The translations under genes were made by a program, and so were the position numbers. A stretch of DNA of 64,000 nucleotides from Candidatus Altimarinota bacterium (GTDB lineage Bacteria; Patescibacteriota; Gracilibacteria; BD1-5; UBA2023): assembly GCA_023230505.1 (NCBI GenBank), contig JALNXF010000004.1, forward strand, positions 54,249-118,248, written 5' to 3'. Position 1 is the first letter of the stretch, and each line of letters opens with the position of its first letter. Under the pieces are notes generated by a model, which was not told the origin of the DNA, did not search any database, and saw nothing but the letters and a program-made list of their open reading frames with translations. Positions 1 through 64,000 of this stretch are shown piece after piece.

Positions 1-717
1 ACCTTTCCAGACATCAACTCCGTGTAATTCTAGCCAAAGCGTTAATCATGGTTTTCATAAAATTTCTCTTACTTTCATTCCCTCCATCGTATAAAAATCA
101 TATACAGTCTTTATTCAAAGTCCTAGTTTTTCAGAGTTTCATTTGGCAATGTAGGGAATATCTCTGACTGGCAATTTCTTAAATAAATTCTCGGTATTTT
201 CCTTATTAAAACTCACAAAAGATCAATATGGTTTATTAATATCAGAAAAAATTTTTGCCTTAATTCTGGTATTAGAAATTCAAACTGAGACTGGCAATCC
301 GACATTTTTATAAATATCTGCTTTGATTTTCTCGGCAAGAATTGAATAATCTCACTGAGTTTCTTTGTCTCAAATATCCGTCAAATCAGCGAAAAACTCA
401 TCGATAGAAAAAACCTCAACTCATCAAACAAGTCACCTCATATAGCTCATTAATTTATTCGACATTTGAGTATAAAAACTATGGTCTGGCAGGATTTTAA
501 TTAGTCTATTTCACAAAATTCTCTCGGCTTCCCAAATAGGAGTTCATGTTTTTATTCAATATTTTTTTGCCTCATAACTACACGCAATACTTATCTGGTC
601 TCAAACACACACAAATTTCCCCTTAAGCGCAGGGTTTCTAAAGACTTCACAACTAACAAAAAACGAATTACAATCAATGTGCGCATAAGCAATTTTTGAC
701 TGTTTAAATGTCATCAT
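1..717 (-). CDS. umuC: Y-family DNA polymerase, UmuC-like (3' end cut by window edge)
   Basis: Translesion DNA polymerase, the catalytic subunit of a pol V-type SOS mutagenesis pair. The first 239 residues are visible; the C-terminal little-finger region lies off the window. The N terminus carries the Y-family palm start HIDCNSFFVSCE, then SIACSYEAKKYGIKTG, and the catalytic SIDEFFADLT, which supplies the metal-binding acidic pair. Several glycines are UGA. The start is the first of two tandem ATGs. The gene follows the UmuD/LexA-like gene by 6 bases in the same direction, so the two are almost certainly one transcript, probably under control of the palindrome upstream of the first gene. High confidence as a Y-family polymerase; UmuC rather than DinB is preferred from the partner gene. 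Confidence 0.9.
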
Positions 718-723
718 AATTTT

Positions 724-1308
724 CTAATTATATTTTCTAATCGTTCAAACCACTACGCCGAGTATCTCAGCATTTGTATTAATAACAATTGGCTTAAAAT
801 TAACATTTGCTGGAATCAAAAACACCACTCATTTTTCTTTTTTATAATATTTAATAGTCACATCTCACTCAAAAGACGCTATTATAATATCCCCATTTTT
901 CACATTTCTAGACTTATCCACAACCACTATGTCTCACTCCATAATCCCAGCATCCTTCATCGAATCTCACTTTACCTTCACCAAAAAAGTAGAAGACGGA
1001 TGCTCCACCAAAAATTTATCAATTTCAATATTAGAATTGACCTCATTTCACTCCGGAGTAAATGGCAATCCCGCACTCACAAATTCAAAAAATGGCAATC
1101 AACTAATCAAACTGGTCGGATAATATTTCCTATTTCTAACTTCAAAAAGCCCATTTTTAACAAGCTTCTCCAGAAATTTCCTAGCCCCCGAACGATTAGC
1201 ATAACCCAAAAGACCCGCGATTTGCCCCAGGGAATTAATAACTCATCAATTTTTAATGTAATCAGTTATAATCCCAATTTTCTCACCATATTTTTTATCT
1301 GTGTTCAT
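724..1308 (-). CDS. UmuD/LexA-like S24 autoprotease with N-terminal DNA-binding-like domain
   Basis: A 194-residue self-cleaving protease-repressor. Residues 80-185 match UmuD closely: a cleavage-site-like A79-G80 in FVSAGLPF, the serine motif KGDSMKDAG with S116, and a lysine at K153 in DVTIKYYKK. Ser and Lys are 37 residues apart, the same spacing as S119/K156 of E. coli LexA. The N-terminal 70 residues look like a winged helix (NSLGQIAGLLGY... GARKFLEKLVKNGLFEVRNRKYY), making it longer than ordinary UmuD. Co-directional with umuC 6 bases downstream. The start codon sits 2 bases from a 14-bp-arm palindrome, which suggests autoregulation. It may act as both local repressor and UmuD' precursor; that dual role is inference. 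Confidence 0.85.
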
Positions 1309-1310
1309 AA

Positions 1311-1348
1311 AAATAGTATTAGTAAACATTTGTATACTAATACTATTT
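1311..1348 (-). promoter_or_regulatory. Perfect 14-bp inverted repeat, probable operator of the umuDC-like pair
   Basis: Arms 1311-1324 (AAATAGTATTAGTA) and 1335-1348 are perfect reverse complements around a 10-base spacer. The palindrome begins 2 bases upstream of the ATG at 1308, leaving no room for a Shine-Dalgarno site. A -10-like TATAC lies in the right half, so a bound dimer would cover promoter and start. Candidate binding site for the winged-helix/S24 protein it precedes. Confidence 0.6.
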
Positions 1349-1617
1349 ATTTTTTGAGAAAATGCAAGGGGAAGTTTTTTTAAAATAATATAAAAACGGC
1401 AAATAAAATATAGAAGACCATCTCCGTGAAGTCACGAAAATGGTCTAAATAATATTTATATTTTAATTAAAAATGGCTTACAGATAATGAAATTGTCATT
1501 TAGCTCATGTGAGCGAACCCCAAAATTAGAAGCTTAAATAATAACCAAAGTCAAATTATATGTATCATTTTTTAATTTTTTTGATACATATACTAAAAAC
1601 GTGTAAACAGTTTTTTT
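1349..1617. other. Intergenic region with several hairpins, no gene seen
   Basis: About 270 bases without a credible reading frame. It contains a two-part hairpin at 1415-1446 (AGACCAT/ATGGTCT outer stem, CGTGA/TCACG inner stem), a small hairpin AATGA-TCATT at 1486-1500, a GCTC-GAGC stem at 1503-1514, and a perfect 9-bp inverted repeat TATGTATCA/TGATACATA at 1559-1590. The last one lies just downstream of the hsdR tail and may end that transcript. Whether the cluster is terminators only or a small structured RNA cannot be decided by eye. Confidence 0.4.
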
Positions 1618-1734
1618 TTATGTTTCTCTTACTAAATCTCAACTAAAAGCCTTTTTCAAAATAGATTGTTTCAAATTAATATTCTCTAGAAGAAGTAAGA
1701 GGGGATTTGGCGACAATTCATATAATTGAAATAG
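1618..1734 (-). pseudogene. In-frame tail after the hsdR stop, resembling an HsdS C terminus
   Basis: Directly after the hsdR UAA the same frame stays open for 38 codons and ends at UAA 1618. The last part, LLLLENINLKQSILKKAF then SGDLVRET, is the kind of ending seen on type I specificity and some restriction subunits (QSILxKAFxGxLV). Either the hsdR stop is a recent nonsense change cutting off a native tail, or this is the stub of a deleted hsdS. No start codon of its own is apparent. Confidence 0.5.
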
Positions 1735-4611
1735 TTAATATTTTTTTTCTCTATTCTCATTATAAATAACTCTAAATAAGTTATCTTTTAAAGTTTTCTT
1801 TAATTTATCATTATCAACAATTTTTTTATAAAATCACATATTATTATCAAGTATTTCAACCATTACATTATCAAAATAGTTATCAAAAACTGCTAATACA
1901 TTTTCTTTTGAATTATTTTTAATCTTATTTACCAAATCTTCATTTCATCTTAAATTATTAATCATTCTAGAAACAAAAACTTTATCTTCATCAGTAAAAT
2001 CAGTTCAAAAAGTATCATTTAAAGATTTTATAATCACTGATAATTCTGATTCATTTCTTTCAATATATCAACTTCATCAAGAAGACATAGAATCCAATTC
2101 TCAATCTGCTTCTAAAGAAATAGATTTTTCTCATTTATTTACTATTTTATAACTATCAACATCAACATCTTCTAAAACTCAAAATGGTAATGGTTCATTT
2201 ATAGTTGGGAGTTTTTTTGTTAAAAACTTTGAAAATATAAATAATTTTTCTAAAGCTATATCATTAAAAGGAATTAATTGTGATAAAAACGAATAAATAC
2301 TTTGAAATCTTTTTAAAGTCTTTTTAAAATCTACTTGTTCTTCCTTTTCTTTTGATTTAAAAGTAGCAACAACAGAATTTAAAATATTATGAAGTATAGC
2401 TTGGTTAGCTCACGATTTATATTTAGAAAAATATTCTTCAACTTCATTTTGATCAAATATTAAAAAATCAAATAACTTATCATACAACTCATAAAGTTTA
2501 TTATAATCAGTTCACTCAAGTAAATAAGTTTCTTCATAATATGGTTCAAATGCTTTTTTTATTACTTCTGTATCATTAGCAAAATCAAGTACAAGAGTAT
2601 CATTTTTTCAAGCATAAATTCTATTTGCTCTACTTAATGTTTGAACTGCCGTAATTCAATTTAGCATTTTATCTACATACATTGTATGAATTAATGGTTC
2701 ATCAAATCAAGTTTGAAATTTGTTTGCAACTATAAGTATTTTATAATCATCTTTTTCAAAAGTTGTTGGAATATCTTTCACTTCTGATCAATTTAAACTA
2801 TTTTCAGTATATTCAACATCATCATGTTTTACAGTTCATGAAAAAGCTACTAAAGTTTTAATATTTAGTCATAATCCTTTTATATAAGCATCAAATGCCT
2901 TTTTATACAAAACAGCATGCAATCTTGAACGAGTAACAACCATTGCTTTTGCTTTTCCTCAAATTTTAAATCTAGTTGATGAATTAAAATGATCAAGCAT
3001 TATTTGTGTTTTTCTTGCAATTGTATTTGGATGTTTTTCTACAAAATTTCTCAGTAATAATTTTGCTTTTTTTTCATCATATTTTGGATCTTCTTCTACT
3101 TTTTTAAATAATGCAAAATAAGTTTCATAACTTAAATAATTTTTTAGTACATCCATAATAAACCCCTCTTTCATTGCTTGTCTCATACTATAAAGATGAA
3201 ATGGTTTATAATTTCATTCTTCATTTTTTGTACCAAATAATTCAAGTGTTTTATTTTTAGGAGTTGCTGTAAAAGCAAAGAAACTAGCATTTTTTAGATT
3301 TTTTGATTTTGCCATCTCATCATATAACTCTTTATCTTCTTCATTTTCAAATTCTTCTTCAAAAAGTTCAGCTTCTTCTAGTGAATTAGTTGATAATACT
3401 TGTTTCATTTTTTTAGCATTATTTCAAGTTTGACTTGAATGTGCTTCATCAATTATTATAGCATATTTTCTACCATCCATAGCTCATAATTCATCAAGAA
3501 TATATGGAAATTTTTGTATAGTAGTTACAATAATATTTGTTCATGACAATAAAGCCTCTTTTAATTGAGCTGAATTTTTATCTATTTTTTCTACAATTCA
3601 TTTAATTTTTTCAATAGCTTGAACTTGTTCTTGTAATTGTTTATCTATAACTTTTCTATCTGAAACTACTATTACAACATCAAATAATCTATTATCATCA
3701 CTATCAAACTTTCCAAGTAAACTATGAGCCAACCATGCTATAGTTTTTGTTTTACCACTTCAGGCACTATGTTGGATTAAATAACTATTACCAACTTTAA
3801 CATCGTTTAAAACACTATTTACACAATCTAATTGATGAAATCTAGGAAAAATATTTATTCATCCTTCATTATAAATAAATCATGATATAAGTTTTGAAAG
3901 TTTATTTTTTTGTAAAATATCTTTGTATAAATAACTCGTTTTAAAATCTCATTTTATTTCAGGATTTTGTGTTCATCTATTGAATGGTAAAAATCTTGTT
4001 TTTTCTCAAGCAAGTTTTGCTGTCATATAGATTTTCTCATCACTCATAGCAAAATGAACCAAACATCTACTAAAAAATGTTTCATTTGGATTTCTATCGT
4101 ATCTATATTGATTCATTGCTTTTTCAACTCATTGAGAAAAAGTATCTTTTAGTTCGATACTTGTTATAGGTAATCAATTTATAAAAACAACTAAATCGAT
4201 TCTATTTCACATTTCCATTTTTTCATATTCTAGTTCATCTATAACTGAAAAAATATTTGCTTCGAATAATTCTTGTAAATCTGGATTTTTATTGTTATTA
4301 GGTTTAGAATAAAATAATTTAAAATGACAACCACTATCTTTAAAACCATCTTTTAATACTTCAATAGTTCATTTATTTTCTAAAGATTGATTCAATCTAA
4401 AAATAAATTTTTCACTTGCTTTGTCTCAATATAAAGACACAAACCTATCCCAAAGTCTTTTTTGAGTTTTTTGTATAAATTCTAAAACAAGTTCTATATC
4501 AATACAAACATCTTTATTGAAAGATTTTGTTTTTCGTAAAGTATATCATGTATTTTCAAGATGTTCTAGTACTTGTTTTTGAAAATCCTTTTCATTAGTA
4601 TTAGTTGTCAT
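1735..4611 (-). CDS. hsdR: Type I restriction enzyme R subunit (HsdR)
   Basis: Motor and nuclease subunit that translocates DNA and cuts it when HsdM/HsdS find unmodified sites; 958 residues. The N-terminal PD-(D/E)xK nuclease is visible around residues 138-155 (RIDLVVFINGLPITSIELKD). The SF2 helicase motor follows: Walker A HSAGSGKTKTIAW near 282, DEAH box IIIDEAHSSQ near 387, motif III FFAFTATP, and later QTGFDEPLIHTMYVDK with QTLSRANR (motifs V-VI). It is read only with UGA as glycine, for example in the Walker A and helicase motifs. Last gene of the minus-strand restriction locus, 11 bases after higA-immA. A further 38 in-frame codons follow its UAA. Confidence 0.95.
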
Positions 4612-4622
4612 TTTAATTAAAA

Positions 4623-5753
4623 TTAAGAATTAATTATATTTAAAGGTTTTCTATAACTTGATAAATCTCAATAGACATGATCATGTCACATTTTATCAAA
4701 ATAGTGAGCTATTCTTCAAGCAAGTAAACTAGTTCAAATTCATTGTTTTTCAGCAAAGTTTAGAAAATTACTTTGAGAAATAGGTAAATTTTTAACAAAT
4801 TCACTAAAATCATTTGAATCAATAAAATAACTACTTGCCCAATTATTTGCTTCAGCTTCTATATCTTGTTCTTCATCAAACACATTTATAAATACATCAT
4901 CTTTTTTTGATAAATGTAATTGAACATGAGCTAATTCATGAAATAAAGCAAACCAAAATGAATCATTTCTTTTTCCTCTATCACTTACTTGAACAAAAGG
5001 AATTCATTTATATTTTCTAGTAATTCAATATACTGGCACTTTTGTAAAAGATGGGACAAATGAAAAGTTTATTCATGCACTAGCAAGTAATTCTTTAATT
5101 TTCTCCACATCTACATTCTCATCATTTGTCATGGATTTTAATTCTTTTAATACTTCATCTAGTTTCTTTTTTGAATATTCTTCAATTTCTTTATCTTTTA
5201 TTTTTAATTCTCAAGCTCTTAACCAACAAACTAGATTATATTTATTTAATTTTAATGAATCTGATTTTTTAAAAGCAAAAGTATTTATTTTAAAAATATC
5301 TAATATATTTTTTAAAGATGATACTCAAAAAAAACTATAAAGATTATTTAGGATTCTTTCTTTATTTTCATTTCATACAAAAGTCAATTTTTCTACAAAA
5401 CCTTCATCAGCTAAGTTTTTATAACCATCTTTTATTTCTGCTAATATATCCTTATCTAATTCTATTTTTTTTGTCATTAACTTCTTTTCTTCAATCCTAG
5501 CTTTATCTTCATCATATGATTTTTGTAAATTATTCCAAAATTCAGCTGACATACCAAAAACTTTTTCTAATATTAATGCTGTTTCAGGTGTTATACTTGC
5601 TTTCCCCTGGATAATGTTACTAATATGTTTTTCACTTATATCTGTTCTTAAACATAAGTCTTTTTGACTCATTTCCTCTGACTCTAAAATATCTTTTAAA
5701 GTTTCTCATGGATGAATTAGTATTTCAGGAAAAAAACTTCTTTTATTTACCAT
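4623..5753 (-). CDS. higA: HigA-type antitoxin fused to ImmA/IrrE metallopeptidase
   Basis: 376 residues. The N-terminal third is a HigA-family Xre helix-turn-helix (HPGETLKDILESEEMSQ, ISEKHISNIIQGKASITPET). The C-terminal half is an ImmA/IrrE peptidase with zinc motif HELAH (in FWFALFHELAHVQLH) and the downstream EAEANNWAS segment supplying the third ligand. Such fusions pair with HigB-type toxins; the toxin gene lies 43 bases upstream. The HTH part would bind toxin and the shared operator, while the peptidase may cleave a regulator in response to a signal (known for ImmA, inferred here). It ends 11 bases before hsdR. Confidence 0.88.
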
Positions 5754-5796
5754 AACTTTTTTTAAATAATTATTATATTTAATATCTTTTATTATT

Positions 5797-6147
5797 TTAG
5801 TGGGTTTTATCAGTAACTTCAAGTATTTTTATCTTTGTTACTAATTTAAATTTTTCATCATTCATGAAATCGTCACATACAATTTCTGTAGGATCAGTTT
5901 CAAAAATAATTCTAAAAACATTTTTTCTCCCATCTATATCTATAGATAATTCATATTTTCTATCTCAAGTTAAGGGGTGCAAATTGTATAAAGTTCTTTG
6001 TTTCTTTATATCAAGTAGATTAGGAGCTCTATCTAATTCAGTTAATCTTTGAATTAATTTTTTATTCATGTGAACATTTTTCTTTTTGAAAAAAGTTCAT
6101 GTTTCACACTTTCTTCTCAGTGTATCTGTTTTAAAATCCAGCTCCAT
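5797..6147 (-). CDS. higB: HigB-like (RelE superfamily) toxin
   Basis: 116 residues. The C-terminal half has the compact RelE/HigB barrel pattern: LNLHPL-like segment YNLHPLTGDRKYELSID, then NVFRIIFE. HigB toxins are ribosome-dependent mRNA endonucleases. Toxin-before-antitoxin order with HigA-ImmA downstream is the normal HigBA layout. The pair is inserted between hsdS and hsdR with two operator-like palindromes upstream (6181-6249), so it probably has its own promoter. The basic residues needed for catalysis cannot be assigned with certainty by eye. Confidence 0.75.
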
Positions 6148-6180
6148 TTACATATTGTTAAAGATTATAAAATAAAGATA

Positions 6181-6249
6181 TTAACCTAACTGGTCAATAT
6201 TTTATATATTTTTTTAAAAAAAGCAAATTTATTTACCAAGTTGGTTAAT
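6181..6249 (-). promoter_or_regulatory. Paired palindromic operators upstream of higBA
   Basis: Two related 18-base sites lie upstream of higB: TTAACCTAACTGGTCAAT at 6181-6198 and TTTACCAAGTTGGTTAAT at 6232-6249, matching at 13 of 18 positions with the palindromic core ACC-N5-GGT. Their centres are 51 bases apart, about five helical turns. A TATAAT sits at 6164-6169, with the first site over its -35 region. This fits HigA-type autorepression by DNA looping or cooperative binding. The second site overlaps the stop codon of the upstream membrane-protein gene. Confidence 0.55.
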
Positions 6250-6940
6250 TTTTAGGAAAATCATATCTTTGTATATTGTTCATTTTATCAATTCTTAAAA
6301 AATTATTTTCATCTTTAAACTTCCATAATTCACTATTTACTGTAGTATATTGTATAGCTCAATTAGAATCATAATATATTTTTCAAAATTTTACATTTAT
6401 AGATATAATTAAATCATTTCAATAAGGGGTTCATATATCAATAGGAAATAATAATACTCTATTGTTTTTATTAAAAGCAGCACATTCATAAGATGGTCTT
6501 TCAAGTCTTTTATATTTACTATACATTGCAATATCAACATCATGTTTTTTAAACCAATCACAATTTACTCAAAATGAATTAGTATAATCTTTTGCAAACA
6601 TATCAACTTCTTTTTCAATCTCTGTTTTTGTAGGAATTTCAACCTCTGAATATTTTATAGAATACTCTCTATACTTCCATTTTCACCAGTCAAATATTGA
6701 ATTTAATGGTAAAAATATTGAAAACCAAATAATAACAGAAAATGCAACAATTGAAGATAATTTATATTTCCAATTTTTATCTTTAGATATTAAGTCATAA
6801 AAAAACATCTTTATAAAATCCCAAAAAGATAAAATCCATTTTTTTGAAATATTTATTAAATCTATAAATATTTCAAAAAACCAATTAACTCAATTATTAG
6901 TATGTTTTTTAATTTTTGAGTATTTTTCTTTTTCATCCAT
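6245..6940 (-). CDS. Hypothetical membrane protein within the type I restriction locus
   Basis: 231 residues, not recognised. The first ~60 residues are charged and aromatic, followed by one clear membrane segment (KLSSIVAFSVIIWFSIFLP, about residues 61-80). The rest is a soluble region with aromatic and charged residues, probably outside the membrane. It starts 17 bases after hsdS and ends just before the higBA operator, so it is likely transcribed with hsdMS. A single-pass protein in a restriction locus could be cargo or an accessory defence part; no function is proposed. Confidence 0.75.
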
Positions 6941-6957
6941 AAATCTTAAATTAAAAA

Positions 6958-8262
6958 CTAAACTTCAACTTTCCCAGTAACCACATTATAAATAATTGAT
7001 TTTTTATATTCTTCATAAAGATCTATTCTTCTTTCAACTTTTTTAATATGACTATCAATTTTTACAGTTTCTTTATCTAAAAAATCAACTATTTCTTGTT
7101 GTTCTTCTAACGAAGAAAGTCATATTTTTAAATCTTTAACTAACTCTGTATTTAAGTTTGGTTGTCATGAACCTTGAACAATATCTCTTAATTCTTTTGT
7201 TAATTGAGAAAAATAATAAAACAGAAAATTTATATCTATATTTTTTAAATCTAAAAATGCTACAGATCCATCATTTATACATCATTTTATTTTAGTAATT
7301 TTAGGGACTCATAATGTTGCTCAACTATTTGAAAGTAATAATGTATTTACCTTAATAATACGACTATTCAAACTTCACTCTTTTGTTAAAAAAGATTCAG
7401 TATTATATAAATATTTTTCATTAATTCATTTTGTAACTTCTGCAACAGTAATCCAATTTATATAATTTCAATCAAAATACAATGGGCTTCATGCTGGACG
7501 TGGGGATGCTCACCTAACAATATTTGCAATACGTCTAATAGACATAATCTTCCAACTCTCAGGAATCTCTCAAATCCATTCAACTCAACTTTCTTTCATT
7601 TTTATATCCCTTTTAATTCATTTTGTAACTGCTTGGTTTATTAAACTCACTCTTTTTTCCTTTAAAAGTTCAATTAAATTTCTATCTTTTTTTATAAGTT
7701 TTTCTATTTGTGAAGTTTTTGAATCTAGGAAAGATGAGATTTTTTGTTGATTTTCTAATAATGGAATTGAACAAAAAATATCTCTTACATTTTCTTGATT
7801 TATTCATCATTGAGCTCATCAAGTTTGATTTATTAAAATTTGTTCTTTTTGTGTTAATAAATAATAAAATAAATATATTGAATCTACTTTATTAGTTTCA
7901 ATTCATATTACTGATTGGTTTGCAGTAGCTTTAAATGGTAAATATGATATATTTCAACAAGTTGCTCAAGTAAGAGCTATTAAAACTGAATTAGGTTTTA
8001 TCCATTTTGTAGAACTATTATTTAATGCCTCAAAAGAGATAAATTTAAAAACTTTATCTTCTTCTATTATATTATCATGGACCATTCATGAAGGTAACCA
8101 TGGAATATTTCCTTCCCAAAAACTTTCATTTGCTGTAGAAGGAGTTCATCATGCAACAGTCTTAGCAAAATGTTTAATTTTCATAATTTGCCAATCTTCA
8201 GGAATTTCTCAAATCCAATCAATTCATGAATTTTTGTATTTTGAATATTTTTTTAATTTCAT
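6958..8262 (-). CDS. hsdS: Type I restriction-modification specificity subunit (HsdS)
   Basis: DNA-recognition subunit, 434 residues with two tandem target recognition domains. Each half opens with the same phrase: SGIDWIGEIPEDWQIMKIKH near residue 12 and SGVEWIGEIPESWKIMSIRR near 229. Each ends in a helical spacer with ENQQKISSFLDSKTSQIEKL and EEQQEIVDFLDKETVKIDSH. This is the canonical TRD1-helix-TRD2-helix layout. ATG at 8262 is used; an in-frame TTG two codons upstream is possible. It sits between the OGG-fold gene and the membrane-protein gene. Confidence 0.93.
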
Positions 8263-8304
8263 AGCCAATGATTTAATTATAATTCTTCTTTTAATAATGT
8301 ATCT

Positions 8305-8967
8305 TTATACTAAACTTCTTCAAAATATAAATAAAAAAAGTTCTACTTTTCAAGTTTCAATTTTTTCTTTATTTAATAATTCTAAATATTTAAAATAATG
8401 TTCCGAATTTCAATATTTAAATACAATATTTTCACTAGATTGATAAAAAATATTAGAATTTAAAACCTCTATTATTTGTAAATCTAAAATTGCAGGTTTT
8501 AAGTTATCTATCTTAATATCTAAAAAATAAATAATTTTAGTTATACTAGATAAACCTAATCAATCTAATTCATTAACTATTTTTTTAAATTGTTCCGATC
8601 CTATTACTTCTTGTTTTAAATTAGTTTTTAAGCATCTTGCCATTGTTTCTATATTCTCATCTTTAAAAATCTTTCTTGAATTTTTATAAGTTCAAATTCT
8701 TCAGCTAGAATACCCCCAAGCTAAGACATAAAGAATAAATTTTTCATAATCTACTAATTTTTCTGACTCTATAGCTTTTTTACCTAAAGAAAATAACATT
8801 TTTCTATTAATTGAAATATCTTCATTCGATTCAAAAAGAATAGAATATATTTTTGTGAATTCTGAAGTAAAATTTTTTTTCCAGTTTTTATATTTTACTA
8901 AAAAACCATGATTATCTAAAGGTAATTCTAGAATTAATGTTTCATACTTATCAATATTTAATTTCAT
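8305..8967 (-). CDS. OGG-fold DNA glycosylase-like protein in restriction locus
   Basis: 220 residues. The centre contains a helix-hairpin-helix-like segment ELDGLGLSSITKIIYFLDI followed by PAILDLQIIEVL. This matches the pattern of OGG-fold proteins, where the HhH loop contacts the backbone and a conserved Asp follows. The usual catalytic Lys of the hairpin is not obvious, so it may bind or sense DNA rather than excise bases. It lies 14 bases after hsdM and 42 before hsdS, inside the restriction operon. Family assignment is by motif only and moderately sure. Confidence 0.55.
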
Positions 8968-8981
8968 ACTTCAATTATTAA

Positions 8982-10988
8982 TTATAATTCTTCTTTTACA
9001 AGTTCATCAATCTCAGCAGTAATCTTAAAAATATCAGCTTCAATATCTTCTAAACTTCTTGGTGGTTCGTATTTATAAAAATATTTAGTAAAATTAATTT
9101 CATAACCAACTTTATCTTTACTTCTATCCATCCAAGCATCAGGATAATATGGTAAAACTTCTTTTTTGAAATATTCTTCTATATCTTGATCTAATCTAAT
9201 CTTTTCACTATCTCTTAATGCAGTATTTGCTTGTTTATTTCATTTTTTATCTAGTATAAAAGGAGCTGTTTCATCATGTTCTGATAAAGCCATGATAATT
9301 TGATTGATAAAAACTGGCTTTAAATTATTTTTTTCTAAAGCATTATTTACCTTTTTTGAGAAATCTTCATAATCTTGTGATAAAATTTCTCAGATAATTT
9401 TTAGAGAAGTTATAATATCATTCTGTAATTGTATTCCTGCTTCTATTTCTTGTTCTTTTTTTGTAATATCCTTTTGAGTTGATTCAGATAATTTAGAAAA
9501 AGTTGAAATAGAATAAAGATTTTCAATTCTTTCTTCATTTATTTGAAAATTAAGTTGTAAAGGTCTTTCTACAACTACTTTTGTATATCAAAATTCTTCA
9601 TTTTTAAATATTTTACTAAATTCAGTTTCCTCAAAATTATGATATAAATCAATAAGTTTTTGTTGGTGTTCTACTGGATGTAATTCTCTTCTTTTTTCTC
9701 AAAGAGATTTTCTCATTTTTTGCCAAAAATTAGTTCAGTCTATAAGTTGTATTTTTCAAATTCTTTGCTTTTTCTTTTGATTTGATAAAATCCAAATGTA
9801 AGTACCGATTCAAGTATTATAAAATAATTGTCATGGAAGAGCTATAATTGCTTCTAAATAGTCACTTTCTATTAAGAATTTTCTTATATCACTTTCTCAA
9901 CTTCCAGCATCTCAAGTAAATAATGGAGAACCATTTGTAATAACTGATATTCTTGATTTTTCACCATTTGTTTTCATCTTTGAAATCATATGTTGTAAAA
10001 ACAAAAGCTGTCAGTCATTTATACGAGGAAGTCATGCTCCAAATCTTCAATTTTCTCATAATTCAGCCTCTTTTTTTACAAAATCTTCATCTGCTTCCCA
10101 TTTAGTTCCATAAGGAGGATTTGATAAAATATAATCAAATTTTTCGTTCGGAAATAAATCGTTTCATAGAGTTGAAAAAGGTCATCTAATATTTCAAGAT
10201 TCTTCTCACTTTAATAGCATATCCGATTTAGAAACTGCAAATGTTTTTGGATTGATTTCTTGTCAGTACAAAACTATATCTGCTTTTGGATTAATTTTTT
10301 CTTTTATATAAGTTTTTGCATTTGTAAGCATTCAACCCGTTCAGCAAGCAGGATCATAAATTCTTTTTATAGTATGATCTTTTTTGATATCATCTTTATC
10401 TTCGATAAACATCAAATGAGTCATAAGATCAATTACATCTCTTGGAGTAAAATGTTCTCCTGCTTCCTCATTTGAACTTTCAGCAAATTTCCTTACTAAT
10501 TCTTCAAATATTAATCACATTTCATGATTATCTACTTTTGATGGATGAAGATCAATATCAGTTGAATTAAATTTTTTAACTAGTTTAAAAAGAATATTTG
10601 ATTTTGCTAGTTTTTCGATTTGTTTTTTTATTTCAAAATTTTCAAATATATCGTAAACATTTTTACTAAAACTATCTATATAATGAAGTAAGTTTTGTTC
10701 TATATGTTCTGGATCTTGCAAAAGTGATTCAAAATCATATTTTGAATAGTTATAAAAACTATTTTTTGAAGTAGTTCTAAGTAAATGATCAAAGTTTTCG
10801 ATTTTGCTTTCTGCTGCAAAATTATATTTTTCAACTACCTGTTTTTTTGTATCAGATAAAACACTATCAAATCTTTTTAAAACTACAAATGGTAATATAA
10901 CATCTTGGTATTCACTTCTTTTATATGGTCATCTTAGTAAATCAGCTAAATCCCATATAAAACTTACTTTTTCATTAAAATTGGACAT
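8982..10988 (-). CDS. hsdM: Type I N6-adenine DNA methyltransferase M subunit (HsdM)
   Basis: 668 residues, first gene of the restriction locus. It begins with the HsdM N-terminal helical domain ([20 protein letters not shown]), then the SAM-binding motif I DPACGTGGML near residue 212 and catalytic motif IV NPPYG near 291. Two of the three glycines in DPACGTGG are UGA, a direct check on code 25. The start is the only ATG near the hydrophilic N terminus; 134 bases of non-coding DNA lie upstream. The C-terminal 150 residues are coiled helices that normally contact HsdS. Confidence 0.95.
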
Positions 10989-11122
10989 TTATAAATATGT
11001 TAGCTATTAATAATATAGAAAGTATATTACTTTAAATTTAAATATCAAGAAATTAAATATTAATAATATAGCTTTTAATTTTTTGAAAAAAATGATATTT
11101 CTTTTTTATAATAAAAAATATT

Positions 11123-11177
11123 CTACAACACCCTCTTCACCATCTCATGAATAAACGGGAAAAAATACCCAACTGCT
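11123..11177. repeat. 55-bp near-identical repeat, copy A (copy B at 13838-13892)
   Basis: Positions 11123-11177 and 13838-13892 match with about four differences. In copy A the sequence is the 3' end of the 117-residue gene, reading AVGYFFPFIHEMVKRVL then stop. In copy B the same peptide and stop are readable on the minus strand, immediately downstream of the HD-GYP/hemerythrin stop, but no gene precedes it. The pair brackets the CHASE2 cyclase gene, so it looks like a duplication or deletion scar. Confidence 0.8.
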
Positions 11178-11476
11178 CCGCAGATTAATCCCCAGAGACT
11201 TGGATGATCTTCTATCCAGAGTTGTGCGCGCTTGAGTGGGGATTTTCCGGCTAGCAGAAGTCATTCTCCTAGATATGAAATAGACAGGTCGCGGAAGCGA
11301 TTGCGTGAAAATTCTTCTATGTAATCGTTTTTTAGGCAAAAGGCTAGAAGGAACGTTTTTTCTTGGTTATTAGAATATGGTTGCTGGTCTACATCATAGG
11401 TTTTTTCTAATCCTGAAGCGCGGAATTCGCGTAAAAATTTTAGGATTTGGTTTTGGGTTGGGATTATTACTGACAT
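11123..11476 (-). CDS. Small hypothetical protein, its 3' end duplicated downstream of the HD-GYP gene
   Basis: 117 residues, not recognised. The N-terminal 70 residues are polar (PTQNQILKFLREFRASGLEK); near the C terminus is a hydrophobic stretch SLWGLICGAVGYFFPFIHEM that could be one membrane helix. It starts 26 bases after the cyclase stop and may be its operon partner. Its last 18 codons are repeated at 13838-13892. Gene reality is supported by codon pattern, UGA glycine and the duplication; function unknown. Confidence 0.65.
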
Positions 11477-11502
11477 TTTTTTGGGGATTATTAAATAAAA
11501 TA

Positions 11503-13542
11503 TTATTTGTTATGAAATTCAAAAATCATATCGTCGTTGTATCAGGTATTTTTCTTATATTCATTAATTCTATCTACAAAAATTTGAGCCGTTTTATCAT
11601 CAAATTCAGTCTTATTTTTCTTGAAATAAACTAGTGCTTCATCAAATTTTTTCTGATAATATAAGCTTAGTGCTTTTTCGTGATTTGAGAGAAAAACATT
11701 GTCTATTTCTTTATTTTTTTCTCATAATAATTCATAAATTCTCACGCCTTCCGTTTTTCATTTAACCCTGATATTATCCAATTCTCTGGTGATAAAATCA
11801 TCTTTTACAATATCGTAGGTATTCCCGGAAATAATTAATCTAGTGTTGTAATATTTATTAATTCATTCCAGTCTAGAAGCTAAATTTACATTGTCTCAAA
11901 TGATTGTGTAATCTGAAAAATTCTCGTCTCAAATGCTTCAAATAATTACTTTTCCGGTATTAATTCAAATTCTTATATTGATTTTTTGGTGGATTGATTC
12001 GTTTATTTTTTCTAATGATTTTTTTAGGGCTAATCCTGTTTTACAGGCTAGATAGGCGTGATTAGAAATCTCTAACGGTTCTCACCAGAAAACCATTATA
12101 CTGTCTCAAATATACTTATTAATTACTCAATTATTTTTAAGAATTACATCGTTAAAAGAGCTAAATATTGTATTTATTATTTTCAATAACTCTGTGTTTT
12201 TTATTTTTTCTGAAATATCTGTAAATCACTCAATATCCAAAAATAAAATAGAAACAATCTTTTCTTTTGAAATATTACTTTCGTTATTCAGTAGATTTTC
12301 TACAAGTTTTTTGTCCATATAACGAGTAAATTCTTTTTTAATTCTTCGTCTTTCTTTGTAGGTGATAAATACTTTGTACGAAAATACGATAATATAGGCT
12401 ATAATGACAGTAAAAATTAGATTCTTAAAATCAAAGTAAATGTATTTTTTAAATAATTCTAATACGATAAAGTAACTAGAAAGTACATAAACTACTGATT
12501 GAACAATAATTAAATATAAATTTCTAGTTAAAAATAATAGCACAAATATGGCTGTATAAACAAATATTAAAACCAATAACTCTTTATAAATTGGAACCAT
12601 TTTTATATTTTTTCCCTCAATTATTGTCTGGATTTCATTTGCGATAATCTCGACTCCGGGACTGAGTGCATCCTTTGAAACTGGCGTTTTGTAGGTATCT
12701 CAAAGGCTTTCGCTATAATCTCCTATTAGCACTATCTTATCTTTTAAATCAATACTATTTCAGCTATAATCTTTAAATACTCAATTATACGCATTGTGAA
12801 ACTGAATTGCACTGTATTTGTCGTATGGTTTTGAGAAATAATTTATATAAAAGTTATTATCTAATTCTACATTTTTTTTCAAATAAATCTCTCCGGCGAC
12901 TTGAGAAATTGATTTTGAATTATTGATGTTTTGTGTTCTGTATCTAATTACTCAATCATTTGAAAAAGGAATATTCACATATCATAATTTTGCGTTTTTG
13001 GCTATGTAATTGATAGGATAAATGTAAGGAATATTTAGAATTTTTCAGTCTTTGTCTACTTTGTATGAATAGGGAATAATTACATTTCCAGCCTTTTTGA
13101 TTAAATCTCAGAAATCTGTGTCTATTTTTGAGAGATAATTTTTGTTATAAATTGCATCTTGATATTTTTCATATAAATTATCTACGCTTTTAACCGATGA
13201 ATTTGAGAGTTTCCCATATAAATCCCAGTCAAAATTTTCTGGAATTGATTTATTTGAGAAAAAATAATCGAATACAATTACTTTTGGATTTTGTGTTATT
13301 ATTTCGCTTAGTAGTCATTCATACCTGCTCCTTGTCCAATTTCATCTTTCTCAAAAATATTTTATAGTTTCATTATCAACTCAAATAATTACTATGTCTT
13401 TATTTACCTTTTGAGAGCTTAAATTTTGTGTTAAATAGCTATCATAAAAGTAATTTCCGAGATTTTCAAATAAATTAAAATAAGTGATTACAAAAAAAGA
13501 TAATAATCATAATAGATATAATCAACTTAAATTTCTTTGCAT
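11503..13542 (-). CDS. CHASE2-domain class III adenylate/guanylate cyclase
   Basis: 679 residues. After an N-terminal membrane anchor, an extracytoplasmic CHASE2 sensor spans about residues 30-310 (DIVIIGVDNETIKYFG, PKVIVFDYFF, DKIVLIGDYSESLGDTYKTP, SPGVEIIANEIQTII). Three membrane helices follow (about 316-405), then a class III cyclase. The cyclase shows the metal-binding SILFLDIEGFTD, the KYIGDSIMVFWG signature and the IIGDNVNLASRLEW segment. The Lys of KYIGDS favours ATP as substrate. It would turn an external signal into cyclic nucleotide. A 46-codon frame lies upstream in the same frame, separated by UAA; the start at 13542 is the first ATG after it. Confidence 0.9.
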
Positions 13543-13548
13543 AAATTT

Positions 13549-13689
13549 TTATTTAATTTTTGCTGATGAATCCTTAGCTGTTGAGATATTTTTTCATGTT
13601 GGTTTTTCTGCAGTTTTATCAATTTTTACTTCAGGATTTTTAAGATATTCATCAATAATATCTTTATTTTTACCAGGAGTTCTAGCCAT
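13549..13689 (-). CDS. Possible 46-residue basic peptide upstream of the cyclase
   Basis: ATG at 13689, UAA at 13549, seven bases before the cyclase ATG and in the same frame. The peptide is polar and lysine-rich (MARTPGKNKDIIDEYLKN at its start) with one UGA glycine and no membrane segment. It could be a leader peptide, a short real protein, or a former N-terminal extension of the cyclase cut off by the UAA. Only the open frame and its tight spacing support it. Confidence 0.35.
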
Positions 13690-13899
13690 TTTTACGAAGT
13701 TAAATAATAAAAACATTTTTTATTATAACTTATTTGAAAATATTTCAAATTTAATTTTTTTATCTAAACTAATTAATTTTTTTCATACAAAAATTATATG
13801 GATCCTCTTTTGAAACAAGAATACTAATATTCTCATCCTACAAAACCCTCTTCACTATCTCATGAATAAACGGGAAAAAATACCCAACAGCTCTATAAA

Positions 13900-15270
13900 T
13901 TAGTTTTTAGACAAGAAAAAACTGAGTTTTGCGTCTTTGGTTCTGCTGTGAAAATAGTAGGATTTTCTTAGCCAGATATTTACAAACTTTTTTAGAAATT
14001 CACTATTTATATCTTCCTCTTTATAATTAACAACACAAGAAGTTCTGGTTAACAATTCATCGTGAGCTTTTTTGTGACTGAGATAATCTGGATAATCTGA
14101 ATTTATCATTAATTTTTCTTCGGTCTCAAAATGTATTTTTATTAATCTTAATAAGATATTGTACTCCTCCATAATTTGTTTGTCATGACTATTTAGTACT
14201 TTTTCCAGTTGATTATGTATCAGGGTGTGTTCTGAATCTATTACATCATTATGAACTGTTTTAAATAATTTACCTGGAGCTTTTCTTTGTTTTAGTAAAT
14301 CTGTAAAATCCTTTTTAACTGAAAAAAATACTGTAAAAACTTCAGGAAATTTAAAAGTATCTTCCATACCTTGAATTATTTGCCAAACCCTTTCTGGTTC
14401 AAATTCAGTTTTATATGTTCTTTGAGACATTAGCGCATGAAATATATCAGATATTCTTACAATTTCTGATTCTATAGTTATATTTTCAGAACTTAATTCA
14501 TGAGGGTATCATCCAGTTAAGGTTCTATGATGATAAAGGGCTATTTTTATTATAGAATCAGCATAAGATTTTGTAGTGTCATCATATTTATCATCTGAGT
14601 ATAGTAATATTATTTTAACTAAAATAGATGAATAAACAGGATGTTTTTTGATTATATTAAATTCTTCTGGAGTTAATTTTCAAGGTTTTAATAAAATATC
14701 GGCAGGAATAAGTAATTTCCCTAAGTCATGAAAATGTCAAAATTCTTTAAAGTTACTTAAATCAATATCTCTACCATATTCTCTATTAATTTTTTTTGCT
14801 AACATTTTTGATATAATTCACACTTCTTCAGTATGCTCTCATGTTTCAAAAGCATATTTTTCTATAAGGAAACTTAATCACCAAATTTTATCTTTAAAAT
14901 TTCATTTTGCCTTAATAAGGCCCAGTAAATAAGGATTACTCATTTGTAAAAAATCTTCAATCTCTTTTAGAATCTTGGCGAATTTATGATTTTCTATATT
15001 TAAATCCTCATTTGGATTTTGTAAAAATATTGAATCTATTATTTCGAATACATGAAATCTGTTTGGATAATCTTTATTATTTTTTGAAATAGTAACTTTT
15101 TCTCAAGTTTTTAAAACGTTTTCAATAATACTACTAAATGCCTTGCACATTATTCAGGCTCTATTATGCTCCGAAATAATTGTATCAAAAAGAAATAATT
15201 CATCTAGACTATGCTCATCTAGAGATTTATTTCCTGTAAAATTAAATCATAAATTTATAACACTATCCAT
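13900..15270 (-). CDS. HD-GYP phosphodiesterase fused to a bacteriohemerythrin domain
   Basis: 456 residues. The middle is an HD-GYP domain: GHFHDLGKLLIP near 175, HHRTLTGGYP near 247 and SDIFHALMSQRTYK near 272. HD-GYP proteins hydrolyse c-di-GMP or related dinucleotides. In the GYP signature, GGYP is present. The C-terminal 120 residues are hemerythrin-like, with all ligand positions visible: SEHTLIHNQL, IHFETEEKLM, SHKKAHDELL and FHSRTKDAKL, giving a di-iron O2/NO-sensing site. The N-terminal 130 residues are unassigned. An oxygen- or NO-tuned dinucleotide phosphodiesterase is the natural inference. It reads toward the cyclase gene on the same strand. Confidence 0.85.
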
Positions 15271-15341
15271 AGATATTTTATATAAAACACAAAGGGTATA
15301 TATAATATATATTGATTTTTTAGAAAATGTCAATTCTATTC

Positions 15342-15417
15342 TGGAGCCAATATCGGGAATCGAACCCGAGACCTCACCCTTACCATGGGTGTGCTCTACC
15401 TACTGAGCTATATTGGC
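15342..15417 (-). tRNA. tRNA-Thr (GGT)
   Basis: Read on the minus strand, GCCAATATAGCTCAG opens a full cloverleaf. The acceptor GCCAATA pairs with TATTGGC, the anticodon stem CACCC/GGGTG encloses a loop with anticodon GGT, and the T arm is GGGTTCGATTCCC. The 3' CCA is encoded. It stands alone between the HD-GYP gene and a divergent plus-strand gene. Confidence 0.95.
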
Positions 15418-15528
15418 AAATTTTCTGTCTTATTATATAATCTTATTTAAAAATTCAATTTTAAATTTGAAATTCAAAAAAATTAAAATAGAATGAGAGT
15501 GGAATTTTTATTTTTTAATTTATTTTTT

Positions 15529-16053
15529 ATGCACAATAAAACAAATACTCTTGGAACAAAAACAAATTACTTTAAAAATTGAATGAAACACTGAATTTGA
15601 ATATTTGTTTCAATTGCAATTCTAGGGATAATTACAGTATTTGCAGCCAACTGGTATGATAGTCTAACTTCAAATGCTTGAGATCCGCTCACTGCCACCA
15701 AGTGGAATAATGTCGTAAAAGCTACAGTTCCAACTTGAGCAATAATGGCATTTAATCTCACAACTTGTCCAGATACTTGGACAGAATATCTTCCCGCAAG
15801 ATGAAGATTTCTAAGGTGAATTGATTCTACCTGAATAAATGATACTGTGAGAGTTTTATGAGATTTACAAACTGATGATTTAAAGAGTCATGCTCACCAA
15901 CAAAGTGTAAATAGTTGACCTGGTTCAGGAACCAATGCAGCCCCTTGAGTTAACAGTATTTCTCCAACATGATATGGTACATACACTAGTTTATTTTGAT
16001 GAACTGAAACTCGTCCGAAGAATGTGGCGGTGCTGTTTTGTGTGAAGCAGTAG
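15529..16053 (+). CDS. Membrane-anchored phage tail-collar-like protein
   Basis: 174 residues. A hydrophobic segment at about 23-40 (FVSIAILGIITVFAANW) looks like a signal anchor. The C-terminal 110 residues carry the pattern of tail-collar and tail-fibre tip domains: VPTGAIMAFNLTTCPDTWTEY, the ARGRFLRGID turn, SHAHQQ, and the ending ETRPKNVAVLFCVK. The glycines are mostly UGA, so it is adapted to this genome rather than a recent phage import. Such domains are used for receptor or glycan binding; a surface adhesin is plausible. Its stop is one base from the convergent hemW stop. Confidence 0.75.
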
Positions 16054-16054
16054 A

Positions 16055-17110
16055 TTAAATTAAATTTTGCGTTATATAGTCAAGAATTGCAATTCCGGAA
16101 TTTGTTGGTTTTATTTTGTTTCAGTCTTTTTCCAGTAATCAATCTTTTATAAATTCATCTAGTTTTTGTTTATTTTCGACTAAATCTTGGCTTAAATTAA
16201 AAGTCCTGAGCCCGAACATAATGCACTCTATTTTTAGATCTTTTTCTTCTAAAATTTCCTCAAATTCTAATTTTTTAGCATAATAATTTGAGAAATTTTT
16301 GCCATTTGTAAATCTTTTATTTCCTATAAAACTTGATGCATTTAAGCCAAAACCTCTGTAATTTGAGTGATTCCAGTAAGATTTATTATGTCTACATTCC
16401 GCTCAAGTTTTAGCGAAATTAGAAATTTCATAGTGCGTAAATCATTTGCTTTCTAAGAAATTTACAACTTGCTCATATTCCTCTAAATAATCATCTTTTT
16501 TAAGTGAAATTTCTGCCCAATTTTTCGGATAATTACCTTGCTCGAGCATATATAAGCTCACGTGTTTTATATTATTGTTTTCATTTATTATCTTCTCTAA
16601 ATCTTTTTTGATTTCTCATTTTGCGACATAGGGAAGTCCGATAATAAAATCTACTCAAATATTTTCAAATTCCACCTTTTTCAAATTCCCTAAAGCTTCA
16701 AAAATAACTTTATTTTCACTTCTTCAAATTTCTTGTAAAGTCTTATTATTTAAGCTTTGTATTCAAATGCTTATTCTATTAATTCAAATTTCTTTAAGTC
16801 ATATTGCATATTCTTCATTTACATTTTCAGGATTTGCTTCTAGAGTAATTTCTGTGTTTTCCAGACTTCAATATTCCCTAAAAATTGAGATAATATCATC
16901 AATTTGAGCTACATTCAAAACTGAAGGAGTCCCACCTCCGAAATAAATGGATTCTATTTTTTCTCCTCAATTCTCCTCAAGAAATTCTCTTATTTCTTCT
17001 TTTAAAAAATCTAAATATTGCTCAATTTTGTCATCAATTCACGCAAAAGAAGCAAAACTACAATATTTGCATTTGCTCTTACAAAAGGGAATATGAATAT
17101 AATAAAACAT
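16055..17110 (-). CDS. hemW: Radical SAM HemW-like protein (coproporphyrinogen oxidase family)
   Basis: 351 residues. The radical-SAM cluster motif is C10-x3-C14-x2-C17 in IPFCKSKCKYCSF, followed by the SAM-binding YFGGGTPSVL, EITLEANPENV, GINRISIGIQSLNN and the HYEISNFA segment with a later CRHNKSYW. These are hallmarks of HemW, a heme chaperone related to HemN but without the last catalytic features. In a reduced genome lacking visible heme genes here, the substrate is uncertain. The gene is 7 bases downstream of the 221-residue unknown and may share its transcript. Confidence 0.9.
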
Positions 17111-17117
17111 TTGAAAT

Positions 17118-17783
17118 TTATTTTAAAGCTCCGCGAATATGAAGTGAATCTATTCGTTTACAGGTGAATAGATCTGGATTATCAAAATTTATACAAAGAA
17201 ATTTTCCTCATCAAAATACTCTAATATCTATTACATCATTATCAGGAGTATTTGTTAAATAATTTCAATTTTTGAAATTTCAAAGTTTTTTTAGATTTAA
17301 AATTCGTTCATTACCATTATTTCAAGGTATTAAATCTAATATTTTAGCCCGTTCTTCCATTTTAGGAATATATAGATTAAATTTATCTGCTTCATTAAAA
17401 GCAGTTAATCATGTGTGTTTTCCAGGTATATCAGATATACTTAATCTTATAATTTCTCACTTGCTTACCTCAAATTCAATACAATTTGGTTTTAATTTTA
17501 TTTTAGTTACATCCCAGTTTGGATATTCTCACATTAGATTATAAAGCGCTTTGACGTGATTGAAATCCGTAACTCAGTTGAAAGTTTTTTCTATTTCATC
17601 TTTAACCTTTGCTTGTAATATTTTAGTTTTAAAAACTTGATTAAAATCCTCATTAAATTGAATTGCATCTTGCATAACTCATTGTTTTCTCAGAACAAGA
17701 TCTCTCTCTTTTCAAGAAGAATTTTTTAATGTTTCTCACATACGAGTTCCTGGAGAATAGGGATATGGTGCTTTTTTTGCCAT
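17118..17783 (-). CDS. Hypothetical soluble protein upstream of hemW
   Basis: 221 residues, not recognised. It is soluble and mixed alpha/beta with no membrane helix; a central segment reads FNHVKALYNLMGEYPNWD and the C-terminal half is beta-rich (DVIDIRVFGGGKFLCINF). Many glycines are UGA. It starts with ATG GCA and ends 7 bases before hemW. A strong minus-strand terminator at 17862-17893 separates it from the gene further upstream. Confidence 0.75.
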
Positions 17784-17861
17784 AATATTTTAGTTAAAAA
17801 TGTAGTGTCAAATTTCAGTATAATACAAATTTTAGAAAGTCAAGAAAATTAGCGATAAAAA

Positions 17862-17893
17862 ATTCCCCGTAAGCACTTAAGCTTATCGGGGAA
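17862..17893 (-). terminator. Rho-independent terminator after the 147-residue gene
   Basis: The stem ATTCCCCGATAAGC/GCTTACGGGGAAT, nearly perfect, encloses a short loop and is followed on the minus strand by TTTTTTA. It lies 42 bases after the UAA at 17935 and isolates that gene from the operon below. Confidence 0.85.
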
Positions 17894-17934
17894 TAATCTT
17901 TTTATTACTTTGAATAAGGATCTAACTTCAGACC

Positions 17935-18378
17935 TTATCAACAGTAACGAATTAATACAGAAAATCCCATTGCCAACGGGAGCATGACCGGAAGAAAGAG
18001 TTCTCTTTCATTTCTCCACAGAGGTATTCCACCTGCAACAGCGAGAATAACAATAAAGCTAAGACAGACTCTGATAATCTCAGTAGTCTCAATTGCTACA
18101 TTGCCAGTGCTGGCAAAATAGCCAGCAATGGCACCAAGAACAATGGAAATACCGCCAGGGCCAGCCAGAGCGCCACCAAGGAGAGCATTACCAATGAGAT
18201 CACTATTGGATAGTGAGTATTGAAGCTGCTGTGGATAATCAAGCTGGAGAATGTGAATAAATAATCCAATCTCCACTAATGTCAGTATTGTAGTAGCCTT
18301 ATATTTTGGCTGCCAGATGAAGTTAAGGAACATGGAAATACGACTTTGTATCTGCGTTGCAATATTATTTGTCTGCAT
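17935..18378 (-). CDS. Small membrane protein gene with foreign codon use (probable recent import)
   Basis: 147 residues with four likely membrane segments, including NALLGGALAGPGGISIVLGA and VCLSFIVILAVAGGIPLW; family not recognised. The gene differs sharply from its neighbours. Its base composition is visibly richer in G+C; all internal glycines (more than a dozen) are GGN and none is UGA. The only UGA is the codon directly before UAA, so in the standard code it would simply be a tandem stop. It has a canonical AAGGAG Shine-Dalgarno 8 bases from the ATG, a consensus sigma-70 promoter (18449-18476) and its own terminator. Most other starts here lack a Shine-Dalgarno. This is best explained by recent transfer from a standard-code bacterium. 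Confidence 0.75.
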
Positions 18379-18448
18379 GGCTACAACTCCTTATTTTGAG
18401 GGGTTTGTATGTGTTTTTGTATTTGCTGGAATTATTCCCAGTAAATGG

Positions 18449-18476
18449 ATTATATCTATAATTAATAAATTGTCAA
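18449..18476 (-). promoter_or_regulatory. Consensus sigma-70 promoter of the imported membrane-protein gene
   Basis: On the minus strand TTGACA (18476-18471), 16 bases, then TATAAT (18454-18449), a perfect match at both boxes. The leader to the ATG at 18378 is about 65 bases. It contains the imperfect palindrome CTGGGAATAATTCCAG (18427-18442) and the Shine-Dalgarno AAGGAG. Confidence 0.85.
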
Positions 18477-18486
18477 GAAAAAGATA

Positions 18487-18515
18487 AATAAAAAATCACA
18501 ATATAGAAAATATTG
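18487..18515 (-). terminator. Terminator downstream of rnpB
   Basis: Hairpin CAATAT-AGAAA-ATATTG at 18499-18515 is followed on the minus strand by GATTTTTTATTT. It lies about 15 bases past the conserved 3' end of RNase P RNA. Confidence 0.55.
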
Positions 18516-18529
18516 CAATTTTTAAAAAA

Positions 18530-18918
18530 ATTTAAGGGTAATAAGCCGAATTCTGTATTTCGATGTAAATCTATCTAGGATTTGAATTGCTCCAAATCTC
18601 AAGCGAGGTATATCACACAAATCAGCCAAGATACTTTAATTTGCATAATACCATTCCTCTTGCACCACATGGGGTTTGCCAACCTCTCCAGATTACTCTG
18701 GATGTTCTTTGGTAGCCCGAGGACATCCAAAGACTTTTCACTTTTCTCTCAATTACTTGAGATAGTATTGTCTCTGCGGCACTTTCCGTACTATGATTTT
18801 ATGAATTATATCATAGCCACAGCCGTTAGCTGTCATATTATCTTGGAGGTGTTCGGACTTTCCTATCTGTAGAGACGCGATTAATCGCGTCTCTACAGAT
18901 TATACATCTTCCCTCGGG
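18530..18918 (-). ncRNA. rnpB: RNase P RNA (rnpB)
   Basis: The catalytic RNA of tRNA 5' maturation, recognised on the minus strand. Near the 5' end is AGGAAAGTCCGAACAC (P4 5' strand and CR-I). In the middle are CATAGTACGGAAAGTGCCGCAG and CAAACCCCATGTGGTGCAAG, and near the 3' end ACAGAATTCGGCTTA (CR-V). The order and spacing are those of bacterial type A RNase P, about 390 nt. The ends are approximate. The P3 region carries a perfect 32-nt palindrome (18867-18898) that looks like an inserted mobile repeat. Confidence 0.93.
18867..18898. repeat. Perfect palindromic repeat (TAGAGACG family) inside rnpB
   Basis: CTGTAGAGACGCGA-TTAA-TCGCGTCTCTACAG is a perfect 32-bp palindrome. It shares the TGTAGAGACG/CGTCTCTACA ends with the element at 28206-28238. 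It falls in the peripheral P3 helix, where an extra hairpin is structurally tolerated. Confidence 0.8.
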
Positions 18919-18922
18919 TTTT

Positions 18923-18950
18923 ATTATATGATTTTTTCCAAAAACACAAG
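18923..18950 (-). promoter_or_regulatory. Probable rnpB promoter
   Basis: Minus strand CTTGTG (18950-18945), 16 bases, then TATAAT (18928-18923), placing the transcription start about 6 bases before the first conserved rnpB nucleotides. Confidence 0.6.
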
Positions 18951-19011
18951 AAAATAATTTGCAAAAAAATACTTATCCATAAAATGAAATTAAATTAACT
19001 TAAAAATTCAA

Positions 19012-20994
19012 ATGCAATTAACCAAAACTCTCCTACATACTACAGATTCTTATATCAAAAAACTAGCTCAAGCTGGGATTAATGAGGTGAAAGATTTGAT
19101 AAATCATTATCCCAGGACTTATGAGAATAAAAGTCAGGTTTTGGAATATTTTAGTTTTGTGAGTATTAAGGAAAAAAACAGTGTAATTTGTACTATTGAG
19201 ACAATGATTCTTGAGAGAACTAGAAATAATAAACAGTTAATTAAGGCTATTTTAAAGGACAAAAATGATTTTATGGCGGAAGCTGTTTGGTTTAATCAAA
19301 AATATCTTTTAAATCAATTTAAACAGTGAGATAAAATAATAATTTACGGAAAACCGACTTATAATTACGGAAAATTATCTTTTTCTAGCCCAGAAATTAA
19401 TTTTTACTGAAAAGAAACCAAAGCTATAAAACCCATTTATCCAGAGTCAAACTATATTCCATCAGAGTGGTTTGAAAAAAAAATCGCACTTTTAAAGCCG
19501 TATTTTTCTGAAATTGAAAATATTTTACCAGCTCAAATATTAGCTAAAAAATGATTTAAAAATAAAAGCGTAAACTTACTTAAAATTCATTTTCCAGAAA
19601 GTGAGAAAGATTTTGAGCAAGCGAGGCGAGAACTCGCTTACGAAGAGCTTTATGAAATGCAATTAAGATGACTTCTTAAGAAAAAAGAACTAGAAAAAAC
19701 AAGTCTTAATCTTTCGCCAAAAGTAAAATTAAATCCAGAATTAGTAAAAGAAATAATTTCGCACCTTCCTTATAATCTCACAAATAACCAAAAAATCGTG
19801 ATTTTTCAAATTCTCAAAGATATGGAAAAAGATTTTGGAATGAAGAGATTACTTCAGTGAGATGTGGGGACAGGGAAGACAATTGTTGCATTAATTGCTG
19901 CAATTCATCTTATAAAAGAGTGAAACTATCAAGTGGCATTTATGGTACCAACAGAAATTTTGGCTCGCCAGCATTTTGCGAGTATTGCCTATTTACTCGA
20001 AAAATATGATATAAAATCAGATTTGCTAATTTGAAGTCTTACCTCAAAACAAAAAGATGAAGCAAAGCAAAAGTTAAAATCATGAGCTACTCAATTTATT
20101 GTCTGAACGCACGCTTTAATACAGGATTGAGTGCATTTTAAAAATCTATGATTTGTTATAATTGATGAACAGCACAGGTTCGGAGTAGAGCAGAGGAAAT
20201 ATTTGGAGGAGTATTATTCTTGAAGTAAAGAGAAATGAATCTTCCCCCATAACCTTAATATGACCGCGACTCCAATCCCAAGAAGTCTGACTTTGACTAT
20301 TTATGGAGACCAGGATATTTCGGTATTGAGTGAATATCCAGTTTGAAGAAAACCTATTTTCACAAGAGTAGTAAAAGAAGATCAAAGGGAACAAATGTAT
20401 AGATTTATAGAAGAAGAGCTGAAGTCTTGAAGACAGGTTTATTGGATTTCACCCCTTGTAGAAGAAAGTGAGAAGCTCGATATCGCAAATGCTACACAAA
20501 TGAGAGAAAACTTGGTTTATATTTTTCCTGATTATAATGTGTGACTACTTCACTGAAAAATGAAGCCAAAAGAAAAAGAAGAAATAATGCAAGAATTTAT
20601 GGAAAACAAGATTCAAATCCTGTCTTCTACTTCAGTAGTTGAAGTCTGAGTAGATAATCCAAATGCGACAATTATTTGCATAGAAGCCGCGGAGAGATTT
20701 TGACTATCTCAGCTTCATCAATTTAGATGAAGAGTCGGAAGATGAGAAGATCAGTCATATTGTTATCTTTTCACAACAAAAACTTACAAATGAGAGCGTC
20801 TTAAGGCCATGGAAAAAACTAATGATGGATTTGAATTATCAGAAATTGACTTAGAGTTGAGATGACCCGGAGAGGTTTACGGAGTCAGACAATCTTGAAT
20901 TCCTGACTTTAAAATTGCAAGTTTATCAGATTTTGAGCTAATTTCTGAAATTAGAGAAGATATAGAAAATATGCTTGATAACCCAAATAAATAG
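19012..20994 (+). CDS. recG: ATP-dependent DNA helicase RecG
   Basis: Fork-reversal and Holliday-junction helicase, 660 residues, close to the usual ~690. The wedge/OB region covers the first 160 residues ([20 protein letters not shown]). Motor motifs are [19 protein letters not shown] near 280, [15 protein letters not shown] (DEQH), [36 protein letters not shown] and the RecG-specific [20 protein letters not shown]. Every UGA here sits on a known glycine, which makes this the best single proof of the code. ATG at 19012 is the first start after rnpB on the opposite strand. Confidence 0.97.
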
Positions 20995-21120
20995 CTATAT
21001 TTTTAAGAATTATTTATTCATTATTAATAATTTAAAAATAAAGTCTATACAAAATTTCTTTTTTTTTATTTTATTTTAGCTATAATAATATTGTTTTTTT
21101 AATTTATAAATTTTAATTTT

Positions 21121-21726
21121 ATGTTAAACATTAGAAATAAATGAGGTTTTACACTTGTGGAACTTATGATAGTTGTATCTATAATTTGAGTACTTGCTAT
21201 TACATTATTACCTCAATTACAATGAGCTCAAGCTAGAGCTAGAGATGGTTGAAGAATAGCTTCTATGCAAAATATTTCAGCTGTTTTAGAAACTTATTTA
21301 TGAGATATGTGATTATATCCACCTTCAGATGGGAGTGCTGAAGCGCCTTCTTCTGTAGTAAATTGTCTTAGTGCTACTGATTGAACTCTACAGAATGTCT
21401 CACTACAAAAAATATTTAAATGATGAAAAGCTCCAGTTAATCCACAAAAAACTTCTAAATCATGACTTTGTGATAATGCTTGATCATATCAATATACTGC
21501 TTTGACTAAGGATTGAATTAAACAATCTTGATATATATTAGTTGCTGATGTTGAGACTCCTCAAAAAGCTAATATGGATTTTTCTAAAGCTTGTGGAGGT
21601 TCTCAATGTGATACAAATAATTTAAAATCTGATTGAACTACAGATTATACTACAATTAATCTCACTTGAACTTTAACTGCTGAATTACCAGATGCAAAGA
21701 ATTCTGTTTATTGATTAAAAAACTAG
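21121..21726 (+). CDS. Type IV pilin / pseudopilin (class III signal)
   Basis: 201 residues. The short leader MLNIRNKG is cut before FTLVELMIVVSIIGVLAITL, the classic prepilin signal with Glu5. A polar head follows, typical of a major or minor pilin, including a small cysteine-containing segment (ACGGSQCDTN). Processing would need a PilD-type peptidase not present in this window. A -10-like TATAAT lies at 21081. It is followed by a 16-bp-arm hairpin (21765-21800), so it is probably monocistronic. Confidence 0.92.
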
Positions 21727-21764
21727 TTTTTTTACTCTAAACTTGCCTAAAATATAAAATTTAT

Positions 21765-21804
21765 ATAATGGATTAATAAAGTTATTTATTAATCCATTAT
21801 TTTT
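21765..21804 (+). terminator. Perfect 16-bp hairpin between pilin and ruvA
   Basis: ATAATGGATTAATAAA-GTTA-TTTATTAATCCATTAT at 21765-21800 with perfect arms, followed by TTTT. The ATG of ruvA starts 5 bases after the stem, so the hairpin may both end the pilin transcript and occlude ruvA initiation in read-through RNA. Confidence 0.7.
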
Positions 21805-22392
21805 ATGTTTTCGTATGTTAAATGAAGCGTCTTATATATAGAAGATTCCAAAGTTTCAGTTTCTGTCGCTGGTACATGACTTGGTCTTGAGATTTTTGTG
21901 TCTCCAATTACTTTGTCAAAAATTGTAGTTTGAGAAGAAATAGAATTATTTATTCATCATCATATTACAGAAGTATCTCAAACTCTTTTTTGATTTGAGA
22001 ATTTGGGCGAAAAGAAAGTTTTTAAAAGTTTATTAAAAATAGATTGAATTGGATGAAAGGCAGCAATTAATATTCTGGGGATTTGAATTCATAATCTAGT
22101 GAAAGCTATTGAAGAAAATGATGATAAGTTCCTAACTACAATCCCAGGAATTGGTAAAAAGACCGCACTAAAAATAATACTTGAAATGAAAAATAAAGTT
22201 GAGGCTGGGGATTTATTTGATAGAACTGAAAACCTAAAACTTTCTCGTCCTTATGACCAAGATATTATTAAAACTCTCACAGATATGTGATACGATAAGA
22301 AAAAAGTCGAAGAAATCGTAAAAAACATCCCAGAAGATATAACGGAACTTAAAGATAAAGTAATGTTTGCAATAAAAACATTATCAAAATAA
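21805..22392 (+). CDS. ruvA: Holliday junction branch-migration protein RuvA
   Basis: 195 residues, normal family length. The N-terminal OB domain runs to about residue 63, ending in the HHHITEVSQTLFGF segment. Then come two helix-hairpin-helix motifs: LLKIDGIGGKAAINIL and FLTTIPGIGKKTALKIILEM. A flexible linker and a C-terminal UBA-like domain III that contacts RuvB follow (KTLTDMGYDKKKVEEIVKNI). UGA encodes the hairpin glycines. The start lies immediately after the palindromic hairpin. ruvB and ruvC are not adjacent. Confidence 0.95.
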
Positions 22393-22394
22393 TT

Positions 22395-22426
22395 CCTCCC
22401 ATATTTTAGGGGAGGTTAGGTGGGGT
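22395..22426. repeat. G-rich repeat-like hairpin after ruvA
   Basis: CCTCCCATATTTTAGGGGAGG forms a stem, followed by TTAGGTGGGGT. It resembles the GGAGAGGG-TTGGGGTGAGG repeat family seen at 22609-22640, 23037-23075 and 28929-28966. It may double as the ruvA terminator. Confidence 0.5.
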
Positions 22427-22445
22427 AATTTTAAATTTATTAATT

Positions 22446-23585
22446 ATGAATATTTCAATTTTTACAGCGACCGGACATTATAATCTTGGGGATGAATTAA
22501 TTTTGCTTCAGGAATATGAGGTTCTGAGAGAAATATATAAAAACGCTAATTTTTATATATTTACTTATGATAAAAAATCTTCTTTATTAGAAGAAAATAA
22601 AACTCACATCTCCAGAAATGGAGAGGGGCAGGGGGTGAGGTATATAAAATATTTCCCAAACAATATCAAGAAAAAACCTTTTAAAAATATAAAATATCTC
22701 TGGAAAAATATCAAAACAATCTATAAATCAGATTTAGTTGTTATCGGATGAGGATGATTAATTTATGAAAGTGAAGTCCAGAGCTCTTCATCTCCCATAA
22801 TGCAATGGAAATTCCGTGTATTTTTGGCTAAATTTTTTAGAAAAAAAATTGTTTATTTATCAGTTTGAATAAATACCTCAAATCCAAAAAAAATAAAATA
22901 TTTATTTACTGGCAAAAAAACAAAAGTTTCTGTGAGAGACAAAAAATCCCAACAAATTTTAGACAAAATCTGAATAAAATCTATTATTTTAACAGATCCA
23001 GTTTTTAACCTAAAACCAGAAAATAAAACTAAAATTCCCCTCTCCTCTGAGAGGAGAGGGGCTGGGGGTGAGGTCTGAATTTCACTTAGAAAATGATATT
23101 TAAAAAATGAGCAAGATTTTATAAAACAAATTATTTTGTATCTCTCTAAGGCTTGATATAAAATAGTCTTTTTGTCGCATTCTATTCATCAGAAAGATCC
23201 GCTTGCTAATGATTATTTATTTTTAAAAGATATCGCGAAAAAATATAATATTGAAATTACAGGCAGTATTTCAGACACCCTAAAAGCTTACAAAAAACTA
23301 GATTATGTAATTGGGATGAGATTTCATAGCTTAGTTCTTAGTATTGTCTATAATATACCATTTTTAGCCCTGAGTTACTGACAAAAAACAGAGGAGTTAT
23401 TGTTAGATTTTGATTATAAATTTAAACTAAATAGTAGGGAACTTGAATTTGAAGATTTTATAAAAAAATTCAGTGATTTAACTCAAGCAAATAACTCATT
23501 ATTTGATTTTTGAGCAAAAATAGATAAAATAAGGCAAGATTATAAAGTTAATATTACTAAACTGCTTAAAAATGGACTGGAATAA
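22446..23585 (+). CDS. Polysaccharide pyruvyl transferase family protein (CsaB-like)
   Basis: 379 residues. The N terminus TATGHYNLGDELILLQEYE, the central DLVVIGGGGLIYES and the C-terminal DYVIGMRFHSLVLSIVYNIP are the conserved blocks of the pyruvyl transferase family. This family adds ketal pyruvate to cell-wall or surface glycans and, in other bacteria, anchors S-layer proteins. The gene contains two G-rich repeat elements in frame (22609-22640 and 23037-23075), lengthening poorly conserved loops. It overlaps the next gene by 14 bases. Confidence 0.85.
23037..23075. repeat. G-rich REP-like element inside the pyruvyl transferase gene
   Basis: The stem CCCCTCTCCTCTGAGAGGAGAGGGG is followed by CTGGGGGTGAGGTC. 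It is translated as PLSSERRGAGGEV without breaking the frame. A shorter relative, GGAGAGGGGCAGGGGGTGAGG, is at 22620-22640 in the same gene, and another lies at 28929-28966 between two exporter genes. Confidence 0.7.
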
Positions 23586-24018
23586 TATCAAGAAAATGGC
23601 TTTAGAGACAAAAAATAAGGCTGTAGAAATGTGAAAAAAATGATTTGTAGAATGAAAAAAATACAGTGAAAAAGCTATAGAATTTTCTAAGGATAAAATA
23701 GAGTCAGCTCCTGTTTTTCTAAAAACTAAAGCTGATTTTGAAAAAGTAAAAAATGATAAAAAATTAATAATTTTTTTCTTAAATGAAGATGAAGCAGAGA
23801 GTAAAAAATTAAAATTACAAATTCCAGTTATTATAACGAAATGATGGATTAATAGTGCCACTGTTAGATTTTGTTTTGAGGGAGAATTTGGAGATTTATT
23901 TAGGGAATTAGATGTTATAAGTGTACCAGAAATATTTATCTATAAAGAATCTAATCTAGATAAAAAAATTACTGATATCGATGAAATCAAACAATTTTTA
24001 AAAGATTTTGTAATTTAA
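23572..24018 (+). CDS. Hypothetical protein, possibly thioredoxin-fold without cysteines
   Basis: 148 residues. The N-terminal 45 residues are a basic amphipathic helix (ETKNKAVEMGKKGFVEGKKY). The rest alternates strands and helices: DKKLIIFFLNED, SATVRFCFEGEF, then DVISVPEIFIYKES. The VPEIFIYK segment resembles the cis-proline loop of thioredoxins, but no CxxC is present. Redox function is therefore unlikely; a protein-binding role is possible. It overlaps the pyruvyl transferase stop by 14 bases, so the two are co-translated. Confidence 0.6.
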
Positions 24019-24043
24019 AATATTAATTTTTAACTTAAATTTT

Positions 24044-24256
24044 ATGGAACCAACAGTAATTTTAATATATGTTTTAATTGTTTTTTTTGTAGTAATTTGA
24101 ACACTTCTTTCTGTTAATTTATTTTACTTACTTAGAACCTTAAAAAGAATAGATAGAGCAACGGAATTTATAGATTCTATTGTAGGAATGCTTGAAAGAA
24201 TAGAAAAAATTCCTCTTGATTTTCTAAATCGTTTTTTGAAAAAATTCGAGAAATAA
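24044..24256 (+). CDS. Small single-pass membrane protein
   Basis: 70 residues: one N-terminal membrane helix (ILIYVLIVFFVVIGTLLSVN) and a short cytoplasmic basic amphipathic tail (LLRTLKRIDRATEFI, FLNRFLKKFEK). Not recognised. It sits 25 bases after the previous gene and 26 before the EamA transporter, apparently within one plus-strand operon. Confidence 0.7.
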
Positions 24257-24282
24257 TTAGTTATTAAATAATTTTAGAAAAA

Positions 24283-25131
24283 ATGATTTGGGCAATAATT
24301 AACACATTTCTTGATAGTATAGCGGATGTTTTATATAAAAAAGCATTGTCAATTTCAGATATCAAATCAATGATTTTCCAGTTTACAGGAGAGATTTTAG
24401 CTATCCCAATTGTCATTGTACTTATTTTTATTTTTGATTTTAATTTAAAATTATTTTTAGATCCTACTATATTTGGGGGCTTTGTTGTTATGACTATTTT
24501 CTTTCTTCTGGGCAATAATCTTTGACAATATCTTTATAAAAACGAAAAACTTTCAACCCTACTTCCTTATTTTAAAATAAATAGTTTTATAGTCGTAATT
24601 CTATGATTTTTATTTTTTAAGGATGCCTCTTTAATTTCTTTTTTGATTTGTATTTGAGCCATAATTCTTACAACTATTTTTTCAATTGATTACAAAGATT
24701 ATACTGCACCAAAAAATTCCTTTAAAATTATTTTACACGAAATATTTAAAACAATAGAATATTTAATTGCCATATATATTTTAAAAAATGTATCAAGTGT
24801 AGAATATGTAATTTTATATCAAGTTTATTATTCTATAGTAGTACTATTAATAATTGCTTTTCAAAAAGATTTCAAGGAATTCAAAAAATTTAATTCTCAT
24901 ATCTTAAAATATAGATATATGGGTTACACGCTTTGATTTACTTCTTATTTTATAGATATTTTTCTTTTAAAGGAATATTGAGTTATAATTTTGACTTTAT
25001 TTTGATTTATTTGTTCTTCTTTAACTATAGTTATAGCTTATTTTTTTCTAAAAGAAGTACCAGAAAAAAAAGAAATAATACTTTGAGTTTTAGTTACGAT
25101 ACTAGCTTGAGTTGGATATTATTTTAAATAA
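24283..25131 (+). CDS. EamA/DMT-family membrane transporter
   Basis: 282 residues with about ten hydrophobic helices in two halves, the drug/metabolite transporter layout. Features are an N-terminal SIADVLYKKALSIS segment, LGNNLGQYLYKNEKL, and the C-terminal pattern TIVIAYFFLKEVPEKKEIILG, which is typical of the last EamA helices. Substrate cannot be told. Glycines in the helices are mostly UGA. Confidence 0.75.
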
Positions 25132-25152
25132 TTTATTTTTAATTAGTTTATT

Positions 25153-25689
25153 ATGTCTATAGAATCAAATAACTTTGGATATGAAAAAGTTGCAGAAAAA
25201 ACAGAAAAAGAGAGAAAATTAGAAATTGCAAAAAATCTTGAATTTTCAAAAGAAAAGCAAGTGTTGCTTGAAAAAATTGATAAAGAAAAAAAACTTACTT
25301 ATCTTAAATCTTTAGTTGAGAGATGATTAATAAATATTACTACAGCAGAGCATATTGTAGAGTGAGAAGCATTGGATAATGTCCAAATAAAAGAAATTTT
25401 TGAGAAAATAGATGAAATAGAAGAAATCCAAAATATAGAAAGTATTTTACCAAAATATCTTAGAATTTCAAAAGAAGATTATATAAAAGCTTTGGAAGAC
25501 TCAATTTTTAGAAAAGAGATTTTAAAAAAATTAGATAATTCTTTATTATATCTTTATAATTCTTCTAATAAATTCCCACTTTGAATTATAAATTTTTTCT
25601 CATGATTAATGCGTTCACTTGATAAAAATCAAAAAAATACAGTAAAAGTCCAAGAAAATACCATTGATATTAAAAGGTCTTTGGTTTAA
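25153..25689 (+). CDS. Hypothetical helical protein
   Basis: 178 residues, strongly charged and helical (EKTEKERKLEIAKNLEFSKE, EIFEKIDEIEEIQNIESIL), probably coiled coil, with a weak hydrophobic stretch near the C terminus (PLGIINFFSGLM). Not recognised. The stop overlaps the convergent aminopeptidase stop: the two UAA codons share GTTTAAA. Confidence 0.65.
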
Positions 25690-26885
25690 ATTCTAAATTC
25701 TCCATCTTTGTAAATAATTAATTTCTCTCAGTTATCGAGCGTTGCCTCTACGGTGCGGTTGGTTGTGGACATTATGTCAGTGTGAATTGCTGATTCATTA
25801 AATCACATTCTTTCCCAATCTCCAGGAGTTTGAGCTGGAATATCTCCGGTAAATGCTTCATGAAATGAGGCTCCGACAGCTATGTGAGTATTTCAAAACT
25901 CTCATCATACATTTTCATCATAAAGAGTTTCTCACATAAATTTGGTAATTCTGGAAAATCTTCTATCAGTAAGTGAGAATTCTCATATTTTATCTGCATT
26001 TTCAGCTGCTAGCATTTCTTTTAATAATTCTTCTCAGCTGCTAGCCTTTGATTTTATTATAATTCAATCTTTAAATTCTAGTTCAATTCATTCAATTTTA
26101 TTTCCATATCTATAAAGTGGTTGATTGAATTTTATCCAACCATTTGTCCCTCTCCAATCAGGAGAAGTAAATAATTCAAATGATGGTATATTTCTTCCAC
26201 TTCCACCGAGCCATTGACGAGATTCTCAAATTAATACTTCTAAATTTACATCCTTTCCAGTTACTTTTACTTTTTGTATTTTGAGCTTATTTAATTTTTG
26301 TCTGATTTCTTCAGCTTCTTTAAAGATTTCTTTCCATTTTGCAATAGGGTCGGCTTCATCTAGAAAACAAGCTTTAATTATTTCTCACCAATATTGCTCA
26401 AGAGTTAATCCAGCATCGAGTGCCATAGCCTCAGTTCAGAAAAGAGCTATTGTCCAAGTAAGTTTTCATTCATTTTCTTTTTTATTACGAGCCTCCATAT
26501 AGGGCTTTAGTATTTTTTGTCTTGTAATAAGTTTTCCACTATCTATTCATTTTAATTCATATTTATCCCAACTTGACTCAATTCTTACAAAATGATCACA
26601 AGTATTTATAAGTTCTAACATATAATTTTTTGGCCAATAATTCAACTGTTCCTCGTCTGCCATTTCAAAGAAAATTCTTTGCGCTCACTCAGGAAGATAG
26701 TTTGTAATATAATTTCATCAAGCTTCCAGAACTGATTTTTGAAGTTCGACTAAAAGAAGCTTAGCACTTTCTGGAACTTGTAAATAAACTACATCTCACT
26801 TCTTAATTCATTCACCTCACCAAAGTGCGAATTTAATTAAAACATCAGCATATTTTTTTAGGATTTCTTGACTAGGGGTATACAT
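25686..26885 (-). CDS. M29-family aminopeptidase
   Basis: 399 residues, the usual length of the AmpS/PepS/T family of dinuclear metallo-aminopeptidases. Recognised by SRQWLGGSGRNIPSFELFTS, DWRGTNGWIKFNQPL, GEFSLTDRRFSRI, and the metal-ligand-rich C terminus GNTHIAVGASFHEAF and ESAIHTDIMS. It trims N-terminal residues from peptides in the cytoplasm, useful for a scavenging cell. It ends the minus-strand exporter operon, 68 bases after the MacB-like permease. Confidence 0.85.
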
Positions 26886-26953
26886 AAATTTAAAAATAAA
26901 AAATTATTATAGCTAGTATAATAATTTTTAGAAAAATGGAAATAAATTATATT

Positions 26954-28159
26954 TTATTCAAATCTCAGAGCATCAATTGGCTTCAATCCTGCAGCTTTTC
27001 TGGCTGGTAATATTCCAAATATTATTCAAATCATAACTACACTTCAAAAGGCTAGAAATATGGATTTTGTGGTTATGACGGCGGTTAGGATATTTTTTAT
27101 GGCGTTTACTATTGAAAAGCTTAAGGCAATTCAAATTAATCCCGCGACAATACTGATAATTAAAGATTCTATTAAAAATTGCATTAAAATATCAGTTTTT
27201 GTGGCTCAGATAGCTTTTCTAATTCAGATTTCTCTGGTTCTTTCAATAACAGAAACTAGCATAATATTCATTACTCAGATTCATCCGACAAGAAGTGAGA
27301 TAGTTGCAATTCCAGCTAAAAACATTGTCATAGTTCCTGTTACTGCTGTTATTGATGAAAGCATTTCTGACATTGAACTTATAGAAAATGGTGCATCATT
27401 TGGATCAGTTGTTTTTGTATATTTAAGAAGCTCGTCATTTATATAACTTTGGTATACATCAGTCTTTGTTGGGTCGTCTACTTCCACATCGACACTTGAA
27501 TAATAGTGAGTTCAAATTATTTTATTCATTACAGTTGTAATTGGTAAAAATACCCTTCTATTTGCCTGAGAATTATCTTGAAGTGTTCAAATAATCGTAT
27601 AAATTCCATTTTCTAATTTTATTTCCTGGCCTATTGGATCTATAGTTCCAGAGCCAAAAGCATCAGTTACAATAGTATTTCCTATAACTGCCACTTTTTT
27701 ATTTTGAGAAATATCATCCGCATTTATAAATCTTCCATTTGAAATTGAAATTCATTTAATTTCTAAATATAAATTCTCCACCCCAACAATATTTGCATTT
27801 GTATTATAGCTTCAATAAATAAATTGCTTGGAAGTTGTAACCGTAGGGGATACTCTTTTTACCCCGGGAATATTAGCTATAAAATTTACAAATTCATCAT
27901 CAATTAAATCTTTTGTAGATCATCATCACTGTATTGTCCCAACTTGTGAACTATTTGATCTACCAGGAGATACCGTTATAAGATTGGCTCACATACTGTT
28001 AAATCTATCGACAATTGAAGCTGAAGTCCCTTCTCAAATAGCGAGCATCGTAATAATACTAAAAACTCAGATAATAATCCCGAGCATACTCAAAGCTGAT
28101 CTAAGTTTATTACTGAGAAGTGCTGTTATTGCAGATGATAAATATTCTGAGAATGCCAT
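26954..28159 (-). CDS. MacB/FtsX-type ABC transporter permease
   Basis: 401 residues: one N-terminal membrane helix (LRSALSMLGIIIGVFSIITM), a large extracytoplasmic MacB_PCD-like domain, then three C-terminal helices. The latter include GGIGVMNIMLVSVIERTREI and RKAIGATKTDILMQFLIES, and the gene ends in LPARKAAGLKPIDALRFE. This is the mechanotransmission permease that works with a separate ATPase and a periplasmic adaptor. Both partners are upstream in the same operon. UGA encodes most conserved glycines. Confidence 0.93.
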
Positions 28160-28179
28160 AAATAATTAATTATAAATTA

Positions 28180-28238
28180 TTGATATGTAGAGATGTTTTA
28201 TTGATATGTAGAGACGTTTTGCCAAAACGTCTCTACAT
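28180..28238. repeat. TAGAGACG-family element between exporter ATPase and permease
   Basis: ATGTAGAGACGTTTT-GCC-AAAACGTCTCTACAT (28206-28238) is a perfect 15-bp-arm inverted repeat. It is preceded by a direct copy of its left end (TTGATATGTAGAGATGTTTTA, 28180-28200). The UAG stop of the ATPase gene lies within the right arm. Same ends as the palindrome inside rnpB. Confidence 0.85.
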
Positions 28239-28904
28239 AATCATCCCGTCTTTTATAAAAATGTGTTTTTTGGCAAATTTGTCGACCTCGGCAGAATGGG
28301 TAATAATAAGAATTGTTTTTCATTCTTCGTTTAGTTTTGTAATAATTTCCATTACATCATTTCCAGTTTTGCTGTCGAGAGCTCCGGTTGGCTCATCTCC
28401 GAGAATTAGAAGTGGATCTGTTACTATTGCTCTGGCTATTGCTACGCGCTGTTGTTGTCAACCAGACATTTCATTTGGCAGAGAATAAATTTTATCACCG
28501 AGTCCAACTTTTATAAGAGCTTCAATTGCCTTTTGTTTTCTTATTTTTGCCGGAACTCACTGATAAACTAAAGGAAGCATAACTTGTTTAATTGCTGGAG
28601 TTTTTGGTAAGAGATTATATCATTGAAAAATAAATCCAATATTTCTTCTTCTGAGAAGCGCTTGTTCGTCATCAGTTGCTTTAGAAATATCTATTCAATC
28701 AAAAAAATAATTTCCACCAGATGGATTATCAAGCATTCCTATTATATTCATAAGCGTTGATTTTCCACTCCCACTTTCTCCCATAATTGAGGCAAATTCT
28801 CATTTATGAAGTTCAAAATCTACTCATTTTAACACCTCTAAATCTTCATCTCCCACATGGTAGATTTTTTTAATTCCTGTCATTTTAATAACTTGTTCTT
28901 GCAT
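28233..28904 (-). CDS. ABC transporter ATPase (MacB/LolD type)
   Basis: 223 residues with the full nucleotide-binding set: Walker [18 protein letters not shown]-loop GFIFQGYNLLP, signature [14 protein letters not shown], Walker [18 protein letters not shown] and H-loop ITHSAEV. It powers the MacB-like permease. The Walker B has G where A is usual (LILADEPTG), a mild variation. The stop codon lies inside the inverted repeat at 28206-28238, so the element has supplied the gene's end. Confidence 0.95.
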
Positions 28905-28928
28905 TTTTAATTGTTTAAAAATCTTTAT

Positions 28929-28966
28929 TCTCCCTCTTCCTCTGGGAGAGGGTTGGGGTGAGGACC
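28929..28966. repeat. G-rich REP-like element between adaptor and ATPase genes
   Basis: ATTCTCCCTCTTCCTCTGGGAGAGGGTTGGGGTGAGGA, with a CCCTCTTCC/GGGAGAGGG stem and the GGTTGGGGTGAGG tail. Same family as the copies inside the pyruvyl transferase gene. Confidence 0.75.
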
Positions 28967-28968
28967 TT

Positions 28969-31071
28969 TTATCTAAATCCTCAGTTAGTATTGCTACTAC
29001 TTCATGAAGTTCATCATGTTCTATTTCATCATCAAGGAATTAATCCAGAACTACTTGATTTTACTGCAGAAGTTATTTTTTTAAGAATTATATCTCACGC
29101 TTTCAATCATTCTGTTATTTCTATATTTGTATCATCTGTAATTCAGGTTGCTACTTCTTTTTTCACTTCCTGTCAATTTTCTTTTACAAGTACATATTTT
29201 ATTCCAGAAGCCTCCTCTATATATGATGCTGGAATAACAAGAATATCTTTTTTACTTTCTATTAAGATATTTACTTTCGCAGTCATCGAACTGTAAATAT
29301 CAGTTTTTCATTTATCAAGTGTGATTGTAATAGTATAAGAAGTAACACCAGACGTAGCTATAGGAGTAGAATCTTTTTCACTTACTGTTCATTCAAATTC
29401 TTTGTCTGGATAAGAATCAAAAACTATTTTTGCCTTTTGACCAATTGAAATTTTTACAATATCAAGTTGGTCTAGAGTCGCTGATATTTCAACCAAATTA
29501 GGATTTTCTATGTAAATAAATTTTTGCTCATCAGCTGTTAAATTATCACCCACTTTAAAATCTATTTTTCTAATTGTTCCATCAAAAGGTGCAGTTAGTT
29601 CATATTTATCAAGATTTTTTTGTGCATTATCTAGGGCTAAGCGTTGTTTTGAAACATTATTTCTTGCCTGAGAAAGCTCTACAGAAGTAGTTCAAGCCTT
29701 TAATACTCTTAAACTTTCTTTTGCATATTCTAAGCTATTTTGAGCGCTCTGTATATCTAGATTTTTTTGTTTAATTTGAGAATCGTAATTACTAATTGAG
29801 TATTCTTTGTCAGAAACAAGTTTATCTAAATCATTTTGCAATTTAGTCGTCGTATCATTTTTTAGTTTATTTAGAGAAAATTCCGCATCTATTATAGATT
29901 GTTTTTTTGAATTAATTGTATTTGTGCTTTGTGCTTTTTTTAGAGCTGGATCTGTAAGTTTTTGGATATTAACTATAGTTGATTTAACTGTATTATAATT
30001 TGATTGAGCAGAGCTTGTAATTGATGAAAAAATCGAAGATTTACTATCAATATCGCTTTGTGAAAAATTAGAAGAAGTAATGCTTGAGTTCATCATTTCC
30101 TGACCACTTTTTCCTAAATCAATTAATTTATCATAACTATCTAAGAGTTTATTTAAAAATTCAAGAATCTCATCGCTACTTTGGGATATAGAATTAAGAG
30201 AATTATATGATGTTTTTGAATCTAAAAAAAATGTATTTGTTTCTCTCCAGTCATTTTCTGCATTAGTTTTTGTAGTAGTATCTTTAGCTCAAATATATAC
30301 CTCAAATGCATCATTTTTATATTTATTTGCATCAGTTACTCCAAGAATTTCATCCGCATCATATAAAGAGTTTTCTATATCTATAATCTGTTTTTTTGCA
30401 CTAGTATAAGCATCGCTAATAGTCTTGGTCAAGTCTACATCATAATCTGTAAGTCATTTTTCTTCTGAAATAAGTAATGTTGCAAGTTCGTTTTTTAAAT
30501 TAGAGAAAGACACTTCTTTGTTTTTAATATCATTTTCATTGCTTATAATATCATTTTGTTTTTGAATAATTTGATTATTATAATCACGAATTTTATTTTC
30601 TTTGTCTCTTTGTAAATTATCTAAGTCATTTTGTAGAGAAGGAATTTTATTTTCTGCTGTAGTTACACTATTTTCTGAATTTAAAACATCTTTATATTCT
30701 GGTCAATTTAATAAATCCTCCAATTTTATTTGAGCATCATTTAGTGATAATTCAGCCTGGCGAATAGTATTATTAACATCAACCTTATCAAGTTCAGCAA
30801 TTAGTGCTCATTTTTTTACTTTTGCTCAATCTTTAAAATATACTTTTGTAACAGTTCAAACTTGATTAAATTTTAGTTTTTGCTCATCTACAAGAGATGC
30901 CTGCCCAGTTACTTTTATAGCATTTTCTATTGATCCACTTGCTACAGTATATTCTTTTGTAATAGTTGTTGTTTTAGATTTTGTATTGAAATAATAGCTA
31001 TAAATAGAATATAGAATTCCAGCTATAATAAGGAAATAAACAATCTTTTTTACGCTGATAAATTTTTTCAT
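28969..31071 (-). CDS. MacA/HlyD-type membrane fusion protein of the exporter
   Basis: 700 residues, much longer than typical MacA (~370). One N-terminal anchor (KKIVYFLIIAGILYSIYSYY) precedes the first lipoyl half (TVASGSIENAIKVTG). A very long coiled-coil hairpin follows (about residues 100-470, rich in Asn/Gln/Ser/Lys), then the second lipoyl half (DKYELTAPFDGTIRKIDFKV) and beta-barrel domains (KISIGQKAKIVFDS). The glycine-rich C terminus uses UGA runs. The extra-long hairpin suggests it spans a thick wall or S-layer rather than docking to TolC. First gene of the exporter operon. Confidence 0.88.
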
Positions 31072-31170
31072 ATTTACGATTTAAAAAAATACTTTTAATT
31101 AGTATAATAGTCAATGTAAGATTAATGTAAAGAATAAACATTATTATATTTATTCAAAGTAATAATAATG

Positions 31171-31207
31171 TAAAATATCTCTCTTTTGCCAAAAAGAGAG
31201 ATATTTT
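31171..31207 (-). terminator. Terminator after the FISUMP prepilin gene
   Basis: TAAAATATCTCTC-TTTTGCCAAAAA-GAGAGATATTTTA, a strong stem 20 bases past the prepilin stop on the minus strand. Its arms are identical to those of the terminator at 33042-33079. Confidence 0.75.
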
Positions 31208-31226
31208 ACATTTGGTTTTTTTAAAA

Positions 31227-32939
31227 CTAATCTTTAATACAGCGAACAGAGAAGTTATTTGATTTATCCCGGTAATCACGAAGAACTCAAACATCATTCC
31301 GAGCTAAACCTCTACCACGAATATTAGTAGAGTTATACTCTGTAGAAGACCATAAGCGTGCACGATTTCCACGATCATAGAAAACATCATTAAGTCCATA
31401 ACCTGCTAAAGGTAAATTAAGAGCCCTTACTACATTATTGCTTTTTGTTTTTGTTAAAATATTATCTTTCCAGCCCAATCAGTTACATCTCCATGTTCAA
31501 TCTGTGGCACTATCTGTACATGTAAGAGCTATTTCTAAATTAAGAAAGTCCTGTTCTTCTGGAACATGCCATCAAGTAGGACAGGCACTCGGAGCATTAG
31601 CTCATGTATATAATTTTCACCAAATATTATCAACTCAATATGTTGAGTTGTAAGTATTTTCCTTTGTTATATCTCAATAACATGCTGTTGATCATGCTGT
31701 ATAATTTCAAGTATAATTATAACAATTATTAGCTCAAGCATTATATGTTAATCAAGTTCCAAGTATACTATTACACCCAGCCCAAGTTTTTCATCAGATA
31801 TTTATATCATCTTGGTTACAATTAGTTCATGGTATATCTCTCCATTGAACTATTGGTGCGGTATAAATTTCACAATTAACTCAGCTGTAATTTGCATTAC
31901 AAATAAATCAACAATTTGAAGCTCATTTTACCCAATCTTGATTTACAGTTGTAGGAGTTCATGTTGTAAGAGTACATCAAATCGAAGAACAAGCTGGTTG
32001 AGTTGTATTACAAGAATTAGTTGGAGTTGGCGTGTCATCTTGACTCACACTAGCACTACTACTTCCTAAAATTATCTTACTAATACTAGATAAATCTCAT
32101 CCAAAACTAGCAAGTAATTGTGGTGAATTTGTAAATAACTCCGTTATTCAAGTTTGAGTTAAGTTTGTTATTTGTACTCATGTAAGAGTAGCTGTTGGTT
32201 GGTTTGTTATTTGTTTTACTATTTCATCTGGTGATATATTTCATTGAATACTATCTTTTAAAATATATGGTAAATTTGTTGATTTATTTACAATATATCT
32301 TGTAGATTGAGATAATAGATTAGTTCATGAGTTGTATATTAAACTTGGAATATTAGATATCCAAGTTGTGGGATTTGTTGTTCAAGAATTAAATTTTATT
32401 AATCATTTGTAATTACCAAGTACTCTAGCAGAATAAGCTTGAGAGTCTGCATAAACTTTACCTTCACTCCAGTTATTTAGAGAAAGAGTATTCTCTAGTG
32501 TTGTAGCTATTTGGTATTGTTTGTAATCAAATGTTGTTCAGTATATGTAGTAGTTATCAGAAAGTGGATCACGTGGAGTTTTTGATATTTTAGTTAGAGT
32601 TGATATTTGATTTTGTATAGTTCATAGATAAGCAACTTCTGTAGTATTTATTTTTCATGTTCAAGTTATTCATTCTGGGACTGGATATTTTCAAGCAGTT
32701 ACTGAATATAGCTCTAATCATTTAGATAGACTAGATGTATCTGATATTCTAGATCCATCACGAGCTTTTGAAGAGAATCATCCAAAAGAAAGAAATGCTA
32801 TGGTTCAGAGTATTGCGAGGATTGAGATGACTACTATTAGTTCAACGAGGGTAAAACCTGCTAATTGACTTCTAAGACCGGTCTTTTTAGAGAAGACCGG
32901 TCTTGTAGACATGGGAGTTTTTTTGTTTAGTAGTTTCAT
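31227..32939 (-). CDS. Large prepilin-like protein with FISUMP-type C-terminal domain
   Basis: 570 residues. The N terminus has a long leader (27 residues) then AGFTLVELIVVISILAILG, a type IV prepilin signal, and a pilin-like DGSRISDTSSLSKGLELYSV helix. The middle is Ser/Thr/Asn-rich with cysteine pairs (SCNTTQPACSSIGC, NCGFICN). The C terminus, CPTGWHVPEEQDFLNLE and RLWSSTEYNSTN then NNFSVRCIKD, is the Fibrobacter succinogenes major paralogous (DUF1566-like) domain common on surface proteins. Probably a tip or adhesive minor pilin. The leader contains two copies of AAGACCGGTCTT (32874-32904). Confidence 0.85.
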
Positions 32940-33041
32940 GGGTATTAAATTAAAAAAATAAATAAGTTTTCTTAAAAAGAAACTTGCAAAAAGTTTACTA
33001 CATTATTTGGGAGAGTCAAGTTTTTTTAAATTTTAAACCAA

Positions 33042-33079
33042 TAAAATATCTCTCATTTGGTAAAAGAGAGATATTTTAT
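33042..33079 (-). terminator. Terminator after the secreted coiled-coil gene
   Basis: TAAAATATCTCTC-ATTTGGTAAAA-GAGAGATATTTTA, 34 bases beyond the UAA at 33113 on the minus strand. It shares its arms exactly with the terminator at 31171. Confidence 0.75.
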
Positions 33080-33112
33080 TATATTTTTCGTTCTATTTTC
33101 TGGCTAATTTTT

Positions 33113-33661
33113 TTACATTTTCCCCATTTTTCAAAATTGCTTGTTTGTTGCCTTAAATGCATCAAGCTGTGCTTGTTCGTCTGCAGTAAGGGTAGTTCAG
33201 GCTTTTTTCTTTTCCAAAATCGGTTTAATTGCATCCATTTTAGCTTTCATATCTGCTTGTTTCGCTTTCATTGCGGCTCTTTCTGTTTTAATTTCAGCTA
33301 GGACAGCTTTTTCTGAATCTGTAAGAATTTCTCAATTAATAAGTTTGTCCATTACATTTTCTCTTGCAATTTTTTTAGCTTTAGCTTCAGTAATTTTAGC
33401 TGTGTAAAAAGTCTTTTTTTCATCCGCTGTCATTGTAGCTACTTTCGCTTTTTCATCGGCAGTTAATTGCATTCAGGCTCATTTAATTCATTTTCTCTGT
33501 CACATCATTTTTCATTGAAGTGATTCAGCTCATTCCATTTTGTGGAATTCACCTCTTATTTTGTTAGTAATTTCTGAACCAGTATTACTATTTGCATATG
33601 CAAGTGCTCACGTTGTAGCAATTGTCGCAATTACTAATCATGTAATAATTTTTATTTTCAT
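33113..33661 (-). CDS. Secreted, helical Lys/Ala/Met-rich protein
   Basis: 182 residues with a signal peptide (MKIKIITGLVIATIATTGALAYA) and a mature part made of charged helices. It contains the twice-used phrase LTADEKAKVATMTADE and LTADEQAQLDAF, plus ERAAMKAKQADMKAKM. The layout recalls small periplasmic Spy/CpxP-like helical proteins or extracytoplasmic coiled coils, but no family motif is certain. It lies upstream of the prepilin gene, separated by a terminator. Confidence 0.65.
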
Positions 33662-33806
33662 ATAATATAAATAAATTAAAAAATAAATTGTTTTCTTTAA
33701 GAATGGCCGCTTCTTTAAGGAAACACAGGCAGTATATTAATAATATGTAAGATATATGTAAAATTCTAAATTAATTTTTTTATTTTAAAATTGTCGCATT
33801 AAATAG

Positions 33807-34412
33807 CTATTTATTTTTCCATAAAATAATTTTCTTGTATGCCAAAATCCAAAGTATCGCCCATGAGCTCACTACAGTTGATAATGGAAGAATTTTTTCA
33901 GTATCCACAAAAGCAATATGAATTGCCCCAAAAATAAAAAATAAATAAGTTAATCTTTGTAGCCTTTTCCAGTTTTTTCCGAGAAATTTTTGACTAAATT
34001 TATTTGATGTAAGAGTTAAAATTATTCAAATATACATTCAAATCATTCACCAACCAAAAAGATTAGTTAAATTATAAAAATCTAGACTAGTAAGTCAAAC
34101 TAGAAGCGAAATTTTTGAATTAAGGAAAAATCAAAGTCAGTGAGCTGTGATAAAAATTCATGAAATTATTCAGATTTCTTTTCTTAACGCGACAATTTTT
34201 TTTAGGATTCCGAGTTTTGGTAGTACATCTCTAAGTGGTCTAGAAAAAACTATCAAAAGTAGACAATACCATCCAAAATCTCAAATTTCAACATAATATT
34301 TTGGGTAAAATATTATCAAAATTCAAATAAATGGTACAAATTTTAAGATTTTTTTAATAACCAAAAATCCAGGAAAAACTCAATCAAAAATAATTTTTTT
34401 TAGTGTATTCAT
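33807..34412 (-). CDS. Ferric-reductase-like heme membrane protein (MsrQ/YedZ type)
   Basis: 201 residues and about six membrane helices. The helix pattern with SRPLRDVLPKLGI, the histidine-containing IFITAHGLGFF and later FGAIHIAF, plus NKFSQKFLGKNWKRLQRLTY, matches the ferric-reductase transmembrane domain family. In this family paired histidines hold heme b (YedZ/MsrQ). It is the last gene after a two-component system (2-base gap), suggesting redox-linked control. An MsrP partner is not visible here. Confidence 0.75.
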
Positions 34413-34414
34413 AA

Positions 34415-35668
34415 CTAAAAATTAATAATAAATTTTGTTTCAATTCATTTTTGACTTTCAACTGTTATTTTCCAATTATATATATCAGCGATTTTTTTAA
34501 CTAAGGAAAGTCATATTCCAAAAGAATTTTCTTCTCTAGAATCACTTTCCTGGTAGAATCTATCAAAAATTTTACCTAGATTTTCTTTATTTATTCATTC
34601 TCAAGTATTGCTTATTTCAAGTCAGTTTTTATTAATTGTAATTTTTATTCACCCCAAAACTTTATTATATTTTATAGCATTTGACATTAAATTACTAAAA
34701 AATATTTCAAAATATTCTCCGTTTGTATTAATTTCTAATATTTCATTTTCAATAAGTTCAATTTTTAAAGTTTTTTGTTCTAAAATTATTTCATAATTTT
34801 TAATTATTTTTTTAATAAATTCATTTACATTTATAATTTTATTTTCAATATTTTCACTTATTGTGGAAAGACTAATTAGAGCCTGAATTAAATTATTCAT
34901 TTTATCTAATTCTCATAAACTTTCCTCAACGGATTCTTTATAATTTTTCTTAAGTTTTGCTAGTTGCAAGGAACTTTTTATTACTGAAATTGGAGTTTTG
35001 AGTTCATGACCTGCATTATGAATAAATTGTTCCATATCATCCAAATTTTCTTCAACTGGCTTAAGGGTTCTTGATACAAACCTAAAACTAATAAAATAAA
35101 TTAAAAATGAAAGCAAAATAGCAAAAAATAAATATTCTCAAAGTTCTTTTAAAAAATCTGCCATTGTAAGTCTTGATTCTACAAAAGAAATAATTGAAAT
35201 ATTTTCATTAATTTTTTTATTTACAAAAAAATATTCTAAAGAATTATATGAAAAAGAATTATTATTGCTTTGCAGTGCTTTGCTTAAAATTTCTCAATAT
35301 AAGATATTATCTTTTATTGGTGAAAAAAGTATTCTTAGTGTACTATTATCATATAAGAAAAAATTTTGAATTCTAATTTTTCTTTGAGTATTCCTATTTC
35401 TAGATGGCGCTTGGGGAGCTAATTCATCATCAAATAAATTTTTTCATTCAAATATTAATTCCTCAAAAAGTGGATTTTCTTTTATTCAATTTGATAGAGC
35501 ATCAGTTTGAAAATTAAGTCTTTGAAACTCTTGATTTCTATAGTCAAAATATTTATATCACAAAAAAGAAAGTTCAAGAATTATTACAATAAAAAAAATT
35601 GAAAATGTAAACAAAATTGTGATTTTCTTTTTTTCTTTTGATAGTTTATTTATTGAATTTAAATTCAT
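34415..35668 (-). CDS. Sensor histidine kinase (OmpR-cognate type)
   Basis: 417 residues. Two membrane helices (about residues 16-36 and 177-196) flank an extracytoplasmic sensor. Next come the HisKA segment FIHNAGHELKTPISVIKSSL with the phospho-accepting His, the N box FFSNLMSNAIKYNKV, G1 NTGEGINKENLGKIFDRFYQ and G2 SFGIGLSLVKKIAD. Standard topology of an HPK1-like kinase. The partner regulator is directly upstream (1-base gap) and the ferric-reductase-like gene directly downstream. Confidence 0.93.
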
Positions 35669-35669
35669 A

Positions 35670-36326
35670 TTAATCGATTAAGTAACCAAATCATTTTTGA
35701 GTTTTTATTAAATCATCTCATAATTTTTTTCTGAGATATCCAATATAAACATCAACACTTCTAGAGAACATATGTTCATCAAAATCTCACCAAACATTTT
35801 CAAATAAATTTCTTCTATCAAACGGAGTTCATTTATTTTGAGCCAAATATTTAAGTAAATCAAATTCCTTAGTTGATAGCTTTATAATTTCAGAATCTTT
35901 TGTAACTTGTCTTTTAGAAATATCTATTTCAATATTTTTTATCGCAATAATATTATTTTTATTTGTGAAATTTCTTCTATTTAATGCTTCAATTCTGGAA
36001 ATTAATTCTTCAAAATCAAAAGGTTTTCCAAGATAATCATCAGCTCAAAGATTAAGTCAAACTACAATATCCTTAGTTGTATTTCTAGATGTTAACATTA
36101 AAATCGGAGTATTTATTCATTTATCTCTTGTCTCTTTACATAGAGTTAATCAATCTTTTCCTGGAAGATTTATATCAAGAATAATTACATCGAAATGATT
36201 ATCTAAGATTTTTTGTGTTCAAATAATTCCATCAAAAGCAATTTCACTCTTAATTCATTTAAGACTAAAATATTCTCACATATTTTTTGCCAGAGCTCTA
36301 TTATCTTCAATAATTAATACTTTCAT
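35670..36326 (-). CDS. OmpR/PhoB-family response regulator
   Basis: 218 residues. The receiver shows IEDNRALAKNMGEYF, the phospho-acceptor in DVIILDINLPGKDG, the switch residue LMLTSRN and LGADDYLGKPFDFEEL. The C-terminal winged helix has KEFDLLKYLAQNKGTPFDRR and SVDVYIGYLRKKLG. The usual Lys in the D-Y-x-x-K-P loop is kept. It forms an operon with the kinase and the ferric-reductase-like protein. Confidence 0.95.
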
Positions 36327-36425
36327 AAAATTTAATTAAATTCTGTATTGATATTAAATCAATTTGTAAATACAGTGTAAGAATTAATTAATTTCTAATT
36401 ATATAATTTTTTGAAAAAACTCAAA

Positions 36426-37649
36426 TTATCTCCTAAAACTTCTCTTTCTTTCTCAAGAAAAACGTCATCTAGAAGCCGGTTTTTTCGGGGTATTTTGTTT
36501 GGTTTGAGAGACTGTTATAGCAAATGGATGATTTTCTACAACATCAAGCTTTCTTCAAATTAATTTCTCAATATCTTGTAAATATTCCACTTCTTCCTGG
36601 TCACAAAAAGATAGCGCAATACCATTTAATCAAGCTCTTCCGGTTCTTCAAATACGGTGTACATAAGTCTCACTTTCATTTGGAAGGTCAAAATTAATTA
36701 CATGAGAAAGATCATCAACATCTATTCCACGAGCTGCAATATCTGTAGCTACTAGCACTCTTGTTTTCCCAGTTTTAAAATTACTCAGTGCTCTCTGGCG
36801 AGCGTTTTGGGATTTATTTCAATGAATGGCTTCGGATGTAATTCAAACCTTATCTAAGTCTTTTACAATTCTATCTGCTCAATGTTTTGTGCGAGAAAAA
36901 ACTAAAACCGAAACTATCGCAGGATTTTTTAATAAATGAGCTAAAAGAAGTTTTTTGTCATTTTTTTTCACAAAATAAATTGCTTGTTTTACAGTATCAG
37001 CAGTTGAAGAAACTGGAGTAACTTCGATTTTTACAGGATTAACAAGAATTGAATTAGCAAGTGCTAGAATCTCTTTTGGCATCGTAGCCGAGAAAAATAA
37101 GGTTTGTTTTTTTGCTGGAAGCTTAGCTAGAACTTTTTTAACATCATTTATAAATCACATATTTAGCATTCTATCAGCCTCATCTAGAATAAATATTTCT
37201 ACATATTTTAAATTTATAAAACCCTGATTCATAAGATCCAAAAGTCTTCCTGGAGTCGCCACCAAAATATCTATTCATTTTTTTAATTTTTGAGTTTGAG
37301 CATATTGAGAAACTCATCAAAAAACAACAGCATGACGAAGTCATAGGTTTTTCCCGTAAGCAGTAAAACTCTCTTCTATCTGAATAGCAAGCTCACGAGT
37401 CGGAGTCAAAATAAGCGATTTAATCACTCTTGGCACATTTGAAACTTCTTTTTCTCTCGATAAGATTTGAAGTGTTGGAATTGCAAAAGCTGCAGTTTTT
37501 CATGTACCGGTTTGAGCACCACCTATAACATCTCTTCATTCGAGAATATAGGGAATTGCCTTTTCCTGGATTGGCGTAGGATTTTTATATCACTCCTTTT
37601 CAAGAGCTTTTAAAATAGGACTTATTAAATTTAGGTCTGTAAATAACAT
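36426..37649 (-). CDS. DEAD-box RNA helicase (RhlE-like)
   Basis: 407 residues. Q motif and motif [18 protein letters not shown] and [20 protein letters not shown]. Motif Ia [12 protein letters not shown] box [14 protein letters not shown], motif III FSATMP, motif [15 protein letters not shown], motif VI HRIGRTGRAG. The C-terminal tail is short and basic ([14 protein letters not shown]), like RhlE/CsdA-type helicases that remodel RNA and ribosomal subunits in the cold. The start ATG at 37649 is 4 codons before the conserved [11 protein letters not shown] helix. Confidence 0.95.
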
Positions 37650-37736
37650 CGTTTATTTGGGTGAAAAAATATATTCTTTTTTATAAGAAGCCACAGTATA
37701 TTCAAAAAAGTCTTTTTGTCGATTTTAAAAAATTTA

Positions 37737-38150
37737 TTAATAAATTTCCTTCAATCAATCTATTAAATCTTTTAAAATTTTTTCTTTGATTTTTTCTCTA
37801 TTTGTTATCGAAAATTTTCAGACATAGTGGAGTTTTGATTTTTTTGATAACTCAGATGAGGCTAGTTCAATATGCGTATATCAGAATTTTATATCAGTTT
37901 TGTCATATCTAAAAACACAATTAACAATTCTCTGAATTCCTTGCTCCGCGTCATTTACTCTAATTTTTAAATTATTGTTTCAAGAAATAATAGAATCAAG
38001 TTTGAAATGTTTTTCAAGTTCCTTTTCAAGAAAATCCTCAACTAAATCTACGGTTTTCCCAAATTCATCCTCAAATTTTCACTTAAACCTAACTTTTGAT
38101 TTAATTCATCCAGCCTGCGCCTCCTTCATTTTCACTAATTTTGAAATCAT
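37737..38150 (-). CDS. Hypothetical protein, possibly ribosome-binding-factor-like fold
   Basis: 137 residues, soluble, alternating helices and strands (NNLKIRVNDAEQGIQRIVNC, KLHYVGKFSITNREK). No firm family. The N-terminal 10 residues could be extra, since an internal ATG is at codon 8. It lies between the metallophosphoesterase and helicase genes on the same strand. Confidence 0.6.
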
Positions 38151-38218
38151 ATTTTCCGGTAATTTTTAATAAGATATTCTCTAGTATATTCAAAAATGTG
38201 AAATATTGTAATTAAAAT

Positions 38219-39334
38219 CTACATTTTCCTCAAAACAATATTCACAATTTCTCATCTATTAAAAGTTCTGAGAGTTGGTCACCAGGTTCAGACTCCGTTG
38301 GAGGTGTAGATTTGGAGATTTTGGTAGTTTGTGAGTCAGTAATCGTGTCCGGCGTAGACAATTTGAGTTATAAAATTAAAAGGAAACATTTGTCATCTGT
38401 GGGTGTGACCGGAAAGCTGTAAATCAATTCAGGCATTTGAGGCCTGGTCTAGATGAACTGGGCTGTGGTAAAGTAGAATTTTTGGTGAGGTTTTGTCTAA
38501 ATTTAGCTCATCAAAGACAGTTTTGAAATCTTTAAATTCTCATCTCTCTGGATAACTCAGTCCAATTAAGCTAATTCAGTCAATATTTACAGCTTCATCA
38601 TTTAGGATTTTTATTCAGGCTTTTTCTAGTAGGGAAGCTATTTTCTCTACTCAAAGGTAAGTCTCGTGATTTCCAGTTACATAATAAACTCATTTTTTAG
38701 ATTTTAGATTATTTAGAGGATTGACTAGCTCGTCTAGATTTCAATCCATTCCGTCAAATAAATCTCATACAATAAAAACTGCTTCTGGATTGAGTCAATT
38801 GATTTGAGAGACTATTTTTGTCATAAAATCAGCATTATAAATGTGTCACAAATGAACATCACTTATCATTACAACCTTTTTTCAATCCCAATTAACTGGC
38901 AAATTTTTTATTTTGATTTCGATATTTTTAACGGTCGGACTAAAGGCATAACAAATTCAATAACCCACAAAAATAATTGATAGAACTAAAGCTAAATAAA
39001 TTGATAGTTTATAATTGAGACTGTATTTTTTAAATACAAAATTAAAAAGCAAAATAATTCAAACAATTATCTCAAAATAGAGCAAAAATCAAAGCCAAAT
39101 ACCTGAGCTAAAATATAAAAATTTTGTAAAAATATTCTCGTAAATATGAGCCAGACTTGATGAGACTACAAAGCTAAAACTTAAAATTAGAGCCAAGAGA
39201 AGTAATAAGATTTTTACCTTAAATACAGTAATTCAAAAAAATTTCACCACAATCAAATAAAGCAGGAAATGTCATCAAAACAAAACTGTCGAGAATAATA
39301 ATAGAAAAAATAAGATAAAAAAAGTTTGTTGCAT
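38219..39334 (-). CDS. Membrane-bound metallophosphoesterase
   Basis: 371 residues: four N-terminal membrane helices (to about residue 130), then a calcineurin-type phosphoesterase. It has all metal-binding blocks: MISDVHLGH near 157, IVGDLFDGMDG, VTGNHETYLG, LLYHSP and LSGHTHRGQMFP. This is the YaeI/YkuE-like architecture, acting on lipid-linked or cell-wall phosphodiesters at the membrane; the exact substrate is unknown. It ends with YTSNGVGTWGPTLR, typical of the subfamily. Confidence 0.9.
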
Positions 39335-39369
39335 AAAGAGAATTATTAATTATATTATTTTGCCTCATT

Positions 39370-39453
39370 TGTCATTCCCTTGAAGAAGGGAATCTTCTTT
39401 GTATTTTGTAGATTCCTGCCTACGCAGGAATGACAAAAGTTGAGGGAATGACA
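39370..39453. repeat. GTCATTCC-family palindromic element (REP/MITE-like)
   Basis: The outer ends TGTCATTCCC (39370) and CAGGAATGACA (39424-39434) are inverted. Each half also folds: TTCCCTTGAAGAAGGGAA and ATTCCTGCCTACGCAGGAAT. A third GGGAATGACA follows at 39444. It sits between divergent genes, 36 bases from the metallophosphoesterase start. This motif type is widespread in unrelated bacteria. Confidence 0.8.
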
Positions 39454-39502
39454 GATATTGTAATTATATACTATTTTCTTAAAAAGAAAGTTTTATGTTT
39501 TT

Positions 39503-39529
39503 TTGACAAAATTTAAAATTGTTTAATAT
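39503..39529 (+). promoter_or_regulatory. Probable promoter of the PLD-family gene
   Basis: TTGACA (39503-39508), 15 bases, then TAATAT (39524-39529), about 35 bases ahead of the ATG at 39564. The spacing is slightly short. Confidence 0.5.
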
Positions 39530-39563
39530 AGGATATTGAACACGGTTTTACTAAAAAATTAAT

Positions 39564-40706
39564 ATGGTAAATTACGAAAAAAATATAACAAAATTAATAA
39601 TTGATTGAGAGAATGCAACAAGTGAGATTATTAATTGTATAAAAGAAGCAAAAAAGACAATTAGAATAAGAATGTTTATGTGGAGGGATGATAATTCTTG
39701 AAGAAAAATTCTTGATATTCTTGAAGAAAAATTGAAATCTAATCCAGAAATTAAGGTATTTATCGAAAAGGATTCTTTTTGAAGCCTTGTTTATAATTTC
39801 CAAAAATGGATATCTTTTTGAAAACTCGGTTGAGATATTTTTTCAAGTGAAAAAGGTCAGAATTTTATCAAAAATAATAAAAATTTAGTATTTTCTTTTG
39901 TGGGGTCAAGGTCTATTTTATTTTTCAAATATTTAAAGGAAAATGATCATTCAAAAATATTTTTATTTGATGAAAATACTGTAAATAGTATTGTAATAAT
40001 TTGATGAATGAATATTGCAGATGAATATTTGACTGCTCAAAATTCTGAATCTTCAAATGTTTGAGGTTGGCATGATTATATGGTAAAACTAGAATGAAAA
40101 ATTGCTAATAAATTTAGTTCTCACATCTCAAAACATTCAAAAAAATGACTAAGAAAAAAAATATTATCTTGAATAGAAATTCTATCGAGCATTAGAAATA
40201 AAAGAACTCTAAGATCTGAAATTTTGATACAATTATATAAGGCAAAAAAATCAATAATAATTGAACATTGATATATAACAGATAATTTAACAATAAGAAA
40301 GCTAAGAAAAATTAGTCAGAAGTGAATAAATATAAAAATAATTCTTCCAAATGTCTCTGATGGTGTTTATCATGCGAATATGCACAGTATTTATAAGATT
40401 TTGAAGCCAACTCTTCTTACTCACAAAATAACTCCAAATATTGAAGTTTATCTTTATAAATGAATGATTCATGCGAAAGTTATGGTAATTGATGATGAGG
40501 TTTCAATAATTGGTTCAGCCAATTTAACTAATTGAAGTTTTGATATCCTAAAAGAAACTAACGCGATTTTTAGACAAAAAGATTGAGTGACAAAAGAACT
40601 TCTGACTCAACTAAATCTTGACCTAAAAAATTGTGAGAAAATAACGCTTGAAAATATTCCGAAATATAATAAATTTTTAGCTAAAATTCAGAAGTTTTTT
40701 ATCTAA
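39564..40706 (+). CDS. Phospholipase D-family protein (cardiolipin synthase-like)
   Basis: 380 residues with two HKD-type motifs. The first is degenerate or variant, DHSKIFLFDENTVNSIVIIGG (near 132). The second is canonical: IHAKVMVIDDEVSIIGSAN then LTNGSFDILKETNA (near 300). Cardiolipin synthases of this type join two phosphatidylglycerols or use phosphatidylethanolamine. No membrane helices are evident at the N terminus, so it resembles ClsB or a PLD-like hydrolase more than ClsA. The stop overlaps the stop of the giant gene on the other strand. Confidence 0.82.
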
Positions 40707-43700
40707 ATTCTTTGCATAGTTGTAAGTAGATTTCTTTGGATTAGTTCAAAACTCTTATCGTGTTCTAGATTTTTTTCATGGCTTCAGAGCTTATCTTTGT
40801 TTTCTAATAAATGAACAATCTCGTGAGTTGTTATTTCTATGATTTTTTCCTGAGTTTCTGGATCTCAGAAATTTTTGATCCAATTTCCTATATGGTCAAT
40901 ATTCCAATACATATAAATATTTCAACCAATTTTTTTATACTTTGCCGCACTATTTTCTCATCAATCTCTTTCATAATAAGAATTTATAAATTTTCATCAA
41001 TACAAATTACCTGTAAGTTCCGAAAAATTATTTTCCATAAAATTATTAAAATTCTTAATCTGCTCTACACTTACTCATAATTTTTCTGATATTTTTTCAG
41101 GTTTAATATTATAATTTCTTTCTACATTTTCCATTCATCTATTTATGCTATCGCTTGTGAAAAAACTTTGATCTTGCATTTCATTAAATATCGAAGAATT
41201 GCTTTGTATTCTATTTTTTGCAAGGATTTTTTGTTTCATTTCACGGAGATTTGTAATTTTTCATTCATATTCAAAATTCGCTTGGATGAGAAATTGTGCC
41301 ATTCGCTCACTATCATTTTTAAGTATCTCTATTTCGTCATCATTTAGAGCTTGTCAGGAATTATATTTGTCTGCAATCCTATTAATTTGTCTAGAATAAT
41401 TAAGGTGTTTATCTTCAAGACTCAAATAATCCTCTGGAAGCATAGGGATTTTGACTCAAGTGTTTCTGTCAACAAAAGATTTTAACAACATTCCCACAAA
41501 ACCCTTAAATAAATAAGGTTTTAAAATTGGGAGATTTTTCTCTCTCTGGGCTAGGGAATTGCGAGTTTTTGTGAGTTCCATTCATGCCGGCACTTCAATA
41601 GAAATATTTCTAGATTTTATAAATTTACTCATCCAATCCGGCAAATCATCTAAATAATCATCTGGCAAATCTCTTATATACAAATTATTTTTGGTTTTTC
41701 TCTCTATTTTATCAGATGTCTCAAATATTTTAATTTCTCAATATCCAGGAACTGCGACAGTCTCAAGAAGTTCCTTAGTATTTACAATACTTTCTCATTT
41801 ATAAAGAATTTCCACGTCATCCACATTTCACACATATTTCTGGATATTGTGCACTCCAATTAGTGCCCTCAAATTCCCTCAAATTCAAGAAGCTTTATCA
41901 ACTCTCTCAACGAGAGTTCATTTAAAATCTTCATTAATTACCTCATAGCTTATCTCAAAATCATGAATAAGTCATCACTCGTTAAATATTGGCTTAAATA
42001 CGAGAACTGTAGTCTTTCAATCTCAAACTCCAGTCTTCACTCTGATTTCTTTTGATTCAATAGCTGTAGAATAAAATCCCTGCCCAAACATTCCTTCTGA
42101 ATTCGCTCCGGTTTTAGATGATTCTCCAGGCACAAGCAAATAATTAAAGACTTGCTTTAAATTCATTCAAATAGGATCTCTTACACTTGATACCCAATTT
42201 CCGTCTTCTTCATAGAAATTAATCTCAATTTTTCAGGAATTTCCACTTCCCAATATCACATCACGTGAGTTTTGAACTAGCTCTCTTACCCAAATCATCG
42301 CAGATTCATCTTGTCCGTCAATAGAAGATCTAATTTCATTTTGAAATAATTCACAATTATAATTTTTACTTAAAATATTTTGGGTAAAATTCTCCAAATG
42401 TTGCTCATCCTCAATATCCATAAGCTCCTTATTATGAAGCCTATAACCAGCAATTAATTCCGATAATTTGAATTTCTTATCTCACTCTATTTTGATCACT
42501 GAAATTTCTGATTTCAAAAACTCTCATCCCTTATCCAGAAATTCCCCAAAAGCCACCAAGTCCTGCGGATACTCCCTCAATTTCGCCCTTAACTCGTCTA
42601 TTGTTTTATCAATTTGCGCTATAATTGAAACTTCTTCCAGAGTTGATTTATTGGATAGATTTTTTTCGAGAAGGTAAATTACGACTTGCTCAAAAAATTG
42701 ATATTTATCAGGAATATAATTATGATTAGGATATATTTGTCAAAAAATATAATTACGATATGTATCATAAATACGTTTAGAATTAATTTGTTCTTCTTGA
42801 ATTAATGGTTCAAACTCATCTATAAACTTTCTTATACCTTTTATTATATTTATATCTGTAATAGGATTTTTTCTTAAATCATAAGAACTATTTACTAACA
42901 AAATTAATGCAATATTTCATAAAAATGGATATTTAGAACTCAATGGGCTTATTTTAAAATAATTTAAAATATCTTTACCCCAACATTCTCATCAAAATTC
43001 TTTCATATCTTTCATAAATTCCGCATATTTCGGGTCAGAAAGACTTTCTGCTTTTGGTTTATTGAATAAGTTTTTCTCGAGAAGATAGATTACGACTTGC
43101 TCAAGTAATTGATTTCAATTCACTCTATATGAAGGATATTTTTCATTAAAATGCCGATGAAGCATAGAATGATTATCTCATTTCAATGAAAACAGCTTTT
43201 CATCAGTAAAATTTCTAATTATTTTTATAATATTTTTGTCTGTAATTGAATCCATGCCTAATAATGAAAGATAATCCATAATCCAATTAATCATACCTTT
43301 TTCTAAAAAAGGATATTTATGAGATAGATTTATTTCAAATACACTCCAAAGATTATGAATTCAGTCAAAGTTTTTTGTTGCACGAACTGCTTTCATATCC
43401 TTCATAAATTCCGCATATTTAGGGTCAGAAAGACTTTCTGCTTGGAAATCCTCAGAAGCTTTTTTCTCTTGTTGTAATTTCAGACATCTTTTTTTGAGTT
43501 CTGGGGTTGGGGTTATGAATTTTAGAAAATCTGCAAGTTTATCAATGTAATAGCCATTAAGGCTTATTTGATAATTCTTTTTTAATTCACTCTGTATATT
43601 CCGCCAAGAGGAATTAAGATCAATTTTTTTTATTTCTCAAGAAAAAATAATTATCATTAATTTTTTATTTAATAAAAACTCATAATAAAATTCAGAGAGA

Positions 43701-46700
43701 CTCCTATCTGATGGTGCTATTCAATATATATTTTTTAGGCTTTCTATTGTTTCATAATATATTTCTTCTCTATCATGGTTATTTAAACATTTTTTTAAAT
43801 CTTTATAAAAATCCTCATACAATGGCTCAAAAATAGTCTCATTTTCTCAGACTTTTATTTTGTTTTCTTCCTCCACCTCTTTCTTCACAAATCAATTTTT
43901 CTTGAGTTGGTAGATAATATTTTGAATATTGAATAATTCGTATAATCAATGGATTTTCCGTCATTCTATATTATATTTATTGCAAAAATCTATATATTCT
44001 TTATTTTTATCATCAGATTTGAAATATTCTTCAAGACACTCATATAAGTTTTTACCATTTGCCAATAAGAGTGTTCCTGCTTTTCCATTTAATCTCTCAA
44101 GACAATATTTTGCTTTATCATATTCTACCCAATCAAATATTCCTAAATTTATTTTTCAATCAAATTTATATTTTTTTCTGATTTCGTTCGTTTCATTACG
44201 TCAAGCCATTCAATGAGTAACATTGTAGAGATTCTTTACATCCTCATCTTCCATAAAAAACGCGAATTTTGGGTCCATAATATCTTCGATTCCAGTATAT
44301 TCTGTGTTATTAATTTCTTTTGTTTTCTCTACCTCTACTTCTTTCTTCACAAATCAATTTTTCTTGAGTTGGTAGATTATGTGTTGTGTATGAAAATGCC
44401 ACATAAATAGATTTGTATATTTATTTACTAAATTTTCTAATACAACATCATTTCCTTTGATTCTTTTAATAAATAAATCAAATCTTCAATTACCTAAATT
44501 AAAAGTTCTTTTCATCATCTGAAATAAACGTTCTTTCGTCTCTATAGATAAATCTTCATCTTCTATTTCAAATTTTTCTGTTAATAAATATCTTAAATCC
44601 GTATTTTTATTTAATTGAAATTTATCTAAAATCCTTTCCTCTGTAATACCCCAATTATCCTGATCATTCACATCTCAAAGCAAAATTCTTCTAATATCTT
44701 CATCTTCCATAAAAAATGCGAATTTTGGGTCCATAATATCTTCAATCTCAGTATATTCTGTGTCATCAATTTCGATTTTTGTTGTGTTTTGGTTGGGGAA
44801 TTCTCAGGTTTCTTTGATTTGTTCAAGATCACTGATTATTTTTTGGATTTCAAAAATCATTTTGTTTCTGTATCATTTTCCATTTTCAGAGCTTAATCTT
44901 CTTGCAACTTGACTCATAAATTCTGGTTCAGCTTCAAAAAGCTCGAATATTTTATCTATAAGCTCTATATATTTATCAAGCTCTATTTTATTTAAGATAG
45001 CATCTTTGATTTCTTGATTAATATTTAAATCTCTTGGTAGATTATTATCATTTAATCCTTCTGAATATATAGTTAATAAGGAAATATAATACAAAATATT
45101 TCATTGAATTTCGGGTGTTTTTTGTCTTAGCCTAGCTATAAAATTATCTGCTATTTTATAATCTATATTTTTTCAAAAAAAAGCATAATTCATAAAATCT
45201 TTAGGATTTTTAATTCCTAGTACAAGTTCATCTTTATCTAAAAGCATGCTTACAGAACGCTTTATTACGCCATATTTAAGCGTAGCTATTTCACAAAATA
45301 TTTTAAGTCATTTTTCAAATTCATCAAAAAATTCATCCAATACTTCTTTTAATACTCATCTTTTTTCTTCAAGCATTTCCCTATATTCTTCAGAATTTTT
45401 ATAAAGAGATAGTTTTGTATTTTCTTGATTAAATTGAGTTTGAGAAAATTCCTCAGATTTTGATTTTTTTGTTGGCGAGCTGAGTGTTAGATTATCCTTG
45501 TCTATTCTTCCATAAAACACAATATCTGATTGGATTTCGTATCAGATATTTAGGTTTATGCTGGTGTTTAGAATTTGAATTGGGGAAATGTCTGAGTCAG
45601 TTTTTGAATTTAAATATTTAGAATTTACAAGAATTCAGGTCTTGTGGATGAGATAATCGTGAGTCGCATCCTGAGAAAATTCCATCGCATAAAATGGCTT
45701 TGTCTCGCCGATAATAGAGTCGATTTTCTTCACTCCGGGTAGGGAAGTAATGTCAAAATTTATAAAATCTGGACTTACAAATATTACTTTTTCATTTGCT
45801 CAAATAATTTTTTGGAGCTCTGCATCTGCTGGCAGCACGATTTTTTCTAATTCTTTTAGTTCTTCTAGAAATGGCTTAAATGCCTCTTTTCATATATAAT
45901 CAAGAGTGTATTTTTTCTCGGTTTCATTTGTTTTTCTTTCTTTTAATTTTGAGATTATTTTTCATACAATTTCACTTAATTCCACTTTTTCCTCTAGAGT
46001 TTCACATTTATCAAATATTTTTGAAATTGCTTTCTCAATTGTAAGAACTACTCATCTGGTCGGCAATACCTGATTTTTTGCTTCTGGCACCCACTCAAAA
46101 AACGGAGTTTCAAGCGAAAAGATTGAGATATTACTACTTGTCTCGCTCTCAAATTCCTCATTTACAACTCCCGCAACCTGGAGTCTTATTGTAGTTTTTT
46201 GCTTTTTATCTGGCTTAGTATTTCTTTTATAGAAAAATCTTGTATGCTTGTCCGCATATTTTTTCGTTTCTTCGATGTCCATCTTGGTTCTCAGTTTTGA
46301 GCTGGAAGTCGGGATAAGAAGTTTCTCACAAATAGTTTTACTATCCATTCCCACTCAGAAATCTTCCGCGATAAATCAATTCTCATTTAGAGTAATATTT
46401 ACAACTGGAAGTAAGCTTGTATCGAGTTTTTGTCAGTTAATATATACAAATTCTTCTAAATCATTTAAACGTTTTCAATTTAAATACAAGTTAATATATG
46501 GATTAGTCCCAAATCTTGAACAAATAAAATCATTTAAATATGTGAGGGTTTTATCGTCTAATTTTGCCGCAAGGCTCACTATAGTTCAGTTTTCTTGTTT
46601 TTTGCTTGTTAGACTTCAGACTTTTACTTCATTTTTCTCTTCTACAAGCGATATCTCAAATGCCTTTTCTCACTGTTTTTTCGTATTTATCGATAATTTC

Positions 46701-47191
46701 GCATTCTCAAATTCTTGCAAGAATCTCAGAGATTGGAAAAATCCTTCTCAAAATCTTCCCACTTGCACCTCAGGATTTGAGGCATCACACGCATTTGCGA
46801 TGATTTCCACAAGTCATTGAGCTAAGTGTTCTCATTGATTTTTTATAAGTTTCTCTTTTTTGACTATTTTTAAATTATCTGATTTTCTCGTGTCTTGAGG
46901 AATTAACTTTAGAAGTCAATCGTAATCTAGTGTATTTCATGTTGTGACACTATAAGTTATGAGCTTAATAAAGGCATCTAGTGGTATTTGGGATGGAAGT
47001 TCAAATTTTTCTCTTACAAAAGTTATGAAGTCTAAAATTTCAAAATTTTCTCAATTAATTTCCTTATATTCCTTAATTAGATTTTTGATTTTTTTCCTGT
47101 TTTTGTCGATAAAAGACCTGATATTTTCAGGTGATGAATTTTTACCACTTTTGACTAAATGGTCAGATATTATACTTCTTGTATGTTTCAT
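40703..47191 (-). CDS. Giant protein: two Hsp90-like (GHKL) ATPase modules, DPK repeats and C-terminal HExxH
   Basis: 2162 residues in one frame, read with UGA as Gly. An N-terminal GHKL-like module has an N box LVEIIANACDAS (E129, N133, D136), then GRFGEGFF (145-152) and only later DFGVGM (277-282) with LLIPTSSSK. A central region holds four copies of DPK[FY]AxFMxD starting at 821, 973, 1256 and 1386, each in a longer helical repeat. A second GHKL module follows: VRELVQNSRDV (E1637, N1641, D1644), RDPIGM (1671-1676), LLVPGESSK and GMFGQGFYS (1700-1708). The C terminus carries ITTHEIVHLLE (H2123, H2127) with a possible third ligand in LEHDKSF (H2144), like SprT/zincin peptidases. No membrane segment is seen. 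It lies 12 bases after the WYF-repeat gene. The architecture recalls sacsin-type or defence GHKL proteins, but I know no match. Confidence 0.85.
42657..44762 (-). repeat. Near-identical internal DNA repeats in the giant gene
   Basis: Two pairs of almost identical segments encode the DPK repeats. Pair 1: 43003-43100 and 43393-43460 (both read ESLSDPKYAEFMKDM), preceded by matching QVVIYLLEKN segments near 42660 and 43070. Pair 2: 44238-44310 and 44697-44765 (both read IEDIMDPKFAFFMEDED), with the paired IYQLKKNGFVKKEVE segments at 43880-43925 and 44340-44385. Nucleotide identity is high enough to imply recent tandem duplication or gene conversion. Confidence 0.8.
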
Positions 47192-47203
47192 TTTATTAAA
47201 TTA

Positions 47204-48547
47204 TTATTTTAAATTTTTAATTCTATCTTCCACAAAGCAATCAATCCTTCATAAAATTTTCTCATTTGTAGGATAGATTTCTTTAATCTCATTTCTATCA
47301 TCTTCTGGAAGTCATTCAATAAATTCTAAAAACACATTTTTAGAAATATCCGGTAAACGCATTAAATAGTCAAGTTCTAAACTGAGAGAATAATCTCATT
47401 TATTAAGTGATGTAATTTTTCTTTTAATAAATCTCTGAAATTCATCTCTGAAATTCTCGTCAATTACTTCTTTGTTTGTATTAAGACTTGTTTTTTTCTC
47501 TCATTTTTTTCTTTCGCGACGATTGTTATCGTTTTTTGCATTTTTTTCTTTCTGCATTTGTTCTATTTCTTGCCTTGCTGTTGCCACTGGTATATTTAAT
47601 AGTCTAAACATTTCTTTTAATTGAGTTTTATTGACAACATCTCATTTATCAGCTCTTCATATTCATTTTTCTCTCATAAATTCGGCTTTTATTAGACTAC
47701 CTAGATATTTATTTCAAATTTTTGGCCAGTTTTGTTCTTGATTTCAAATACATTTATTAAAATACCAAATTCATTCTATTTCCTGAAGTCATATTTTAAA
47801 TAATTCTTCTTTATGAGACATTAATAAATTTTTATATCTTTCTAATTCTTGCTCTTCTGTAGCCGTATTTATTCATAATCCCTCAAGCATTATCTTTAGT
47901 CATTTATCATCTTGTACAGTTCAAACCTTATTTCATGCTCACCATTTTTTATTTAAAGTCGCATTAGGAAAACTACTTAAGTGCTTTTTTCCAATTTTTG
48001 GCCAGTTTTTCCATTGAATACATTCAAAAAAATACCAAATATTATTAATTTCTATAAGCCCTATTTCTTCTAATTCATTCCTGTGTGATAATAGGATATT
48101 TTTATATCTTTCTAATTCTTGCTCTTCAGTCGCTACTCTTATTCATAGGGATTTAAACATTTTTTTTAAATCCATTTTATTTTGAATGGATCATATATTA
48201 ACAATTCCTATACCCCTTTTCTTATTCCATCAAGAGCTAGGAAAACTACTCAAATATTTATTTCAAATTTTTCAAATTTTTTGCCATTTTCTCCAACCAA
48301 CACATTCATCAAAATACCAAATTCCATCTATTTCTATAAGTCAGATTTTATATAATTCTTTTTTGTAAGACAATAAAATATTTCTATATTTTTCAGCTTC
48401 TTTTCTTAATTCTGGGGTCTCTTCAATTTCCTGTACTTTCGCCTTAACATGAGCTACTTTATCAGAAATAGTTTTATTTCAATTAGAAATTTTTAGTGCA
48501 AATTGTCTTAAATTTTGCACATCATTATTTTGTTTTAATTTAACCAT
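47204..48547 (-). CDS. Three-repeat WYF-motif protein, operon partner of the giant GHKL protein
   Basis: 447 residues, not recognised. After ~50 residues, three repeats of about 90 residues follow. Each contains ERYKNxLxSHxxEL, then IGLxEIxxIWYF and a Trp-rich WPKIGxKxL. The three cores read IDGIWYFDECVGWRKWQKIG, INNIWYFFECIQWKNWPKIG and IEGIWYFNKCIGNQEQNWPK. The C-terminal 120 residues are charged and helical (RRERKKGEKK, then FIEGLPEDDRNEIKEIYP). It stops 12 bases before the giant gene, so the pair is surely one transcript. The repeats may be small DNA- or peptide-binding modules; that is a guess. A terminator at 48614-48657 isolates the pair from the SpoT-type gene upstream. Confidence 0.8.
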
Positions 48548-48613
48548 TTTTACAAAAATTATAAATATCTCGTATATTTTATCATATTTTTGTAAATTAC
48601 GCAAAAAATAGAC

Positions 48614-48657
48614 ACAAAAAAATCTCAATAAACTTGAATTTATTGAGATTTTTTTAA
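48614..48657 (-). terminator. Terminator between the SpoT-type gene and the WYF/GHKL operon
   Basis: AATCTCAATAAA-CTTGAA-TTTATTGAGATT at 48621-48650, with T runs on both sides so it can work in either direction. It follows the UAG at 48660 by 9 bases. Confidence 0.85.
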
Positions 48658-48659
48658 AT

Positions 48660-49421
48660 CTAAATTTTTATGGCATCTTTTGTCTTTCTTTGAATAAGGA
48701 TTAATTTAACTTCTCTAACTCTTTTTTCTACTTTTTCAATATCCGCAAGAAGCTTTGATCCAAAACCAAATTTCTCGGCAATAGGAAGAATAAAATCTCT
48801 AGTCTCTTCAATTTGTTTTTTGGCAGTTTCTAATTGTTTATCAGTAATTTCTGATTCATTTAAATGATGAATTTCAAGACTTCTTAGGTTATACATCCTA
48901 TCAGCAATTTTTAATTTTGATGCTTTTTCATCTTGAGAAATTAGGTGATAATGTCTGACTTTAATTTGTTTATCTTTTTTCTCATCTCCAGTTTTTTCTG
49001 GATTTGTAACCATTTCTGTAATACGAAAAGTTTCACGTGATGCAGCTCTTATTATTACATTTTTCATTTCTACTAAATCTATTTTTACGTCTTCTAATAC
49101 ATCATGAAATTGTGCTGCAGAAAGAATATCTGGGTCAGTTTCTCATAGTTCTAGAAGTAAGATAAGAGCAACTCCAGATGGATGATCAAAGTAACGTTCC
49201 CCCAATCTTCTTTTAGCCTCTTTTTTATATCAATGACCAAGTTTAGTAATAGTTCTAGATGCCATTATTTGATTAATAGAATCTTCATTTAATCATTTAA
49301 TTTTTAGAAGCTTTCTTGTTTCCTTATTTCCATAATCACTGGCAGAAACAAGTTTATCTCAAAAACGTATAACTTCTGGTGCTCTTGGGTGAGTTTGAGA
49401 TGTGAGATTACGTTTTTCCAT
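48660..49421 (-). CDS. Stand-alone SpoT/Mesh1-type (p)ppGpp hydrolase-like HD protein
   Basis: 253 residues. The HD-domain pattern of RelA/SpoT hydrolases is clear: GERYFDHPSGVALILLLELG, then SAAQFHDVLEDV with the HD pair, and LKIADRMYNLRSLEIH with the late Asp. No synthetase, TGS or ACT domains follow, so it is hydrolase-only. It could degrade (p)ppGpp or remove nucleotide 3'-phosphates. No alarmone synthetase is visible in this window. Divergent from the hybrid sensor kinase. Confidence 0.82.
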
Positions 49422-49561
49422 AATTATTTTTATATAATAAATAAAATTTTAATTTTGTCTTAGCTTGATTATATAAATTAATTTAATAATGCAAACAAAT
49501 ATTGAATTGTATAAAAATAATTCTAAATTTATTACTTATTTTTACTTTAAAACAGCAATAC

Positions 49562-49589
49562 TTGACAAAATTAAAAAAAATCTTATATT
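49562..49589 (+). promoter_or_regulatory. Probable promoter of the hybrid sensor kinase
   Basis: TTGACA (49562-49567), 16 bases, then TATATT (49584-49589). The leader of about 100 bases contains AATAGACTG...CAGTCTATT (roughly 49630-49675), which can form a hairpin before the ATG at 49695. Confidence 0.65.
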
Positions 49590-49694
49590 TTCAGCAAATG
49601 GCACGAACATAAAATCATACAAAAACAAAAATAGACTGAAGCTATTATTTTAGATAAGCCGACAGTCTATTTTTTAATTTTTAATTACATAAAT

Positions 49695-51587
49695 ATGGAT
49701 AATTCTGAAAATAGTTGACATCCAGATTTTTGATCATCAATAATTATTCCAGAGGATTCAGCATCTTCTCAGTCTGATTGAGAAATTAGTATAATTAAAG
49801 AAAAAACCAAAAAGTCGCAAGACTCTTTATTAGATCCTGATTGTGAAGATATAGAATTAGAATTAAAAAGAGCTAATAAAACCCTTAAAATGATAACTGA
49901 GTGTAATAAGGTTTTATTACATAGTGAAACAGAACAAGATTTACTAAATTCAATTTGTGAAATTATTATAAGGCATTGATGATATTTTATGTGCTGGATT
50001 TGATATATTTGAGAGAATTGAGAGAAAATTGTTCATCCTGTTGCTCGTGCTTGATTTGATGATGGATATCTTGATTCTATTGAAATATCTTGGGATGAAA
50101 ATAAAGAAAGTGGTCGTGGTCCAACTGGAACTGCTATTCGTGAAAAACATCCTGTTTATATAAAAAATGTTCTAACAGATCCAACTTTTGCTCTATGGAG
50201 AGATAATGCAATTAAAAGATGATATAATTCAAGCCTCGCCCTTCCTTTATTTATCAAAAATAACGTAGTTGGAGCCCTTTGTTTATATGCAAAAGAAATA
50301 GAAGTTTTTAATAATGAAGAAATAAACCTTCTTGAAGAATTATCAATAAATATTTCTCAGTGCATATGACATATTAGAGATAAAGAAGAAAAAAAGAAAA
50401 CAGATGAAATATTAAGAATAACCGAGGAGCAATTACAAATTAGACAAAGAATGGATTCTCTCGGTACTTTAGCCTGAGGCTTTGCACATGATTTTAATAA
50501 TCTTTTAGCTTGAATTATGTGATATTTAGAATTGTTAAATATAAATTGAGCTCTTTCAGATATTCATAGAAATTATGTTCAAAATGCTTTACAATGAGGT
50601 AAGCGTGCAGCTGAACTTGTGAAACAATTGCAGAGTTTATCAAGAAATATAATTTCTGAAAAAACCTCAGTTGATATTTATGATATTGCCACAGAAGTAT
50701 TTTATTTATTAGATAAATCAACAGATAAAATTATTAATAAGATTGTTAATCTTAATAAATGAGATTTTTATGTACTCTGAAATGTATCTGAACTTCATCA
50801 GGTATTATTAAATCTTTGAATAAATTCATTTAAAGCAATAGAAGAAAAATGAGCTAAGGATGGAGATTTTATTAAAATAAGTGCTCAAAATTATAAAATC
50901 TCTAACCTTGATAAAACATGACTTCCAGAATGAGATTATGTCCATATTTCTTTTGAAGATAATGGTGTTGGAATGTCTGACAGAGTTTTAAGAAGAGCAT
51001 TTGATCCACTATTTACAACCAGAGAAAAATGTGCCCAAAAAGGACAGGGATTAGGTCTGGCTATGGTTTATAATATTATCACAAAAATACACAAATGACA
51101 TATTTATATAGAAAGTAAAGAATGAATAGGTACAACAATGCATATTTTTTTACCTAAAGCTCAAAATATAAAAAAAGAGGAAGTTAAACAAAAAGAGTCA
51201 ATAAATAAAATTTGACAAAAGACTATTTTAATAATAGAAGATGAAGAAATGATACAGAGTTTTTTAAAAATGGCATTAGAAATGAAGGGATATGATGTTA
51301 TTACTGCTAGCGATTGAAAAGAAGGACTAAAAACTTATATGGATAATATAAATTCAATTGATCTAGTAATTCTAGATCTTACTATGCCAAAAATGTCAGG
51401 GCAAGAAGTTTTAGAAAAAATGCTTGAAATTAAGAATAATGTTAAAGTAATTATTTCCTCAGGCCAGAGCGATGAAAGCGCCAGAGTGTGAATATTATCT
51501 CAAGCAAAATGATATGTTCTTAAACCTTACACCTTAGATGTTTTATATAATACTATAGGGGATGTTTTAAATAGGGAAGAGGAATAA
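49695..51587 (+). CDS. Soluble hybrid histidine kinase (GAF-HisKA-HATPase-receiver)
   Basis: 630 residues without membrane helices, so it senses a cytoplasmic cue. A GAF-like domain spans about 65-225 (GPTGTAIREKHPVYIKNV, SSLALPLFIKNNVVGALCLY). HisKA: SLGTLAGGFAHDFNNLLAGI, with H near 263, in the style of NtrB/PAS-type kinases. Then HQVLLNLGINSFKAI (N box), FEDNGVGM and GQGLGLAMVYNI (G boxes). The C-terminal receiver has ILIIEDEEMI, DLVILDLTMPKMSGQ and VLKPYT. UGA supplies most glycines. The output partner is unknown. Confidence 0.92.
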
Positions 51588-51597
51588 AAATTGTAAT

Positions 51598-52551
51598 TTA
51601 ATATCTAAAAAGATTCTCTAATATTCTTTTGGGATTATCAATTATTTTTTTCTTAATTAAATCAATAGCTTTTCATTCAATTTCCTCTCAATTTTCTTTT
51701 AGTATTTCTTCGACAATTTCAGCTATAAATTGAGAAGAAGTTATAGTTTCTTTAATTCTTGTTTTTATTTGTCATTTTGTAATTTTTACAGCTTTTTCTA
51801 CTTCATCTTTTCATTTTTCCTCTTCAAGAATTTCTATAACTCTTTGCTTGTTATATAACATCATAAACATAGTCTGCATTTCTAATCTATTTTTAAGAAA
51901 ATTTTGATTTAAACCATCTTCCATTTGTGTTTTTAGAAATTTTGCAGTTAAAAGTTTTTTTCACTGTTCACTATCTGCGATAATTTGTAAAAAACTAGCA
52001 TCAGAAAATCTTAAAATATTTTCAATAATTTCTTTATTTATAGGGGCTCATAATTTAAGTAAATCAGCTGTCATTTTTCTTTTTACTTCTAAATCTTTTT
52101 CTAATTTTTGTACTTCTTCTTTAGAAGTAGGAGGAATTGCTCTAACTGAAGTTGCCAAATACAATTTATCAATTGATAAATAATTAGCATTTAGTGCTAT
52201 TAATTTTTTGAAAATATCATATTCAGAATATCTAATTGCATAATTCAACAGACGTTCATTATCATTAAATGCCTTATCTATATCTATTCAATCCTTAAAG
52301 CCATTTTGAACACTATGTTCAATAAGTAGATTTACAAAATCTAGGTGTAAATTATTTGACATTAATGTTGCACAAAGATTATTTCAATCTTCTTTGACAC
52401 TTGCTGATGCTTTAAACCGTTGTTTATAATGGCTTAATTTTGAGTTATTTTTGATTATCTCATAAATTTTTTCTAAAAGCTCTTCTGCACTAAGATAAGG
52501 AGCTTTTATTTCAGGAGATTTCCCTCATACATTAGATGATTTTTTAGGCAT
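51598..52551 (-). CDS. Hypothetical helical-repeat protein
   Basis: 317 residues, all-helical, no membrane segment. The central part (LLIEHSVQNGFKDGIDIDKAF, LLNYAIRYSEYDIFKKLIAL, LLKLGAPINKEIIENIL) has the paired-helix look of ankyrin-like repeats with poor loop conservation. The C terminus is a charged coiled coil. Not recognised. Convergent with the hybrid kinase, with 10 bases between stops. Confidence 0.65.
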
Positions 52552-52614
52552 AAATATTATATTAAATTATACATTATTTTATATATAACAATTTTTTATA
52601 AAATGTCAAGAAAT

Positions 52615-53265
52615 TTAAAAATATCTGTAATGCCCTATAATTTTCGTGGACCAATCAAGTGGGGTTATGCGAATATTTACTCAATATCCGTGATTATCTA
52701 TCATATAAGGAACTCAATCATCTCATCTTTTATTGCTAATTATTCCAATATGCCAGAGATTACTTGTTAACATTTTATCAAAAATTACAATATCTCAAAC
52801 TTGCCACTCCTTTAGATTGTTTATATCACCCGGAATAAGTTTATTGGTGAGTTTTCTAGATTTTCTTTCGAAAAAAGTATCTATATTTTTTACCCTGCGA
52901 AAATTAATATTACTATCAAAATTTGTATTGTACAAGCCATTATTTTGTTTTATATCAGTATCTAATAAATCTTTAAAATCAATATTAATTTCCCTAAATG
53001 CTCTCCAAATAACATCACTACAAACTCCAATATTTTCTGGAGGATATCATCAACTTCAATAATATCAATTAGAGAAATCATAAGAATTTACGACACCAAC
53101 TTGTGCCAGTGCAGAGCTATAAAATAATTGCGCTCAAGTCGAGGCTAAATTCGGTACAACAACTTTTTTGTAAGATATATTATTATGTCAAAAATTATAC
53201 AAAAAAATATTTCCTAAAAGTAGTATTAGAATGAGAAATAGGGAATATTTGAGAAATTTTTTCAT
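52615..53265 (-). CDS. DUF1287-family protein (NlpC/P60-like fold, secreted)
   Basis: 216 residues: an N-terminal signal or anchor (KYSLFLILILLLGNIFLYN), then the DUF1287 pattern. GVCSDVIWRAFREINIDFKD gives the catalytic-Cys region, NFRRVKNIDTFFER follows, WQVGDIVIFDK and NLWHIGIISNKRGDDG give the His, and the end is IIGHYRYF. The family resembles cysteine peptidase/amidase folds acting at the cell wall, though activity is not established. It is the sole gene between the two hypothetical blocks. Confidence 0.8.
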
Positions 53266-53280
53266 TATATCAACAAAATT

Positions 53281-53781
53281 TTATAATATTTCATTTACTG
53301 CCCTTCTGCTAATCTCCAATCTTTCCAGAAATAATTCATCTGTTATATGAAGATTAACTATTTTAGAATATTTTTCTAGAAATAATTCATGGTCTTTGAT
53401 AAGCTCAGGTAATCTTTCGAGAGATTCTGAATAATTTTTTGCTTTATAGAGTTTTGTAAGAAGTTTTTCACTTAAATCAAGACTTATAATAAAAGTATCA
53501 TAGTTATATTTATCAAGCCATAATTTGAGGTTTTCCCATTCACGGTCAACACTAGCATCAAAAATAAATGATTTCCCAGACTCCAGAATAGACAAACATC
53601 TCTCATTTCTCCTTAAAATATATTCATCTTTATTAAATTCCCCAAAATCCTCCAAAATCTCTGATCTTATCGCATCATTATTAAAAACTGGGAGATTAAA
53701 ATTATAACTAAGATAATTAGTAATTGGACTCTTAGAACTACCAACGCATCCAGAAAATGTTATACAAATAGGTTTTTTCAT
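53281..53781 (-). CDS. P-loop kinase-like protein (AAA_33 / nucleotide kinase type)
   Basis: 166 residues from the ATG at 53781. The P-loop ITFSGCVGSSKSPITNYLS is a Walker A variant: GxxGSSKS has Ser in place of the second Gly, and P follows the Ser. FNNDAIRSEI is the DxxR substrate loop, and FIFDASVDREWENLK follows. It resembles small-molecule or polynucleotide kinases of the AAA_33 group; the substrate is unknown. The frame stays open upstream to 53886, but that extension (KVTTLSIFFALKLIL) is unlike the family, so the internal ATG is preferred. Confidence 0.65.
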   Translation of the reverse strand: MKKPICITFSGCVGSSKSPITNYLSYNFNLPVFNNDAIRSEILEDFGEFNKDEYILRRNERCLSILESGKSFIFDASVDREWENLKLWLDKYNYDTFIISLDLSEKLLTKLYKAKNYSESLERLPELIKDHELFLEKYSKIVNLHITDELFLERLEISRRAVNEIL

Positions 53782-53928
53782 ATTGAATAAAATTAATTTT
53801 AATGCAAAAAATATACTTAATGTTGTAACTTTTGCAACATTACTTTTTAATCCTCCAGACTTTCTCAACATCCCAAGAGAAGTCAAATCAGATGTCTTTA
53901 ATAATTTGTGGTATTGGCATGGGTTAGA

Positions 53929-54663
53929 TTAAATATTAACTATATTTTTACATTTTGGATAATTTTCACAACCAAAAAATATATTTCATTTATTAGTTCA
54001 AAATTTTGCTTTCCTTTCAATTAATTTTCATCAGCACTTATCGCATATTTGATTATTTTCAATTAGCTTACTTTCTTTTGACTCATTCCCACTTGTATAT
54101 TCTCTAACATATTTTTCTAATAAAAATTCATCCCAAATTTCAATTCAATTTCTTTCAGCAAAATTTTTTGCATCTGAAGTTAAATTTGAGGTAGTTATAA
54201 ATATTCATTTTGCATTATTATCGAAATCATTCATAGCACCATAAAATTCTCTTATATTTGACTCAGAAACTTTATAATTTGTCCATTTTTTACATTGAAT
54301 TAGATATTTTCTTCAATTTAAGCTTGCATACAAATCCACTCATCAATCTTTTATTCAAGGTCAAATTTTCGTTTTAAATCATTTTTCTTGTAATACAAAC
54401 TCAATAAATTTCTCAAATTCTCTCCAATGTAATTTGTGCATATCTTCTATTTTGTCTATTGATAGCCATCTGTTCCTCTTTTTATTAAAAATATATTGTA
54501 TAATTATTACAATAATACCTAATACTACTACTCATAGTGTTATCAATAAAACTGGATGATTATTATAAAAACCTAATATTTTTTTATATAAATTGAATAT
54601 AATTCAAATTATTAAAAACATTATAAATAATGCAAATTCATTTTCTTGTTTTCTTTTAGGCAT
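53929..54663 (-). CDS. Membrane-anchored Mrr-like restriction endonuclease with C-terminal zinc finger
   Basis: 244 residues. Two N-terminal membrane helices (LFIMFLIIGIIFNLY, LLITLGVVVLGIIVIIIQYI) lead into an Mrr_cat-type PD-(D/E)xK domain. The domain shows HKLHWREFEKFIEFVLQEKG, KDGGVDLYASLNGRKYLIQC with catalytic D and QxK, and VSESNIREFYGAM with GIFITTSNLT. A topoisomerase-type C4 zinc finger follows (CDKCGGKLIERK ... CENYPKC). This layout occurs in modified-DNA restriction and DNA-uptake-associated nucleases. A role against incoming DNA at the membrane is inference. Confidence 0.85.
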
Positions 54664-55055
54664 ATAACTAATTTTTAAAATAAATTTCACCAATTATATC
54701 CAAATTCAAGAATATACAAATCTTAATTTCACTATAAAACTAAAAATAGTTATCTTATTAAAGATAACTATTTATTTTTTTCAAGTTCACACCCACTTAA
54801 TATGGACTCTCCTAATAGACTGCAATATATTTTTACCTCCCCTTGATTTGCTCTATTTAAAGCGGAAGTTAGAAATCTATTTTTCGCGAAAAACGTTCTT
54901 TTTTACGATTTTTCAATGGTTTTTAAGAGTGTTTTTGTGAGGAAAAATGAAGTTTTTACCCGGTTCTTTTAAGGGCTAATTTTAATATTTTACAATATTT
55001 TGCATGTTATATAAATATATGATATACTCGATTCAATATTAATTATTGACATATT
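54664..55055. other. 391-base gap with perfect hairpin and decayed reading frames
   Basis: No intact gene. A perfect 13-bp-arm hairpin, AAATAGTTATCTT-ATTA-AAGATAACTATTT, lies at 54744-54773. On the minus strand a roughly 45-codon open stretch without an ATG reads SALNRANQGEVKIYC then SLLGESILSGCELE and ends at a UAG (54768-54770) inside that hairpin. A second overlapping frame (EPGKNFIFPHKNTLKNHGKI) lies just upstream, shifted in frame. The base composition is slightly higher in G+C than the surroundings. It looks like the 3' end of a decayed gene with its terminator left in place. A promoter-like GATATACT is near 55021 for the plus-strand gene. Confidence 0.45.
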
Positions 55056-56309
55056 ATGGCAGATATTATAAATAATAATTTATTGTCTTGGAAAACAAAT
55101 GATTTAAGCAATGTCTGATTACTACCAACATCTAAAGTTTGAAGAAGAATTGATTGGAGTAAATTGTTTGATAGAATACGATTAAGTTATAAAAAACCTC
55201 TTAATTGGAATTTACTTTTAGATGAAAATTGAAACTTTAGTGAAAGAAATTTTATAATGTGAGATTTTTTTCATACAAGAGAAAAAAATAAATTAATTAT
55301 TGAGGCTAATAAATTGCCACAAGAAATTGCAAGATATAAACAAAAAGTTGGCAATGATCGCATATTTTACTATAATTCATTAATTAGTAATTTAATTAAA
55401 CTTTTTCAGAATATATTTTTTCTATGAAATCAAAATAAAGAAAAATGAGATATAACAAATGTCTATGTCCAAAATTTCTTTATAAAATTAAATGAAATAA
55501 ATGAAATGTTAAAAAATTCAGAAACATTATACAATGGGTCCAGTTCTGAAAGCATTGATTCTATTGATGATGAAATACTAAAATATTCTAAAGAATGAAT
55601 TGAATGGGTAGAAAAAATGTGGTGACCATATGAAAAAGAAAATATTGAAAAATTTAAAGAATCAGCTTTAAAATTTTTAAAACCTTGAAATGTACTTGAT
55701 GTAGATAAAGTTCTTGAAACACTAAATTCACATTGGTCATGGAATGAAGATGTTCTAATCTTTGTATTCTATACTGCTAATTGTAGCAAAAATGAGCTAA
55801 AACGACTGCAAAAGTGAGTTCTTGCTGCACTAGATTCTAAATTTAAAAAATTAGACACTCCAAAAATCTTTTTAATTTTAGAATTTATACTTCCTTATAT
55901 ATTTGATTGAATTGAAAATTTAAATTTTGATTTTCCTGAATTATTTAGACCTGAATATCTTAGTAAAATCCATACATATGATTTAACTATAGAAAAATTT
56001 ATAGGACATATTCATTATTTATGAAAAGAAAATAATTGGTCTCAAGAAATACAAGCAAAATTAATTGAACAATTCAAAATATATTGAGCATCAGAAAAAT
56101 GAAAAATATGATTCTGACAATGAAGCGAACAGCTTTATTATTGGCAAGAAATTACAGGTCATTTAAATAAGGATAATTACAAAGACTATTTAAAATCCGA
56201 AGATTTATGAGAAAATAGAAGGCCATTACCCAATATCCTTAGATGTTCTATTGAAGAAACGAAAGAAATTACAAGTAGTAGTGTTCAACAATTAATGATC
56301 AATTCTTAA
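55056..56309 (+). CDS. Hypothetical large soluble protein
   Basis: 417 residues, not recognised. It is rich in aromatic and charged residues, mostly helical (SNLIKLFQNIFFLGNQNKEK, LKRLQKGVLAALDSKFKKLD), with no membrane helix and no obvious catalytic motif. One segment, LYYWQEITGHLNKDNYKDYL, is tryptophan- and tyrosine-rich. A single gene with its own terminator at 56331-56363. Confidence 0.7.
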
Positions 56310-56330
56310 GTCGAACTCACAATTTTAAAC

Positions 56331-56363
56331 AAAAAAGAGCCTAAATTTTTTAGGCTCTTTTTT
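56331..56363 (+). terminator. Rho-independent terminator
   Basis: AAAAAAGAGCCTA-AATTTTT-TAGGCTCTTTTTT, 22 bases after the stop at 56309. Confidence 0.92.
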
Positions 56364-56442
56364 CATGTTTTAAACTAACTTTTTACCAGAACTATTTCTT
56401 TATATAAAACATTATTTAAAGGTGGTTCGATATTTTTTACTT

Positions 56443-56520
56443 TGGAGGCACCAATCGGATTTGAACCGATGACTTTAGAGCTTTGCAGGCCCTTGCAATT
56501 GACCACTCTGCCATGGTGCC
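56443..56520 (-). tRNA. tRNA-Cys (GCA)
   Basis: The minus strand begins GGCACCATGGCAGAGTGG. The acceptor GGCACCA pairs with TGGTGCC; the anticodon loop CTGCAAA sits between AGGGC and GCTCT, giving anticodon GCA; the T arm is ATCGGTTCAAATCCGAT. The CCA end is encoded. The anticodon is GCA only, so it does not itself read UGA. Confidence 0.95.
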
Positions 56521-56585
56521 GGGTTGTGGTGGAATATGTGGAGTAGGTTTATTTTATAGAAAAAAAATAAAATGCAATTTATTTT

Positions 56586-57131
56586 TTATTTTATACAATT
56601 AAAACTTGTAATAAGATTTTCATATCTTGTGGTATCGGTTGTTCCTAGGGCTATTCAAATAGTAAGCAAATATACTTTGTTATCGCATATTTTTGCTGTT
56701 TGTAGGAATTTTCTTTTTGGGGTAGCTGTGTTGTATTTTGCTTCAAATGTATATAAATTTGAAGTATCTTTATCTGAGAAAGTTATAGTTTTTTCATTAA
56801 GCTTTAAAAATTCTATATATTCTCAATTTGAAAGTGAATAATTTATAAGAGAATATCTTTTTGATGTAGTTTTTTCTGATAATTCTTGTCAGATTATTAC
56901 GAGATTATTTGCAAATCCAGAAGATATATCAGAAGAACTTACTGCAAGCTCTACTTGTCCGCTTTTAATAGCTGGAAGTTCATTTTTATCTACTACAGTC
57001 CAAGCAGTTGGAATATTAATAGTAAATCCAGAGCCTGAGTAAGCTTTGGTTGATTCGTCTGTTGTAGTGCTTGTAGATCAGCAAGAAGTAAGCGCTAATC
57101 ATACAAATAAAAAGAGAGCTAATTTTTTCAT
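56586..57131 (-). CDS. Lipoprotein, PsbP-like or SCP-like small beta protein
   Basis: 181 residues. The signal MKKLALFLFVGLALTSCGST has a lipobox with Cys17 and a Ser/Thr-rich linker. The mature domain (YSGSGFTINIPTAWTVVDKN, then KTITFSDKDTSNLYTFEAKY) alternates strands, as in PsbP-like or DcrB-like lipoproteins that start with a phrase like FTINIPxxW. Outer-surface location is expected; the function is unknown. It shares its strand with the next small membrane protein, with a 2-base gap. Confidence 0.75.
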
Positions 57132-57133
57132 AA

Positions 57134-57493
57134 TTAAATTAATTTAAGTCATAAATGTGTTAAAATCAAGAAAATATATATCAAAACTAAAATAGCAAGA
57201 ATTATATATTTTAATAATTTATTTAGAGAATATACTGAAATCATATAATTTCAAATATCAAACAAAAGTGCAAATACAGAAAATACAAATACTGGATAAA
57301 TTACAAAAAGGATTTGAGAAAAATATTCTGGAAATAAGCCACCAAGTACTGAAATATAAGATAGAAAATATAAAAATGCTATAAAAATAAAAAATGTTTT
57401 TGATATTTCTAGCTTAAGTCATACATAGAAATTTTCTCCGCTAAATAATTTATTTTTAATTTTTTCTAATAAATTAGAGTTGCTTTTAATCAT
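57134..57493 (-). CDS. Small membrane protein, three helices
   Basis: 119 residues: three hydrophobic helices (FFIFIAFLYFLSYISVLGG, ILFVIYPVFVFSVFALLFD, YIILAILVLIYIFLIL) after a short charged N terminus. Not recognised. It precedes the lipoprotein gene with 2 bases between, so the two are likely co-expressed. Confidence 0.7.
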
Positions 57494-57537
57494 AAATATA
57501 TATAATTTATTTATTATTTTTTTGATTATATAAAAAA

Positions 57538-57834
57538 ATGTCTTTTACACAAGAGCAAATTAAACATATTGCAAATCTTTCTAGATTACAGCTGGACGAA
57601 GCTAACACAGAAAGATATTTAAATGACCTGAATTCGATAGTGGGTTATATTGATACTTTAAACAAAATTGACCCAAGTGAGTTGGAAAATATTTCTCTTA
57701 ATACTAATAAAATTCTTCCACTCAGAAAAGACGAATTATTAGATAAAAAAATTAGTGAGAGGGAAGAGTTACTTGCATGTTCTCCAAAAAATAAAGTTAA
57801 TCATTCGATTGTTATAAATAATATAATGAATTAA
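57538..57834 (+). CDS. gatC: Asp/Glu-tRNA amidotransferase subunit C (GatC)
   Basis: 98 residues. The GatC pattern is complete: QEQIKHIANLSRLQLDEANT, then LNDLNSIVGYIDTLNKID, and the LPLRKDELLDKK segment. GatC stabilises GatA/GatB, which convert Glu-tRNA-Gln and Asp-tRNA-Asn. gatA and gatB are not adjacent; instead recF follows with a one-base TAATG overlap, an unusual pairing that couples the two. Confidence 0.92.
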   Translation: MSFTQEQIKHIANLSRLQLDEANTERYLNDLNSIVGYIDTLNKIDPSELENISLNTNKILPLRKDELLDKKISEREELLACSPKNKVNHSIVINNIMN

Positions 57835-58913
57835 TGTTTTCTAAAATAAGACTTTATAATTTCAAAAATCATAGAGATATTTCTTTTGATTTTGATTTAA
57901 TTAATTTAATATATTGAGAAAATGGCTCTGGTAAGACAAATATACTAGAAGCCATTTATTTGCTTATAAATGCAAAAACTTTTGGAACTTCTAGTATTTC
58001 TGATTTAGTTAAATTTTGAGAAAATAATTTTATGTTATCTGGAATTTTGGAAAATGATGTTTTAGATAAAAATATTAAATTAACTTTTGATAAAACTTTA
58101 CATAAAACAAATTTATTAATTAATTCTAGTGCATTTTCTAAGCCAAAATTCTTGAATAATTTATCAATTTCAGCTTTATTTTTTTCTCCACAAGATATAA
58201 ATATTATGTATTTAGGACCAAGTCTTAGAAGGGAATTTCTTGATGAGACGATGCTTTTATGATTTCCAAATTTCTCAAAAATAAAGTCAAAATATGCAAA
58301 AATTCTTAAAAATAGAAATAAACTTCTAAAAGACATTTCTTCAAATAAAGCTACCATTTCTGATTTAGATTTCTGGGATAATTCATTTTGTCAGATTTCT
58401 GAGGAATATTATTCGTATAGACTTAGGTTTATAGATTTTGTAAAAGAATATATTTCTTCAATTAGTAGTATTTTAGAAAACAAATATCAAATAGAATTTA
58501 TCTATGAAACTAAAGTTAATTTAAACAACATAAAGGAGTCGATTTCTTCTTATTTATCAAAAAACAAACAAAGAGATATAATGTTAGGTCATACTTTTAT
58601 TTGACCTCATTTAGATGACTTTTATTTTAAAGTACAAACTCTTGATAGTGTCCATAAATCAGAAGAATTTCTATCAAGATGAGAAAATAAAAGTTTACTT
58701 CTTTGATTAAAATTTTTACAAATAGAATTTTTAGAAAAAATTTGAGAAAAAAAGCTAATTTTATTATTAGATGATGTATTTTCTGAGCTAGATGACAAGC
58801 ATATCTCTCTAATCTTAGAAAAATGTGAAAAATACCAAACTTTTATTACAACTCAAAATATACCTAATTTTACTTTAAATATACCCAATTTTAAAAAAAT
58901 AAACTTAAATTAA
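57834..58913 (+). CDS. recF: DNA replication and repair protein RecF
   Basis: 359 residues, normal length. The SMC-like ATPase starts KIRLYNFKNHRDISFDFD with Walker A IYGENGSGKTNILEAIYLL. It continues with SPQDINIMYLGPSLRREFLD, the RecF-typical GPHLDDFYFK and SRGENKSLLLGLKFLQIEFL (ABC-type signature), and Walker B LILLLDDVFSELDDKH. It loads RecA at gaps with RecO/RecR. It overlaps gatC by one base. Confidence 0.95.
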
Positions 58914-59009
58914 AAATTATAATAAACAATTGTAAAGCAAATACATTTGCAAGAAACGCATTTTTATAATAATATAGAGTGAACTAATTTATTTTTAAAC
59001 AAAAATTTT

Positions 59010-60659
59010 ATGAGAAAAATTATCTCGATGCTTGCATTCATTTGAATACTTTCTTCAAATGTTGTTAATTTATATGCTGCAGTTTGAGCTACTGCAGACC
59101 ACTTCGTGGTAACAGCTTCACCTACTTCTACTAAAGTTTGAGAAGCAATAGACCTTACAGTTAAGGCAGTTGATGCTTCTTGAAATGTAGTTAAAAACTA
59201 TGCGGGTATGATTTATATATCATCAGATACAGATACAAAAGCTACTGTTCCATATTCAGACTGATATCAATTTGTTCCAGCCGATTTATGAGCTAAGACT
59301 TTTTCTAAATGACTTTCTTTCACGAAAGAATGAAAAATGAAAATAGTAGTTTTAGATTTAGAAAATGAAAATTTAGAATGATCTACAGAAATTACAGTAT
59401 GAAGTGGGGAATCTACTGCGACTTGAACTACATCTGATATTACTATTTCTAGTCCAGACAATTGAATGACTACATCAAATTCAGAAGTTACAGTAAGTGG
59501 AACAGCTAAGAAAAATAGCAAAATTAAATATATCCTAAACACTAAAGAAGTTTGAACAAATCAAAGTGATGACTCTTGAAATTTTACTTATAATATGACT
59601 AATCTTGCTACTTGAGATAATGTAATTGAAGTTAAAGTTGTTGATGGGACAGATAAAGTGATTTCTACATCAGATAAAATAGTTGTAAAATTAGATGTAA
59701 CTTGACCAGTTTTAAAAAATATTGTTGTAAAAGAATGAAAAGAAGTTCCAGCTTGATCTAGCGTAACTGTTGAAATTACTTCAGATGCATCATTAAGTGA
59801 GGTTTCAGCTTCAGTTTGAGATTTTAACCAAGTTCTAAAAGAAACTTCTACTCCAGGAGTTTACTCTTGATCTTTAACAATTCCATCTGAACCTGGTGAC
59901 TATTCAGTTAATGTAACTCTTAAAAATGCACTTGGTAAAACTACAACTAGAAATAATGCACTTAGTATTAAAGCTACTGAATCTAATATATTTAAAGATG
60001 TTAAATCATTTATTTGAGACAAAAAAGTTAGTTTCACTTTTGATTTAAAACAAAACAGTGACACTATTGCTAAATTTAAATTTAAATATAGCACAGGTAC
60101 TGAACTTGATAAAGAATTAATAACATTTGATAAAGATAAAATTAAAAATGCTTCAGGAAGTTATGCTTGGTATGTAGCGGGTCTTGATATGGCAAAATAT
60201 AATTTCCAAATTGTACCACTTGATAAAGATAGTAAAGAGCTTTCTGGAAAATCAGATGTTATGGAAATTGATTTATCTTTAAATAGTGGATCTAATAAAT
60301 GTATGATTTCTAATATTGCAGGTCTAAAAGTAACGAAGGCTTGAGATGTAAGTGAATTAAGCTGGGATGCAACTCTAGAGGCTACAAGTTACAATGTTTA
60401 TAAAAAATGAGAAGATGGAAATTTTAGCTTAATAGAAAATGTTAAAACAAACAAATATACAATTAACATTTCTCCAGACAAAGTGAAATATGAAGAATTT
60501 GCAGTAAAATGAGTTTGTTGAGATTGAGAAAATCAAAATGAATCAGCTGATTATTCTAATGTAACAAAAGTTCAAACATGACCAGCTCAAATTATTGCAC
60601 TAATCCTTTTATCTCTTACTTGAGCTTACTTCTACACAAGAAGAAGAAAATTTAATTAA
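59010..60659 (+). CDS. Large Ig-like surface protein with TGP...RRR sorting-type C terminus
   Basis: 549 residues. The signal peptide (SMLAFIGILSSNVVNLYAAV) is followed by several beta-sandwich modules: ADHFVVTASPTSTKVGEAID (invasin/BIG-like), DITISSPDNGMTTSNSEVTV (Ig-like), VTGPVLKNIVVKEGKEVPAG, and an FN3-like module KAGDVSELSWDATLEATSYN. The C terminus has TGPAQIIALILLSLTGAYFY then TRRRKFN. That is a short motif, a hydrophobic helix and a basic tail, as in sortase- or exosortase-type anchoring. Probably an adhesin for contact with a host or partner cell. Confidence 0.82.
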
Positions 60660-60667
60660 TAAATCCC

Positions 60668-60698
60668 AAAACCTCCGAAGCAATTCGGAGGTTTTTTT
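60668..60698 (+). terminator. Rho-independent terminator of the surface-protein gene
   Basis: AAACCTCCGAA-GCAA-TTCGGAGGTTTTTTT. Confidence 0.93.
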
Positions 60699-60797
60699 AA
60701 AATAAATTTGCTTTTTATTATTTTTAATATACCCTGTGCATAGTATTTATAGATTTTTCAATTTATTTATACATTTTATTATTTTTATATTTATATT

Positions 60798-61016
60798 ATG
60801 ATTGGTACTATTAAAATGAAACATGACGAAAAAGGTTTTGGTTTCATTATTTCTGAAGAATTACCAAGAGGTGAGAATGAAATATTTTTTCATTTTTCTT
60901 CTGTAGAAGGTGGTTCTGAAGCTTTCGAAGCTTTACAAAAGGATCAACAAGTTTCTTTTGAAGTTGCTAGCTGAAAGGGTGGTAAAAAACAAGCTATGAA
61001 CGTTCAAGGAATGTAA
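60798..61016 (+). CDS. Cold-shock domain protein (CspA-like)
   Basis: 72 residues, an OB-fold RNA chaperone. RNP1 reads KGFGFIISEE and RNP2 EIFFHFSSV, with the usual aromatic and basic surface. Nearly all glycines are GGT rather than UGA (only one UGA), as expected for a highly expressed gene. It has its own terminator at 61033. Confidence 0.93.
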
Positions 61017-61032
61017 TTTCATATGTTTTACA

Positions 61033-61061
61033 TAAAAAAGACCGAGAAATCGGTCTTTTTT
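61033..61061. terminator. Bidirectional-looking terminator between csp and dus
   Basis: AAAAAAGACCG-AGAAAT-CGGTCTTTTTT, lying between convergent genes and followed by T runs on both strands. Confidence 0.9.
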
Positions 61062-61072
61062 ATTATTGAAGT

Positions 61073-62050
61073 TTATAAAATTATTTCTTCTACTTTCTTA
61101 TCAAGAAAATCTTTAAAATCCTGTCTTATTTCATTTATTACATTTTCTACATCAGTCATATTTTCCACTAATACTAGTTTTTTTCTATAATTTTTCACTC
61201 CAGGAAATGAATGTAGATATTGGACCATATGTTTGCGCGATTCCAGGCTTCATTTTCTTCATTTTAATTCTATTAATAATTTTCAATGCTTTTGTAGAGT
61301 ATCGAGTATTTCTCATAAATTAGGTGTATAATTTCCAGGTAAAAAACACCATGGATTCCCAAAACTCGCACGCCCAATCATAAATCAATCTAAATTTCCT
61401 ATTTTTTTCATTCAATCATCATAATTTCTTACATCTCAATTTCCTATTACAGGTATTTTTAATTGTTTTTTTAATTCATAAATTGGCTCCCAATTCGCAG
61501 TTCAGCTGTAAGCTTGCTTATAAGTTCTTCAATGAACTGTTATTAGATTTGCTCCGGCTGCCTCCAATCATTTTGCGAAGTCTATAAGATTTTCTGGATT
61601 CTCCCATCCAAGTCTAGTTTTGACAGATATTGGTAATTTTGTAGCTTTTGTTAATGCTTCTACTATGCGATATGCTGTATCCACATTTATCATTAGTCCT
61701 GACCCATGTCAGCTCTTTACTACTTTTTTTGCTGGACATCACATATTAATATCTATTCCAGTTATATTGTATTTTTCTATTACAAGAGCCGCTTTCGCAA
61801 ACATTTCTGGGTCTTTACCAAATATTTGAATTATAAGTGGTTCTTCTATTTTAGCATGAGGCAATACACTATCAGCCAGGAATTTTGAGTGAACTAGTCC
61901 ATCTGCACTAAAAAATTCAGAAAAACAAATTACATTACTATTAACTCATTTTACTATCTGTCTATATGCGCTATCTGTAAATCAATCCATAGGCGCCAGA
62001 GCCGCTATTGGTCATTTTTCTACTAATTCTTTCCAAAAACTTTTATTCAT
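61073..62050 (-). CDS. dus: tRNA-dihydrouridine synthase (DusB-like)
   Basis: 325 residues. The FMN-binding TIM barrel is recognised by ALAPMDGFTDSAYR, then IQIFGKDPEMFAKAA, INMGCPAKKVVKSGHGSGLM with the catalytic Cys, VKTRLGWENPE, ITVHGRTYKQAYSGTANW and VIGNGDV with MIGRASFGNPWCF. It reduces uridine in the D loop of tRNA. The start at 62050 is the first ATG with room for the N-terminal helix. Confidence 0.95.
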
Positions 62051-62161
62051 TTTTTATAATTAAAAATTATTTATTATTACCGTCAAGTTAAATTTGTGGT
62101 AAAAATCTTTTATTTATGTTAATATATTTGTACTTAATTATTTTACAAATAAAAATAAAAA

Positions 62162-62686
62162 ATGAATACAAATATAGAAAAAAATAGTCTTTCAAGTATT
62201 AAACAAGTAACAAAAGCAAATTTAAAAACCCAATATTTAATATCAAAAAATATTCCCTTACTTTGAATTGTAGCAATAAATGATATAGAAACAAGAAATT
62301 TTATAATTAAATGATTATCTGATATTTGAATTTGAGCCATTGTTGTTTGAACAGATGAGGATTTTTCTTTAGAAAATATAGCTAGTACACCAAAATTAAA
62401 TTCAAATGTAATTGCCTGATTTGACTTTTTCATTTATGATAATGAACACGAAAGTGTTGATGTAGTTAAATTTATGTCTGTTGGAGTTGTTCCAATTATG
62501 CCAGAAAATAATACATTTTCTTGAATTTTAAAGGCTTTTAATCCTATGAAATTCGAATGAAATTGATTTTTCTATAAAAAAGAATCCCCTTATTGTGTAT
62601 TTGAAAAAGTTATCTCATACTGCGAAAACATAAAATTTCCAGAAGACAAAAGAGTTCTTCTTAAAAACGTAACTAATACTTTTTAG
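62162..62686 (+). CDS. Hypothetical, resembles the C-terminal half of a GT-B glycosyltransferase
   Basis: 174 residues, Rossmann-like alternation with IPLLGIVAINDIETRNFI, KFMSVGVVPIMPENNTFSGI and EGNGFFYKKESPYCVFEKVI. The last two phrases resemble the glycogen-synthase-type acceptor-domain blocks (GxxPIxxxTGG, GxGFxFxxxxP). Only one domain is present, so it is either a fragment-like protein of its own or a divergent nucleotide-binding protein. Low certainty on function. Confidence 0.55.
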
Positions 62687-62771
62687 TATTCTAAAGCCAA
62701 ACCTTAATACAATTTGCATTTAATTAAAAATACACTATAATATATACATTATTTTGTATTTTTTTGAATTT

Positions 62772-63179
62772 ATGTCATTAGAGAATTTATCTTCAGATTA
62801 CGATTATCTTGAAATACTTAAAGATGATGTACTTAAGTCAATTCTCGAGCAAAATGAAATTCAGTTAAAATCTTGAATAATAGATAAAAAGACAGAAGAA
62901 ATTAATTCGGCAATTAGATTAATACTAGCATCAAGAGAATGAGAAGCAAATAAATTAATAAAAGCTAAAGAATTAGTAATTAAATATAATGATTTAGATA
63001 AGGAGTGGGAAAGGCTAGATAGCACATGAAGATGAGGTGAACAAGAGAGAATTAGTGATGAAATGCGTGAAATAGCAAAAATTTTAAATCAAATGTGATT
63101 AGATACGGAAGGTAATAGTCTTAAAACTCCATTAAAAGTTTCAGAAACAAAAGATTTTATTTTAAAAACCTTGGATTAA
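62772..63179 (+). CDS. Hypothetical charged helical protein
   Basis: 135 residues, acidic N-terminal part (LSSDYDYLEILKDDVLKSIL) then charged helices, no membrane segment, not recognised. It is flanked upstream by the GT-B-like gene and downstream by the tRNA promoter. UGA glycines support expression under code 25. Confidence 0.65.
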
Positions 63180-63264
63180 TAATATTTATTTATTTTAAAT
63201 TAAGGCTATAATTAGTAGTTTTTTATTTGTATAAAAGATAAAAAAATTAATTTAAAAAAATTTT

Positions 63265-63292
63265 TTGACAGAACAAGATTTTTTGATACAAT
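63265..63292 (+). promoter_or_regulatory. Strong promoter of the tRNA cluster
   Basis: TTGACA (63265-63270), 16 bases, TACAAT (63287-63292), about 20 bases ahead of the first tRNA-Ser. Confidence 0.8.
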
Positions 63293-63313
63293 GCCACCCG
63301 CTGATAAAAATAC

Positions 63314-63401
63314 GGAGAGATGCCAGAGTGGTTTAATGGAACAGTCTTGAAAACTGTCGTGGGGCAACTCACCCAGAGTTCGAATCTCTGTCTCTCCGCC
63401 A
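63314..63401 (+). tRNA. tRNA-Ser (TGA)
   Basis: GGAGAGATGCCAGAGTGG start, anticodon loop CTTGAAA within CAGT...ACTG giving anticodon TGA, long variable arm, T arm AGAGTTCGAATCTCT, acceptor TCTCTCC and encoded GCCA. Class II tRNA, 88 nt. Confidence 0.95.
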
Positions 63402-63486
63402 TTATTAGCCTTTATCTTATAGATAAAACTTGAACAATTTAATTGTTCATTATTGTTTTTTAAAAATAAAAAAGAGTTTCTTTTTT

Positions 63487-63579
63487 GGAAGGGTACTCAA
63501 GTGGCTGAAGAGGCGGGTTTGCTAAACCTGTAGGGTGTCGTAAGGTGCCGCGGGGGTTCGAATCCCCCCCCTTCCGCCA
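63487..63579 (+). tRNA. tRNA-Ser (GCT)
   Basis: GGAAGGGTACTCAAGTGG start, anticodon loop TTGCTAA giving GCT, long variable arm TAGGGTGTCGTAAGGTGCCG, T arm GGGGGTTCGAATCCCCC, acceptor CCCTTCC and GCCA. Second class II tRNA, 93 nt. Confidence 0.95.
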
Positions 63580-63591
63580 AATTTAAAACTT

Positions 63592-63667
63592 GGGCCTGTA
63601 GCTCAGGGGTTAGAGCAGTTGGCTCATAACCAATTGGCCGTTGGTTCAATTCCAACCAGGCCCACCA
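63592..63667 (+). tRNA. tRNA-Met/Ile2 (CAT)
   Basis: GGGCCTGTAGCTCAG start, anticodon loop CTCATAA giving CAT, T arm TTGGTTCAATTCCAA, acceptor AGGCCC with encoded ACCA. It lacks the unpaired first base and GGG/CCC anticodon stem of an initiator; elongator Met or lysidine-modified Ile2 cannot be separated by eye. Confidence 0.9.
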
Positions 63668-63696
63668 TAGAAACCTTAAGAAAATAAAAAAATGTT

Positions 63697-63724
63697 TTGA
63701 CTTTATGAACTTTTTTTATATAAA
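63697..63724 (+). promoter_or_regulatory. Probable rRNA operon promoter
   Basis: TTGACT (63697-63702), 16 bases, TATAAA (63719-63724). A leader of roughly 150 bases leads to 16S; it includes the hairpin CTTTATTCA-GTAA-TGAATAAAG (63855-63876), which could aid processing. Confidence 0.6.
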
Positions 63725-63880
63725 TGAAGGCACCAAAAATTCCTGCTCCTTAAAATAATCAATACACAAGAAGATGAAATTCTAATAAAAAGAATTTCTA
63801 ATCTAAAAAGAATAACAACAAAAAATTTAAAATGAGAAATTTATTTCTCAAAAACTTTATTCAGTAATGAATAAAGCTAC

Positions 63881-64000
63881 GTTCAAAAGAGTTTGATCAT
63901 AGCTCAGGATGAACGCTAGCGGTGCGCCTAACACATGCAAGTCGAACGGAGTTTAAAAGTAGCTTGCTACTTTTAAACTTAGTGGCAAACGGGTGAGTAA
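63881..64000 (+). rRNA. rrs: 16S ribosomal RNA, 5' end (cut by window edge)
   Basis: AGAGTTTGATCATAGCTCAG begins at 63888, followed by GATGAACGCTAGCGGTGCG, CTAACACATGCAAGTCGAACGG and GGCAAACGGGTGAGTAA, the conserved 16S 5' domain. The mature end is placed about 7 bases before AGAGTTTG by analogy with E. coli. The sequence will allow exact placement of the organism once extended. Confidence 0.97.

Follow-up and report, generated by a model that had tools for sequence, protein, structure and literature searches.

Hsp90 works through two protomers that come together, and in the canonical form of its ATPase domain the motifs follow the order N-box, G1, lid and G2, with G1 and the lid lying between the N-box and G2. 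The metallopeptidase families to which a comparison can be made at the C-terminal end of our protein are the SprT-like and WLM proteins: an HExxH motif is followed by a histidine and by H-x3-F in some members of our family, a pattern that resembles Spartan and Wss1, and the corresponding models give weak matches, but here the tail is fused to ATPase modules and the matches stay below the curated cut-offs. The available text of two papers describes sacsin (SIRPT/SRR) as a giant single chain with several Hsp90-like N plus middle repeats (PMC9880540, PMC3710099). The giant protein studied here shares with sacsin the presence of more than one such unit in one giant chain (two in this case), and weak NCBIfam matches to the sacsin N-terminal region occur in three of the four members scanned (P0001, P0003, P0005); the best score with the sacsin model NF047352, 26.2 bits against a cut-off of 50, leaves it outside that family. 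Unlike sacsin, it has no HEPN or DnaJ match (Pfam, E up to 0.1), it ends in HExxH, and its first ATPase module is permuted. Compared with Hsp90, HtpG and TRAP1, it has two modules per chain, one of them permuted, and adds a long variable insert and the HExxH tail; no Pfam family matches it at E up to 0.1, which includes PF00183 (HSP90). PADLOC likewise yields no family at E up to 1, and in the open-licence part of PubMed Central, as far as its text was available, we found no account of a GHKL domain that is permuted, or of a fusion of an Hsp90-like protein with a zincin. The view of the preliminary description that no described family has this order thus holds across Pfam, NCBIfam, PADLOC and that literature.

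The gene lies in the window, by which we mean the whole stretch of 64,000 nucleotides that was analysed, and its features are collected in Table 1. Its frame had been called uninterrupted, and it does stay open for all 2162 codons when read with table 25, 71 of them being TGA; the start site is the same in P0003, the closest relative. Homology supports the reading of TGA as glycine. In the C-terminal region, 22 TGA columns were scored, each filled in at least six of 13 relatives outside the code-25 group; there the relatives have a mean glycine fraction of 0.49 and a tryptophan fraction of 0.00, and the same alignment gives glycine fractions of 0.27 at 18 GGN columns and 0.038 at 491 other columns; the 13 relatives are assumed to use the standard code, with a DNA check for G460 alone. 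The N-box glutamates of the two ATPase modules are separated by 1508 residues. Since the same motifs recur in homologues on other contigs, they are not a product of chance, and the architecture of the protein is real and conserved.

Table 1. Features of the giant gene and its product, with nucleotide positions numbered along the window
Feature	Residues	Positions	Strand	Basis
Whole giant gene	2162 aa	40703..47191	-	table 25 (TGA=Gly), ATG start
Module 1 N-box helix (E129, N133, D136)	119-139	46775..46837	-	invariant residues and helix
Module 1 G2 box (VGRFGEGFFQSL)	144-155	46727..46762	-	eight residues past D136
Module 1 transposed segment	259-305	46277..46417	-	breakpoint-grid optimum
Module 1 middle (S5-like) domain and next segment	310-566	45494..46264	-	fold search
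Variable repeat region	808-1512	42656..44770	-	about five units of 124-156 aa, by eye
DPKFAFFMED	821-830	44702..44731	-	motif search
DPKFAFFMED	973-982	44246..44275	-	motif search
DPKYAEFMKD	1256-1265	43397..43426	-	motif search
DPKYAEFMKD	1386-1395	43007..43036	-	motif search
Module 2 Hsp90-type ATPase domain	1618-1800	41792..42340	-	canonical motif order, fold search
Module 2 middle (S5-like) domain, including R1877	1801-1905	41477..41791	-	fold search
IPMLPEDY	1915-1922	41426..41449	-	in 8/8 rows of A3 (L or M at one site)
C-terminal zincin-like domain	2050-2162	40706..41044	-	sequence, profile matches below cut-off
HEIVH	2123-2127	40811..40825	-	invariant residues of A3

Judged by its sequence, module 1 is a naturally permuted Hsp90-type ATPase domain, and this is the strongest new point of our analysis. 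Its N-box, G1 and G2 motifs and matching fold place it among GHKL/Bergerat domains, and E129, N133 and D277 are invariant in all eight rows of A3; the preliminary description had recognised it as a GHKL module, which motifs and fold search bear out, but had not noticed that the order is other than canonical. The motifs run from the N-box to G2 (GRFGEGF, 145-151), then G1 (DFGVGM, 277-282) and the lid (LLIPTSSSK, 291-299). Only eight residues separate D136 from G2, so that no room is left there for G1 and the lid, which are found about 130 residues downstream of G2 in a transposed segment composed of a strand, G1 (D277-x-G-x-G281-M282), a helix and the ATP lid, the last continuing into the middle domain. 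The position read as the catalytic arginine of this module is lysine in three of eight rows, the window protein among them.

The permutation was tested by re-ordering profile columns in silico and aligning them to canonical references with hhalign. With the -glob option, re-ordering raised the score of module 1 from 16.9 (E 0.003) to 52.6 (E 9e-10) against module 2 of the same proteins, from 64.9 to 122.7 against the canonical P0022, and from 50.4 to 84.5 against the canonical P0011. Without -glob, a 9 x 12 grid of breakpoints had its maximum at 140/258 for both references tried, reaching 128.8 against P0022 (73.4 in natural order) and 65.1 against module 2 (natural 26.0), and the score against the canonical G460 rose from 81.8 to 143.2. 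A second, distant group of members (P0010, P0012-P0016), run on an 8 x 10 grid, peaked at equivalent breakpoints; it reached 113.6 with G460, up from 69.4 in natural order, and 106.8 with P0022, up from 67.6. In both groups the optimum thus falls at the natural breakpoints. As a negative control, module 2, whose order is canonical, was re-ordered in the same way, and its scores fell with each of the three references (48.4 to 29.4, 72.1 to 39.2 and 43.5 to 22.8).

Module 2 keeps the canonical arrangement, with the N-box RELVQNSRD (1636-1644), G1 DPIGM (1672-1676), the lid LLVPGESSK (1685-1693) and G2 GMFGQGF (1700-1706); E1637, N1641 and D1672 are invariant in 8/8 rows of A3, and motifs and fold again agree with GHKL/Bergerat membership. 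Its middle domain has the fold seen in Hsp90 and, at R1877, the position that we read as the Hsp90 catalytic arginine, which is arginine in 17 of the 18 rows shown. NCBIfam matches of module 2 are present below threshold, HATPase_c_3 matches exceed the cut-off in two relatives (P0017 and P0022), and the motifs are degenerate in several others, for example P0010. VIA alignments extending beyond the middle domain mostly have an rmsd above 11 A and are uninformative about an Hsp90 C-terminal dimerisation domain. The claim of two GHKL/Hsp90-type modules about 1500 residues apart is borne out by these matches and by the fold search, which recovered a GHKL fold for both regions. Sequence and structural models show two Hsp90-type ATPase units that retain their signature residues, each followed by an Hsp90-middle-like domain, with the lid of the first joined to its middle domain, fast-evolving repeats between the units and a conserved HExxH tail.

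All four proposed copies of DPK[FY]AxFMxD are found in the region between the modules (Table 1), where the repeat units align weakly except at the DPK motif and at the unit ends, and a self-BLAST of the protein gave no significant internal repeat. Against P0003, and with G/W pairs scored as identical, 411 of 460 positions of the N-terminal part and 540 of 633 of the C-terminal part are identical, compared with 416 of 752 in the middle, that is, 85-89% at the ends and 55% between them. P0003 is 135 residues shorter and has three DPK-type motifs where the window protein has four. P0010 has a propeller-type Pfam match in its middle (E 0.0088, below the cut-off), and P0014 carries the precomputed label PF13360, also propeller-type, whose placement along the protein is unstated. 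Given this divergence, the repeat loss in P0003 and the propeller-type matches, the middle seems exchangeable between members, which fits a part in client recognition. The sensor-like role proposed earlier for this region gains indirect backing only, from the faster divergence and the missing unit in P0003.

The C-terminal tail had been described by HEIVH...LEHDKSF, and both motifs are present, the second at residues 2142-2148. H2138, H2144, S2147 and F2148 are invariant in all eight rows of A3; outside those rows the spacing after HExxH varies, and the position of a third ligand is not fixed. HExxH occurs in 23 of the 24 retrieved members, the exception being P0021. Kinship of the tail to peptidases, as judged from sequence, is nonetheless weak. 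SprT-like matches have E values of 0.056 in the window protein, 0.088 in G104 and 0.14 in P0003, and the WLM match one of 0.061 (P0007), all below cut-off; the best bit scores (SprT-like 13.7 against 25.6, WLM 13.8 against 26) leave the tail outside both families, and unrelated families score equally well (CRAL_TRIO 0.062, TetR_C_8 0.064, Cep57 0.032). Three of six tail segments match no family, and the tail profile has no relevant match in the PDB. The tail, earlier designated zincin-like, is a candidate zincin by its conserved HExxH, but not by its profile matches.

The family comprises 24 distinct proteins from protein and genome searches (the window protein, P0003-P0022, G104, G114 and G460; P0008 is the protein of G001), and removal of P0021, in which neither an N-box nor HExxH was found, leaves 23 usable members, all with HExxH. 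The motif order is permuted in 20 of them, counting P0019 by position since its G1 motif is degenerate, and canonical in three (P0011, P0022 and G460). In an unrooted tree built on the region from module 2 to the tail, which is free of the permuted part, one branch separates the three canonical rows from the rest (support 80/78; 76% of 200 bootstrap trees), and only 1 and 2 of 500 label shuffles scored as low as the observed split. With moderate support, long branches in four rows and deviant composition in eight, a single origin of the permutation is favoured but not proven. The family is rare: with genome completeness unstated in every case, searches detected it in 3 of the 353 genomes in G001's class, 2 of 379 drawn from G001's phylum (G001 itself being one) and 1 of 285 drawn from G460's class (G460 itself). 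The 21 relatives of G104 and the 20 of G460, counts that include the genome named, yielded one carrier each. Such rarity, at 3 of 353 in the class, fits an accessory function.

We infer for the giant protein an ATPase activity, a peptidase activity, a client, a mechanism and a role. It may be a self-contained, single-chain, ATP-driven clamp in which the repeats hold a client and the protease-like tail cuts it, a reading to which we give about an even chance. The repeat region would bind the client, ATP binding would close both lids and pull the two modules into contact, either inside a single chain or across two chains, much as the two Hsp90 protomers meet, so that the client is wrapped, and hydrolysis would remodel the client before it is cleaved by the C-terminal zincin. 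Through its permuted lid, module 1 would pass its nucleotide state straight to its own middle domain, and no conserved partner gene would be needed. The most likely role would be to clear certain damaged or foreign proteins from bacteria that are probably host-dependent. The cutting step could be dispensed with if the protein were a chaperone only, an Hsp90- or sacsin-like holdase or remodeller with a structural or inactive tail. No peptidase model recognises the tail above threshold, and a separate HSP90 was missing from the search results of three of four carriers (completeness unstated). However, one carrier, G104, does have a separate HSP90, and HExxH retains its two histidines and its glutamate in 23 of the 24 retrieved members across deep divergence, which makes a dead site unlikely; we regard this alternative as very unlikely.

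The location of the protein bears on the proposed clamp as well. By hydropathy count, neither a signal-like N-terminus nor a hydrophobic stretch of 19 residues above threshold is present in the window protein, so the ATP-bearing cytosol is its expected place, yet eight of 23 members (P0010, P0011, P0013-P0016, P0019 and P0020), one of which lacks an AxA-type site, have export-signal-like N-termini, and these do not fit cytosolic quality control. Since Hsp90-type sites need ATP, exported members would need an ATP-bearing destination, and one could imagine a machine that is delivered into an attacked or host bacterium and acts there with ATP, signal-less forms taking another route. As far as their text was available, published accounts infer a membrane location for the giant proteins of the related Vampirococcus lugosii and report that a member of the Absconditabacteria that has giant proteins lives as a predator (PMC8080830), and propose predation for Omnitrophota with giant ORFs (PMC10066038). 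We regard delivery as very unlikely, in that no secretion gene is linked and a signal-like N-terminus is lacking in the window protein and in all others that have in-frame TGA, except P0008, where the recorded start is probably mistaken. Somewhat less improbable, though still unlikely, is a conflict or defence sensor, in which the repeats recognise an invader protein, the ATPase modules serve as a switch, and cell arrest or destruction of the invader's protein would fall to the zincin; the conflict machine considered in the preliminary description remains a guess. The rare, patchy presence of the family and the copy-variable, fast-evolving middle flanked by conserved ends would suit it, as would parts of the neighbourhood: a 474-aa repeat gene upstream has a weak match, below cut-off, to the restriction nuclease CfrBI (E 0.0016), the PLD-family gene that converges on the giant gene with a 4-base overlap has weak DrmC matches, and at 53929-54693, 6.7 kb from the giant gene, there is a gene for an Mrr-type nuclease. 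Against a sensor speak the lack of any PADLOC match, the distance of more than 29 kb to the window's type I restriction genes, and the absence of a tblastn match to the C-terminal part among 72,556 plasmid and 50,697 phage records. The 474-aa gene is shared by 8 of the 353 genomes of the class, which do not include any of the three giant carriers, in agreement with the earlier statement that there are no known partner genes. The neighbours in four other genomes were antiporter-like and DHH-like genes (G001), a large secreted-looking protein (G114), peroxiredoxin-like and Clp-like genes (G104) and MltG-like and nucleotidyltransferase-like genes (G460), with none in common; because these translations were read by eye, without family models, they say nothing about a defence role.

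More broadly, and as a tentative proposal that may well not hold, the family could represent a class of energy-dependent proteases outside AAA+, a single-chain Hsp90-type double clamp with permuted lid-lever wiring, interchangeable repeats and a client-cutting zincin, thinly spread over several uncultured lineages and partly exported. The permuted ATPase and its canonical sister forms offer a natural experiment on how the lid drives a chaperone, and their comparison can tell which connections are dispensable. If active, the giant protein would be a protease driven by GHKL chemistry and not by that of AAA+, and with it an unfamiliar kind of energy-driven machine for remodelling or cutting proteins.

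The gene converging on the giant ATPase gene encodes a PLD-family protein whose top NCBIfam scores fall to cardiolipin synthase models, and its matches to DrmC and NgoFVII are weak. On the other side, the 474-aa repeat protein shows a weak match to CfrBI; its relatives were found in 8 of the 353 genomes of the class, with several adjacent matches in some of them (G118, G331, and G078). The Mrr-type nuclease gene lies 6.7 kb from the giant gene. Elsewhere in the window, a protein combining an HTH with Peptidase_M78 (4623-5822) sits among the genes of the type I restriction-modification locus, and the CHASE2-cyclase fusion is carried by a bacterium that uses genetic code 25.

Features of the window and of the G460 sequence L025
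Feature	Sequence	Coordinates	Strand	Remark
Type I restriction-modification locus	window	1735-10988	minus	HSDR_N/SNF2 subunit, S subunit, HsdM
CHASE2 sensor fused to adenylate/guanylate cyclase domain	window	11503-13542	minus	
PLD-family protein	window	39564-40706	plus	convergent with giant gene, overlap 4 bases
474-aa protein	window	47204-48628	minus	about 3 copies of a W-containing unit
Mrr-type restriction nuclease	window	53929-54693	minus	topoisomerase-type zinc ribbon
G460 family member, canonical	L025	3678-9146	minus	no in-frame TGA

In the translated G460 member of the giant protein's family, a long insert separates the N-box and G1 of module 2, the C-terminal-side ATPase module, and the canonical P0011 (4129 aa) also contains PEP-utilising enzyme domains at residues 3584-3769. 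P0011 shares with P0010, P0012, and P0019 a similar IQDAH/IQDLH-type N-terminal stretch before module 1, which may resemble ChaN/TraB-like proteins.
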